NCBI GenBank assembly: GCA_030835405.1
Contig: JAURPG010000004.1
Coordinates: 1-45,372, forward strand
Direction: 5' to 3'
Origin: Gammaproteobacteria bacterium
GTDB taxonomy: Bacteria > Pseudomonadota > Gammaproteobacteria > Eutrophobiales > Eutrophobiaceae
DNA: 45,372 bases
Under the pieces are notes generated by a model. The model did no database searches. It was not told the DNA's origin and worked only from the letters and a program-made list of their open reading frames with translations. The position numbers and the translations under genes were made by a program. Position 1 is the stretch's first letter. Each line of letters starts with the position of its first letter. This document shows, in pieces, positions 1 to 45,372 of this stretch.

Positions 1-996
1 CCGGTATATGTTGTTGGCGCCGGCGGCATCGGGGTGGTTATGGCATGGTGTCTGGTCAAGTCTGGTGTATCAGTCACTATGGTGGAAGCAAATATAAATA
101 AAATTACTCATGCCAACCAAAATGGCATAGAAATTTTAGGCCATGGATCTGTGACGACACCAGTAATTCATTTTGATGACTGGGTCCCTGATTCCGATTC
201 TCTGGTACTACTTTGTACCAAAACCTATATTAATGCTCAGGTTTTAGACCGTTTACCTGAAGTAGTCACCTTGCTGCCTGTACAGAATGGATTTGACCCG
301 CTACTGGATGCTTTTCATCATCAAGCAGAAGGGATTGTTTCATTTGTTTCAGAGTGTGAAACCGACAGGGCTGTCACCAGAATTACCCGTAAAGGAGAAT
401 TTCATCTGGGACGGCGATCCGGAGTTGATATTGATGGAGCCAACTATCTGTCCACGCTCACTGAGTTACTTGGTAAAGCCAATCTCTTTCCAGCACACCT
501 TGTTGAGGATATTGCCCCTTATAAATACACTAAATTAATGTATAACGCCGCCATCTCTCCAGTGGCCTCTGCAGCCGGTATCGATAATAGCGAGCTTTTA
601 AATCATCCCGTTGCAAAGAAACTGTTTATTGGCCTGTTAAAGGAAAATTACTCAATCCTCAAGCATGCGGGGAAACCCCTTGAAAAGGTGGGCCCTATGC
701 ATCCAGACATGGTAAATAAAATATTAAACCATACCTTTGTGATAAACCTGTTTGCATTGTTTTTCAAACCTTCTTTAAAAGGCACCTATTGTTCCATGGC
801 ACCTGACATCCTTACAGACAGGACTGAGATAGAGGCCTATAACGGCCACCTTGTGGCACTGGCTGGTGACTTCCCCTGCCCCCTTAACCGCGCAGCTATA
901 CACATGATTGAAAAAATCGTCAGCAATCAACTCACTCGCGGCATACAACATCTCAATACCATGATGAATAACCTGCCAGCTGGTACGTTGCCATGA
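1..996 (+). CDS. Ketopantoate reductase family protein (PanE/ApbA-like), 5' truncated by window edge
   Basis: The reading frame is open from base 1, so the true start lies outside the window; 331 residues are visible. The N-terminal Rossmann motif GAGGIG (visible residues 6-11) binds NADPH. Ketopantoate reductase signatures follow: PVQNG with Asn at about 96, the catalytic Lys in YKYTKLMYNAA (about 178), and the TEIEAYNG motif with Glu at about 276. The family reduces 2-dehydropantoate to pantoate in coenzyme A synthesis, but many paralogs reduce other 2-oxo or 3-oxo compounds. The stop overlaps the start of the next gene (ATGA), so it is translationally coupled to an SDR epimerase. That partner is not a pantothenate gene, so a non-pantothenate substrate is quite possible. 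Family call is firm; substrate is open. Confidence 0.85.
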   Translation, partial: PVYVVGAGGIGVVMAWCLVKSGVSVTMVEANINKITHANQNGIEILGHGSVTTPVIHFDDWVPDSDSLVLLCTKTYINAQVLDRLPEVVTLLPVQNGFDPLLDAFHHQAEGIVSFVSECETDRAVTRITRKGEFHLGRRSGVDIDGANYLSTLTELLGKANLFPAHLVEDIAPYKYTKLMYNAAISPVASAAGIDNSELLNHPVAKKLFIGLLKENYSILKHAGKPLEKVGPMHPDMVNKILNHTFVINLFALFFKPSLKGTYCSMAPDILTDRTEIEAYNGHLVALAGDFPCPLNRAAIHMIEKIVSNQLTRGIQHLNTMMNNLPAGTLP

Positions 997-1979
997 TCCT
1001 AGTTACCGGCGGTGGCGGTTTTATTGGTAGTCACCTGGTAAAAAAGCTCCTAAAACAAGGAGAATCCGTCAGGGTAATGGAAAGGCCAGGCGCGAATGTT
1101 ACTCATCTCCCCCAGGACAAAATCGAAATTGTCTTCAACGACCTGAGGGATTTGGAAGGTATACAAAAGCTTACCCGTAATTGTAAACAGGTATATCACC
1201 TGGCTGCCGATCCCAACCTTTGGCGCAAAGACCCGGCTGAATTTGATGCCGTCAACCATATAGGCACAGTCAATGTGATTAAAGCTGCTCTCGATAATGG
1301 CGCGCAGCGTATCTTGCATTGCAGCACCGAGAGTATACTAACCTCCGAATCATTCAATGGGGGGACTGTCGAAGATATGGTCCTCAATGAACAGGACATG
1401 ATGGGTCCTTACTGCCTGAGTAAATATCGAGCTGAGAAAGCTGCCTTTGAATTTGCACGAGAAAGTCAGGCAGTAATTGTCGCCAGCCCCACCCTGCCTG
1501 TGGGCCCCGGGGATCGCCTGTTGACACCACCCACCCGTATGAATGTGGCATTTTGCCGCGGCGAGTTGCCGGCCATTCTCGATTGCAGTATCAACCTGAT
1601 TGATGTCAGGGATGTGGCTACAGGGATGATAGCAGCCATGGCTAAAGGAAAACCCGGGGTCAGATACCTGTTGGGGAATGAAAACATGATGTTATCTGAG
1701 TGGCTGGCATTACTTGGGGGAAATTGTGCGCAGAATGTCCCAAAATTTAATGTCCCTTATTCTGTAGCCTTGACAGCGGCGTGGTTCAGCGAACACTGGT
1801 CCACCTACGTGACCGGCCGTATGCCCATGGCAACAATGACTGGTGTGCGACTAACCAAACGCAGTATGCACTTCGACCCCAGCCCCAGTCTTAAAGCACT
1901 CGATCTATCGCCTCGCCCAGTCAAGGAATCAGCTGTCGACGCAGTCACCTGGTACCGCAAACAGGGTTGGCTAACTTAA
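993..1979 (+). CDS. NAD-dependent epimerase/dehydratase (extended SDR)
   Basis: A 328-residue cytoplasmic extended short-chain dehydrogenase. The N-terminus carries TGGGGFIGS (nucleotide-binding glycines 6, 9 and 12). The active site shows Ser/Thr in HCSTES (about 111-112) and Tyr140-x3-Lys144 in GPYCLSKYRAEKA. The overall pattern (ILVTGGGGFIGSHL, VYHLAAD, NHIGTVNVIKAA) resembles the dihydroflavonol-4-reductase and hopanoid-associated sugar epimerase (HpnA-like) groups, which are hard to separate by eye. It overlaps the upstream reductase gene by 4 bases (ATGA), indicating one transcript. Together with the nearby CDP-alcohol phosphatidyltransferase it may belong to a small lipid or headgroup pathway; that is inference. 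Confidence 0.85.
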   Translation: MILVTGGGGFIGSHLVKKLLKQGESVRVMERPGANVTHLPQDKIEIVFNDLRDLEGIQKLTRNCKQVYHLAADPNLWRKDPAEFDAVNHIGTVNVIKAALDNGAQRILHCSTESILTSESFNGGTVEDMVLNEQDMMGPYCLSKYRAEKAAFEFARESQAVIVASPTLPVGPGDRLLTPPTRMNVAFCRGELPAILDCSINLIDVRDVATGMIAAMAKGKPGVRYLLGNENMMLSEWLALLGGNCAQNVPKFNVPYSVALTAAWFSEHWSTYVTGRMPMATMTGVRLTKRSMHFDPSPSLKALDLSPRPVKESAVDAVTWYRKQGWLT

Positions 1980-2059
1980 AAGTAACAAGCTGCGCTCATT
2001 TTGGATTTTCTAAAAGTATGGAATCTGGCTCAATAGAGCACAGAAATATTATGACTGGC

Positions 2060-2263
2060 GATGAAAAGAATAGACAGGATAGAAAAATCTAAAAAAGCTT
2101 TTATCAATCTTTATCTCTGTGGCCTCTGTGAGCTCTGCGTCTAAAAATATAATGCGCGATATGGCCACAGAGGACACAGATAATATATAACTGAAGATTT
2201 AAGGTTTTATTTTCATCCTGTCAATCTTGTTAAATCCTGTTAATCCTGTCCATTATTTGCATC
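2060..2263. repeat. Composite palindromic intergenic repeat
   Basis: The gap 1980-2274 holds no gene but is strongly patterned. The left half reads GATG..AAGAATAGACAGGAT (2060-2080), then ATCTCTGTGGCCTCTGTG (2113-2130). The right half is the same composite inverted: CCACAGAGGACACAGAT (2165-2181), then about four degenerate 9-base ATCCTGTTA-type units (2215-2250), ending at GCATC (2263). The CTCTGTG arms match at about 14 of 16 positions. The two halves flank a 34-base A/T-rich centre (2131-2164). It lies between an SDR gene and the 3' end of a minus-strand gene, so it might also act as a bidirectional transcript end. Confidence 0.7.
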
Positions 2264-2274
2264 AATCAATAAAT

Positions 2275-2934
2275 TTATGGTTTTAAATTAGATTCTTTAT
2301 CTGCAGCATTCATTTTAATTGCCTGCCAGATGGAGAAAACCAGGAACGCTGGTGCCACAATCCCGGCAATGATCAGCAGATACAACATCCCATCAAACCA
2401 GGCAAACAGAGGTATCACAAACATACTATCATCCAGATCAAACCCATCAGGGTATTTAAAAACGACCCCCGGATGAGTACCACTCATATGGAACTGAAAT
2501 ACAATGATAAAAATCGCACCAATGGATATGCCTGCTACCCCGCCTAGCACAGTACTCCACTCACCCAACCAGGTCGTGCCACTCAATCCGTAACCAATAC
2601 CAATGAAGAGCACCATATTGACAAGCATGTCACATATCAGATCATACCAATGCCCCCAACGAGATGACTGTCCTGTCATCCTTGCCAATTCACCATCTGC
2701 CCTGTCCATCAACATGGAAAATACAAAAATGCAGCCTCCCCATACATGCCAGCCGGCTTCCGATTTTGAAAAACACCAGGCAGCCAATATGCCACTGAGC
2801 ATGCGTACTGTAGTAATCTGATTTGGGGTTACGCGGGTATTCACCAGTGGGTACATCATCCATCTGGCAACGGCATGCACATAGGTCTTTGGGGGGGCAA
2901 GCTTGGTCGCTGTGCCTGTTGATTGCTCATCCAT
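2275..2934 (-). CDS. CDP-alcohol phosphatidyltransferase family protein
   Basis: A 219-residue integral membrane enzyme. It carries the complete family signature D-x2-DG-x2-AR-x8-G-x3-D-x3-D: Asp77, Asp80-Gly81, Ala84-Arg85, Gly94, Asp98 and Asp102. Those aspartates bind the metal and the CDP-alcohol. The family transfers a phosphoalcohol from CDP-alcohol to a second alcohol to make phospholipids or related phosphodiesters. About four to six hydrophobic segments surround the motif. It is not obviously PgsA, PssA or cardiolipin synthase, so the acceptor is unknown. It is transcribed towards the SDR gene, with the palindromic repeat between their 3' ends. Confidence 0.85.
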   Translation of the reverse strand: MDEQSTGTATKLAPPKTYVHAVARWMMYPLVNTRVTPNQITTVRMLSGILAAWCFSKSEAGWHVWGGCIFVFSMLMDRADGELARMTGQSSRWGHWYDLICDMLVNMVLFIGIGYGLSGTTWLGEWSTVLGGVAGISIGAIFIIVFQFHMSGTHPGVVFKYPDGFDLDDSMFVIPLFAWFDGMLYLLIIAGIVAPAFLVFSIWQAIKMNAADKESNLKP

Positions 2935-3061
2935 TCGATTTACTCTTATCCTTATATTACTATTACAAATTAAAGATGATATTAACCTGGCACCTTAAAT
3001 CACATAAAATGGTGAGTAAATCATTATCCATTATTAATTTTTTTGGAATAAGCCGAAAACA

Positions 3062-3382
3062 ATGAGCATCCTGGACCAAACTCTAATCATACTTGGCACT
3101 TTATTACCGCTGTTGGGAACTGGATTAACAATGATTTTAGCCAGTATCTTCAGGGGGATACTGCGATGGATTTCTTTATTTTTCATCCCAGCTCTCACCA
3201 TGATGTTCTGTTGGGTGGGTGCAGGTTTTATCTGGCAAAATGGAAATATGCTGGCTGCAGCATTGTTTTATATTTTCCTGATCAGTCTGTTTATTTACTA
3301 CCCCATCTTAGTTGTAGCGGGTTTAATTAACCTGCGAAATAATAAACAAGCCGGACAATCAGGCAACGCTAATGGGCAGTAA
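3062..3382 (+). CDS. Small membrane protein of unknown function
   Basis: A 106-residue protein with about three hydrophobic segments (roughly residues 8-30, 36-58 and 62-92) and a polar, Asn/Gln-rich tail ending NANGQ. I do not recognise a family. It is divergent from the CDP-alcohol phosphatidyltransferase and upstream of leuC, but about 190 bases from the latter, so it is probably a separate unit. No strong ribosome site precedes the ATG. Coding potential is supported mainly by length and by a coherent membrane pattern. Confidence 0.6.
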   Translation: MSILDQTLIILGTLLPLLGTGLTMILASIFRGILRWISLFFIPALTMMFCWVGAGFIWQNGNMLAAALFYIFLISLFIYYPILVVAGLINLRNNKQAGQSGNANGQ

Positions 3383-3576
3383 GTACCATTAGTTGACAGT
3401 CAGTTAATAACAGGTTGACGAAACTATACCGGGGTCTGAGGTCTATTAGTCTCATTTAGTTAACATTATTGCCCTGCTTGTTGTGTTATTTGAGTATATC
3501 CCTAAAATACTGCTACAGCCGGAAAATGCTAATTTGTCAGTCTGGCCAGAGTTGATTTAAAAACAGGAATATGTCG

Positions 3577-4980
3577 ATGAAAAAAACCATGTACGAAAAA
3601 ATCTGGGATGACCACCTTGTCCACGATGAAGCGGGACAGGCACCCATTTTATATATAGACAGGCACCTCATTCATGAGGTCACCAGCCCACAGGCATTTG
3701 AAGGTCTGAAACTCGCCTCCCGGCCTGTGAGGCGAACTGATTCTGTGCTGGCAACCCTGGATCATTGTGTCCCGACCAAGGACCGTGACCAGCCCATTAA
3801 AGACCCGGTCGCCCGGAAACAGGTGGAAGTTATGATGGAAAACTGCCGGGTTAACGGGCTGACACTATATGACATGAAAAGCCCCAATAACGGCATTATC
3901 CATATCGTGGTACCGGAACATGGCTTTGTCCATCCCGGCATGACCGTAGTCTGTGGCGATAGCCACACCGCCACCCATGGCGCCTTTGGTGCCCTGGCAT
4001 TTGGCATTGGGACCTCCGAAGTTGAGCATGTATTGGCCACACAAACTCTCAGACAGAAAAAGTCCAAATCCATGCGGGTTACAATTGAAGGCAGCCTGTC
4101 TCCATATTGCACTGCCAAGGATATCGCGCTTTCTATCATTGGGCATATCGGTACTGCAGGCGGCACAGGCTACGTCATAGAATATGCTGGATCTGCCATT
4201 GAAAACCTCAGTATGGAAGGTCGTATGACATTATGTAACCTGGCCATTGAAAGTGGTGCCCGTGCCGGTCTGGTCGCCCCGGACCAGAAGACCCTGGATT
4301 TTTTGAAAGACAGGGAGTATGCACCCAAAGGTGATGACTGGGACAAAGCGGTAGAATACTGGTTGAGTCTATGCAGTGATGATGGTGCAGAATTTGATAA
4401 GGAAATCACTATCAGTGCAGATGATATCGCACCTCAGGTAACCTGGGGCACATCACCGGAACAGGTCGTCGGAGTCAATAACACCGTCCCATCCCCGGAT
4501 GATTTTGATGATGAAGGCAAACGTAAGGCCTGTGAAAGCGCATTAAATTACATGGGGCTGAAACCTGGAACTTCAATCACTGATATTCCTATTGATTTTG
4601 TTTTTATTGGTTCATGCACAAATGGTCGTATTGAAGATATCCGTGCCGCAGCAAAAATAGCCGAAGGTAAAAAGGTTGCCGAGGGCGTAACGGCATTAGT
4701 GGTACCAGGCTCATATTTGGTTAAACACCAGGCTGAACAGGAAGGTCTTGACAAGATCTTTCTTGATGCCGGTTGGGAATGGCGCGACCCCGGTTGCTCC
4801 ATGTGCCTGGCCATGAATGACGATAAACTTGAAGAAGGTCAACGCTGCGCATCCACCTCAAACCGAAACTTTGAAGGACGTCAGGGCAAAGGTGGACGGA
4901 CCCATCTGGTCTCACCCACCATGGCTGCGGCCGCAGCTTCTGCTGGTAAATTTGTCGATATTCGAAAACTAAAAGATTAA
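3577..4980 (+). CDS. leuC: 3-isopropylmalate dehydratase large subunit
   Basis: The large subunit of isopropylmalate isomerase (aconitase family) is about 467 residues. With LeuD it interconverts 2- and 3-isopropylmalate, and it also serves citramalate to 3-methylmalate via citraconate. Family landmarks are present: [11 protein letters not shown] at the start, [38 protein letters not shown], and [13 protein letters not shown] near the end. From the ATG at 3577 the [4Fe-4S] ligands fall at Cys347, Cys407 and Cys410, as in E. coli LeuC. That numbering, and AGGA eight bases upstream, favour 3577 over the in-frame ATG at 3571. First gene of leuC-leuD-cimA; 15 bases separate it from leuD. Confidence 0.96.
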
Positions 4981-4995
4981 TAAGAGATTAAGATT

Positions 4996-5607
4996 ATGGA
5001 ACCTTATGTAAAACATGAAAGCATCGCCGCCTTGTTAGATCGTAATAATGTGGATACTGATCAGATCATCCCCAAGCAATTCCTGAAGGAAGTCCGCCGC
5101 ACGGGTTTTGGCAAAGATCTGTTTTTCGATTGGCGATATCTGGCAGATGGCAGCGACAACCCCGATTTTGAACTGAATAATTCCTCATATAAGGGGGCCA
5201 GAATCCTGGTTACAGGTGATAATTTTGGCTGCGGCTCATCACGCGAACATGCCCCCTGGGCCATCGAAGATTATGGAATCAATACAATTATCTCTACCAG
5301 CTATGCCGATATCTTTTTTAATAATTGCTTCAAGAATGGCATCCTCCCTATCACCGTCAGCAAACAAGAACTTGCTGATCTAATGAAGGAAATTTCAGAA
5401 AATCCAGGGGTTAAATTCACCGTAGACCTGGAAGGACAGAATGTGACCACGCCAGCTGGCATAACAATTAATTTTGAAATTGATGAATTTCGTAAAGATG
5501 CCCTGTTGAAAGGCCTGGATGATATCGCCCTCACCCTTCAACATGTTGACAAAATAGATACTTTTGAGGAGAAGCAGAAACAACAGCTTCAATGGTTATA
5601 TAGTTAA
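4996..5607 (+). CDS. leuD: 3-isopropylmalate dehydratase small subunit
   Basis: A 203-residue swivel-domain subunit that pairs with LeuC. It shows [13 protein letters not shown] near residue 18, [15 protein letters not shown], the [15 protein letters not shown] loop that contacts substrate (about residues 75-90), and a C-terminal LTLQH..I..FE motif. Length matches the bacterial LeuD norm of about 200. Its stop codon shares one base with the ATG of the following gene (TAATG), so the two are translationally coupled. Cytoplasmic, branched-chain amino acid synthesis. Confidence 0.96.
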
Positions 5608-7157
5608 TGGACACCCCTTCTCCAAGGCATATCGAGCTACTGGATACCACCTTACGAGATGGAGAACAGACCCAGGGGGTCTCATTTCCACCGGACGAGA
5701 AGGTCAATATTGCCAAGGCCCTGCTCGGCAAGCTGAATGTTGACCGTATCGAGATCGCATCTGCCAATGTCTCGGAAGGTGAAAAGGCCGCAGTAGCAAC
5801 CATCAATGAATGGGCCTCAGAGCATAATCTCGTGGAGAGGATCGAAGTGCTTGGGTTTGTTGACAATAATCGCAGTGTCGACTGGATTGTCGAGGCAGGG
5901 GGAAAGGTCATCAACCTGTTAACAAAAGGCAGCGAGAAACATTGCAGTACCCAGCTAAAAAAGACCCTGGATCAACATGTTACAGACATCAAACAGACGG
6001 TTGAATATGCACATACCCAGGGACTAACAGTCAACATGTATCTGGAGGACTGGTCCAATGGCATGAAAGACAGCCGCGATTATGTGTTTGGGTTAATGGA
6101 TGCCATGAAGAATTCCGGCGTTTCACGTTATTTACTTCCCGATACCCTGGGTGTGATGTCTCCAGATGAAGTATTCGATTATATCGGCCAAATGGTCTCT
6201 CGGTACCCGGACCTTAACTTTGATTTTCATCCCCATAACGATTACGGACTGGGTACGGCAAATGTCATGGCCGCCGTCAAGGCCGGTGTCAATACAGTGC
6301 ACTGTACAGTAAATTGTCTGGGTGAGCGTGCTGGCAATGCCTCATTGGCAGAGGTAGCTGTCACCTTGAAGGACAAAATGGGTATGCAGTTATCCATCAA
6401 TGAAGAACATATTTTTGATATCAGCAAGATGGTGGAGAATTTTTCCGGCAAGTGGGTAGCCGCGAATATGCCTATCGTTGGTTCAGATGTATTCACACAA
6501 ACTGCCGGGATACACGCCGATGGTGACCATAAGGGCGGGTTATATGAAAGCACCCTGACGCCGGAACGGTTTGACAGAAAACGCACCTATGCCCTGGGCA
6601 AGATGAGTGGCAAGGCCTCACTGATAAAAAATCTCGAGGAACTGGACATTAGCCTGAGTGATGAAAACCTTAAGAAGGTTCTCAAACGTATCGTTGAACT
6701 GGGTGACTCCAAACATACCATCACCTCAGATGATATCCCTTTCATCATTGCCGATGTACTGGAAAGCAAGGACTATAGCCATGTAAAACTGACCAATTGC
6801 TCTATCACCAGTGGTCTGGACCTGGAATCTACCGTGAGTATTCAGGTGGTCATTGGTGGAAAACATCATAAATCCTCTGGCACAGGGAACGGTGGCTTTG
6901 ACGCCTTTATTGATGCCATAAACAAGGTGTTGGAAAATTATGACTACCAGATCCCTAAACTGGTGGATTATGAGGTGCGTATACCCAAAGGTGGTGAAAC
7001 CAGTGCATTGACGGAATGTATTATCACCTGGCAGGACAATGGCAGAAAAGTCAAGACACGTGGCGTCCATGCCAACCAGGTCTTTGCAGCTATCCTGGCA
7101 GCATTAAGATTGGTGAATTTACAGTTGCAGGAAAGAGAAACCGGAACATTACTTTAA
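5607..7157 (+). CDS. cimA: (R)-citramalate synthase, Leptospira type (2-isopropylmalate synthase family)
   Basis: A 516-residue DRE-TIM enzyme: TIM barrel (about 8-280) with DTTLRDGEQ at 13-21, linker, then a C-terminal allosteric domain (about 390-510). Metal ligands are Asp18, His208 and His210; Glu147 is the expected general base. As I recall the Leptospira citramalate synthase (also 516 residues), the pyruvate-pocket residues Leu81, Leu104, Tyr144 and Thr179 correspond here to Leu82, Leu105, Tyr145 and Thr180, and Arg16-Asp17 to Arg17-Asp18. The DWSNG and FVDNN stretches also match that enzyme. It would condense pyruvate and acetyl-CoA to citramalate, which LeuCD and LeuB convert to 2-oxobutyrate for isoleucine. 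A 2-isopropylmalate synthase role is the alternative. Coupled to leuD by a 1-base overlap. Confidence 0.88.
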   Translation: MDTPSPRHIELLDTTLRDGEQTQGVSFPPDEKVNIAKALLGKLNVDRIEIASANVSEGEKAAVATINEWASEHNLVERIEVLGFVDNNRSVDWIVEAGGKVINLLTKGSEKHCSTQLKKTLDQHVTDIKQTVEYAHTQGLTVNMYLEDWSNGMKDSRDYVFGLMDAMKNSGVSRYLLPDTLGVMSPDEVFDYIGQMVSRYPDLNFDFHPHNDYGLGTANVMAAVKAGVNTVHCTVNCLGERAGNASLAEVAVTLKDKMGMQLSINEEHIFDISKMVENFSGKWVAANMPIVGSDVFTQTAGIHADGDHKGGLYESTLTPERFDRKRTYALGKMSGKASLIKNLEELDISLSDENLKKVLKRIVELGDSKHTITSDDIPFIIADVLESKDYSHVKLTNCSITSGLDLESTVSIQVVIGGKHHKSSGTGNGGFDAFIDAINKVLENYDYQIPKLVDYEVRIPKGGETSALTECIITWQDNGRKVKTRGVHANQVFAAILAALRLVNLQLQERETGTLL

Positions 7158-7193
7158 TTCCTGGCGTTTCACCACATTCAGCCTGCGGGTATC

Positions 7194-8294
7194 TCAGCCC
7201 AGTTTTTTCAACTCATCAACTACCCGATCACCAAATTCATCGGTGGCAATCATATTCACGCCACTTCCCTGCTTGGATAAATCGGGGGTGGAATAGCCCT
7301 GGATAAAGACACTCTGCATGGCCTTCCAGATATTCCTGGACTCATCCGCCATGTTAAAACTCAACTCCAGCATCATGGCAACTGAACCGATCATGGAATA
7401 AGGATTGGCAACGTTCTTGCCGCCGATGTCAGGCGCTGATCCATGAGAGGGCTCATAATAGGCGCTATTATCGCCAATACAAGCGGACGGCATGAGCCCC
7501 AATGAACCCAATATGCCCCCGCCCTGATCACTGAGAATATCACCGAACATGTTTTCCATGACCATGACGTCAAATTGCCCTGGATTCAAACATAGATAGG
7601 TCGCAGCAGCATCCACCAGAATATGAATAACCTTAACCTCAGGAAAGTCTTTTGCGACTTCTTCGACTATTTCATTCCAGAGGACACTGGACTTTAATAC
7701 ATTATTTTTATGAATATTATGCAGGACTTTTTTACGGGTCATACACTGTTTAAATGCCACGCGGATGATACGTTCAATCTGCTCCTCATCGTAATCAAGA
7801 GATTCTTTTACATAGCGTAGCCCCTGCTCATTGACGCCAACTTCCTTACTACCAAAATATAATCCACCCACCAGTTCACGGATCATAACAATATCAATAC
7901 CTTCGCCAATAATTTCCGGCTTCAATGGTGAGAAATGTGCCAGGCCTTTAGGTAATGATACGGGACGGAAATTGGCATAGGTATTCAGCCATTTTCTCAG
8001 AGGTAATATGGCGCCGCGCTCCGGCCTCAGATCCACAGGTATCTTTTCTGTTTCTTCATAATTCAGGCCTACCGGGCCTTTCAATGTGGCATCTGCTTCA
8101 GCACATATTTTTTTGGTGGACTCCGGGAATGGATGTCCATGTTCAAAATAGGCGCTGGCACCAAATGGCGCCTCGTTTAATTCAAATGTAACTTCATTAC
8201 GCTGTTCTACCAGTTTCAGAACCTTGATAGCCTCGCGCATAATTTCCGGGCCGATACCGTCACCGGGTAAAATCGCAATCTTATAGTCTGTCAT
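7194..8294 (-). CDS. leuB: 3-isopropylmalate dehydrogenase
   Basis: A 366-residue isocitrate/isopropylmalate dehydrogenase. ILPGDGIGPEIM starts the fold. Substrate arginines sit in PERGAILPLRK and ANFRPV, followed by IRELVGGLYFG. The catalytic Lys is in HKNNVLKSS, and the metal-binding aspartates are in VDAAATYL and MFGDILSDQGG. The C-terminal part shows YEPSHGSAPDIGGKNVANP. It oxidatively decarboxylates 3-isopropylmalate, and can also serve 3-methylmalate in the citramalate route. The gene faces leuC-leuD-cimA and ends 36 bases from cimA, so it must be transcribed separately. No clear ribosome site precedes the ATG. Confidence 0.95.
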   Translation of the reverse strand: MTDYKIAILPGDGIGPEIMREAIKVLKLVEQRNEVTFELNEAPFGASAYFEHGHPFPESTKKICAEADATLKGPVGLNYEETEKIPVDLRPERGAILPLRKWLNTYANFRPVSLPKGLAHFSPLKPEIIGEGIDIVMIRELVGGLYFGSKEVGVNEQGLRYVKESLDYDEEQIERIIRVAFKQCMTRKKVLHNIHKNNVLKSSVLWNEIVEEVAKDFPEVKVIHILVDAAATYLCLNPGQFDVMVMENMFGDILSDQGGGILGSLGLMPSACIGDNSAYYEPSHGSAPDIGGKNVANPYSMIGSVAMMLELSFNMADESRNIWKAMQSVFIQGYSTPDLSKQGSGVNMIATDEFGDRVVDELKKLG

Positions 8295-8552
8295 GAGTAT
8301 TTATTTTAAATGTTAAAAAGGGCGACATTATATATTAATGTCCAAGAAGATGTCGTGTTAAAACAAGCTGGCAGGAGATGTATAAACCATTATCCACAAA
8401 TCTTATGCAAATATTATCATAGTGTATTTGTTCATATTTTCTTCTCATTTCAGTCCTGACTTGACGCCCTATCTGGGCGATGATAACTTAATTTTTTGAT
8501 TATTTTTGGTCCGTTCAATACCGAAACAGGCCATCCATCGGAGGGGGAGAAA

Positions 8553-10073
8553 ATGAGTTTTCAGACACGAGTACTATCAGTTATATCTTTACTCATACTG
8601 GTGATGTTCATTACCGGCTGTTCATCAGAAAATGATACCCAGGTACAGGTACCTCAGACCCAGTCGCAACCCACAGTGGCAGCGACACCTCCACCACCAC
8701 CTGTTGCTGAACCCGCTGAACTGGTAATTCGTGGCGGGATTCTGCTGGATATGACCAGTGACGAGCCCAATCCTACCCCCCTTAAAGGTATGGTGGTACA
8801 TGACAGAAAGATTGCTAAAATCATTCCTTCTAACTCTTCTGACTCACTTCCCGAAGCAGTCAATACGATTGATGCCGAAGGTAAATACATTTTACCTGGT
8901 TTAATTGATGGCCATGTGCACTTTCGGGTCTGGCTTCCCGGTGCCCCCATATGGAAAAGGGCCAGCATTCAATATGGTATTACCACCCTGTTCGATACTG
9001 GTCCCTGTGGTGAGATCTGTGATGAAACCGGACAGGAACCCAACGAGTGGATCAAGGCCTATAAGGACTTTATGAACTCCAATCCGGACAATCCCGATGG
9101 CCCTTCACTCTATATAACCGGTCGACGCATCCAGGACAAGGGCGGTAAACACCCGGTTGGAGAAAGACTGGAGTCCAGGGAAGAGATTGCCAACTACATG
9201 GACAGCCTGGTTGAACTGGGGGTTGATGGCATCAAGGTGGAATCCAGTGTCCCGGGAGACATGCGGGCACTGGTAATGGAAGAAGCCAACGCCAGGGGGC
9301 TTCCTGTTGTGGGACATTCCAGTGATGCCATGGAAACCATCAATGCAGGCATGAAATTTATTGAACACATGTGGCCTATCACCTCCTCTGCTCTTTTAAG
9401 CGAATGTCCTGAGCCATTAAGTTCCAGACGCTGTGACTATCTTATTGATCTGGATAAAGCGCCGGCAGTGATCCAGGCGATGGTAGACAACACTGTATAT
9501 CTCAATCCTACCTTGTACGGCGGCTGGGCGGCATTCGCTGACAGTATGGCCAGCGGCGCACAGGAAGATGAACGTGCCATGCAACCCGGTGAACTGTATG
9601 GCGATATGCCGGAACGCTATAAAGAAGGTGTACGCAGATGGTGGGCGCGGGCAGGTAATATGGAGGCTGAAGCGCTTGAGACTACCAAAAAAAGCCTCAC
9701 CAGGGTGGGTGAATTCCTGAAAATCTTCAGTGATGCAGGTGGCCGAATTCTGGCAGCAACCGATGCCGGGGATGACAAACTGGTGGGTGTCAGTCTGCAT
9801 CGGGAAATGAAAATGATAGCCGACGCCGGAGTCGATCCTTATAAGGTTTTACTGGGTGCCACCCGATGGCCGGCCGAAATGTCATACAAGGATGACATTA
9901 TTGGCACCATTGAAGAAGGCAAACATGCAGACATTTTAATATTAGGTGCAGACCCGACTGAAAACATTATCAATACAAGAAACATTCAATACGTCGTTAG
10001 ACTTGGAAAAGTCTTACGTAGTCCTGATGACTGCTCAATCATCATTCCGCCTATGTCTACCACCTGTAACTAA
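8553..10073 (+). CDS. Lipoprotein amidohydrolase (imidazolonepropionase-like family)
   Basis: A 506-residue exported metal hydrolase. The ATG at 8553 follows a strong ribosome site (GGAGGGGGAG); the frame is open further upstream but without such a site. Signal peptide and lipobox end in ITGC with Cys23, followed by a Gln/Pro-rich linker, so it is probably a membrane-anchored lipoprotein. Amidohydrolase landmarks: LPGLIDGHVHF (His121, His123), carboxylated-Lys candidate Lys228 in GIKVESS, His255 in VVGHSSD, His272 in FIEHMW and Asp404 in ATDAG. This is the COG1228 pattern, whose members include dipeptidases and hydrolases of cyclic amides. Substrate is unknown. The methyltransferase-like gene starts 28 bases downstream, probably on the same transcript. 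Confidence 0.85.
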   Translation: MSFQTRVLSVISLLILVMFITGCSSENDTQVQVPQTQSQPTVAATPPPPPVAEPAELVIRGGILLDMTSDEPNPTPLKGMVVHDRKIAKIIPSNSSDSLPEAVNTIDAEGKYILPGLIDGHVHFRVWLPGAPIWKRASIQYGITTLFDTGPCGEICDETGQEPNEWIKAYKDFMNSNPDNPDGPSLYITGRRIQDKGGKHPVGERLESREEIANYMDSLVELGVDGIKVESSVPGDMRALVMEEANARGLPVVGHSSDAMETINAGMKFIEHMWPITSSALLSECPEPLSSRRCDYLIDLDKAPAVIQAMVDNTVYLNPTLYGGWAAFADSMASGAQEDERAMQPGELYGDMPERYKEGVRRWWARAGNMEAEALETTKKSLTRVGEFLKIFSDAGGRILAATDAGDDKLVGVSLHREMKMIADAGVDPYKVLLGATRWPAEMSYKDDIIGTIEEGKHADILILGADPTENIINTRNIQYVVRLGKVLRSPDDCSIIIPPMSTTCN

Positions 10074-10101
10074 TTTAATTTTCTTAAAATCAGGAGATCT
10101 T

Positions 10102-10860
10102 ATGTTGAAAAAGTATGTGTTATTATTTATATCAATTTCATTGTTTTCACTGTCATTTTCAACAAATGCCCAGCAAGCCGGCATTGAAGCACAGGTCAGA
10201 GAGGCGTTAAAAGCGCCGTACAGATCAGACAATGATCGTCAGGCAGACACCTATCGCCTGCCGGCAGAAACACTTGCCTTTTTTGGACTTACTGATGACA
10301 TGCGCGTAATGGAAATATTACCGGGAGGGGGTTATTACACCAAGATCCTGGGCCAGATTCTGACCAATGGCAGGTTATACCTGGCGGCCGATGGTGAGCG
10401 GGTTGAACCTGATTTACCCAAGTGGGGCTTTAACAATGTGGAAATTCTGGATGATAATTTCGAATTTGAACGACGGAAAGGCCAAAGAAATTATTCTATC
10501 GCCGGTGACTTTTCATTCGATGTCAACGACCTGGACATGGTACTGACCTTCCGTAATACCCATAACTTTAATGAGGATGATAACAACAGGCTGTACAGAG
10601 AAATTTTCAAAACGTTGAAGTCCGGTGGTGTGTTTGGTGTGGTTGGCCATAACCGCCGCCACATGGAACCCTATGATGAGGCCAGGTGGCGAAGGGTGGA
10701 CCCTGTTGGCTTAATCAAGCAACTGCAGGACATAGGATTCAAATTCAAGGATTATTCAGACGTACATTACCGCCCGACAGACAAACTCGTGCACGACACC
10801 ACCCACCCCCATGTCAACAGGGATAGTGATCGGTTTACCATGATTTTTGTTAAACCGTAG
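10102..10860 (+). CDS. Exported methyltransferase-fold protein (COG4798-like)
   Basis: A 252-residue protein starting at the ATG at 10102, preceded by CAGGAG; the open frame begins earlier but inside the amidohydrolase gene. A signal peptide is clear (MLKKY, hydrophobic core, cleavage near TNA-QQ at 23). The mature part has a class I methyltransferase fold: motif I VMEILPGGGYYTKIL (about 69-83), an acidic strand, and LKSGGVFGVVGHNRR. The C-terminal end resembles the predicted methyltransferases of COG4798. It probably shares a transcript with the upstream amidohydrolase. Because S-adenosylmethionine is not expected in the periplasm, the activity is uncertain. A paralog lies at 11595. Confidence 0.75.
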   Translation: MLKKYVLLFISISLFSLSFSTNAQQAGIEAQVREALKAPYRSDNDRQADTYRLPAETLAFFGLTDDMRVMEILPGGGYYTKILGQILTNGRLYLAADGERVEPDLPKWGFNNVEILDDNFEFERRKGQRNYSIAGDFSFDVNDLDMVLTFRNTHNFNEDDNNRLYREIFKTLKSGGVFGVVGHNRRHMEPYDEARWRRVDPVGLIKQLQDIGFKFKDYSDVHYRPTDKLVHDTTHPHVNRDSDRFTMIFVKP

Positions 10861-10927
10861 CATTCAAAATAAATATATATTCAAGTTTACATATAAGCGA
10901 TACGGGCTGTTTCTCATTAAACACAGG

Positions 10928-10959
10928 TTCAGGATTTCCATGTATATGGAAATCCTGAA
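10928..10959. repeat. Perfect 14-bp inverted repeat
   Basis: TTCAGGATTTCCAT, loop GTAT, then its exact reverse complement. No T-run follows on either strand, so it is not a classic intrinsic terminator. It lies between the 3' end of the first methyltransferase-like gene and the GTG start of the YajG-like lipoprotein gene, about 50 bases before that start. It could be an operator, an mRNA stabilising hairpin or a Rho-assisted end. Confidence 0.65.
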
Positions 10960-11010
10960 TACTCCATCATTTAGTCGTATAATACCCCAATCGTTATAGA
11001 GGACTATTAT

Positions 11011-11586
11011 GTGAATAAATTGCCTGCATACATATTTATTGTATTGTTACTAGTCAGTGCCTGCGCCCTTAGTCCACAGGTCATAGATATATCACCCACA
11101 CTACGACACGAAACATCTTCTAACTTAGATAGCAAAAACACCATAACAATTCACGTGAATGATAGTCGACCAAGTAGTCTACTGGGTTCCCGGGGAGGTG
11201 TTTACAATGAAACCGCATTGCTAACAACAAACCCTGATATGACAAATAATATCCGGGCTACTTTGATCGACGCCTTCAAAACAATTGGTTATTCTGTCTC
11301 TGATAACACTACTGCCACTGGTCTAAATGTGTCTATTTCGGAGTTCACGTACAATAATCAGAAAAAAACTGCTGTCAACTCTATCTCTGTCCGTGCGGTG
11401 ATTAAAGTCGAGTGTCGTAATAGCCGATATACCATGAATAATGAATACACAATCACTGAAGGCAAGGACTTTATCAAACCGCCCTCAAAAAGAGAAAATG
11501 CTACCATTGTAAATGCGACTATGAATACAGCCTTAAATAAAATTTTTGAAGATGAAAAACTTTTCTCTTGTCTGAATAACCAATAA
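11011..11586 (+). CDS. YajG-like lipoprotein
   Basis: A 191-residue predicted lipoprotein: signal peptide with lipobox VSAC, Cys18 becoming the lipidated residue. The sequence after it (PQVIDISPTL, then ITIHVNDSRP) and the C-terminal helical part resemble the YajG family (E. coli YajG is of similar size), whose function is not well known. The start is a GTG at 11011, seven bases after AGAGGA. The nearby ATG at 11009 runs straight into TGA and cannot be used. It sits between two exported methyltransferase-like genes, nine bases before the second, so it is probably co-transcribed with it. Confidence 0.7.
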   Translation: MNKLPAYIFIVLLLVSACALSPQVIDISPTLRHETSSNLDSKNTITIHVNDSRPSSLLGSRGGVYNETALLTTNPDMTNNIRATLIDAFKTIGYSVSDNTTATGLNVSISEFTYNNQKKTAVNSISVRAVIKVECRNSRYTMNNEYTITEGKDFIKPPSKRENATIVNATMNTALNKIFEDEKLFSCLNNQ

Positions 11587-11594
11587 ATCAAATC

Positions 11595-12365
11595 ATGCTT
11601 ATCAATATCACATTCAGACAGATATTTATTTTGCTACTTGCAACATGCTATTTTCCCCAATTCTCGTTTGCTGATGAAAATCTACAAACCCGGGTATATT
11701 ACACACTCAACTCAACGAATCGCCCAGCTCACGACTGGGAACGTGACTTTGACAGACGACCAATCGAAATCATGGACTTTCTCGGGATTAGTGAGGGCAT
11801 GACAGTAATTGAACTCATGGCCGGTAAGGGTTACTACACAGAACTTCTCTCTGCGGCAGTAGGTAATTCCGGAAAAGTATATGCACATAATGAATTAATG
11901 GCCATGCGAATGCGCTATGGTGCATATGAAAAGGCCTTAAAGGCCCGGCTGACGAATGACCGGCTGGCAAATGTTCAGTTATTGATTAGGGAAATTGATG
12001 ATCTGGAACTAGAAGGTATAGCCGATGCTGCCACATTGATACTGAATCTCCATGACCTGTATATCTATGGGGGAGAGGAAAAGGCCCTGGAGGCATTAAC
12101 GAGTATACTGACTGCATTGAAACCTGGCGGCATCCTTGGAATCGTTGACCATGTTGGATCCCCAGAACAGGACAATACTTATCTACACCGTATCGATCCG
12201 GTTATTATTGATGAACTCCTTTTCCGTGCAGGGTTTGTTGTAACCGGGCGTTCGAATATCTTATACAACCCAGAGGATGATCATTCGCTTCATGTGTTTG
12301 ACCCTGCGATAAAGGGCCAAACCGATCGCCTTATCATAAGAGCGATCAAGCCGAATTACAGATAA
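11595..12365 (+). CDS. Exported methyltransferase-fold protein (COG4798-like), paralog
   Basis: A 256-residue protein with a signal peptide (cleavage near SFA-DE at 26) and a methyltransferase core: VIELMAGKGYYTELL (about 71-85), then LKPGGILGIVDHVGS, then IDELLFRAGFVV. It is a diverged paralog of the protein encoded at 10102; both keep the GxGYYT form of motif I and the GGxxGxVxH strand. It differs in its polar C-terminal end (HSLHVFDPAIKGQTDRLIIRA). The ATG is nine bases after the YajG-like stop. Substrate unknown; exported location conflicts with ordinary SAM-dependent activity. Confidence 0.75.
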   Translation: MLINITFRQIFILLLATCYFPQFSFADENLQTRVYYTLNSTNRPAHDWERDFDRRPIEIMDFLGISEGMTVIELMAGKGYYTELLSAAVGNSGKVYAHNELMAMRMRYGAYEKALKARLTNDRLANVQLLIREIDDLELEGIADAATLILNLHDLYIYGGEEKALEALTSILTALKPGGILGIVDHVGSPEQDNTYLHRIDPVIIDELLFRAGFVVTGRSNILYNPEDDHSLHVFDPAIKGQTDRLIIRAIKPNYR

Positions 12366-12379
12366 TCTGATTCATTGTC

Positions 12380-12565
12380 ATGGTACTTATTCAGACATCC
12401 ACAATTGACTGCCCTTATTGTGGAGAGTCTGTTGAACTAATTATCGATTGCAGTATTGAACAGCAGGAATATATCGAAGACTGTTCAGTTTGCTGCAGGC
12501 CGATACAAATTTCAGTTTTAGTAGATGAGTTACCCACAATCTCGGTTAAAAGTGATAACGATTAA
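12380..12565 (+). CDS. CPXCG-motif cysteine-rich protein
   Basis: A 61-residue protein with CPYCGES near the start (Cys11, Cys14) and CSVCCRPI at about residues 35-42, forming a small zinc-ribbon-like arrangement. The spacing and the trailing ISV..DE.. match the CPXCG cysteine-rich family (Pfam Cys_rich_CPXG), of unknown function and common in gammaproteobacteria. It starts 14 bases after the methyltransferase-like gene and meets the GST gene end to end with 8 bases between stops. Confidence 0.85.
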   Translation: MVLIQTSTIDCPYCGESVELIIDCSIEQQEYIEDCSVCCRPIQISVLVDELPTISVKSDND

Positions 12566-12573
12566 CGTCCTTA

Positions 12574-13197
12574 TTAATCCATTTTTTTCCAGAAATCATA
12601 TTTCTGCATTACATTAAGAAAATCAGTATTACCCTCCCATGCGACTAACCACCTTGTCAGACTTGGATAATGTGCATTTTCAAACCATTCCCGGTCTACA
12701 CCTGCAAACTGGCGAATAAAAGGAAAGATTGCGACATCTGCCAGTGTTGGTGCATTGGCCAAAAGCCCTCTACAACTATTTTCTTCCAGTTGTAGATTTA
12801 ACAATGACAAAAATGCTTCTGCCTGTTGACGGAATTCTTGCTGAGATCCATCTGGATGACGCACATGATATTTATACTTATCCAGTAGCGGTTTAAATTC
12901 ATAATCATTCTGGTAAATCAGCTTCAAAGTCTGTTGAGAATCGACCTGTAACCATTGCTCCGGGTCATTTTTATCCAGGGCCCATAACATGACATCCAGG
13001 CTCTCGTCTATAACAGTTCCATCTGACAAGAGCAGTACGGGGACGGTACCCTTGCTTGACAGTGTCAACATTTCTAATGGCTTGTCCTTCAGATTGACCT
13101 CGCGGTGTTCCCATTGAATGCTCGCCTTGGTAAGTGCCATCCTTGCGCGGATGGCATAAGGACAACGACGAAAGGAATACAGAACAGGTATATTCAT
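12574..13197 (-). CDS. Glutathione S-transferase family protein
   Basis: A 207-residue protein with an N-terminal thioredoxin-like domain (about 1-75) and a C-terminal helical domain. The active-site region reads RRCPYAIRARMAL, with Cys12 in place of the Ser or Tyr of many GSTs, as in omega-like and glutaredoxin-2-like members. The glutathione-binding cis-Pro (GTVPVL) and the ES motif (VIDESLDV) are present. A Cys active site suggests thiol transfer or reduction of glutathionyl adducts rather than classic conjugation. It lies 23 bases downstream of trhO on the same strand. Confidence 0.85.
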   Translation of the reverse strand: MNIPVLYSFRRCPYAIRARMALTKASIQWEHREVNLKDKPLEMLTLSSKGTVPVLLLSDGTVIDESLDVMLWALDKNDPEQWLQVDSQQTLKLIYQNDYEFKPLLDKYKYHVRHPDGSQQEFRQQAEAFLSLLNLQLEENSCRGLLANAPTLADVAIFPFIRQFAGVDREWFENAHYPSLTRWLVAWEGNTDFLNVMQKYDFWKKMD

Positions 13198-13220
13198 TAT
13201 AAATTTATACCAACAACAGC

Positions 13221-14147
13221 TTAGTTTTGCTGCCTGGCACCAATATGCTGCATATTTTTCTGCTCAGCCAGACGCACCTGCTTTTGCCGCTCATGCAATC
13301 TCTCACGCCGATCAGGAGATAAGGTATGGAAACATTTAGGGCAAGACACGCCTTCAAGATAATGTTCGGACTGCCTGTCTTCAATAGATACCGGATGCCG
13401 ACAGGAATAACATGCTTCATAATCTCCTTTGTCCAATGACTGGTTTACAGCGACCCTGCCATCAAAAACAAAGCATTCCCCTTCCCACAGACTCTTTTCT
13501 TCTGGGATCTCTTCAAGGTAGCGTAGTATCCCGCCGTGCAGCTGGTAAACATCATCGAACCCCTGCTCCAGCATATAAGCACTGGCCTTTTCACAGCGAA
13601 TACCCCCGGTACAAAACATGGCGATCTTTTTATGTTTTGCCGGGTTAAGATTGTTTTTTACATAATCCGGAAAATCTCGGAATGTTTTGGTATTTGACGA
13701 TGTGGCATTTTTGAAACTGCCTATCTCACACTCATAATCATTCCTGACATCGATCACAAATACATCCGGCTCTGAGATAAGTTCATTCCACTGTCCTGAA
13801 GAAACATACTTACCGGTTTTGCTGTTTGGATCGGTGCCAGGTACACCCAGGGTAACGATTTCTTTTTTTAGTTTGACCTTCATCCTGTAAAAGGGGTCCT
13901 TATCGTACAAAGATTCCTTATATTCCAGGTTTTCAAACCGACCGTCCCCATTTAAAAAGGCACAAAGTTGATCAATCGCCGTTCTGCTACCGGACACAGT
14001 AGCGTTAATTCCTTCTGCTGCCAGTAATATTGTCCCTTTAATCTTCTGTTGTTCACAAAAGACCAATAATTTAGCTCGTAAGGCAGCAAGATCATCCAGC
14101 TTGATAAATTGATAAAATGCCGCGACGATTGTTTGTTTTTCTAACAT
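13221..14147 (-). CDS. trhO: tRNA uridine(34) hydroxylase TrhO (rhodanese-like, formerly YceA)
   Basis: A 308-residue protein: N-terminal ferredoxin-like domain (about 1-95, with GTILLAAEGINATVSG), rhodanese domain (about 115-220) with catalytic Cys179 in CTGGIRCEKAS, and a C-terminal Cys-rich part (CYSC...SCPKC) ending in a basic tail. TrhO performs oxygen-dependent 5-hydroxylation of U34 in tRNAs, a step toward cmo5U or mcmo5U. The length matches the longer version with the Cys-rich tail. AGGAG lies 11 bases before the start. First gene of a two-gene unit with the GST. Confidence 0.93.
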   Translation of the reverse strand: MLEKQTIVAAFYQFIKLDDLAALRAKLLVFCEQQKIKGTILLAAEGINATVSGSRTAIDQLCAFLNGDGRFENLEYKESLYDKDPFYRMKVKLKKEIVTLGVPGTDPNSKTGKYVSSGQWNELISEPDVFVIDVRNDYECEIGSFKNATSSNTKTFRDFPDYVKNNLNPAKHKKIAMFCTGGIRCEKASAYMLEQGFDDVYQLHGGILRYLEEIPEEKSLWEGECFVFDGRVAVNQSLDKGDYEACYSCRHPVSIEDRQSEHYLEGVSCPKCFHTLSPDRRERLHERQKQVRLAEQKNMQHIGARQQN

Positions 14148-14232
14148 TACTAATCAATCTCCTGATATCATACTCAGCTCTCAAGATCAGTATATCATTT
14201 CACGAACAAGGTCATTAATAAACCATCAAAGC

Positions 14233-16011
14233 ATGTCACTTGTAAACGAAGCTATTATTTTCCTACTCGCAGCCGTGATTGTGGTACCCATTTTCAAGTA
14301 CCTGGGGTTAGGTACGGTCCTGGGTTATTTAACGGCAGGCATGATAATTGGTCCGTATGGCCTGAATCTGATCACAGATGTTAACGATATCCTGCACTTT
14401 GCAGAACTGGGCGTAGTCCTGTTGTTATTTATCATAGGCCTGGAACTGCAACCAAGCAGGTTATGGGCACTTCGGCATTCTATTTTCCTGTGGGGTGCCC
14501 TGCAGGTCATCATCACGACAATTCTTTTTGCTATTATCGGCTTGTCACTGGGCTATTCATTAACGTTGTCCATACTACTGGGATTTACCCTGTCTTTGTC
14601 GTCAACTGCATTTGCTTTACAGATGCTCGCAGAACGAAATGAATTAACCAGACGGCATGGGCGTTCTGCATTTACCATTTTGTTATTCCAGGATATCGCC
14701 GTAGTCCCGGCACTGGCCATTCTGCCGCTACTATCCACAACAATCATTAATAATGATGCCGATGGCAGCCTGACCGATGTGCTTATCGGTATTGTCATCA
14801 TCATATTTATTTTATTTGCCGGAAGGATCTTGCTGAGGTATTTCCTGCAAATGGTTGCTGGCACCGAAATAAGGGAAATACTCACAGGTTCTGCATTGTT
14901 AATTGTCATGGGAATGGCAATCATCATAGATCACGTAGGGCTATCCATGGCATTAGGCGCCTTCCTGGCGGGCGTCCTGCTTGCGGACTCAGAGTATCGT
15001 CATCAACTGGAAACGGACATAGAGCCATTCAAGGGACTATTACTGGGACTGTTTTTCATTGCCGTTGGTATGTCCGTCAACCTGACACTACTAGGGAGCA
15101 AATTTGTCACTATCCTACTACTGTCAATCTCTATCATTACCATCAAGGGACTGGTGTTGTTTTTTCTCGCCCGCCTTCAGGGAATGAATAATTCATCGGC
15201 ACGGCAACTGTCATTCTCCATATCTCAGGGTGGTGAATTTGCATTTGTTATTTTTGCCACAGCACTCACTTTGGGGATTCTTGATACAAAGATTATTGAT
15301 ACTTTGATCGTTGCAGTTACCATCACCATGATCTTTACGCCCATCATTATAATGCTGAACGATTTCCTCTGTAACAGGAAGAAAGAAAGCAAACAAAACT
15401 ATGACACACCGAAAAATGTATACAATGAGGTCATTATTGCCGGGTTTGGTCGGTTTGGCCAGATTACTGGAAGATTATTGACGGCAAAAAAAATCCCTTT
15501 CACGGCCCTGGAAAAAGACCCGGACCAGGTCAATTTCGTACGCAAATTTGGTAATAAGATATTCTACGGTGACGCCAGCCGTCTGGATCTACTCCATGCT
15601 GCCAATACTGACAAGGCCAGCGTTTTTGTGCTTGCCATAGATGATATGGAAGAATCCTTAAAAACGGCAAGAATCGTCCGGGAAAATTTCCCACATCTCA
15701 AGATTATTGCCAGGGCCAGGAACAGGCAACACTTTTACCAGTTGATGGACCTAGGTATTACCCATATTCGAAGAGAGACCTTTTTCTCAGCCCTGGAGCT
15801 TGCCAAGCTGGTATTAACAGGCATAGGCCTGCCCGGCAGTGAAGTCAATAAATCCATAATCCGTTTCAGGGATCATGATATACAACGCTTATACGACCAT
15901 CGGCAGTACAATACTGATGAAGAACTAATGATCAACATGACAAAAAGCGCTGCCAGGGAACTGGAAGAATTATTTGAAAGTGACAGGCAAAATGAAGACC
16001 AGGATAAATAA
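14233..16011 (+). CDS. CPA2-family cation/proton antiporter with RCK (TrkA-N) domain, KefB/C-like
   Basis: A 592-residue inner-membrane protein. About 12 transmembrane segments span residues 1-380, with family motifs LGYLTAGMIIGPYGL, LGVVLLLFIIGLEL, FQDIAVVPALAIL and GAFLAGVLLADSEYRHQLETDIEPF. A cytoplasmic RCK/TrkA-N domain begins at about residue 398 with VIIAGFGRFGQ (a nucleotide-binding GxGxxG), followed by an extension that ends in a charged tail. This layout is that of glutathione-gated K+ efflux systems KefB/KefC and related K+(Na+)/H+ antiporters. The neighbouring GST on the other strand fits thiol stress but is not proof. No KefF/KefG ancillary subunit is next to it. Confidence 0.88.
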   Translation: MSLVNEAIIFLLAAVIVVPIFKYLGLGTVLGYLTAGMIIGPYGLNLITDVNDILHFAELGVVLLLFIIGLELQPSRLWALRHSIFLWGALQVIITTILFAIIGLSLGYSLTLSILLGFTLSLSSTAFALQMLAERNELTRRHGRSAFTILLFQDIAVVPALAILPLLSTTIINNDADGSLTDVLIGIVIIIFILFAGRILLRYFLQMVAGTEIREILTGSALLIVMGMAIIIDHVGLSMALGAFLAGVLLADSEYRHQLETDIEPFKGLLLGLFFIAVGMSVNLTLLGSKFVTILLLSISIITIKGLVLFFLARLQGMNNSSARQLSFSISQGGEFAFVIFATALTLGILDTKIIDTLIVAVTITMIFTPIIIMLNDFLCNRKKESKQNYDTPKNVYNEVIIAGFGRFGQITGRLLTAKKIPFTALEKDPDQVNFVRKFGNKIFYGDASRLDLLHAANTDKASVFVLAIDDMEESLKTARIVRENFPHLKIIARARNRQHFYQLMDLGITHIRRETFFSALELAKLVLTGIGLPGSEVNKSIIRFRDHDIQRLYDHRQYNTDEELMINMTKSAARELEELFESDRQNEDQDK

Positions 16012-16095
16012 ATGCGATTAAAGTCGAGCCTGATATTCATCAAAAAAACTGGCCGAAGCCCGATTATCTTGTTGAAAATTATACCCGGAACTTAA

Positions 16096-17052
16096 TCAAC
16101 GGCGTATGCCCCTGCCCCTCCACCTGATGCCCGAAAGGCCAATTAACGGAAAATGATAGTCACTCTTATCAGTATCAAGCAACCTTTGTAACAGGTTCTG
16201 ACCGAATTGATAAAACAATAACCCAGCAGTGATAAAACCCGCACCCATCATGATTGTGATGCTGACTGGTTCATCATTTAACAGGTTTCCCAGTAGCAAG
16301 GCACTCACCGGCGTTATCAAGGGGATCAAGGACACTTGTCCTACGTCCATATGCGATAACACATAATAATATAGGGCAAAACCAAAGGTTGAGGCAATAA
16401 TCCCAAGGTATAAGATTGAGATTAATGCCCTGTCAGGAACGCTTTGGGGTATTGATACGCCACTACAGATGCAGGTGACAATAAATAACGGCATGGCAAA
16501 GGCCAGCCCTCCTGCGGACGCAGAAAATCCAGACAACCTTGCATTGAATGATTTTACCAACACACTGCTTAATGAATGGACCAGGGTACTACCCAATACC
16601 ACCAATATCCCTTCGAATAATTCACCACCAGATGAATACCCGTCTCCAAAGATAATTATCAAGCCTATGATACCCAGCATCATCCCCACTAATCTCATTA
16701 TCGTGATCGACCATTCATGGAGAATGAGTGCCGCCAGGACTCCCGTCATAATGGGTGAAAGACCGAAGATCACGGAGATCCAGCCAGAGGGTATATGTTG
16801 AGATGCCCAGTAAACACCCATCATGGCAAAATATATACTGAAACCACTGGTTAGATAGGTTTTTACTGCCTGACGGTTAACAGGTGGCAGCTGTCTTAAG
16901 ATCAGTAAGATCACACAAGCACCGACAAGCCCCAGTGCTATACGGGCACTAAGTGCCATAAGATACTCCACACCTTCACTACTCCATTTGATGGCCAGTG
17001 GTGTGGTACTCCAAATCATAATTACCTCTAAATAGGCGATATTTTTTTTCAT
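16096..17052 (-). CDS. DMT-superfamily transporter (EamA family)
   Basis: A 318-residue membrane protein with about ten transmembrane segments in two EamA repeats (roughly 5-135 and 150-285). Signs include an N-terminal ATPLAIKWSSEG-like start, YWASQHIPSGWISVIFGLSPI at the end of repeat one, and SHMDVGQVSLIPLITPVSALLLG in repeat two. Members export amino acids, metabolites or drugs. GGGAAG-like purines lie upstream of the ATG. An intrinsic terminator hairpin ends only about 20 bases before the start, so expression probably needs read-through (see terminator and leader ORF). Substrate not assignable. Confidence 0.85.
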   Translation of the reverse strand: MKKNIAYLEVIMIWSTTPLAIKWSSEGVEYLMALSARIALGLVGACVILLILRQLPPVNRQAVKTYLTSGFSIYFAMMGVYWASQHIPSGWISVIFGLSPIMTGVLAALILHEWSITIMRLVGMMLGIIGLIIIFGDGYSSGGELFEGILVVLGSTLVHSLSSVLVKSFNARLSGFSASAGGLAFAMPLFIVTCICSGVSIPQSVPDRALISILYLGIIASTFGFALYYYVLSHMDVGQVSLIPLITPVSALLLGNLLNDEPVSITIMMGAGFITAGLLFYQFGQNLLQRLLDTDKSDYHFPLIGLSGIRWRGRGIRR

Positions 17053-17071
17053 AAAACTTCCCGGTAAAAAG

Positions 17072-17106
17072 CAAAAAAAAAGGCCGCAGGTAAAAAACCT
17101 GCGGCC
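17072..17106 (-). terminator. Intrinsic terminator/attenuator upstream of the EamA transporter
   Basis: On the minus strand a perfect 10-bp GC-rich stem (GGCCGCAGGT, 5-base loop, ACCTGCGGCC) is followed directly by about nine T residues and TTGC. On the plus strand the trailing run is poor, so it acts on minus-strand transcripts. It stands between a short leader ORF and the transporter start, the arrangement expected of an attenuator. Confidence 0.85.
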
Positions 17107-17136
17107 CTTTGTAAAAAATCTGTACTAGTTGTTAAC

Positions 17137-17238
17137 TTAACTCATTTTTTCTCCGGCACACAGGCAAGACATGGCCACCCACACAGTGAGTGACAGGCAC
17201 ACGGTACGCAGAAAGCTTATTTGTTTCATGAGATTCAT
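17137..17238 (-). CDS. 33-codon leader ORF, candidate leader peptide or small exported peptide
   Basis: ATG at 17238, TAA at 17137-17139. The peptide begins MNLMKQISFLRTVC and contains a hydrophobic stretch with Cys at 14, 25 and 27 and one Trp, then ends GEKMS. It looks like a bare signal peptide. It lies directly downstream of a near-consensus promoter and about 30 bases before a perfect intrinsic terminator. The expected transcript start is only two or three bases before the first ATG, so the message may be leaderless, or the Met4 codon (17229) may be used. It could be a regulatory leader peptide, or the whole stretch may be a small RNA. No homolog recognised. Confidence 0.45.
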   Translation of the reverse strand: MNLMKQISFLRTVCLSLTVWVAMSCLCAGEKMS

Positions 17239-17247
17239 AGGGCGCGC

Positions 17248-17276
17248 ATTGTGATGCCTTGGCTATAACATGTCAA
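17248..17276 (-). promoter_or_regulatory. Sigma-70-type promoter for the leader ORF / EamA transporter
   Basis: On the minus strand TTGACA (perfect -35, 17271-17276), a 17-base spacer, then CACAAT (-10, four of six matches, 17248-17253). It lies just after the stop of the DsbA-family gene and before the leader ORF. The predicted start is near 17241. Confidence 0.6.
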
Positions 17277-17299
17277 TCAGAAATAACATGCCATAAAAA

Positions 17300-17914
17300 C
17301 TATGCATGCCGGATGGCATCAATAATCTCTTGTGGTGCACTATAGTGATGAGAAATGATGGTCCGTAACGTTCCTCTATCCAGCAACAGGCTGGGAAAAC
17401 TAACAATGCCCAGCTCTCGTGATTGTTGAATTTCACTTAACAATTTTTCATTTGTTTCCACCGACTGAATATCCTTGCTGAATAAATTTGTATCCAGGCC
17501 GATTTCACTTGCAAACTGAATCAGTGTCTCTAATTCAGATGGGTTCCTGGCATTCTGGTAATACCCCTGCTGTATAGCGCGGGTTATGATCTCATCATAT
17601 TCCTCACCTTGTTGCCTGGCAGCGATGACCGCACGGCATGACAGGTAGGTGGCACGCCGGGGTTGGCATTTTGTCCAGAATTCATGGTTAAAGTTCACTC
17701 CTGGCACAGTCTGTTCAATCTTTTGCCAGTTGGACCGTATATGTTCACGCATGGCATCGGGCATTGTTTCATCGGTGTCCCTGGCAAGACCACCCAGAAG
17801 TCTTTTCAGTATGACACCCTCAGGCAAATTGTCTTTAACATACTGGTAAGAGTCGCTGAAGGCATAACACCAGCTACACATAGGATCGTGGACATAGTAC
17901 AAGGTAGCAGACAC
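17300..17914 (-). CDS. DsbA-family thiol oxidoreductase (FrnE/2-hydroxychromene isomerase-like)
   Basis: A 204-residue thioredoxin-fold protein with an inserted helical domain. The active site is DPMCSWCYAF (Cys13, Cys16) and the cis-Pro loop reads VSFPSLLLD. There is no signal peptide, so unlike DsbA proper it should be cytoplasmic, as in the FrnE-type branch. The start is a GTG at 17914, 13 bases after the dctM stop, so it is probably the last gene of the TRAP transporter operon. Its link to dicarboxylate uptake is not obvious; it may be a passenger or protect thiol enzymes. Confidence 0.82.
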   Translation of the reverse strand: MSATLYYVHDPMCSWCYAFSDSYQYVKDNLPEGVILKRLLGGLARDTDETMPDAMREHIRSNWQKIEQTVPGVNFNHEFWTKCQPRRATYLSCRAVIAARQQGEEYDEIITRAIQQGYYQNARNPSELETLIQFASEIGLDTNLFSKDIQSVETNEKLLSEIQQSRELGIVSFPSLLLDRGTLRTIISHHYSAPQEIIDAIRHA

Positions 17915-17927
17915 AGTATCTAACTGA

Positions 17928-19201
17928 TCAGAACAATACAGACGGTAACCACAGAGACAGGGATGGTATATAGGTCACCAGCCCCAGGAATACCAATAAT
18001 ACCATCAGCCAGGGCAACGCCGCCCTCACCACCTGCATAATAGACATATTGGTAATACCGGCGGTAACAAAAAGATTCAGGCCCACCGGCGGCGTGACCA
18101 TACCGATCTCCAGGTTAACCACCATGATGATTCCAAGATGGATGGGATCAATTCCCAGTTCAGTGGCGATGGGAAGTAATATGGGTGCGAGGATGAGGAT
18201 AATGCCTGTAGGCTCCATAAAATTTCCGGCAATCAAAAGCAGGATATTCACCACCAGCAGAAATTGCCATGGTTCCATTCCCATGGAAATAATCTGCTCG
18301 GCAATTTCCTGGGGGATACGTTCAGTGGTGAGGACATAGGCAAACAACAGGGCATTGGCTATCAGAAACATCAACATCACCGTGACCTTGGCAGCGTCCA
18401 GTAACACCGATGGTACCTGGTAAAGCTTCACATCACGATAAACGAATACAGCAATAAAAAAGGCATACATAGCGGCCACGGCAGCGGCCTCAGTGGGGGT
18501 GAATACCCCCCCGTATATCCCTCCCATGATAATAAACAGCAGCAGTAAACCCCATAAGGAGTTTCTTCCAGCAATGAGCACATCTTTCAATGACGCCCTT
18601 GGTTGCTGTGGTAGGTCCAGCTTACCCGCCCTTACATAAATGGCGACCATTAACATCAGGCTCAGGAGAATCCCTGGTATGACACCAGCCATGAATAACC
18701 TGCCGACGGAACTCTCCGTGGCGGCAGCATAAACCACAATGACGATGGATGGTGGTATCAGGATACCCAGGGTGCCGGCATTACAGATCACCCCGGCGGC
18801 AAATTCCTTGGTATAACCGGACCGCACCATCCCGGCAATGACGATGGAGCCCACCGCTACCACGGTAGCCGGCGAGGATCCAGACACGGCGGCAAATAAC
18901 ATACAGGCCAGTACCGACGCCATCCCCAGACCGCCGCGCATATGGCCAATGCAGGCATTGGCAAATGCCACCATTCGCCGGGCCACACCGCCGGTAGTCA
19001 TAAACGCACCGGAGAGGATAAAAAAGGGTATTGCCAGTAAGGTGTAGTGTTCGGAGGTATTCAAAAGCTTTAAGGACATGGATGCCAGCGATGCCTGGCC
19101 AAAAAACATGATGGTCAATACCGAGGAAAGCCCGAGGGCAACGGCAATGGGCATGCCGGTAAACATAAAAACAAGTAGCATAATAAACAAGGCGATCGTG
19201 G

Positions 19202-19205
<4 letters not shown>
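17928..19205 (-). CDS. dctM: TRAP transporter large permease (DctM-like)
   Basis: A 425-residue inner-membrane protein with about a dozen hydrophobic segments, the ion-coupled transport subunit of a tripartite ATP-independent periplasmic transporter. Typical family stretches are FTGMPIAVALGLSS, AIPFFILSGAFMTTGG, SGSSPATVVAVGSI, LIPPSIVIVVYA and VNLEIGMVTPPVGLNLFV. It starts with GTG inside the dctQ stop (GTGA overlap), so translation is coupled. With DctQ and DctP it drives Na+- or H+-linked uptake of organic acids; the adjacent CoA-ester genes suggest a dicarboxylate. Confidence 0.93.
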
Positions 19206-20783
<1,578 letters not shown>

Positions 20784-20874
20784 TCACTTGACTCCCCCTG
20801 AGTACATGGCTGGTGAGATTAGCAAATACCCTGATGCTTAGCAAACAAACCGAAAAAGCATCAACCTAATAAAT

Positions 20875-21729
20875 TTAATTTTCAACTTGCAGTGTCCCAG
20901 TCACAGCCAGATTACCAGCACAGTCCTCGGCCCAGAGGAGTACTTTACCGTCCTCAAGTTCTTTCCCATACAACATGATGGGGTCACCGTCATACAGGGG
21001 ACTTTTGGCAGTATAATCAAAACTGATTATTTTCATATCCGGGTTGATACTTGTGTAAAGCTCGACTAACAAGGTTACGGTCAAGGGTGCATGAACCAGT
21101 AACCCAGGGTAGCCTTCTTCTTTAACATATTCATGGTCAAAATGAATCTTGTGGGTATTGAAGGTCACGGCGGAGTAACGAAATAACACCGCGCTGTCAG
21201 GCATGAATTGCCGGGACCAGTCATACTCCGATTCTGATTTTGATACCGGTTTATTGATCGGCCTCTGTGCCGGTTCAGTAGATGCCTCCCGGTAGACTAT
21301 CTTCTGTTCCTCACCGAGCAGAAGTTCTGTATCCATCAGATATTCATGGTTCAAGGTAACGAAGGTCATCGGCCCCGTTTTGCCCGTCTTATCTTCGATG
21401 TTAGTAATAGTGGTACGATGCAATACAGGCTGATCCACATACAGGGGTTTTAGATACTGAATCCTGCCACCCACCCACATACGCCTGGGATGACCGGTGT
21501 CAGGGATAAAATCCCCCAGTTTTTCATGTCCATCATGTCCCAGTTCCGATTGCCGGGTATAGGGAAACATGGCCAACCAGTGGCCAGTGGGAGGCACCCG
21601 ATTGTCCGGCCAGGGCGGCCTATCGTAATCCAGTAATGCCGCCAAGCCCCGGACACGATCCAAAGAGATTTGGATCGTCTCTTCATGGGTCCTGCCAATA
21701 AAATCACTCCAGTCCCGATTGCCTATCAT
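20875..21729 (-). CDS. Hotdog-fold CoA-ester hydratase (mesaconyl-C4-CoA / itaconyl-CoA hydratase type)
   Basis: A 284-residue double-hotdog protein: an N-terminal FAS1-like dehydratase domain (about 1-150, with PTGHWLAMFPYTRQSELGHDGH and RMWVGGRIQY) and a C-terminal MaoC-like domain (about 170-284). The hydratase motif is RYSAVTFNTHKIHFDHEYV with the conserved His, followed by GYPGLLVHAPLT. This layout is that of Chloroflexus mesaconyl-C4-CoA hydratase and Pseudomonas itaconyl-CoA hydratase, which make (S)-citramalyl-CoA. It starts 12 bases after a CaiB/BaiF CoA-transferase, with GGGAG before the ATG. The partner genes fit that pathway; the exact substrate is inferred. Confidence 0.8.
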   Translation of the reverse strand: MIGNRDWSDFIGRTHEETIQISLDRVRGLAALLDYDRPPWPDNRVPPTGHWLAMFPYTRQSELGHDGHEKLGDFIPDTGHPRRMWVGGRIQYLKPLYVDQPVLHRTTITNIEDKTGKTGPMTFVTLNHEYLMDTELLLGEEQKIVYREASTEPAQRPINKPVSKSESEYDWSRQFMPDSAVLFRYSAVTFNTHKIHFDHEYVKEEGYPGLLVHAPLTVTLLVELYTSINPDMKIISFDYTAKSPLYDGDPIMLYGKELEDGKVLLWAEDCAGNLAVTGTLQVEN

Positions 21730-21741
21730 AAATACTCCCTA

Positions 21742-22866
21742 TTAACTGTCCCCAAACTCCGCCTTGACCTGTTCGGTATGTTCTCCAAGGGCGGGGACCG
21801 GCAGGCTGACCGGAGGGTCGTTATCAGTTACCACACCGCTGGCAGTCAGATCGATGGTGCCATGGGGAGAATCTACGGTAACACTACGTCGCTGTGGATG
21901 GGTCAATACATCGCCCGGCAGATTCAGGCGACCACAGGCAATACTATTGTTTAATAACAAATCCATCAGGCCCTGTTGGTCGTAATTTGAAAAAACACCG
22001 ATAATAATCTCATCCAATGCCGTACGGTTTTCAACCCGCTTTGACACGCTGATAAAACGTTCATCAACTGCGATGGTTTCATCCCCTAATACTCCATTAC
22101 AAAACACCTTCCACTCCCGTTCATTCTGGATAGAAAACACCACCCCTTTGCCATCACCCGCGGGATACATGCCATAGGGGGCAATGGTGGCATGGTTCAT
22201 CCCGGCCCGGGGGGTATCCACTCCACCATAGGCCTTGTGCAACAGGGGAACGTTCATCCAGTCGGTAATGACACTGAATAACGAGACTTTTATATAGGTT
22301 CCGGCATTGGTCTTGCCCCTTTTGATTAATGCACGGAGGATGGCACCATAGGCCGTCATACCTGTACTGATATCACATAATGAAATACCTACCCGTGCAG
22401 GGCCTTCTGCAGTCCCTGTCACCGATGACAGGCCGGATTCCGCCTGCACCAAAAGGTCATAGGCCTTCATCTTTGCAAAGGGTCCTTCCTCTCCATAACC
22501 GGAGATACTACACATGATCAGTTGAGGATTGATCTCTTTCAGGCTGTCATAGTCCAGTCTCAGGGATGCAACGGCCCCGGCCCGTAAATTCTGGATAAAC
22601 ACATCGGCTTCTTTCAGTATATTGAATAAAATCTTCCGATCTGTTTCATTTTTAACGTCCAGACACACCGACTCCTTACCGCGGTTAAGCCAGACAAAAT
22701 AGGCACTCTCGCCATTCACCACATGATCATAATTTCGCGCAAAGTCGCCTTCTGCCCGTTCTATCTTAATTACCCTGGCCCCGGCTTCGGCAAGCAGGTT
22801 ACTGGCATAGGGTGCCGCCACCGCCTGCTCCAGGGTGACCACCAGGATACCGTCAAGATCACTCAT
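21742..22866 (-). CDS. CaiB/BaiF-family CoA-transferase
   Basis: A 374-residue class III CoA-transferase. The family N-terminus is VVTLEQAVAAPYASNLLAEAGARVIKIE. Asp137 in KAYDLLVQAESG is the expected catalytic aspartate, and SISGYGEEGPF lies just before it. Class III enzymes move CoA between carboxylates, including the intramolecular mesaconyl-CoA C1 to C4 transfer and succinyl-CoA:itaconate transfer. It lies 3 bases downstream of the acyl-CoA dehydrogenase and 12 bases upstream of the hydratase, as part of one operon. Regiochemistry and donor cannot be told from sequence. Confidence 0.88.
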   Translation of the reverse strand: MSDLDGILVVTLEQAVAAPYASNLLAEAGARVIKIERAEGDFARNYDHVVNGESAYFVWLNRGKESVCLDVKNETDRKILFNILKEADVFIQNLRAGAVASLRLDYDSLKEINPQLIMCSISGYGEEGPFAKMKAYDLLVQAESGLSSVTGTAEGPARVGISLCDISTGMTAYGAILRALIKRGKTNAGTYIKVSLFSVITDWMNVPLLHKAYGGVDTPRAGMNHATIAPYGMYPAGDGKGVVFSIQNEREWKVFCNGVLGDETIAVDERFISVSKRVENRTALDEIIIGVFSNYDQQGLMDLLLNNSIACGRLNLPGDVLTHPQRRSVTVDSPHGTIDLTASGVVTDNDPPVSLPVPALGEHTEQVKAEFGDS

Positions 22867-22869
22867 CTG

Positions 22870-24027
22870 TTAATACGAACGTGGCAGACCCAGGACATGT
22901 TCGCCCAGGTAGGCAAGGATCAGGTTGGTGGAGATCGGGGCGATCTGGTACAGACGCGTCTCACGGAATTTTCGTTCAATATCGTATTCCTCTGCCAGGC
23001 CAAATCCGCCATGGGATTGCATACACATGTCTGCTGCCGCCCAGGACGCCTCTGATGCCAGCAGCTTGGCCATATTGGCCTCGGCACCGCAATCGTCGCC
23101 GGCATCGTATAGTTGTATGGCTTTTTCAACCATGAGTTGCGCCGCCTGGGTCTGGGCGTAACATCTGGCTATAGGGAATTGTATCCCCTGGTTTTGGCCG
23201 ATGGGGCGACCAAAGACCTTGCGGTCGTTGGCATAGTTTTTCGCTGTCTCAATAAACCACCTGGCATCACCAATACATTCAGAGGCGATTAATATCCGCT
23301 CTGCGTTCATCCCGGACAGGATGTATGAAAAACCCTTACCTTCCCCCCCAATTCGGTTTTCTGCCGGGACGGGAACATTGTCAAAAAAGATCTCTGTAGT
23401 AGCATGGTTAAGCATGGTACGAATAGGTCGGATCTCCATACCATTCTGTTTTGCCTCATTGATATCAACAATAAATACCGACAGGCCATAGGTCCTTTTC
23501 TCTACCTGATCACGGGGTGTGGTCCTGGCCAGGAGTAACATCAAATCTGAATGCTCAGCCCGTGAGATCCAGACCTTCTGTCCGTTGATGATATATCTAT
23601 CTCCTTCTTTAACTGCCGTGGTACTGATACTGGTGGTATCGGTACCGGCAGTGGGTTCGGTAACCCCGAAGGCCTGCAGGCGCATGTCACCGCTGGCAAT
23701 AGCAGGTAAAAACTGTTGTTTCTGCTCATCACTGCCGTGACGCAGGATAGTCCCCATGGTATACATCTGCGCGTGACAGGCCGCGGCATTTGCCCCTGCC
23801 TCATGGATGGCCATGACAATTTCGGCGGCCACACTCAATGGCAGGCCGCTGCCGCCATATTCCTCGGGGATCAGGCAGGCCAAAAGGCCGGCATCGGTTA
23901 GCGCCTGAACAAACTCTGCTGGATATTTTTGCTCCCTGTCTTTCTCACGCCAGTATTGACCTGGGAAGTCCGAACAGATCTTCGAGACGGTATCGCGTAC
24001 CTGTTGAATAATTTCGTCGTTTTCCAT
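22870..24027 (-). CDS. Acyl-CoA dehydrogenase with alternative catalytic Glu position
   Basis: A 385-residue flavoprotein of normal ACAD length: N-terminal helical part with EEYGGSGL, middle beta domain with AFGVTEPTAGTD and GQKVWISRAEHSD, and C-terminal helices with QSHGGFGLAEEYDIERKFRETRLYQ cut short of the usual ending. Where MCAD/SCAD have YEGT with the catalytic Glu, this protein has IAPIST (362-367). A Glu instead occurs at 243 in GMNAERILIAS, the position used by isovaleryl-CoA and long-chain dehydrogenases. Its place beside CoA-transferase and hydratase genes suggests a dicarboxylic or branched acyl-CoA such as methylsuccinyl-CoA, but it lacks the long N-terminal extension of the Rhodobacter enzyme. 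Electrons would go to ETF. Confidence 0.88.
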   Translation of the reverse strand: MENDEIIQQVRDTVSKICSDFPGQYWREKDREQKYPAEFVQALTDAGLLACLIPEEYGGSGLPLSVAAEIVMAIHEAGANAAACHAQMYTMGTILRHGSDEQKQQFLPAIASGDMRLQAFGVTEPTAGTDTTSISTTAVKEGDRYIINGQKVWISRAEHSDLMLLLARTTPRDQVEKRTYGLSVFIVDINEAKQNGMEIRPIRTMLNHATTEIFFDNVPVPAENRIGGEGKGFSYILSGMNAERILIASECIGDARWFIETAKNYANDRKVFGRPIGQNQGIQFPIARCYAQTQAAQLMVEKAIQLYDAGDDCGAEANMAKLLASEASWAAADMCMQSHGGFGLAEEYDIERKFRETRLYQIAPISTNLILAYLGEHVLGLPRSY

Positions 24028-24110
24028 ACTTTATCTTCTTTCTTAAGAGATCATTTTATCTGATACGAGTTCGAAGTTATATCATGTGCTGAGTAACTTT
24101 ATATTACTAC

Positions 24111-25763
24111 TTACATATTAGAATAATTTGGCCCCGAGCCACCCTCAGGCGGCGTCCAGGTAATATTCTGCGCCGGGTCCTTGATATCACAAACCTTGCA
24201 ATGGATACAGTTTTGCGCATTGATATGAAAACGCTTGCCATTGGCATCTTCCACAATTTCATAGACGGCCGCCGGGCAGTAGCGTTGGGCTGGTTCATCA
24301 TATTCTGGCAAATTTTTCGTTAAGGGGATATCCGCATCTGCAAGCTTAAGGTGTACAGGCTGATCTTCCTCATGGGCGGTATTTGTCAGATACACCGATG
24401 ATGTCCGATCAAACGACAGGATGCCATCTGCCTTTGTATATTTCAGCGCTTGAAACTTGTCTGCTGTTTGCAGTTGTTCATCTGCTTGTGTATCGCCTAT
24501 GCTCACCGGCAATTTACCGGCAAACAGATTCTGATCAATAAAGTTATATGCCCCGCCAATCACTGTTCCAAACCGATGGATGGCGGCACCAAAGTTACGG
24601 CTTTTATATAATTCATCATGCAACCAGCTTGATTTCAGTTTATCTGGGTAGGTATTCAAGATAGCGGTATCAGAGTCGTGGTCATTCATCTGCTCATATA
24701 TCGATTCAGCGGCGAGCATCCCGGATTTCATTGCCGTATGCACACCTTTAATTTTGGCAAAGTTCAATGTACCGGCATCACAACCTATCAAAGCACCACC
24801 CGGGAATATCAATTTAGGTAGGGAATGATAGCCCCCCTTGGTAATGGCGCGGGCACCATAGCCTACTCTCCTACCATCTTCGAGGATGTTATATATCAAA
24901 GGATGTGTTTTAAATCGTTGTAACTCTTCGAAAGGAGATAAATACGGATTGCGATAATTCAGGTCAACAATCAAACCCAGTGATACCAGGTTATTTTCGA
25001 AGTGGTAAAGAAATGATCCTCCTGCACTTTTATTCTCCAACGGCCAACCGGCACCGTGGATCACGCAACCCGGCTTGTGCAGATCTGGATTGATTTCCCA
25101 GAGTTCCTTCAGGCCAATGGCAAAATGTTGCGGTTCGGACTTCGCATCCAGTTCAAACTGCGTTATAACTTGTTTACCCAGGTGTCCCCGACTGCCCTCT
25201 GCGAACAGTGTCTGTTTTGCCCGAAGTTCCATACCAGGCATAAACAGGCCCGGCTTTTCATTGCCATTACGATCACGTCCCTGATCGCCGGTAATTACAC
25301 CCTTCACAACCCCCTGCTCAATAATAACGTCCAGGGCGACAAACCCCGGGTAGATCTCTACCCCAAGAGATTCCGCCTGTTCAGCCAGCCATCGACATAG
25401 GTTGCCCAGGGAGACAATATAGTGACCAGCATTATTTAATGATGCCGGTAATAACCAGTGCGGCCATTTGATAGTAGATGTATCATTTCGAAACAGGTAA
25501 AACTCATCAGCCGTGACCTTCACATTAACAGGCGCCCCCATGGCCTGCCAATCTGGGAATAATTCATTCAGTGCTCTGGGCTCCAGTATGGCGCCGGAAA
25601 TGATATGCGCACCGATTTCGGCCCCCTTTTCTATCAGGCAGACATTAATATCCTGACCGGATTCGTTGGCCAGTTGTTTTAACCGGCATGCCGCAGACAA
25701 CCCGGCCGGGCCACCACCCACGATGAGGACATCGTATTCCATCATTTCTCTTTTAACAGACAT
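24111..25763 (-). CDS. Electron transfer flavoprotein:ubiquinone oxidoreductase
   Basis: A 550-residue membrane-associated flavoprotein. The FAD-binding motif is DVLIVGGGPAGLSAACRL near residue 11, and HIISGAILEPRALNELFP follows. The C-terminal [4Fe-4S] ligands are Cys496 (RYCPAAVYE), Cys519, Cys522 and Cys525 (NCIHCKVCDIKDP), and the protein ends with the characteristic PPEGGSGPNY. It passes electrons from ETF, and so from acyl-CoA dehydrogenases, to the quinone pool. The start may be the Met-Met pair at 25745/25742, where AGAG sits at better spacing. It is the first gene of a minus-strand run containing the acyl-CoA dehydrogenase, CoA-transferase and hydratase, 83 bases downstream. Confidence 0.95.
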   Translation of the reverse strand: MSVKREMMEYDVLIVGGGPAGLSAACRLKQLANESGQDINVCLIEKGAEIGAHIISGAILEPRALNELFPDWQAMGAPVNVKVTADEFYLFRNDTSTIKWPHWLLPASLNNAGHYIVSLGNLCRWLAEQAESLGVEIYPGFVALDVIIEQGVVKGVITGDQGRDRNGNEKPGLFMPGMELRAKQTLFAEGSRGHLGKQVITQFELDAKSEPQHFAIGLKELWEINPDLHKPGCVIHGAGWPLENKSAGGSFLYHFENNLVSLGLIVDLNYRNPYLSPFEELQRFKTHPLIYNILEDGRRVGYGARAITKGGYHSLPKLIFPGGALIGCDAGTLNFAKIKGVHTAMKSGMLAAESIYEQMNDHDSDTAILNTYPDKLKSSWLHDELYKSRNFGAAIHRFGTVIGGAYNFIDQNLFAGKLPVSIGDTQADEQLQTADKFQALKYTKADGILSFDRTSSVYLTNTAHEEDQPVHLKLADADIPLTKNLPEYDEPAQRYCPAAVYEIVEDANGKRFHINAQNCIHCKVCDIKDPAQNITWTPPEGGSGPNYSNM

Positions 25764-25796
25764 CGTTAAATTCTATCATTTGCTTAAATCTTAATC

Positions 25797-25855
25797 TTTA
25801 CGTTTCACATTTTAGTTTTTACTTTTAACGTCTTACTTTTCACTTTCTCCTTTAC
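25797..25855. repeat. Degenerate tandem T/AC-rich intergenic repeat
   Basis: Four loose copies of a 12-14 base TTTAC-TTTNAC unit: 25797-25808, 25816-25829, 25832-25843 and 25844-25855. It fills the divergent space between ETF:quinone oxidoreductase and the CitE-like lyase gene. The plus strand has almost no G here. It lies where promoters for both directions should be. Confidence 0.5.
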
Positions 25856-25883
25856 AACCCCCAATCTGTTTCTTTATGCTTTG

Positions 25884-26744
25884 ATGATGACTAAACACTA
25901 TAGCCCCAGACGCAGCCTTATATTCACCCCGGCAAACCGTCCGACATTATTTGCCAAGTCGGTGACCTCCGGCGCTGACATGATCTGCATAGATCTGGAA
26001 GATGCCGTAGCGGCGGATCAGAAAATTGAGGCCAGAACAGATGCCCTGAATTTTTTATTACAGGACACTGATACCACACCTGAACGTATAGTCAGAATTA
26101 ATCAACCCAATACAACCCTGGGGAAAGATGATTTCAATGCTGCCATAAACAAAAAACATATTTTCGGGACAATCCTTGTGCCCAAGGTTGAATCGGCAGA
26201 GGAAATCATAGAACTGCAAAAGCAAATCACAGATAAAAAATCAGACCTTAAACTGGCCATCATGATAGAGACCATTCTGGGAGTGGAAAATTGTTTTGAC
26301 ATCCTTAATAAAAATCCGACCCTGGATTTTGTCATGTTTGGTGGTGCAGATCTGGCCGCAGAGCTGGGCACGGCCGTTGCCCCTGAACCCCTGGCCTATG
26401 GTCGCGCCAGGTTAATCTATGCGGCAAAACATGCCCATGTGGATGTACTGGATATGCCCTGCCTGAATTTCAAGGATGAAGCCCAGCTCAAGGATGAAAC
26501 ATCACAGGCAAAGCTAATGGGTTTTACCGGAAAGGCAGTGATCCATCCAGCAAATATTAAAACAGTGAACTCTATCTTTACACCAAGCAAAACAGAGCTG
26601 GAACTGGCCAGGCGGTTTGTTAAGGCCTACCAGGAAAGTAAAACCGGTGTTGCGGTAGTAGACGGAAGACTGGTGGAAAAACCCGTGGTGCATGCCATGG
26701 AACTGGTTCTCGCCCGCGGCCGTGCGGCGGGATTAATCTCCTGA
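25884..26744 (+). CDS. CitE/HpcH-family CoA-ester lyase, candidate (S)-citramalyl-CoA lyase
   Basis: A 286-residue TIM-barrel lyase. Landmarks are RRSLIFTPANRP at the start, DMICIDLEDAVAADQK, RINQPNT with the substrate-phosphate Arg, LAIMIETILGVEN with a Mg2+-binding Glu, and FGGADLAAELG with the second metal ligand. The family contains CitE, malyl-CoA lyases and citramalyl-CoA lyases; it has no CitD/CitF partners here, so it is not citrate lyase. Divergent from the operon that could make citramalyl-CoA, it would complete that path to acetyl-CoA plus pyruvate. The start may be ATG at 25884 or 25887; no ribosome site is visible. It ends 5 bases from the asparaginase stop. Confidence 0.85.
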   Translation: MMTKHYSPRRSLIFTPANRPTLFAKSVTSGADMICIDLEDAVAADQKIEARTDALNFLLQDTDTTPERIVRINQPNTTLGKDDFNAAINKKHIFGTILVPKVESAEEIIELQKQITDKKSDLKLAIMIETILGVENCFDILNKNPTLDFVMFGGADLAAELGTAVAPEPLAYGRARLIYAAKHAHVDVLDMPCLNFKDEAQLKDETSQAKLMGFTGKAVIHPANIKTVNSIFTPSKTELELARRFVKAYQESKTGVAVVDGRLVEKPVVHAMELVLARGRAAGLIS

Positions 26745-26749
26745 CAGGA

Positions 26750-27832
<1,083 letters not shown>

Positions 27833-28031
27833 TCATTAAACCTTTGCTATATCAGTTTCAATATTTACCTTATCCAGAGGACTTTGCTTACTGCTCCCTC
27901 CTGGTTCGAGAGTAAAGTATATATCATGGTTGCTAATTAACCTCTAATATACCTACTTATTCATCAATACTTGTATCGTATATATTTACTCATATAAGTT
28001 GCCGACAAAGAGGCTAATTCACTAAAACCAT

Positions 28032-28478
28032 ATGTACGCACATAAATTTCAAGCAATATTTTGCTTCATTAGTATCATACTACCAAATATGATATTTGCC
28101 TCCTGCTGGGAAACACAGTTGGAGTATGAAATTACTCAAAATTGCGAAGTGCGAATAATTTCTGTAACCAGTGAATCTGAGTCTCTTGAAGATGAGGCGC
28201 ATTGGCTAGATTATATTCAAAACAGGCCCAGCTCCGCTGCTGAAATCCAGGCAGGCGTCCCAAAAACCGCAAGAAAAATATTTCGACCCGATGACATCTC
28301 TTCCCTTTACTGTGAGTTCGATGAGAATGGTTTGATATCCAAAGCCTACTCCATACCCACTATGTGGAACCAATTTCAGCGACGATGGGTTTACCTTGAA
28401 AAACAACCGATTGATCTAAAAAACGGATTACTACCTTCAACTCAATACCATAACGCATATATTGATACTTGCAGATAA
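28032..28478 (+). CDS. Exported protein of unknown function
   Basis: A 148-residue protein with a signal peptide (hydrophobic 8-22, cleavage near IFA-SC). The mature part has four Cys (24, 38, about 97, 147), suggesting disulfides, and is rich in acidic residues at 45-60. I do not recognise a family. The 202-base gap before it (27830-28031) is A/T-rich with no confident promoter. The TPR gene follows 64 bases later on the same strand. Confidence 0.55.
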   Translation: MYAHKFQAIFCFISIILPNMIFASCWETQLEYEITQNCEVRIISVTSESESLEDEAHWLDYIQNRPSSAAEIQAGVPKTARKIFRPDDISSLYCEFDENGLISKAYSIPTMWNQFQRRWVYLEKQPIDLKNGLLPSTQYHNAYIDTCR

Positions 28479-28542
28479 TATCCATAATATTCACAGAATA
28501 ATATTTGATACAAGGCCATCATGTATCAGCCTGGAGAATTTA

Positions 28543-30117
28543 ATGAAATATATTTTTTTGCAGACGTTGAAACCATTTTTACTATTACTCGTTTGTATTC
28601 ACCCTGCACTGGCCCAGGACGATTACCGTTCACGGTATGGCCATGCAGAGATGGAGATCAGCTGTGATGTCAGCGCCCGGTCTGCTTTTACCAGGGGATT
28701 ATTACAACTGCATTCCTTTGCATGGGAACTGGCACGGGAAAGCTTTCAGCAGGCTGCCAATCAGGATAGTGAATGCGCCATGGCCTACTGGGGAGTTGCC
28801 ATGAGCTATTATGATGGCCTGCATGAACACCCCAGTAGCGAGGAAGTGGAACTGGCACGCCAGGCCCTGCAACAAGCCCAGGCTGCCGCATATAAAACCG
28901 AACGGGAACAGGCGTATGTCAACGCCGCTGGTGAAATTTATAGAGGTTATCCTGATGTGGAACGGGTGGTCCGCGACCATAATTACAACCAGGCCATGGC
29001 AAACATAACAAAGACCTACCCTAATGATGATGAAGCGGCCATCTTTCATGCCCTTTCCATGCTGGCGCTGGCACGGCGTGGTGAAGATGATTCGTTGTTA
29101 ATGCAGGCCGCAGAGATCCTGGAACCCATATTCCAGCGCCTGCCGGAACACCCTGGAATTGCCCATTATCTTATCCATGCCTATGATGATTCCGGCAACC
29201 GGGAACTGGGTATTGATGCGGCGAAACGCTATGCGGGGATTGCCCCGCTGATGACACACGCCCAGCATATGCCGGCACACATCTTTGCTGGCATCGGCAT
29301 GTGGAACGAAAGCAATGCCTCCAATGCTGGGGCGTTGGAGGCCAACCCCAACTATTACCATTCTCTCATGTACCTGGTGTACGGGCATTTGCAAATGGGC
29401 CAATGGACAAAGGCCAGGCAGCTCACTGATGAGTTGACTACCAAGACCTATTCCGATCAGGGTGGCCGGGCAGAAAGGCGTGGACTTCACTCGGTCAATA
29501 CCTGGCTGATTCTGGAAACACGGGACTGGGAAGCAGCAGCCAATGCCCCCATGCACTACGATATTGGCCTGGAAGCGGCCGAGACACTTTACGTAAGAGG
29601 AATGGGACTGGCGCGCACAGGACAACCCGATGAGGCTAACAGTGTTCTGTCCTCGCTAAACGATTTATTAACTAAAATGACCGAACTCAATGATTCAGGC
29701 ATCTCGGTACGTACCGAATTAATCAGGATCATGGCCAAAGAGGTCGAGGCCTCTATCGCCAGGGCACAGGGACAACATGATCAAGCCATTACCGCCATGC
29801 GTCAGGCCACTGCTATTGAAGATGCTCCCGGTGTTAACCGGGCACCACCGGATTCGGGGACAGGCCTGCCCGCTCATGAGGTATTTGGTGAAATATTAAT
29901 TGATCTTGGAAGATACGAAGAAGCCATAGAACAGTTCCAACTGGCATTAAAACGCACCCCTAACCGTCTGCATTCCATTAGGGGTATGGCAAAGGCCGCA
30001 GCACTGGCAGGAAATGATACCCTGGCAAACCAGCAATATGACAGGCTGCTTGACCTGTTAAAGGACGCTGATGCCGGTTTTGAGTTGGCAGCCGAGGCAA
30101 AGACCTACCTGAAATAG
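28543..30117 (+). CDS. Exported tetratricopeptide-repeat protein
   Basis: A 524-residue protein started at the ATG at 28543, preceded by GGAGA; the frame is open earlier but overlaps the upstream gene without a ribosome site. The signal peptide ends ALA-QDD (24). The mature part is helical with TPR-like units: ARESFQQAANQDSECAMAYWGVAMSYYDGL near the start, HYLIHAYDDSGNRELGIDAAKRYA in the middle, and EEAIEQFQLALKRTPNRLHSIRGMAKAAALAG at the end. Such proteins scaffold complexes in the periplasm; the partner is unknown. It ends 4 bases from the etfA stop on the other strand. Confidence 0.82.
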   Translation: MKYIFLQTLKPFLLLLVCIHPALAQDDYRSRYGHAEMEISCDVSARSAFTRGLLQLHSFAWELARESFQQAANQDSECAMAYWGVAMSYYDGLHEHPSSEEVELARQALQQAQAAAYKTEREQAYVNAAGEIYRGYPDVERVVRDHNYNQAMANITKTYPNDDEAAIFHALSMLALARRGEDDSLLMQAAEILEPIFQRLPEHPGIAHYLIHAYDDSGNRELGIDAAKRYAGIAPLMTHAQHMPAHIFAGIGMWNESNASNAGALEANPNYYHSLMYLVYGHLQMGQWTKARQLTDELTTKTYSDQGGRAERRGLHSVNTWLILETRDWEAAANAPMHYDIGLEAAETLYVRGMGLARTGQPDEANSVLSSLNDLLTKMTELNDSGISVRTELIRIMAKEVEASIARAQGQHDQAITAMRQATAIEDAPGVNRAPPDSGTGLPAHEVFGEILIDLGRYEEAIEQFQLALKRTPNRLHSIRGMAKAAALAGNDTLANQQYDRLLDLLKDADAGFELAAEAKTYLK

Positions 30118-30121
30118 GAGA

Positions 30122-31060
30122 TTATTTACTCAAGGCGTCTGAGAGTTCAGGTAATACCTGAAAAAGATCGGCCACCAGACCATAATCTGCGATTTCAAAG
30201 ATGGGTGCCTCAGGGTCTTTATTAATGGCAACAATGACCTTGCTATCCTTCATGCCCGCCAGGTGTTGTATGGCCCCTGAGATACCCACGGCGATATAGA
30301 GTTCCGGCGCCACCACCCTACCGGTCTGGCCCACCTGGTGATCATTGGAAATATACCCCGCATCCACGGCGGCACGCGAGGCGCCAATAGCCGCACCCAG
30401 TTGATCTGCAATCTTTTCCAGAAGTTTAAAGCTTTCTGCATCACCAAGCCCACGACCCCCGGAAATCACGACCCGTGCGGTATTTAAGTCCGGCCTGTCC
30501 GATTCAGTTACAATCCCTTCCACAAATTCTGAGACCCCAAGCTTTGGTGCAGCATTAATAGAAATAATTTCTGCTGCACTGTCTCTCACATTGACAGGTT
30601 CAAAGGCCGTGGTTCGAACGGTGATTACCTTTACAGGTCCCTCGCACTTAACGGTTGCCATAACATTTCCGGCATAGGTTGGCCTGACAAAGGTATCCTC
30701 GGAAACAATCACGGTAATATCAGATAACTGTTCCACATTCAGCATGGCCGCCACCCTGGGCATGAGGTCTTTACCAAAGGTTGATGATGGGGCCATTACG
30801 TGATTAATCCCTTTTGCGACCTGGTCAACAATCAGCGGTGCCAGTTCTTCTGCCAGCTGGTGCTGATAATGTTCCGCCTCGGCTAACCACACACGTGTAA
30901 TACCATTGATCGAAGCTGCCTGTTCAGCAACCTTATGACAATCCTGCCCGGCTACCAGAATCGTGATATCTTTACCTAGTTGCGTTGCCGCCGATACTAC
31001 CGGCAAGACTGACTCAGATAGAATATGATTATCATGCTCTGCAATAATCAGGATGCCCAC
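30122..31060 (-). CDS. etfA: Electron transfer flavoprotein alpha subunit
   Basis: A 312-residue subunit. The N-terminal domain I is followed by the FAD-binding domain: [60 protein letters not shown], and [23 protein letters not shown]. With EtfB it carries electrons from acyl-CoA dehydrogenases to ETF:quinone oxidoreductase. It begins with GTG right after the etfB stop (TAAGTG), with AAGGGTG as ribosome site inside etfB. It is 5 kb from the dehydrogenase genes it presumably serves. Confidence 0.95.
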
Positions 31061-31810
31061 TTAAATCACCCTTGCCTCGTTACGTAATTTGTCTACCAGA
31101 TCTTCCACAGATGCCAGTCTAACGCCGCCGTTACGTTTTGGCGGATACTCAAGCTTTAAGGTTTTAAGTTGGGGTATAATATTAATTTCCAGTTCACTGG
31201 CATTAATAATATCGATAGGCTTCTTTCTTGCCTTCATGATATTTGGCAGACTGAGGTAACGGGGCTCATTTAACCTGAGATCCGTCGTGACTACTGCTGG
31301 TAGTTGTAGTGAAAGTGTGCGCAATCCCTTATCCACTTCCCGCGTTACCTTCACATGGTCTAGTGTTATTTCAATTTTCGAGGCGAATGTCCCCTGGGGC
31401 CAACCCAGCAGTGCCGCTAGCATCTGTCCAGTCTGATTGTTATCGGAGTCTATGGACTGCTTACCGGCAATCACCAGTTGTGGTGATTCTTTTTTAATCA
31501 CATATTCAAGGACCCTGGCTATCCCCAACGGTTGCAAGGACTGATCTGTCTCCATGAGTATGCCCCGGTCAGCGCCCATGGCCAGGCCATGCCGCAATAC
31601 ATCTTCACAGACGTTCTGGCCTACTGTTACCACGATGACTTCTTCCACCGCACCGGCCTCTTTCATCTGCAAGGCCGCTTCTACAGCAATTTCACAGAAT
31701 GGATTAATGCCCATTTTGACATTTTCCTGTTCTACGCCAGTTCCATCAGATTTGATTCTGACATGAATATTAGCATCAATTGTGCGTTTCACAGGCACCA
31801 GGATTTTCAT
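31061..31810 (-). CDS. etfB: Electron transfer flavoprotein beta subunit
   Basis: A 249-residue subunit starting at the ATG at 31810 (MKILVPVKRTID), behind GAGG; this gives the normal family length, unlike the longer open frame. Signatures: NPFCEIAVEAALQMKEAG, the AMP-binding region AGKQSIDSDNNQTGQMLAALLGWPQ, and the end region KPIDI. First gene of etfBA. Its start is 63 bases from the divergent MmgE/PrpD gene; the gap contains TATAAA on the minus strand, a possible -10. Confidence 0.95.
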   Translation of the reverse strand: MKILVPVKRTIDANIHVRIKSDGTGVEQENVKMGINPFCEIAVEAALQMKEAGAVEEVIVVTVGQNVCEDVLRHGLAMGADRGILMETDQSLQPLGIARVLEYVIKKESPQLVIAGKQSIDSDNNQTGQMLAALLGWPQGTFASKIEITLDHVKVTREVDKGLRTLSLQLPAVVTTDLRLNEPRYLSLPNIMKARKKPIDIINASELEINIIPQLKTLKLEYPPKRNGGVRLASVEDLVDKLRNEARVI

Positions 31811-31873
31811 ATATACCTCACATTTCATCCTTTTATAGGGTAGACTTTTCACCCTTTTTTAAATAAACACGGT

Positions 31874-33220
31874 ATGCCTGTAATACAACTAATGGAATTA
31901 GAAAGCAGCAACTCACAGGCAGACAGTTTGACTGAACAAATGGTCAAGCTGATTCAGAAAAGGAAAATTATAAACGAGGATATTCGCGCCTGCACTTATT
32001 TCCTTCTCGATGCCATTGCCAATGCCATTGCCGGTACCCAAACCACGATGGGAAAGATCTTGATACAGTGGAGCAAGACACAATCACAGCTTGATGCCGG
32101 TAAGCAGGCCTTCCTGGTGGGTGCTCTGGTGCATACCCTGGAGATGGACGATCTGCATAAACAATCTGTCACCCATCCGGGATGTGTAGTGGTCCCGGCT
32201 GCGTTTGCCATGGCTGCTAGTAAAGGCCGTAGTGGAAAAGACCTGCTTGAGGCCATACTGATGGGTTACGAGGCCATGTGCCGGGTGGGTAATGCCAGTG
32301 GCAGGGCCCATTACAAGCATTGGCACAGTACGGCCACCTGCGGCCCATTTGGTTCGGCCATGGCCACCGGCCATTTACTGAGCTTAAATAGCCAACAACT
32401 TGTATGGGCGCTGGGAAACGCGGGCACTCAATCGTCTGGCCTGTGGGAATTTATGAATTCTGGCGGCATGAGTAAACATCTACATGCCGGCCGTGCCGCA
32501 GAATCAGGGATTTTATCAGCACATTTGGCAAACCATGGATTTACCGGCCCAACGCAGATTTTGGAAGGCAGACAAGGACTGTTCGCAGCCGCCTGCCCTG
32601 ATGCAAATCCCAGCGAGGTATTGGCAAACCCAAACGGCCAATGGCAATTGACCAGGACATCGATTAAGCCCTGGCCATCCTGCAGGCATACCCATCCTGC
32701 GATTGATGCTGCGCTGGAATTACATACCATGATTGATTCAGCTCGAGAAATTCAGATTCGTACCTACCAGGCCGCACTGGACGTGTGTGATCGGGCAATT
32801 CCTATTAATGAATATGAGGCAAAATTTTCATTACAACACTGCGTTGCCATGGCCCTGGCAGAAGGCAAAATCGATTTTAATTCTTTTGATGCTTCAGCGA
32901 GGGAGCGTATGGCAGAGACAAGCCGCAAGGTGAAGCTCGCTGTCTCACCCGCTATTGACGAGAACTATCCACTTGATTGGGGGTGCGAACTTGAGGTCAC
33001 CACTGACAATAGCCAGATTATTTCCGCATCGCGGCACCTATGCAAGGGTGACCCTGAATTCCCACTGGATGATGAAGAAATGCTGAAAAAGGCAGATCTG
33101 TTACTGAGTTATGCCGGCATTAAGGAGGATGAACAACAGCGCTTAATAAGTTATATTCTAGACTTACCCAACCAGCCTAAGGTTGTAGATCTAATATCAT
33201 TGCTAAACTTAAATTTTTAA
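31874..33220 (+). CDS. MmgE/PrpD family protein
   Basis: A 448-residue all-helical lyase-family protein. Family motifs: LEMDDLHKQSVTHPGCVVVPAAFA near residue 92, HYKHWHSTATCGPFGSA, GGMSKHLHAGRAAESG with the conserved Lys, and SIKPWPSCRHTHPAIDAA with the second Lys. The family includes 2-methylcitrate dehydratase and cis-aconitate decarboxylase (itaconate producer). Compared with the DFDDT of decarboxylases, this one reads EMDDLH, so it is not a clear match to either. A class I fumarase starts 31 bases downstream on the same strand. Confidence 0.88.
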   Translation: MPVIQLMELESSNSQADSLTEQMVKLIQKRKIINEDIRACTYFLLDAIANAIAGTQTTMGKILIQWSKTQSQLDAGKQAFLVGALVHTLEMDDLHKQSVTHPGCVVVPAAFAMAASKGRSGKDLLEAILMGYEAMCRVGNASGRAHYKHWHSTATCGPFGSAMATGHLLSLNSQQLVWALGNAGTQSSGLWEFMNSGGMSKHLHAGRAAESGILSAHLANHGFTGPTQILEGRQGLFAAACPDANPSEVLANPNGQWQLTRTSIKPWPSCRHTHPAIDAALELHTMIDSAREIQIRTYQAALDVCDRAIPINEYEAKFSLQHCVAMALAEGKIDFNSFDASARERMAETSRKVKLAVSPAIDENYPLDWGCELEVTTDNSQIISASRHLCKGDPEFPLDDEEMLKKADLLLSYAGIKEDEQQRLISYILDLPNQPKVVDLISLLNLNF

Positions 33221-33251
33221 TCAGGACAAACGACATTAACGGAAAATTATC

Positions 33252-34769
33252 ATGTCAATTATAAAAAAACAGGACTTTATAGACAGTATTGCCGATGCCT
33301 TACAATACATCTCTTATTATCACCCGGTAGATTTTATCCAGGCGGTAAACAAGGCATACGAAAAAGAAGAATCTAAACCTGCCAGGGATGCCCTGGCACA
33401 AATCCTGGTGAATTCGCGCATGTGTGCCGAAGGCAAACGCCCCATATGTCAGGACACCGGGATCGTGACGGTATTTCTGGATATTGGCATGGACGTTCAA
33501 TGGGATTCTGATATAGGGATATATGACATGGTGAATGAAGGTGTGCGCCGTGCCTACACCCATCCTGACAATGTATTACGGGCATCCATTGTGGCGGACC
33601 CGGCCGGTGCCCGTAAAAATACCCGTGATAATACCCCCGCAGTAACACACATTACTATCGTGCCGGGAGACAAGGTCCATGTGAATGTTGCTGCAAAAGG
33701 CGGTGGCTCGGAGAACAAGTCAAAATTCACCATGCTCAATCCCAGTGACAGTATTGTAGACTGGATTACCCAGACAGTACCAACCCTGGGTGCCGGCTGG
33801 TGCCCACCCGGTATTTTAGGGATCGGCATCGGTGGCACTGCTGAAAAGGCATTGTTAATGGCGAAGCAATCACTGATGGAACCTATAGACATACAAGACT
33901 TAATCGAGCGAGGCCCTGGAAATCGGGTTGAGGAATTAAGACTGGAGATATATAGCAAGGTTAATGAACTGGGGATAGGTGCCCAGGGTCTGGGTGGTTT
34001 AACCACCGTGCTGGATGTAAAAATTCTGGATTACCCCACCCATGCCGCCTCATTACCCGTTGCCATGATCCCAAACTGCGCGGCCACCAGACATGCCCAC
34101 TTTACCCTGGACGGCAGTGGGCCGGTATCACAGACCCCGCCTGATTTAAACGACTGGCCTGTTATCACCTGGGAGGCAGGTAAAAATACTCAATCTGTTA
34201 ACCTCGATGATGTCACCCGTTCAGACATTGAAACCTGGAAGGCCGGCGACACATTGTTGCTATCGGGCAAGATCCTTACCGGTCGCGATGCCGCCCATAA
34301 ACGTATACAGGGCCTGTTGGAAAGCGGCGAAGGACTGCCGGATGGCGTGGATTTTACCAACCGGTTTATCTATTACGTCGGCCCCGTAGATCCGGTCCGT
34401 GATGAAGTGGTTGGACCCGCCGGCCCCACTACCGCCACCCGCATGGACAAGTTTACCGATATGATGTTATCGGATACCGGGTTAATCGGCATGGTTGGCA
34501 AGGCAGAACGCGGCCCAGCAGCGGTGGAAACCATCAAAAAACACAAGGCCGTCTACCTGATTGCTGTCGGTGGCGCAGCCTATCTAATTTCCAAGGCAAT
34601 CATCGCACAACGCATCGTGGCATTTGAAGATATTGGCATGGAAGCCATCTATGAATTTGAGGTGAAAGATATGCCAGTTACTGTGGCTGTGGACTCTAAC
34701 GGTAATTCTATTCATAACACTGGTCCAGCAGAATGGAAACAGATCATCATTGAAAAAAGTAGCAGTTGA
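33252..34769 (+). CDS. Class I fumarate hydratase (possible mesaconase)
   Basis: A 505-residue single-chain class I fumarase with both alpha and beta parts. The three [4Fe-4S] ligands are Cys66 (RPICQDTG), Cys184 (GWCPPGILG) and Cys276 (PNCAATRH), spaced as in FumA. The beta part shows PTTATRMDKF and GKAERGPAA. Class I fumarases hydrate fumarate to malate and many also hydrate mesaconate to (S)-citramalate. Its position after MmgE/PrpD and near citramalyl-CoA genes makes mesaconate a sensible substrate here, but ordinary TCA-cycle fumarase is equally consistent. Confidence 0.92.
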   Translation: MSIIKKQDFIDSIADALQYISYYHPVDFIQAVNKAYEKEESKPARDALAQILVNSRMCAEGKRPICQDTGIVTVFLDIGMDVQWDSDIGIYDMVNEGVRRAYTHPDNVLRASIVADPAGARKNTRDNTPAVTHITIVPGDKVHVNVAAKGGGSENKSKFTMLNPSDSIVDWITQTVPTLGAGWCPPGILGIGIGGTAEKALLMAKQSLMEPIDIQDLIERGPGNRVEELRLEIYSKVNELGIGAQGLGGLTTVLDVKILDYPTHAASLPVAMIPNCAATRHAHFTLDGSGPVSQTPPDLNDWPVITWEAGKNTQSVNLDDVTRSDIETWKAGDTLLLSGKILTGRDAAHKRIQGLLESGEGLPDGVDFTNRFIYYVGPVDPVRDEVVGPAGPTTATRMDKFTDMMLSDTGLIGMVGKAERGPAAVETIKKHKAVYLIAVGGAAYLISKAIIAQRIVAFEDIGMEAIYEFEVKDMPVTVAVDSNGNSIHNTGPAEWKQIIIEKSSS

Positions 34770-34798
34770 CCTGACTAATCCAATAAGGGGGGAATGTT

Positions 34799-35650
34799 AT
34801 GAAACTGTATCAAACCATTATAGGCATTTTTTTATTAGTAGTATTGTCATGGACTGTGCAGTCTCAGGAATATACCGGCCAACTCTTTGACTTACCGGGC
34901 ACAAAACTCTGGGTAGTTGACACCGGTGGTAATGGGGAACCAATTATATTACTACCCCCCCGGACTGGTAACGCAGATTTTTTTCAGGCCTCCCTGCCGA
35001 TACTGGCAAAGGCAGGCTACCGTGCCATCGCTATTGATTTTCCGGGTTGGGGAAGGAGTATGGTGGATGATCCTGCAAATACGACCCCGGTGGCCATTAC
35101 CCTGGATAATCTGTTCGATAGACTGCGTTTTAATTCAGTTCACCTGGTGGGTACCGCCATGGGAGGCTATATCGCCCTGGACTATGCCACTTATAAACCA
35201 GAACGCATCAAAACCCTAACTATCGCAGCCAGCGGCCTTGGGCTTCAAGGTGACCCGGAATACAATGAATACAGGAAGCGCGCCGAGATCCCGGGGATGG
35301 CAGACCAAGCGGCCCATATCCGGGAAGTCAGTCCCGATTACCGGGCCAGCAATCCTGAGGGACTGGAACACTGGTTGCATATCCACCATAACGGCCAACA
35401 GAAAGGAGTGGCGCGTGCCCCGCTATTAAGGCCTAATACCCCGGAAAAACTCGCCGACGTAGAGTCCCCTACCCTGTTAATTGCTGGAGGAATAGACCTG
35501 GTCACCCCCTCTGGAGCAATGCGGCTTTGGAGCCGCCATATAGTGGCCCCCAAGGAATTTATGGTCATCCCTGAGGCCGGACATGTGCTGGTATGGGAAC
35601 AACCTGAGGTTTTTAACCAGGTCTTGGTGGACTTCCTGAAACAATACTAA
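34799..35650 (+). CDS. Exported alpha/beta-hydrolase fold protein lacking the nucleophile Ser
   Basis: A 283-residue protein with a signal peptide (cleavage near VQS-QEY, about 23) and strong GGGGGG ribosome site before the ATG. The fold is clear: IILLPPRTGNADFF (oxyanion region), AIDFPGWGRS, nucleophile elbow HLVGTAMGGYIALD, GGIDLVTP with the acid Asp, and EAGHVLVWEQPE with the His. The elbow should be G-x-S-x-G, but residue 120 is Ala (codon GCC). So it is either non-catalytic or uses another mechanism. It lies 29 bases after the fumarase gene and could be co-transcribed. Confidence 0.85.
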   Translation: MKLYQTIIGIFLLVVLSWTVQSQEYTGQLFDLPGTKLWVVDTGGNGEPIILLPPRTGNADFFQASLPILAKAGYRAIAIDFPGWGRSMVDDPANTTPVAITLDNLFDRLRFNSVHLVGTAMGGYIALDYATYKPERIKTLTIAASGLGLQGDPEYNEYRKRAEIPGMADQAAHIREVSPDYRASNPEGLEHWLHIHHNGQQKGVARAPLLRPNTPEKLADVESPTLLIAGGIDLVTPSGAMRLWSRHIVAPKEFMVIPEAGHVLVWEQPEVFNQVLVDFLKQY

Positions 35651-35769
35651 AACCCTTAAGAATACGAATACTTAAGTTTCAAACCGAAATATCTGGAAAA
35701 TCGTTAATGTTTTCACCATAATTATCGTATTCATTCATTGCAACTAACATCTACTGGGGGGCAAGGTTG

Positions 35770-37119
35770 ATGATAATATTCAAAAAATCCATACCTAGAC
35801 GTACATTTCTTCGTGGTCTTGGGGCCTCAGTCGCCCTGCCAATGTTGGACGCCATGGTGCCGGCACTGGCCAATCCCATGGAGTCCCTGAAAAAAATGCC
35901 ATTGAGGGTGGGATATGTCTATACACCTAACGGAATTATCCGCGATCGCTTCCGCCCAAAAACCACAGGTTCTGATTTCGAGTTGTCAGACATACTCAAG
36001 CAATGGGAACCGTATCGTGATCAACTTCTGGTCCTCAGCAACCTGGACAATGCTGAAGTTGAAAGAATAAATGGCCATGCAGGTGGCGCATCAGCATTTT
36101 TGACAAGTTGTATCGCGAAAAAAACCCTGAGTGATGTGGAAGCTGGTACTTCTGTGGACCAAATTATCGCGAAAAAATTTGGCCGGGAGACTCCACTGGG
36201 TTCCCTGGAGATGTGTATTGAGAATGCCGCTGAAATGGCTGGCCAATCTGAAGGTGCCTATAGCTCTGCTTATACCAATACCATTACCTGGGCCAGTCCC
36301 ACTTCACCACTACCTATGGTTCACAGACCCAGGGATATATTTGAGCGGTTATTTGGTGGCGCAGGAGCTACCCCGGAAGCCAGGCAGGCGAGAATCGAGG
36401 AACAGAAGAGTATCCTGGACTTTGTCAGAGACGATTTTGCCCGCACCAAGAAAAAGCTGGGGGCCAGTGACATTGCAAAACTGGATGAATTCACCGAGAC
36501 CCTGCGTGATGTTGAAATTCGTATCGAGAAATCGGCCTCCAATAACCTCGATGACATGCCGGATATTCAGCGCCCAATTGGTGTTCCTGAATACGGTGAA
36601 CATGTGGATTTAATGTTTGACCTGGCATTAATCGCGTTCCAAACAGACATGACACGGGTATTCACCTTTATGATAGCCCGGGAATTCAGCGAACTGGTTT
36701 TTACGAACCTGGGCCACAGTGATCCCTATCATCCCACCACCCATCACCGAGGAAACAAGGGTAAGATCAAGCGAGCTGGAGATATCAATGTGTATCAGGC
36801 CAGCTTGTTTGCCAAGTTCCTGGCGAAGATGAAAAACACCAAGGACATCGACGGCTCGTCATTACTTGATAATTCCATGCTGGTATATGGTGCTGGCCTT
36901 GGTGATGGTGATATTCATAGCCAATGGAACGTGCCTATCGCAATTTTAGGTGGTGGTAGCGGCAAACTGCAAAGTGGACGGCATATCTCCTATGAAGATG
37001 GCACGCCTCTCGCCAACCTGCATGTGACCATGTTAAATTTGCTAGGAATTGAGACAGAAAGTTTTGGCAACCTGGAAGGTACATCTACAGGAGAGCTGGA
37101 TCTAAGTCGCAAGGCATAA
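35770..37119 (+). CDS. DUF1552 / HXXSHH family protein, Tat-exported
   Basis: A 449-residue protein with a twin-arginine signal IPRRTFLRGLGASVALPMLDAM, typical for this family. The ATG at 35770 follows a G-rich run with good spacing; an in-frame TTG precedes it directly. The family's HXXSHH motif appears as HPTTHH (321-326), with Thr at the Ser position. The C-terminal end carries MLVYGAGLGDGDIHSQWNVPIAILGGG. As I recall the family sits in the alkaline-phosphatase-like clan; activity is unknown. It usually accompanies DUF1592/DUF1588 cytochrome-like genes, which are absent here. A terminator follows. Confidence 0.88.
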   Translation: MIIFKKSIPRRTFLRGLGASVALPMLDAMVPALANPMESLKKMPLRVGYVYTPNGIIRDRFRPKTTGSDFELSDILKQWEPYRDQLLVLSNLDNAEVERINGHAGGASAFLTSCIAKKTLSDVEAGTSVDQIIAKKFGRETPLGSLEMCIENAAEMAGQSEGAYSSAYTNTITWASPTSPLPMVHRPRDIFERLFGGAGATPEARQARIEEQKSILDFVRDDFARTKKKLGASDIAKLDEFTETLRDVEIRIEKSASNNLDDMPDIQRPIGVPEYGEHVDLMFDLALIAFQTDMTRVFTFMIAREFSELVFTNLGHSDPYHPTTHHRGNKGKIKRAGDINVYQASLFAKFLAKMKNTKDIDGSSLLDNSMLVYGAGLGDGDIHSQWNVPIAILGGGSGKLQSGRHISYEDGTPLANLHVTMLNLLGIETESFGNLEGTSTGELDLSRKA

Positions 37120-37140
37120 GTAAATATTCAACCAGTCTGA

Positions 37141-37178
37141 ACGGGCAGGCAGCATAGACTATCTGCCCGTTTTTTTTT
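37141..37178 (+). terminator. Intrinsic terminator after the DUF1552 gene
   Basis: ACGGGCAG (37141-37148) pairs with CTGCCCGT (37163-37170) across a 14-base loop, followed by an unbroken run of nine T (37170-37178). It begins 22 bases after the DUF1552 stop. Confidence 0.88.
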
Positions 37179-37187
37179 ACGGAATTA

Positions 37188-37487
37188 TTATTTGCACTCT
37201 TGGGTAAAACTATCCCTGAATAATTCTACCAGGGTTTCCTCAGCCAGGTGTTTCAGTTCTCCTGTGTCTGGATATATACCATAACAGGTAACGCAACTTT
37301 GAAAGTGGATATAGGGTAGCCTGCAGTCAGACATTTTCATCATCTCACTATTGGCGAATATTTCGTCCCTGGAATCATATTGTTTGCCAACACCAGAATT
37401 ACCAATATCAATATCGCTGGCAATATTTTTGATGTCCTTAGTATTCCAACATATCCAGCCATAGGCTTTTGTATTCCGGGCATCGGC
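37188..37487 (-). pseudogene. Possible gene remnant or small ORF downstream of the MMPL gene
   Basis: The minus strand of the gap 37179-37570 holds an open frame of 99 codons (37487 to the TAA at 37188-37190). It has no start codon until a Met-Met-x-Met cluster at 37343, which leaves a 51-residue peptide (MMKMSDCRLPYIHF...). The peptide has Cys-x2-Cys (CVTC) and an acidic amphipathic end (AEETLVELF), so it looks protein-like. A second minus-strand frame (37438 upward) reads KCKKKIERG..CPEYKSLWL and overlaps it by about 50 bases. One explanation is a gene with a frameshift; another is chance. No homolog recognised. Confidence 0.3.
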
Positions 37488-37570
37488 TTACATCTACATA
37501 GACACTGTGGCCCCGTTCGATTTTCTTCTTACACTTTGGAAATTTTATTGAGACGCGCAGAAAATTTGAT

Positions 37571-40297
37571 TTATTTAGATTGTTCTACCATGTCTGCCAG
37601 ACGTTTCCCCAGGATATAACTGATATTAAAATTGAGCTTGGCGACAATATTAGGAAAGTATTTCAGGTCCTTTTGTAATCTCTCATAATCGAATTTCAAT
37701 GCGGTCAAATCTGATTTTGCCCTTACATCAGCCGTTCGCTGGGTCTCACGGATATAACCAATTTCACCAAAAATCTGTCCACACCCCAACGTGGCCAAGA
37801 CATTATCCTGGCCATCATCACGGCGAATCACATCTGCCTCACCACTAAGTATTAGAAACATACTTCGTCCAGCGGTGTCCTGTTCTATTAAGAGTTCCCC
37901 CGCCTTGAACTCATGCAATTCAGAAATCAATATGGCCTTACGACGTTGATAGTCCGTCATGTTATGAAACAAGATACAGTTATCCAGGGAATCTTCGTCC
38001 AGTGACATGGCTAGTATCTGGTAGAGGCCCACCAGCCTTATCCTAGACATCAGGATCGGGGTAATTAACAGATTAGTCAGTATTGACAGTAATATAGTGG
38101 CTGTGATTAATGCACCGAATTGGGCAACCACGGTAAATTCTGACAGGGTGAGAATACTGAATCCCACTGAAAGGGCTATGGTGGATATTATCATGGAGGG
38201 GGCCACTTCATTTACGGCCGCATTGACTGCGCCGATAAAGTCTGATGACTTTCGACAATGTTCAATATAGCGGGTCAACAAGTGTATAGTACCGTCCACG
38301 GCCAGTGCCACAGCGATCACGCCCACCATCGCCGTACCAGGATTGAGAGGAATATTTAATAATCCCATTACCCCAAACATTATGATCACAGGCACAACAG
38401 CAGGTATCAATGCGATCACACCACCTTTATAAGAAGTGAATAAAATAGAGACAATAATAAAAATCAACGTTACCAGTATCGCAAAACTGTTCACCTGGGC
38501 ATGTTTCAGGTTTTCTGCGGCCTGATGCACCATGAGGTTTTTCCCCACTACTGTTGAGACCAGTTCAGCACCAGCAAACTGACTAACAACCCCCTCAAGT
38601 TCGCTGATATAGTCATTTAACAGTCTTGAATCATTAATATTATGCCTGACAATAATATTGGCCCGACTGTAATCCTGGCTGACATAATTCTCCAATTCAG
38701 ACCGGTGAAATAGCACCAGGTACTGGGCAACCAGTTGACGTGAACGGGGTAACGGCAGGCCCGGTTGTTCACCCTGAATCTCCTTGTGAACATACTTAAG
38801 AAGGTCCGAAAGTGATCGGCTGCTATCAAATACTTCCTGCTCTCGGACAAAATTCTGAATCAAAGACAACTTTTCTATGTTTCTGGGTTCGAGAAATGCC
38901 TTTTCAGAATTGGATGCCAGGGTGATAAAAAATGAATGTACACCAGATAAATCCTCGTGTAAGCGTTCATGGTCCTGCATTAATTCCTGATTGTCAGAGA
39001 AAAATAACAGTGGATCATTGGTCACGTAGAAAGTTGATGCATGGTAAAAGAAATAACCGCTGGCGATAAGAGTAAAAATTAAAACCACCCCGGCAAATCT
39101 ACCATGGGAATAACTGTAAGTTAAAATAAACTTGCCGGGATAACTGCCTTCTTCATCATTATTATTAACAAACCTGCCAGATGAGCGCTGATATATTCTT
39201 AATAAATCCGGTATCACTAATATAGATATTATTCCATGCACCAACATGGCAAATGTTGAGGCAATCGCAAAATCACGAATAATCCCAATTTCATTAAAAA
39301 CATTACTGGCAAATGCAATGGTGATAATTGAAATGGCCAACAGGAATGACAAGCCGGATTTTCTGGATATTTTTTTGATGATGTCTTCATGCGACAGGCC
39401 CGAATACTTCCTTAACCTTTTTAAATATGCAATTACAAGATGCATGGTGGTAAAAGCAGAAACAATAATGATCAGCAGGGGCAAAATAGTACTTAAAATA
39501 TTGATCGGCAAACCAAACCAGCCCTGCAAGCCAAACGTCCAAACTATGGCAATGGTTGAGGTGATAATTGGAATCACCGCTGCAAGCACGCTCCTCACGA
39601 AGATTAATATTAACACCAGTACCACCAGTGCAGACAGTGGACCAAGCAATATAAAGTCTTCCGCCAGCTGCGTTTTAAGCTCGTAGTTAAGTCTGGGTGT
39701 GCCTATTTGAATAAGATCCTGAAAATCTCCCCTGACCTTATCGAGTTCCGTTTCGATATCCTGATATATTTGCTCTTGAATATTCTGTGTTGCAACCTCA
39801 TCTTCCAGGGAGACGACTATAGCTGAGACCCGGCCATTGTCCGCAAAAAATGTATCAATAAAAAGTTGGTTTTGTAAAATTAAATTTCGAAGTGATGAAA
39901 TATCCAGCTCGTCATTCAACTCCCTATTTATAACCAGGCCAGACTCCAGCTCATTATCGACACGTTGCAATGTCCTTAGAGTAAACAGGCTTGATACAGA
40001 CTTCACCCCATCAACCTGTTCCAATGCGCTATGTAATCTATTTATAATCTGAAGTTTATCTAATGACCAGATATTCTCAGCTTCAATAAAGACATATACA
40101 TTTTCATCAGTGCCGAATTCTTCCAGTACCCGCTGATAGGCGAGTCTATCAGGGTCACTTGATGCGATAAGACTGTCCAGTCCGGTGTCGATGGGAATAT
40201 TCGGGATACCCGATCCCAGCAACAGGGTCAACGCAATAATGCTCAGCCAGACCAGTTGTCGATAACAGCTACCGAATAAATACAGAGCCTGCAGCAT
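37571..40297 (-). CDS. MMPL/RND-type transporter fused to a cyclic-nucleotide-binding domain
   Basis: A 908-residue inner-membrane protein. A first transmembrane helix (about 14-34) is followed by a large periplasmic domain (to about 215), a five- to six-helix cluster, a second periplasmic domain (about 420-600), and a second helix cluster to about 760 with VALAVDGTIHLLTRYIEH. The C-terminal 112 residues (from about 797) form a CRP-like cNMP-binding domain: FKAGELLIEQDTAGRSMF, then phosphate-binding cassette FGEIG (843-847) with the RTA Arg at 854. Last gene of the pqiABC unit; its ATG overlaps the preceding stop by one base (TAATG). Substrate is probably lipid or hydrophobic molecules, by family. 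Confidence 0.88.
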   Translation of the reverse strand: MLQALYLFGSCYRQLVWLSIIALTLLLGSGIPNIPIDTGLDSLIASSDPDRLAYQRVLEEFGTDENVYVFIEAENIWSLDKLQIINRLHSALEQVDGVKSVSSLFTLRTLQRVDNELESGLVINRELNDELDISSLRNLILQNQLFIDTFFADNGRVSAIVVSLEDEVATQNIQEQIYQDIETELDKVRGDFQDLIQIGTPRLNYELKTQLAEDFILLGPLSALVVLVLILIFVRSVLAAVIPIITSTIAIVWTFGLQGWFGLPINILSTILPLLIIIVSAFTTMHLVIAYLKRLRKYSGLSHEDIIKKISRKSGLSFLLAISIITIAFASNVFNEIGIIRDFAIASTFAMLVHGIISILVIPDLLRIYQRSSGRFVNNNDEEGSYPGKFILTYSYSHGRFAGVVLIFTLIASGYFFYHASTFYVTNDPLLFFSDNQELMQDHERLHEDLSGVHSFFITLASNSEKAFLEPRNIEKLSLIQNFVREQEVFDSSRSLSDLLKYVHKEIQGEQPGLPLPRSRQLVAQYLVLFHRSELENYVSQDYSRANIIVRHNINDSRLLNDYISELEGVVSQFAGAELVSTVVGKNLMVHQAAENLKHAQVNSFAILVTLIFIIVSILFTSYKGGVIALIPAVVPVIIMFGVMGLLNIPLNPGTAMVGVIAVALAVDGTIHLLTRYIEHCRKSSDFIGAVNAAVNEVAPSMIISTIALSVGFSILTLSEFTVVAQFGALITATILLSILTNLLITPILMSRIRLVGLYQILAMSLDEDSLDNCILFHNMTDYQRRKAILISELHEFKAGELLIEQDTAGRSMFLILSGEADVIRRDDGQDNVLATLGCGQIFGEIGYIRETQRTADVRAKSDLTALKFDYERLQKDLKYFPNIVAKLNFNISYILGKRLADMVEQSK

Positions 40298-41214
40298 TAT
40301 TTATGACCTCGATTTTGCGGAACTTTGACAATGGATTCATCAAAAGTATTTAAATTGGCGTCGATCAGTTCTGACTCAAGTTGTTCTTCTTCTGTGGGAC
40401 TTAAATCCAAAGGGGGTTTATTTTCGAACATCCAGTTTGCAGTAAATACTTTATTGGAAACAATACTACTGGATACCACTCTTTTATTTACTTTAATCAA
40501 GGTGCTATGGAGTTTTCTTCTGTCTATCATATAAAGCATGGCAGCATTTAGTACATTTTCAGAATTTTTATTTAAGTCATGCGTAGACAATTGTTTAATG
40601 ATCTTGCCATGTTGATCGTAAAAAATTGTTCGCGTGATAAACATATCATCCTGACAGACTTGGTGGGTCATTATCGGCAGAGAATCGTCCGAATTCTCAG
40701 CGTTTTCATAGACATCTATAACATAGTAATTAACCTCAGTTATTTTCCGGTCGGCCTGACGTACATATTCATAATTATCATTAAATATAAAACTGATCTG
40801 GCTGAGACTAAAATCCATGCCAAATAAACCTTCATTGTCATTCCATAAGCTCAGATGTTTTAACAACTCCCCGCTTGCAGGCAAATACAGATAGACCTTA
40901 GGCTCTGAGTCCATAACCTGTTCAACCAGAATGGCAACCCCTTCATATTCTTCAGGCTTATCAAAAACCAGCAAAAACTTAATCACATTATTATCTGAAA
41001 TGCGGGTAAATTTTCTTAACTGTCTGGTATCTCTGTGTCCCGATTGATCAGTTAGAATGGCAGAGATTTCTTCGTATACATATCGTTCAGCCTTCAGATT
41101 ATTTTTCACCGCATCCATAATATCCAGCGCGGTCAATTCCACCTCTCCCTGCGCGATAGCAGAGCTGGTAGTCAGCAGACTGACAAGTAACATTGACCAT
41201 TTAAACAGTTGCAT
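40297..41214 (-). CDS. LolA-like outer-membrane lipoprotein-sorting protein
   Basis: A 305-residue periplasmic protein with a signal peptide (cleavage near AIA-QGE, 22). The mature part resembles the LolA-like/outer membrane lipoprotein-sorting family (Pfam LolA_like) that is often paired with MMPL transporters: LTALDIMDAVKNNL near the start, DKPEEYEGVAILVE, LYLPASGELLKHL, then GMDFSLSQISFI. Such proteins have a concave hydrophobic beta-sheet for a lipid chain. It directly precedes the MMPL transporter (1-base overlap) and follows pqiC by 7 bases, so it is a likely soluble partner moving lipid between membranes. Confidence 0.82.
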   Translation of the reverse strand: MQLFKWSMLLVSLLTTSSAIAQGEVELTALDIMDAVKNNLKAERYVYEEISAILTDQSGHRDTRQLRKFTRISDNNVIKFLLVFDKPEEYEGVAILVEQVMDSEPKVYLYLPASGELLKHLSLWNDNEGLFGMDFSLSQISFIFNDNYEYVRQADRKITEVNYYVIDVYENAENSDDSLPIMTHQVCQDDMFITRTIFYDQHGKIIKQLSTHDLNKNSENVLNAAMLYMIDRRKLHSTLIKVNKRVVSSSIVSNKVFTANWMFENKPPLDLSPTEEEQLESELIDANLNTFDESIVKVPQNRGHK

Positions 41215-41221
41215 GCCTTAT

Positions 41222-41824
41222 TTACTCCCTGGGTATACTTTCCGCAACCAATTGAGCAAATTCCCCATAAAGTTCTCTCATGGCCAATACAATATTTTCA
41301 TAGTCCTCCATGACATATGTCTGATTACTGGTTAAAGAGGTGCTATGGGTGCTGATCTGCCCTTGATGATGGTTATCAAGGACCTGCCACATGGCGATCA
41401 ATGACACATAGCCATCATAATTACGTTCAAACTGTTCAATGTGAATTTGCAGGCGATAATCTGCGTTGGATAATGTGCGATTGATGGGCGTGCCAACATC
41501 ATTGGTCCCCAATAAACTGGAAAGGTTTTGCGCCATTGTCCGTAACAGGTTTTTCCGAAAATTGTCTCCCCATTGGTTATTTTCAGATAAATACAGCTGA
41601 TTTGAATTTCCCCGACTGATGATATTAAATCTTTCCAAGTACTGCGGAATATTGACATCCATAATTTCAATGACCAACTCGGAATCGTCACGGTTATCCG
41701 CAGTAAAATCCATGGGGTCAATCATAAAATAACGTATTGAGTTACTACTACCAGCACATCCTGTTAGTACACATATTATGTAAACTACCAATAAATGATT
41801 TTTATTTTTCATTATTCTTTCCAT
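41222..41824 (-). CDS. pqiC: PqiC-type lipoprotein (ABC-type transport auxiliary family)
   Basis: A 200-residue outer-membrane lipoprotein with lipobox LTGC (Cys22). The first mature motif IRYFMIDP is the usual start of the PqiC/ABC-type auxiliary lipoprotein family; the following pattern VIEIMDVNIPQYLER matches the family's VxV..PxxLdR motif. GGAG lies seven bases before the ATG at 41824. It starts 2 bases after pqiB. In E. coli PqiC forms a ring at the outer membrane around the PqiB tunnel. Confidence 0.88.
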   Translation of the reverse strand: MERIMKNKNHLLVVYIICVLTGCAGSSNSIRYFMIDPMDFTADNRDDSELVIEIMDVNIPQYLERFNIISRGNSNQLYLSENNQWGDNFRKNLLRTMAQNLSSLLGTNDVGTPINRTLSNADYRLQIHIEQFERNYDGYVSLIAMWQVLDNHHQGQISTHSTSLTSNQTYVMEDYENIVLAMRELYGEFAQLVAESIPRE

Positions 41825-41826
41825 AA

Positions 41827-43473
41827 CTATTCTCCGTCTCCATCCCGGCCAAATAACAGAGATTGGGGATTTCTTTCCAGGATCTCAACTAATGCCCTGA
41901 TGGAACGCGCTGTTTCTTCCAGTTCACTGGTTAATTGAATGACGTTATATTGCATGGGGGAATTGGGCTCGAGTATGTTGTTGGTTAAATCCAGCGTGGT
42001 ACGCAGATTTTGTAATACATCTCGCCCGGCAATAATGGTCTCATCGAGATTTGCCTCATCGACTGAACGTAATATATTCTTAAATGATTCCATGGATGCT
42101 TCCAGGTTAACCAGTGAGGCCTGGATCGCCGGTGAATTAAACAAGGAATTGGTTCCTTCCAGAGTCCCCAGCAATTCCCGGCCGATATCTTCCAGATTGA
42201 TAGTATCCAGTCGTGAGACAAAAGCCTCCAGTGAATTGGTAATGGACTCAATACTCGCAGAAGACACAGTAGGCATCTCCGGCACGGAATCATTGACGGC
42301 CACCAGTTCCATTGGCGCATCCGGGTTCATGATCAATTCGACATAGAGCTGACCTGTAATGAGACTGCCTAACTGCAAGCGTGCCCTTAAACCATTATGT
42401 ATCAGGTTAGAAATGGTGTCTTCTGAATCTGACAATCCGGTTTCATCCCTGAAAGCAATTCGCTCAGGTTCAATCTCAATTAACACCGGAATTAGAAAAC
42501 TTTGATCTTCACTATCATATTCCAGTCTGAAATCCAGGACTGAACCCACCTGTATCCCCCTGAACTCCACCGGTGCCCCTGGGCTCAAGCCCCGAACCGA
42601 ACTATCAAAGTAAGCAACGTAACTAATTTTACGGGTATACGCATTCTCATCCATGTCGCTGTAGCTGTTATGTAAAGTATAGACCAGGCCCTGTATATCC
42701 GTTGTTGTCTGCTCCAATGTCTCGGGGGTATCGAAGGTTATACCTCCAAAAATCATGCTTTTTACTGATTCAGTACGGACATTAACGCCGTTGGCAGAAA
42801 CGTCTACCTCCAAACCGCTAACATTCCAGAAACGGGTATTGCCCTGTACAAGCTGGTCAAAGGGATCATTTACAAAGATATGGATATAAACGCTTTCCCT
42901 GTCATTTGCCAACTCATACCCCAGGACCTCACCTGCCTGAATACCCTTGTAGTACACCGGAGAGCCAATATCGATTGACCCAAGCTTTTCTGCCATTAAC
43001 ACCATCCGTTGGCCAATCGTTTCAGACAACACAACCGGGGGATTTTCCAGCCCGACAAAATGAAACTGTGGGGCACCCTGACCGGGTTCAACAGAGATAT
43101 AGGCACCGGATATTATGGTCTCCAATCCTGACACTCCACTAAGGCTCAATTGCGGCCTGACCACCCAGAACTGGGTATTGCGTCTGAGGAATGAATCCAT
43201 CCCCTGGTTAAATCGTGCGCTGAGAATAACATGTGAAAAATCTTCACTGAACTCCATCCCTTCAATTACGCCGATATTGACATTCTTATATTTAATTCGT
43301 GTAGTCCCTACTTCAATCCCATCGGCAGTCAGGAAGCTAACGGTAGCCACCGGACCTTGTTCAGAGATGGTCTTAATGATTAACCACCCCCCTACCAGGG
43401 CAGTAATAATGGGAATTACCCAGACCATGGAAATACCCGAGCGGTGTTCAATTTTTGGAGACGATATTTCCAT
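41827..43473 (-). CDS. pqiB: PqiB, MCE-domain tunnel protein
   Basis: A 548-residue protein, near the E. coli length. One N-terminal transmembrane helix (about 16-36) is followed by three MCE/MlaD domains: 45-140 (VATVSFLTADGIEVGTTRIKYK), 160-225 (GSIDIGSPVYYKGIQAGEVLG) and 285-375 (SVRGLSPGAPVEFRGIQVGSVL). A long helical C-terminal region (about 400-530) should form the needle. Hexamers of such proteins make a lipid tunnel across the periplasm. Its ATG shares one base with the pqiA stop (TAATG). Confidence 0.94.
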   Translation of the reverse strand: MEISSPKIEHRSGISMVWVIPIITALVGGWLIIKTISEQGPVATVSFLTADGIEVGTTRIKYKNVNIGVIEGMEFSEDFSHVILSARFNQGMDSFLRRNTQFWVVRPQLSLSGVSGLETIISGAYISVEPGQGAPQFHFVGLENPPVVLSETIGQRMVLMAEKLGSIDIGSPVYYKGIQAGEVLGYELANDRESVYIHIFVNDPFDQLVQGNTRFWNVSGLEVDVSANGVNVRTESVKSMIFGGITFDTPETLEQTTTDIQGLVYTLHNSYSDMDENAYTRKISYVAYFDSSVRGLSPGAPVEFRGIQVGSVLDFRLEYDSEDQSFLIPVLIEIEPERIAFRDETGLSDSEDTISNLIHNGLRARLQLGSLITGQLYVELIMNPDAPMELVAVNDSVPEMPTVSSASIESITNSLEAFVSRLDTINLEDIGRELLGTLEGTNSLFNSPAIQASLVNLEASMESFKNILRSVDEANLDETIIAGRDVLQNLRTTLDLTNNILEPNSPMQYNVIQLTSELEETARSIRALVEILERNPQSLLFGRDGDGE

Positions 43474-44705
43474 TACTCACTCACCCTGTTGTCATCTTGT
43501 GGGTTTGCACCATCCCAGATGAGCCGTGGGTCAAAACTGTGTGCAGCAAACATGGTTACCACGACAACTCCTGCAAAAAAAGATGCGCCTATCCCCGGTC
43601 GTATGGTGGACAAGACATCGAGGCTGACCAGCGCCGAGAGAATACCCACCAGAAAAATGTCCACCATGGACCATGCGCCAACAGTTTCAGTAATGCGGTA
43701 AAGGACAGTCCTGTCTTTGGGCCGCCATTTAGAACCGTTTTGTACTGAGACTAACAGAAATACGAGGATCATCAATTTCATGACGGGAATGACGATACTG
43801 GCCACAAAGACAATCATGGCCAGCCCCCACATACCCCCTTCGATAAGATGTAATACTCCACTCATGATAGTACTGGGCTCACCCTGACCAAAACGAATAA
43901 CGGTCATGACCGGATAAAGATTTGCCGGAATAATCAGGATGGTCGCAGTCATTACCAATGCCCATGTCCTGGTAATACTGTCTACCTTTCTACGGTGAAT
44001 GGGGGCTTCACACCGGGGGCATTCTTCCAGTCCTGGTTTCGCACAGGTAAACATTCCACAGGTGTGACAATTCATCAGGCGTTCCGGTTCAGATAAATCC
44101 GGTGATTGATAGTCAAAATGCTCCCATATCGCTTCAGGATCAAAATTGGCACGGGCCGCGGCAAAGGCCACCAGCAGCCCCACCAGGGCATATAGTGATG
44201 GTCCGGCAATGACATTGGCCAGATCTTGAAGTTTTACAATGGAAATTAAGACACCAAGCATAAAAACACTCACCAGGCTCCAGGGATTAATGGCTTCTAC
44301 CAGCCTGAAAACCAGGCCCATGGCCGGTGGTACCATACCCAGTCTCAGCGGTATCAACAAATACAACATACCGATAATACTAATAAACGGAAATCCAATG
44401 CTGGTAAAAAAAATCAGGATAGCCAAATCAGGCATCCCCATCTGGTACATGGCCAGTCCACCTGAAAGTAATATATTTTCTTCCACCCGACCACCAAGCT
44501 CCAGGGACAGGAACGGATAAACATTGGCGAGGATGAATAACATCAGTGCAGTCAGGTACAGGGCAATACCACGGTCAAGGCTGTTTTGCACATGCCGATA
44601 AAGTTCAGAACCACACTGCGTACAACTGGCCTTACCCGAGCCCGCGATAGGTTCATAGTGGTATAACTGGTCACATTCGTGACACGCGATAATTTTCCCC
44701 TTCAT
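43473..44705 (-). CDS. pqiA: PqiA, paraquat-inducible membrane protein A
   Basis: About 410 residues, close to the E. coli PqiA length. Two repeated halves each start with a Cys4 zinc-ribbon: CHECDQLYHYEP..CTQCGSEL and CHTCGMFTCAKPG..CPRCEAPI, followed by four transmembrane segments each. Conserved stretches YLTALMLFILANVYPFLSLEL and WALVMTATILIIPANLYPVMT match. ATG at 44705 is preferred; a GTG four codons upstream (44717) is the alternative. First gene of the operon, so its promoter should lie in 44706-44839, where I see no clear one. Confidence 0.93.
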   Translation of the reverse strand: MKGKIIACHECDQLYHYEPIAGSGKASCTQCGSELYRHVQNSLDRGIALYLTALMLFILANVYPFLSLELGGRVEENILLSGGLAMYQMGMPDLAILIFFTSIGFPFISIIGMLYLLIPLRLGMVPPAMGLVFRLVEAINPWSLVSVFMLGVLISIVKLQDLANVIAGPSLYALVGLLVAFAAARANFDPEAIWEHFDYQSPDLSEPERLMNCHTCGMFTCAKPGLEECPRCEAPIHRRKVDSITRTWALVMTATILIIPANLYPVMTVIRFGQGEPSTIMSGVLHLIEGGMWGLAMIVFVASIVIPVMKLMILVFLLVSVQNGSKWRPKDRTVLYRITETVGAWSMVDIFLVGILSALVSLDVLSTIRPGIGASFFAGVVVVTMFAAHSFDPRLIWDGANPQDDNRVSE

Positions 44706-44839
44706 GTTCAATGACACAACACAATCCCGATATTTTTGTTGTTATATTGATATCTTCCCCAAAATCAAATTCTGCCCACCCAGACACAAAAAGCCAAGCA
44801 GTTTAAGTGGATTTTCTGGGTTAAAATCGCTGAGAATGA

Positions 44840-45372
44840 CTATTCTGTGGGGTCTTGCCTGAGGTTAAACAGCCAGATCCCGCTGATAATGATGAGCAAG
44901 CCAAAAAAGTGGTACCAACTGATGACTTCATCAATAAAGATATATGCTAAGATAGCCGTGAGTATAGGAACCAGATTGAGGAACAATCCAGCCCGGTTTG
45001 CCCCAACCATTTCAATGCCCCTGTTCCAGCACATATAAGACAATACTGATGGAAAAATCGCAATAACAATCAGACCGGAGATGACACGATGATTTAGCTG
45101 TATATATTGTCCCTGTATAAATTCAATTAAAAATAATGGGAACGAGACTAATGCACCAAACAAGATCAGAATTGAAAGTAAACTAAGCGGATGAATAGCT
45201 GGTTTTTTATGGAGTAAAACCGGATATAGTGCACCACAAAATACCGCCATCAACATCCACAGATCACCTCTGACAAACTCCAGTGTTGCGATACCTGTGG
45301 GGTCTCCCCTGAAAATTACAAAAATAACACCTGTAAAACAAATGACCATACCTATGACCTGAGGTCTACTGA
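44840..45372 (-). CDS. DMT-superfamily transporter (EamA family), 5' truncated by window edge
   Basis: The frame is open through the window end, with visible residues SRPQVIG before an internal Met at 45349, so the true start is outside. About 177 residues are seen: a short end of repeat one (GMVICFTGVIFVIFRGD) and a full second EamA repeat with MCWNRGIEMVGANRAGLFLNLVPILTAILAYIFIDE, typical of drug/metabolite exporters. It is not closely similar to the EamA protein at 16096. The 122-134 bases between its stop and pqiA contain nothing clear. Confidence 0.85.
   Translation of the reverse strand, partial: SRPQVIGMVICFTGVIFVIFRGDPTGIATLEFVRGDLWMLMAVFCGALYPVLLHKKPAIHPLSLLSILILFGALVSFPLFLIEFIQGQYIQLNHRVISGLIVIAIFPSVLSYMCWNRGIEMVGANRAGLFLNLVPILTAILAYIFIDEVISWYHFFGLLIIISGIWLFNLRQDPTE

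Follow-up and report, generated by a model that had tools for sequence, protein, structure and literature searches.

PqiABC of E. coli, represented by the structures of PqiB (5uvn) and PqiC (8q2c), is the closest described counterpart of the operon reported here. Both have the same three genes in identical order, a PqiB with three MCE domains and a lipoprotein PqiC. The E. coli pqi operon consists of these three genes only, whereas the present operon adds a LolA-like carrier and an RND transporter that carries a cyclic-nucleotide-binding domain (CNBD). Natural rewiring of Pqi parts within one lipid bridge has been described for Brucella Mpc, a chimeric Mla-Pqi system (PMC12436622); Mpc combines Mla and Pqi features, whereas the present operon adds an RND-LolA module.

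The two added genes have described relatives of their own. Like LolA_like (PF17131)/DUF1329-MMPL pairs, they encode a periplasmic LolA-fold protein adjoining an MMPL transporter, but in ordinary pairs the MMPL protein is about 780 aa long, is 20-25% identical, has no CNBD and is not located beside pqi. The transporter shares the RND fold with HpnN, MmpL3/4/5, NPC1 and Patched and, through a weak profile match, resembles BstA by sequence. In contrast to these lipid transporters, the copy studied here lacks the acidic residues of TM4. To our knowledge, none of them has a C-terminal domain of the CRP/PKG type. The CNBD itself shows the GE...R[TS]A core found in CRP, PKA-R and PKG domains and in the SthK channel, and differs from these in being fused to an RND transporter. 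A search of the open-access literature, which leaves most subscription journals outside, returned no account of the five-gene operon or of an MMPL-CNBD fusion. Within that literature the operon seems undescribed, consisting of a known PqiABC plus an added LolA-like and RND-CNBD module.

Architecture of the five-gene locus

The locus is located in a 45,372-nucleotide stretch of DNA from a gammaproteobacterium of the family Eutrophobiaceae (contig JAURPG010000004.1), the whole of which is referred to here as the window. Five genes run along the minus strand from 37571 to 44705 in the order pqiA-pqiB-pqiC-LolA_like-MMPL (Table 1). pqiA and pqiB overlap by 1 base, pqiC is separated from pqiB by 2 bases and from the LolA-like gene by 7 bases, and the LolA-like and MMPL genes again overlap by 1 base. 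An earlier sequence-only reading of the window had given this gene order and these junction sizes exactly to the base, with gene names in which Pfam and NCBIfam concur; its MMPL call was correct as to family and overlooked the C-terminal CNBD. The tight packing is not a product of chance, since related loci keep junction medians of -1, -1, +1 and -4 bp while the flanking genes vary outside the window's genus. Promoter-like matches at the locus were at the shuffle mean (21 vs 21.9) and terminators were likewise at or below their shuffle means, making this search uninformative on internal promoters or terminators. For pqiA, an alternative GTG start is possible at 44717.

Table 1 Features of the five-gene locus, in window coordinates.
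Feature	Position	Strand	Details
pqiA, inner-membrane PqiA/LetA-family protein	43473..44705	-	410 aa from ATG; PF04403 E 9.1e-95
pqiB, periplasmic tunnel protein with three MCE domains	41827..43473	-	548 aa; PF02470 in three stretches
pqiC, outer-membrane lipoprotein	41222..41824	-	200 aa; PF03886 E 7e-27; PqiC 8q2c E 7.8e-10
LolA-like periplasmic carrier	40297..41214	-	305 aa; PF17131 E 1e-19
MMPL/HAE3-type RND transporter	37571..40297	-	908 aa; PF03176 (2 stretches), TIGR00921 (score under that model's own cut-off), PF00027
TM4 motif position of MMPL, aa 280-286	39440..39460	-	SAFTTMH here; GSTEDTH in most relatives
TM10 Asp668 of MMPL (VDGTIH), retained half of the presumed relay	38294..38296	-	homologue alignment
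cNMP_binding domain of MMPL, aa 795-876	37670..37915	-	PF00027 E 1.2e-18
Phosphate-binding-cassette-like stretch FGEIGYIRETQRTADVRAKS, aa 843-862	37712..37771	-	homologue alignment

With pqiA, a three-MCE pqiB and a lipoprotein pqiC in one operon-like run, the locus belongs to the PqiABC type of MCE systems. PqiA exceeds the cut-off of TIGR00155 with 290.8 bits. PqiB matches E. coli PqiB 5uvn (E 1.5e-78) as well as YebT/LetB, and its score against the NCBIfam PqiB model (E 2e-134, 449 bits) falls under the equivalog cut-off of 525. It further differs from the E. coli protein in its placement in a separate, mostly MMPL-linked clade. The lipobox of PqiC, read from the sequence, is LTGC.

The LolA-like protein has a signal peptide and no Cys (no lipobox), and its AF2 model (pLDDT 87.4) finds its nearest folds in 3bk5, P. 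gingivalis LolA3 (9tp6) and the DUF1329 structure 4z48, not in canonical LolA. LolA fold, signal peptide and missing lipobox together place it among the LolA-like carriers of PF17131. P. gingivalis LolA3 shows only very weak binding to its host's LolB and is without an assigned function (PMC13103446).

The AF2 model of the MMPL protein (pLDDT 84.2) contains 12 predicted TM helices and two periplasmic loops and thus shows the 12-TM RND fold of the MMPL/HAE3 group. Its fold matches include MmpL4/5/3, NPC1, HpnN and Patched (5khn, 9dp6, 7nvh, 6w5r, 6oeu). Since these are mostly lipid or sterol carriers, its cargo is probably a lipid.

Recurrence and history of the five-gene set

The sequence-only reading had called for a survey of pqiABC neighborhoods. 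A near sample of 58 relatives contains 17 genomes of the window's family that encode a full PqiB. All 17 carry the LolA-like gene on the same contig and 16 the MMPL gene, the seventeenth contig ending ahead of the MMPL position, and no family member has a strong LolA-like match without PqiB. A wide scan with an MMPL-CNBD alignment against one genome per species (about 85,000 species) yielded 80 loci. All five genes, collinear and on one strand, are present in 51 of the 62 loci with at least 4.4 kb upstream, a proportion not to be read as a frequency, since similarity to linked members was the basis of selection. Pqi-less pairs and flipped or damaged loci make up the others; the remaining 18 of the 80, cut by contig ends, mostly show those genes for which the contig has room, and one of them (L142) has flipped pqi genes. 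Furthermore, a 369-genome class sample placed 7/7 strong LolA-like matches in five-gene loci, adding 4 loci. The association is not unique to this genome, as the 51 complete loci are spread over several phyla, and a unique or accidental neighborhood is rejected by its recurrence across the family, the wide scan and the phylum sample described below.

The independent phylum sample comprised 398 genomes. A PqiB-like protein (E<=1e-60, a threshold that may include LetB-like proteins) is present in 178 of them, a base rate of 45%, and MMPL-CNBD (E<=1e-150) in 20. All 20 of the latter also have PqiB: 12 loci are collinear, 4 are flipped within about 5 kb, 1 is cut by a contig end, and in 3 genomes the loci are apart. 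At a base rate of 0.45, the chance of 20/20 is near 1e-7 assuming independent genomes, which these are not. Conversely, about 158 of the 178 PqiB genomes, nearly 90%, have no MMPL-CNBD, indicating that Pqi generally does not need this MMPL. The dependence is one-way: the MMPL-CNBD pair occurs nearly always with Pqi, and Pqi usually without the pair. An MMPL that powers Pqi in general is rejected on these counts; the LolA-MMPL pair is a supplement to a single PqiB clade. Three genomes (G010, G014, G022) provide a specificity control, as they have an additional ordinary LolA_like-MMPL pair without a CNBD on another contig, away from pqi. Of their two pairs, only the CNBD-bearing one adjoins pqi.

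A tree of 92 PqiB rows gathers 58 of the 61 linked PqiBs in one clade (62 rows, 4 of them unlinked), and the linkage label changes 5 times on it, compared with 26.1 after shuffling. Two Nitrospinota operons (L150, L182) are closest to one set of gammaproteobacterial loci (L120, L124, L172, L179), and this set does not change between the five genes, as expected for whole-unit transfer. From these relationships, the five-gene unit appears to have moved between Gammaproteobacteria and Nitrospinota.

LolA-MMPL(CNBD) pairs without Pqi were found in Thalassospira, Terasakiella, Vreelandella, Sulfurimonas and one nitrospinian MAG. Those of the four named genera form the most divergent branches in a tree whose root is not fixed, suggesting that the pair may predate its link with Pqi. 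Two Pqi-less relatives have neighbors of the lipid-synthesis type, a ketoacyl synthase in one and an acyltransferase with an AMP-binding enzyme in the other. No Pfam match was obtained for genes downstream of the Pqi-less pairs in Thalassospira, Sulfurimonas and one alphaproteobacterium, so that no substitute for PqiC was identified. In one locus (L160) LolA-like and MMPL are fused, but this fusion was not used as evidence of contact; it lacks about 95 residues at the N-terminus of MMPL, TM1 among them, and may be a deletion or an assembly error.

Presumed relay acids and the cyclic-nucleotide-binding domain

In RND transporters, acidic residues of TM4 and TM10 form a proton relay. Alignment with Patched places the TM4 motif of the MMPL protein at the acids of GVGVDD and Asp668 at the acid of the TM10 motif GVEFTVH. 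Most Pqi-linked relatives keep both motifs of the presumed relay (GSTEDTH in TM4, DGTIH in TM10), and in most relatives the MMPL protein is probably proton-driven. In the window copy, the E-D of TM4 is replaced by T-T while Asp668 is kept. The motif reads SAFTTMH in the window copy and its nearest relative; a third congeneric species has AATGNIQ. Judged by these residues, membership of the RND fold stands for the window copy and the claim of a proton pump does not. TM4 is also altered in five betaproteobacterial-type sequences, where L178 has none of the acids, L168, L173 and L188 have the E without the D, and L189 has a Q; the pqi genes of these loci are still in place.

By sequence, the CNBD matches PDB entries of cGMP-dependent kinases, PKA regulatory subunits and CRP, and the predicted 12-TM topology puts the domain in the cytosol. 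It contains a phosphate-binding cassette with Glu and Arg, of which G844, E845 and R854 are invariant in 55/55 homologues, Pqi-less members included. Some domains of this type bind other ligands or none; the residues here suit nucleotide binding. As the window's genome encodes class III cyclases, a cyclic-nucleotide signal could exist.

Selection was assessed between the window and an 80% identical relative, leaving out pqiA, which is split in the relative, and using only pN comparisons as synonymous sites are saturated. In every gene compared pN is far below pS, indicating purifying selection and rejecting decay of MMPL in the window's genus. The pN of the CNBD (0.051) is the lowest within the protein, compared with 0.129-0.180 for TM1-6, which likewise argues against decay. 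Conservation of TM2-6 between the window lineage and the relatives is 0.42, compared with 0.52 among the relatives themselves, whereas the corresponding values for the CNBD are 0.59 and 0.54; over TM1-6 as a whole, too, this lineage falls below average conservation. By these measures, the MMPL protein is maintained, its regulatory end most of all.

Proposed function of the operon and competing readings

We consider it about an even chance (roughly 0.5) that the operon encodes one two-module envelope lipid-transfer system with a nucleotide-switched MMPL part, a function deduced from gene content and conservation. PqiABC would span the envelope as a bridge between the two membranes, with PqiA in the inner membrane, PqiB as MCE tunnel and PqiC as outer-membrane ring; the other two proteins, LolA-like carrier and MMPL transporter, would be an accessory module serving it. 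The MMPL protein would pick up its cargo, a lipid or some other hydrophobic molecule, where the inner membrane faces the periplasm. In the periplasm this cargo would be shielded by the LolA-like protein, which would hand it to, or receive it from, the Pqi bridge. Through the cytosolic CNBD, cAMP or cGMP would act as the on/off switch of the module. Since the TM4 acids are lost in the window's genus, the MMPL protein there is a less likely candidate for a canonical proton pump than for a nucleotide-gated subunit that binds lipid or has a regulatory role. We infer the physical contact, substrate, transport direction, nucleotide binding, gating and energy use of the operon products. The wider proposal of a second-messenger-gated inter-membrane lipid bridge, in which cAMP or cGMP would control lipid flow through an MCE tunnel via an RND-fused domain, is put forward tentatively.

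The idea of one functional unit, already part of the sequence-only reading, gains support from the cross-phylum five-gene string, the closeness despite flips and the apparent transfer as a unit. Its companion proposal, that the MMPL protein is a proton-driven engine powering or loading the PqiB tunnel, has fared worse. It would fill a gap, as PqiABC has no known energy source and PqiA is stated to use the PMF, to depend on an ATPase yet to be identified or to act passively (Cooper et al. 2024, PMC10897342), and it agrees with the relay motifs kept in most Pqi-linked relatives. However, the TM4 acids are gone in three species of the window's genus and weakened or lost in the betaproteobacterial-type branch despite the presence of pqi genes, and the great majority of PqiB genomes do without this MMPL. 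Such an engine therefore seems improbable overall; an RND part powering the tunnel is possible in most relatives and, in its usual form, unlikely for this genome.

PqiABC and a LolA-MMPL exporter could instead be lipid systems that work independently of each other, driven from one promoter by a shared envelope signal and never touching, which we regard as rather unlikely. Each half occurs without the other, and pairwise distances correlate more strongly between LolA-like and MMPL proteins (r 0.90) than between either and PqiB (0.70-0.80; PqiB-MMPL 0.80), as in joined modules. The halves are separable on both sides, since Pqi-less pairs exist and most PqiABC loci are without the pair, and co-regulation in a shared operon could explain the linkage without physical contact. 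Yet closeness to pqi persists in flipped loci that are unable to share one polycistron (G430, G481, G526, G553), all MMPL-CNBD genomes carry PqiB even where the loci are apart, and the linked PqiBs form a clade. Within the window's genus, the MMPL protein might also have become, like some eukaryotic RND relatives, a non-transporting sensor with lipid and cyclic nucleotide as its ligands and the gating of PqiA/PqiB as its sole task. The lost TM4 acids, the reduced conservation of TM2-6 alongside the increased conservation of the CNBD, and the low pN of the latter are consistent with this role, but the protein still has Asp668 and TM8-12 and its LolA-like partner is kept as well, suggesting continued transport and leaving the pure sensor doubtful.

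The operon bears on how bridges of the PqiABC/LetAB type are energized and controlled. As a two-module system, it would naturally connect such a bridge to a possible feeder of lipid and a possible switch. Some lineages kept the nucleotide domain but lost half of the presumed relay, and they may offer ready-made variants that separate energy from regulation.

Variant forms of the operon genes

The pqiA gene of G002, the window's nearest relative, is made up of two overlapping ORFs, and pqiA is likewise split at several unlinked Pqi loci (e.g. L283 and L287). At the homologous locus L160, LolA-like and MMPL sequences share a single 1041-aa ORF with nothing between them; the LolA-like part is almost complete, but the MMPL part lacks its initial ~95 residues and with them TM1, reflecting either a natural deletion or an assembly error. 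Genome G051 encodes, at L099, a 1051-aa, LetB/YebT-like multi-MCE protein downstream of a PqiA match of half length, and carries elsewhere two distant MMPL relatives as long as those bearing the cyclic-nucleotide-binding domain (CNBD).

Terminator-like site and record titles

A GC-rich inverted repeat followed by a T run, 3' of a plus-strand DUF1552 gene, forms an intrinsic-terminator-like site facing the MMPL gene end. Two MAG titles look mislabelled: the operon under Klebsiella pneumoniae (L183) clusters with the window's genus, and that under Bordetella parapertussis (L166) with betaproteobacteria.

Coordinates of the features
Locus	Position	Feature
Window	37140-37175	Terminator-like site
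L099	8125-11280	Multi-MCE protein
L100 (G002)	9798-10929	Split pqiA
L160	9218-12343	LolA-MMPL fusion
L177	12798-14186	Downstream gene
L180	12796-13479	Downstream gene
L187	12718-14031	Downstream gene
L190	6453-9944	Pqi-less pair beside ketoacyl synthase
L192	9085-14516	Pqi-less pair beside acyltransferase/AMP-binding genes

Neighbours of Pqi-less pairs

The genes immediately 3' of the Pqi-less LolA-MMPL(CNBD) pairs at L177, L180 and L187 gave no Pfam match, and are candidates for an outer-membrane partner replacing PqiC. Because such pairs adjoin a ketoacyl synthase gene in Terasakiella (L190) and acyltransferase/AMP-binding genes in Vreelandella (L192), a fatty-acyl cargo is hinted at.
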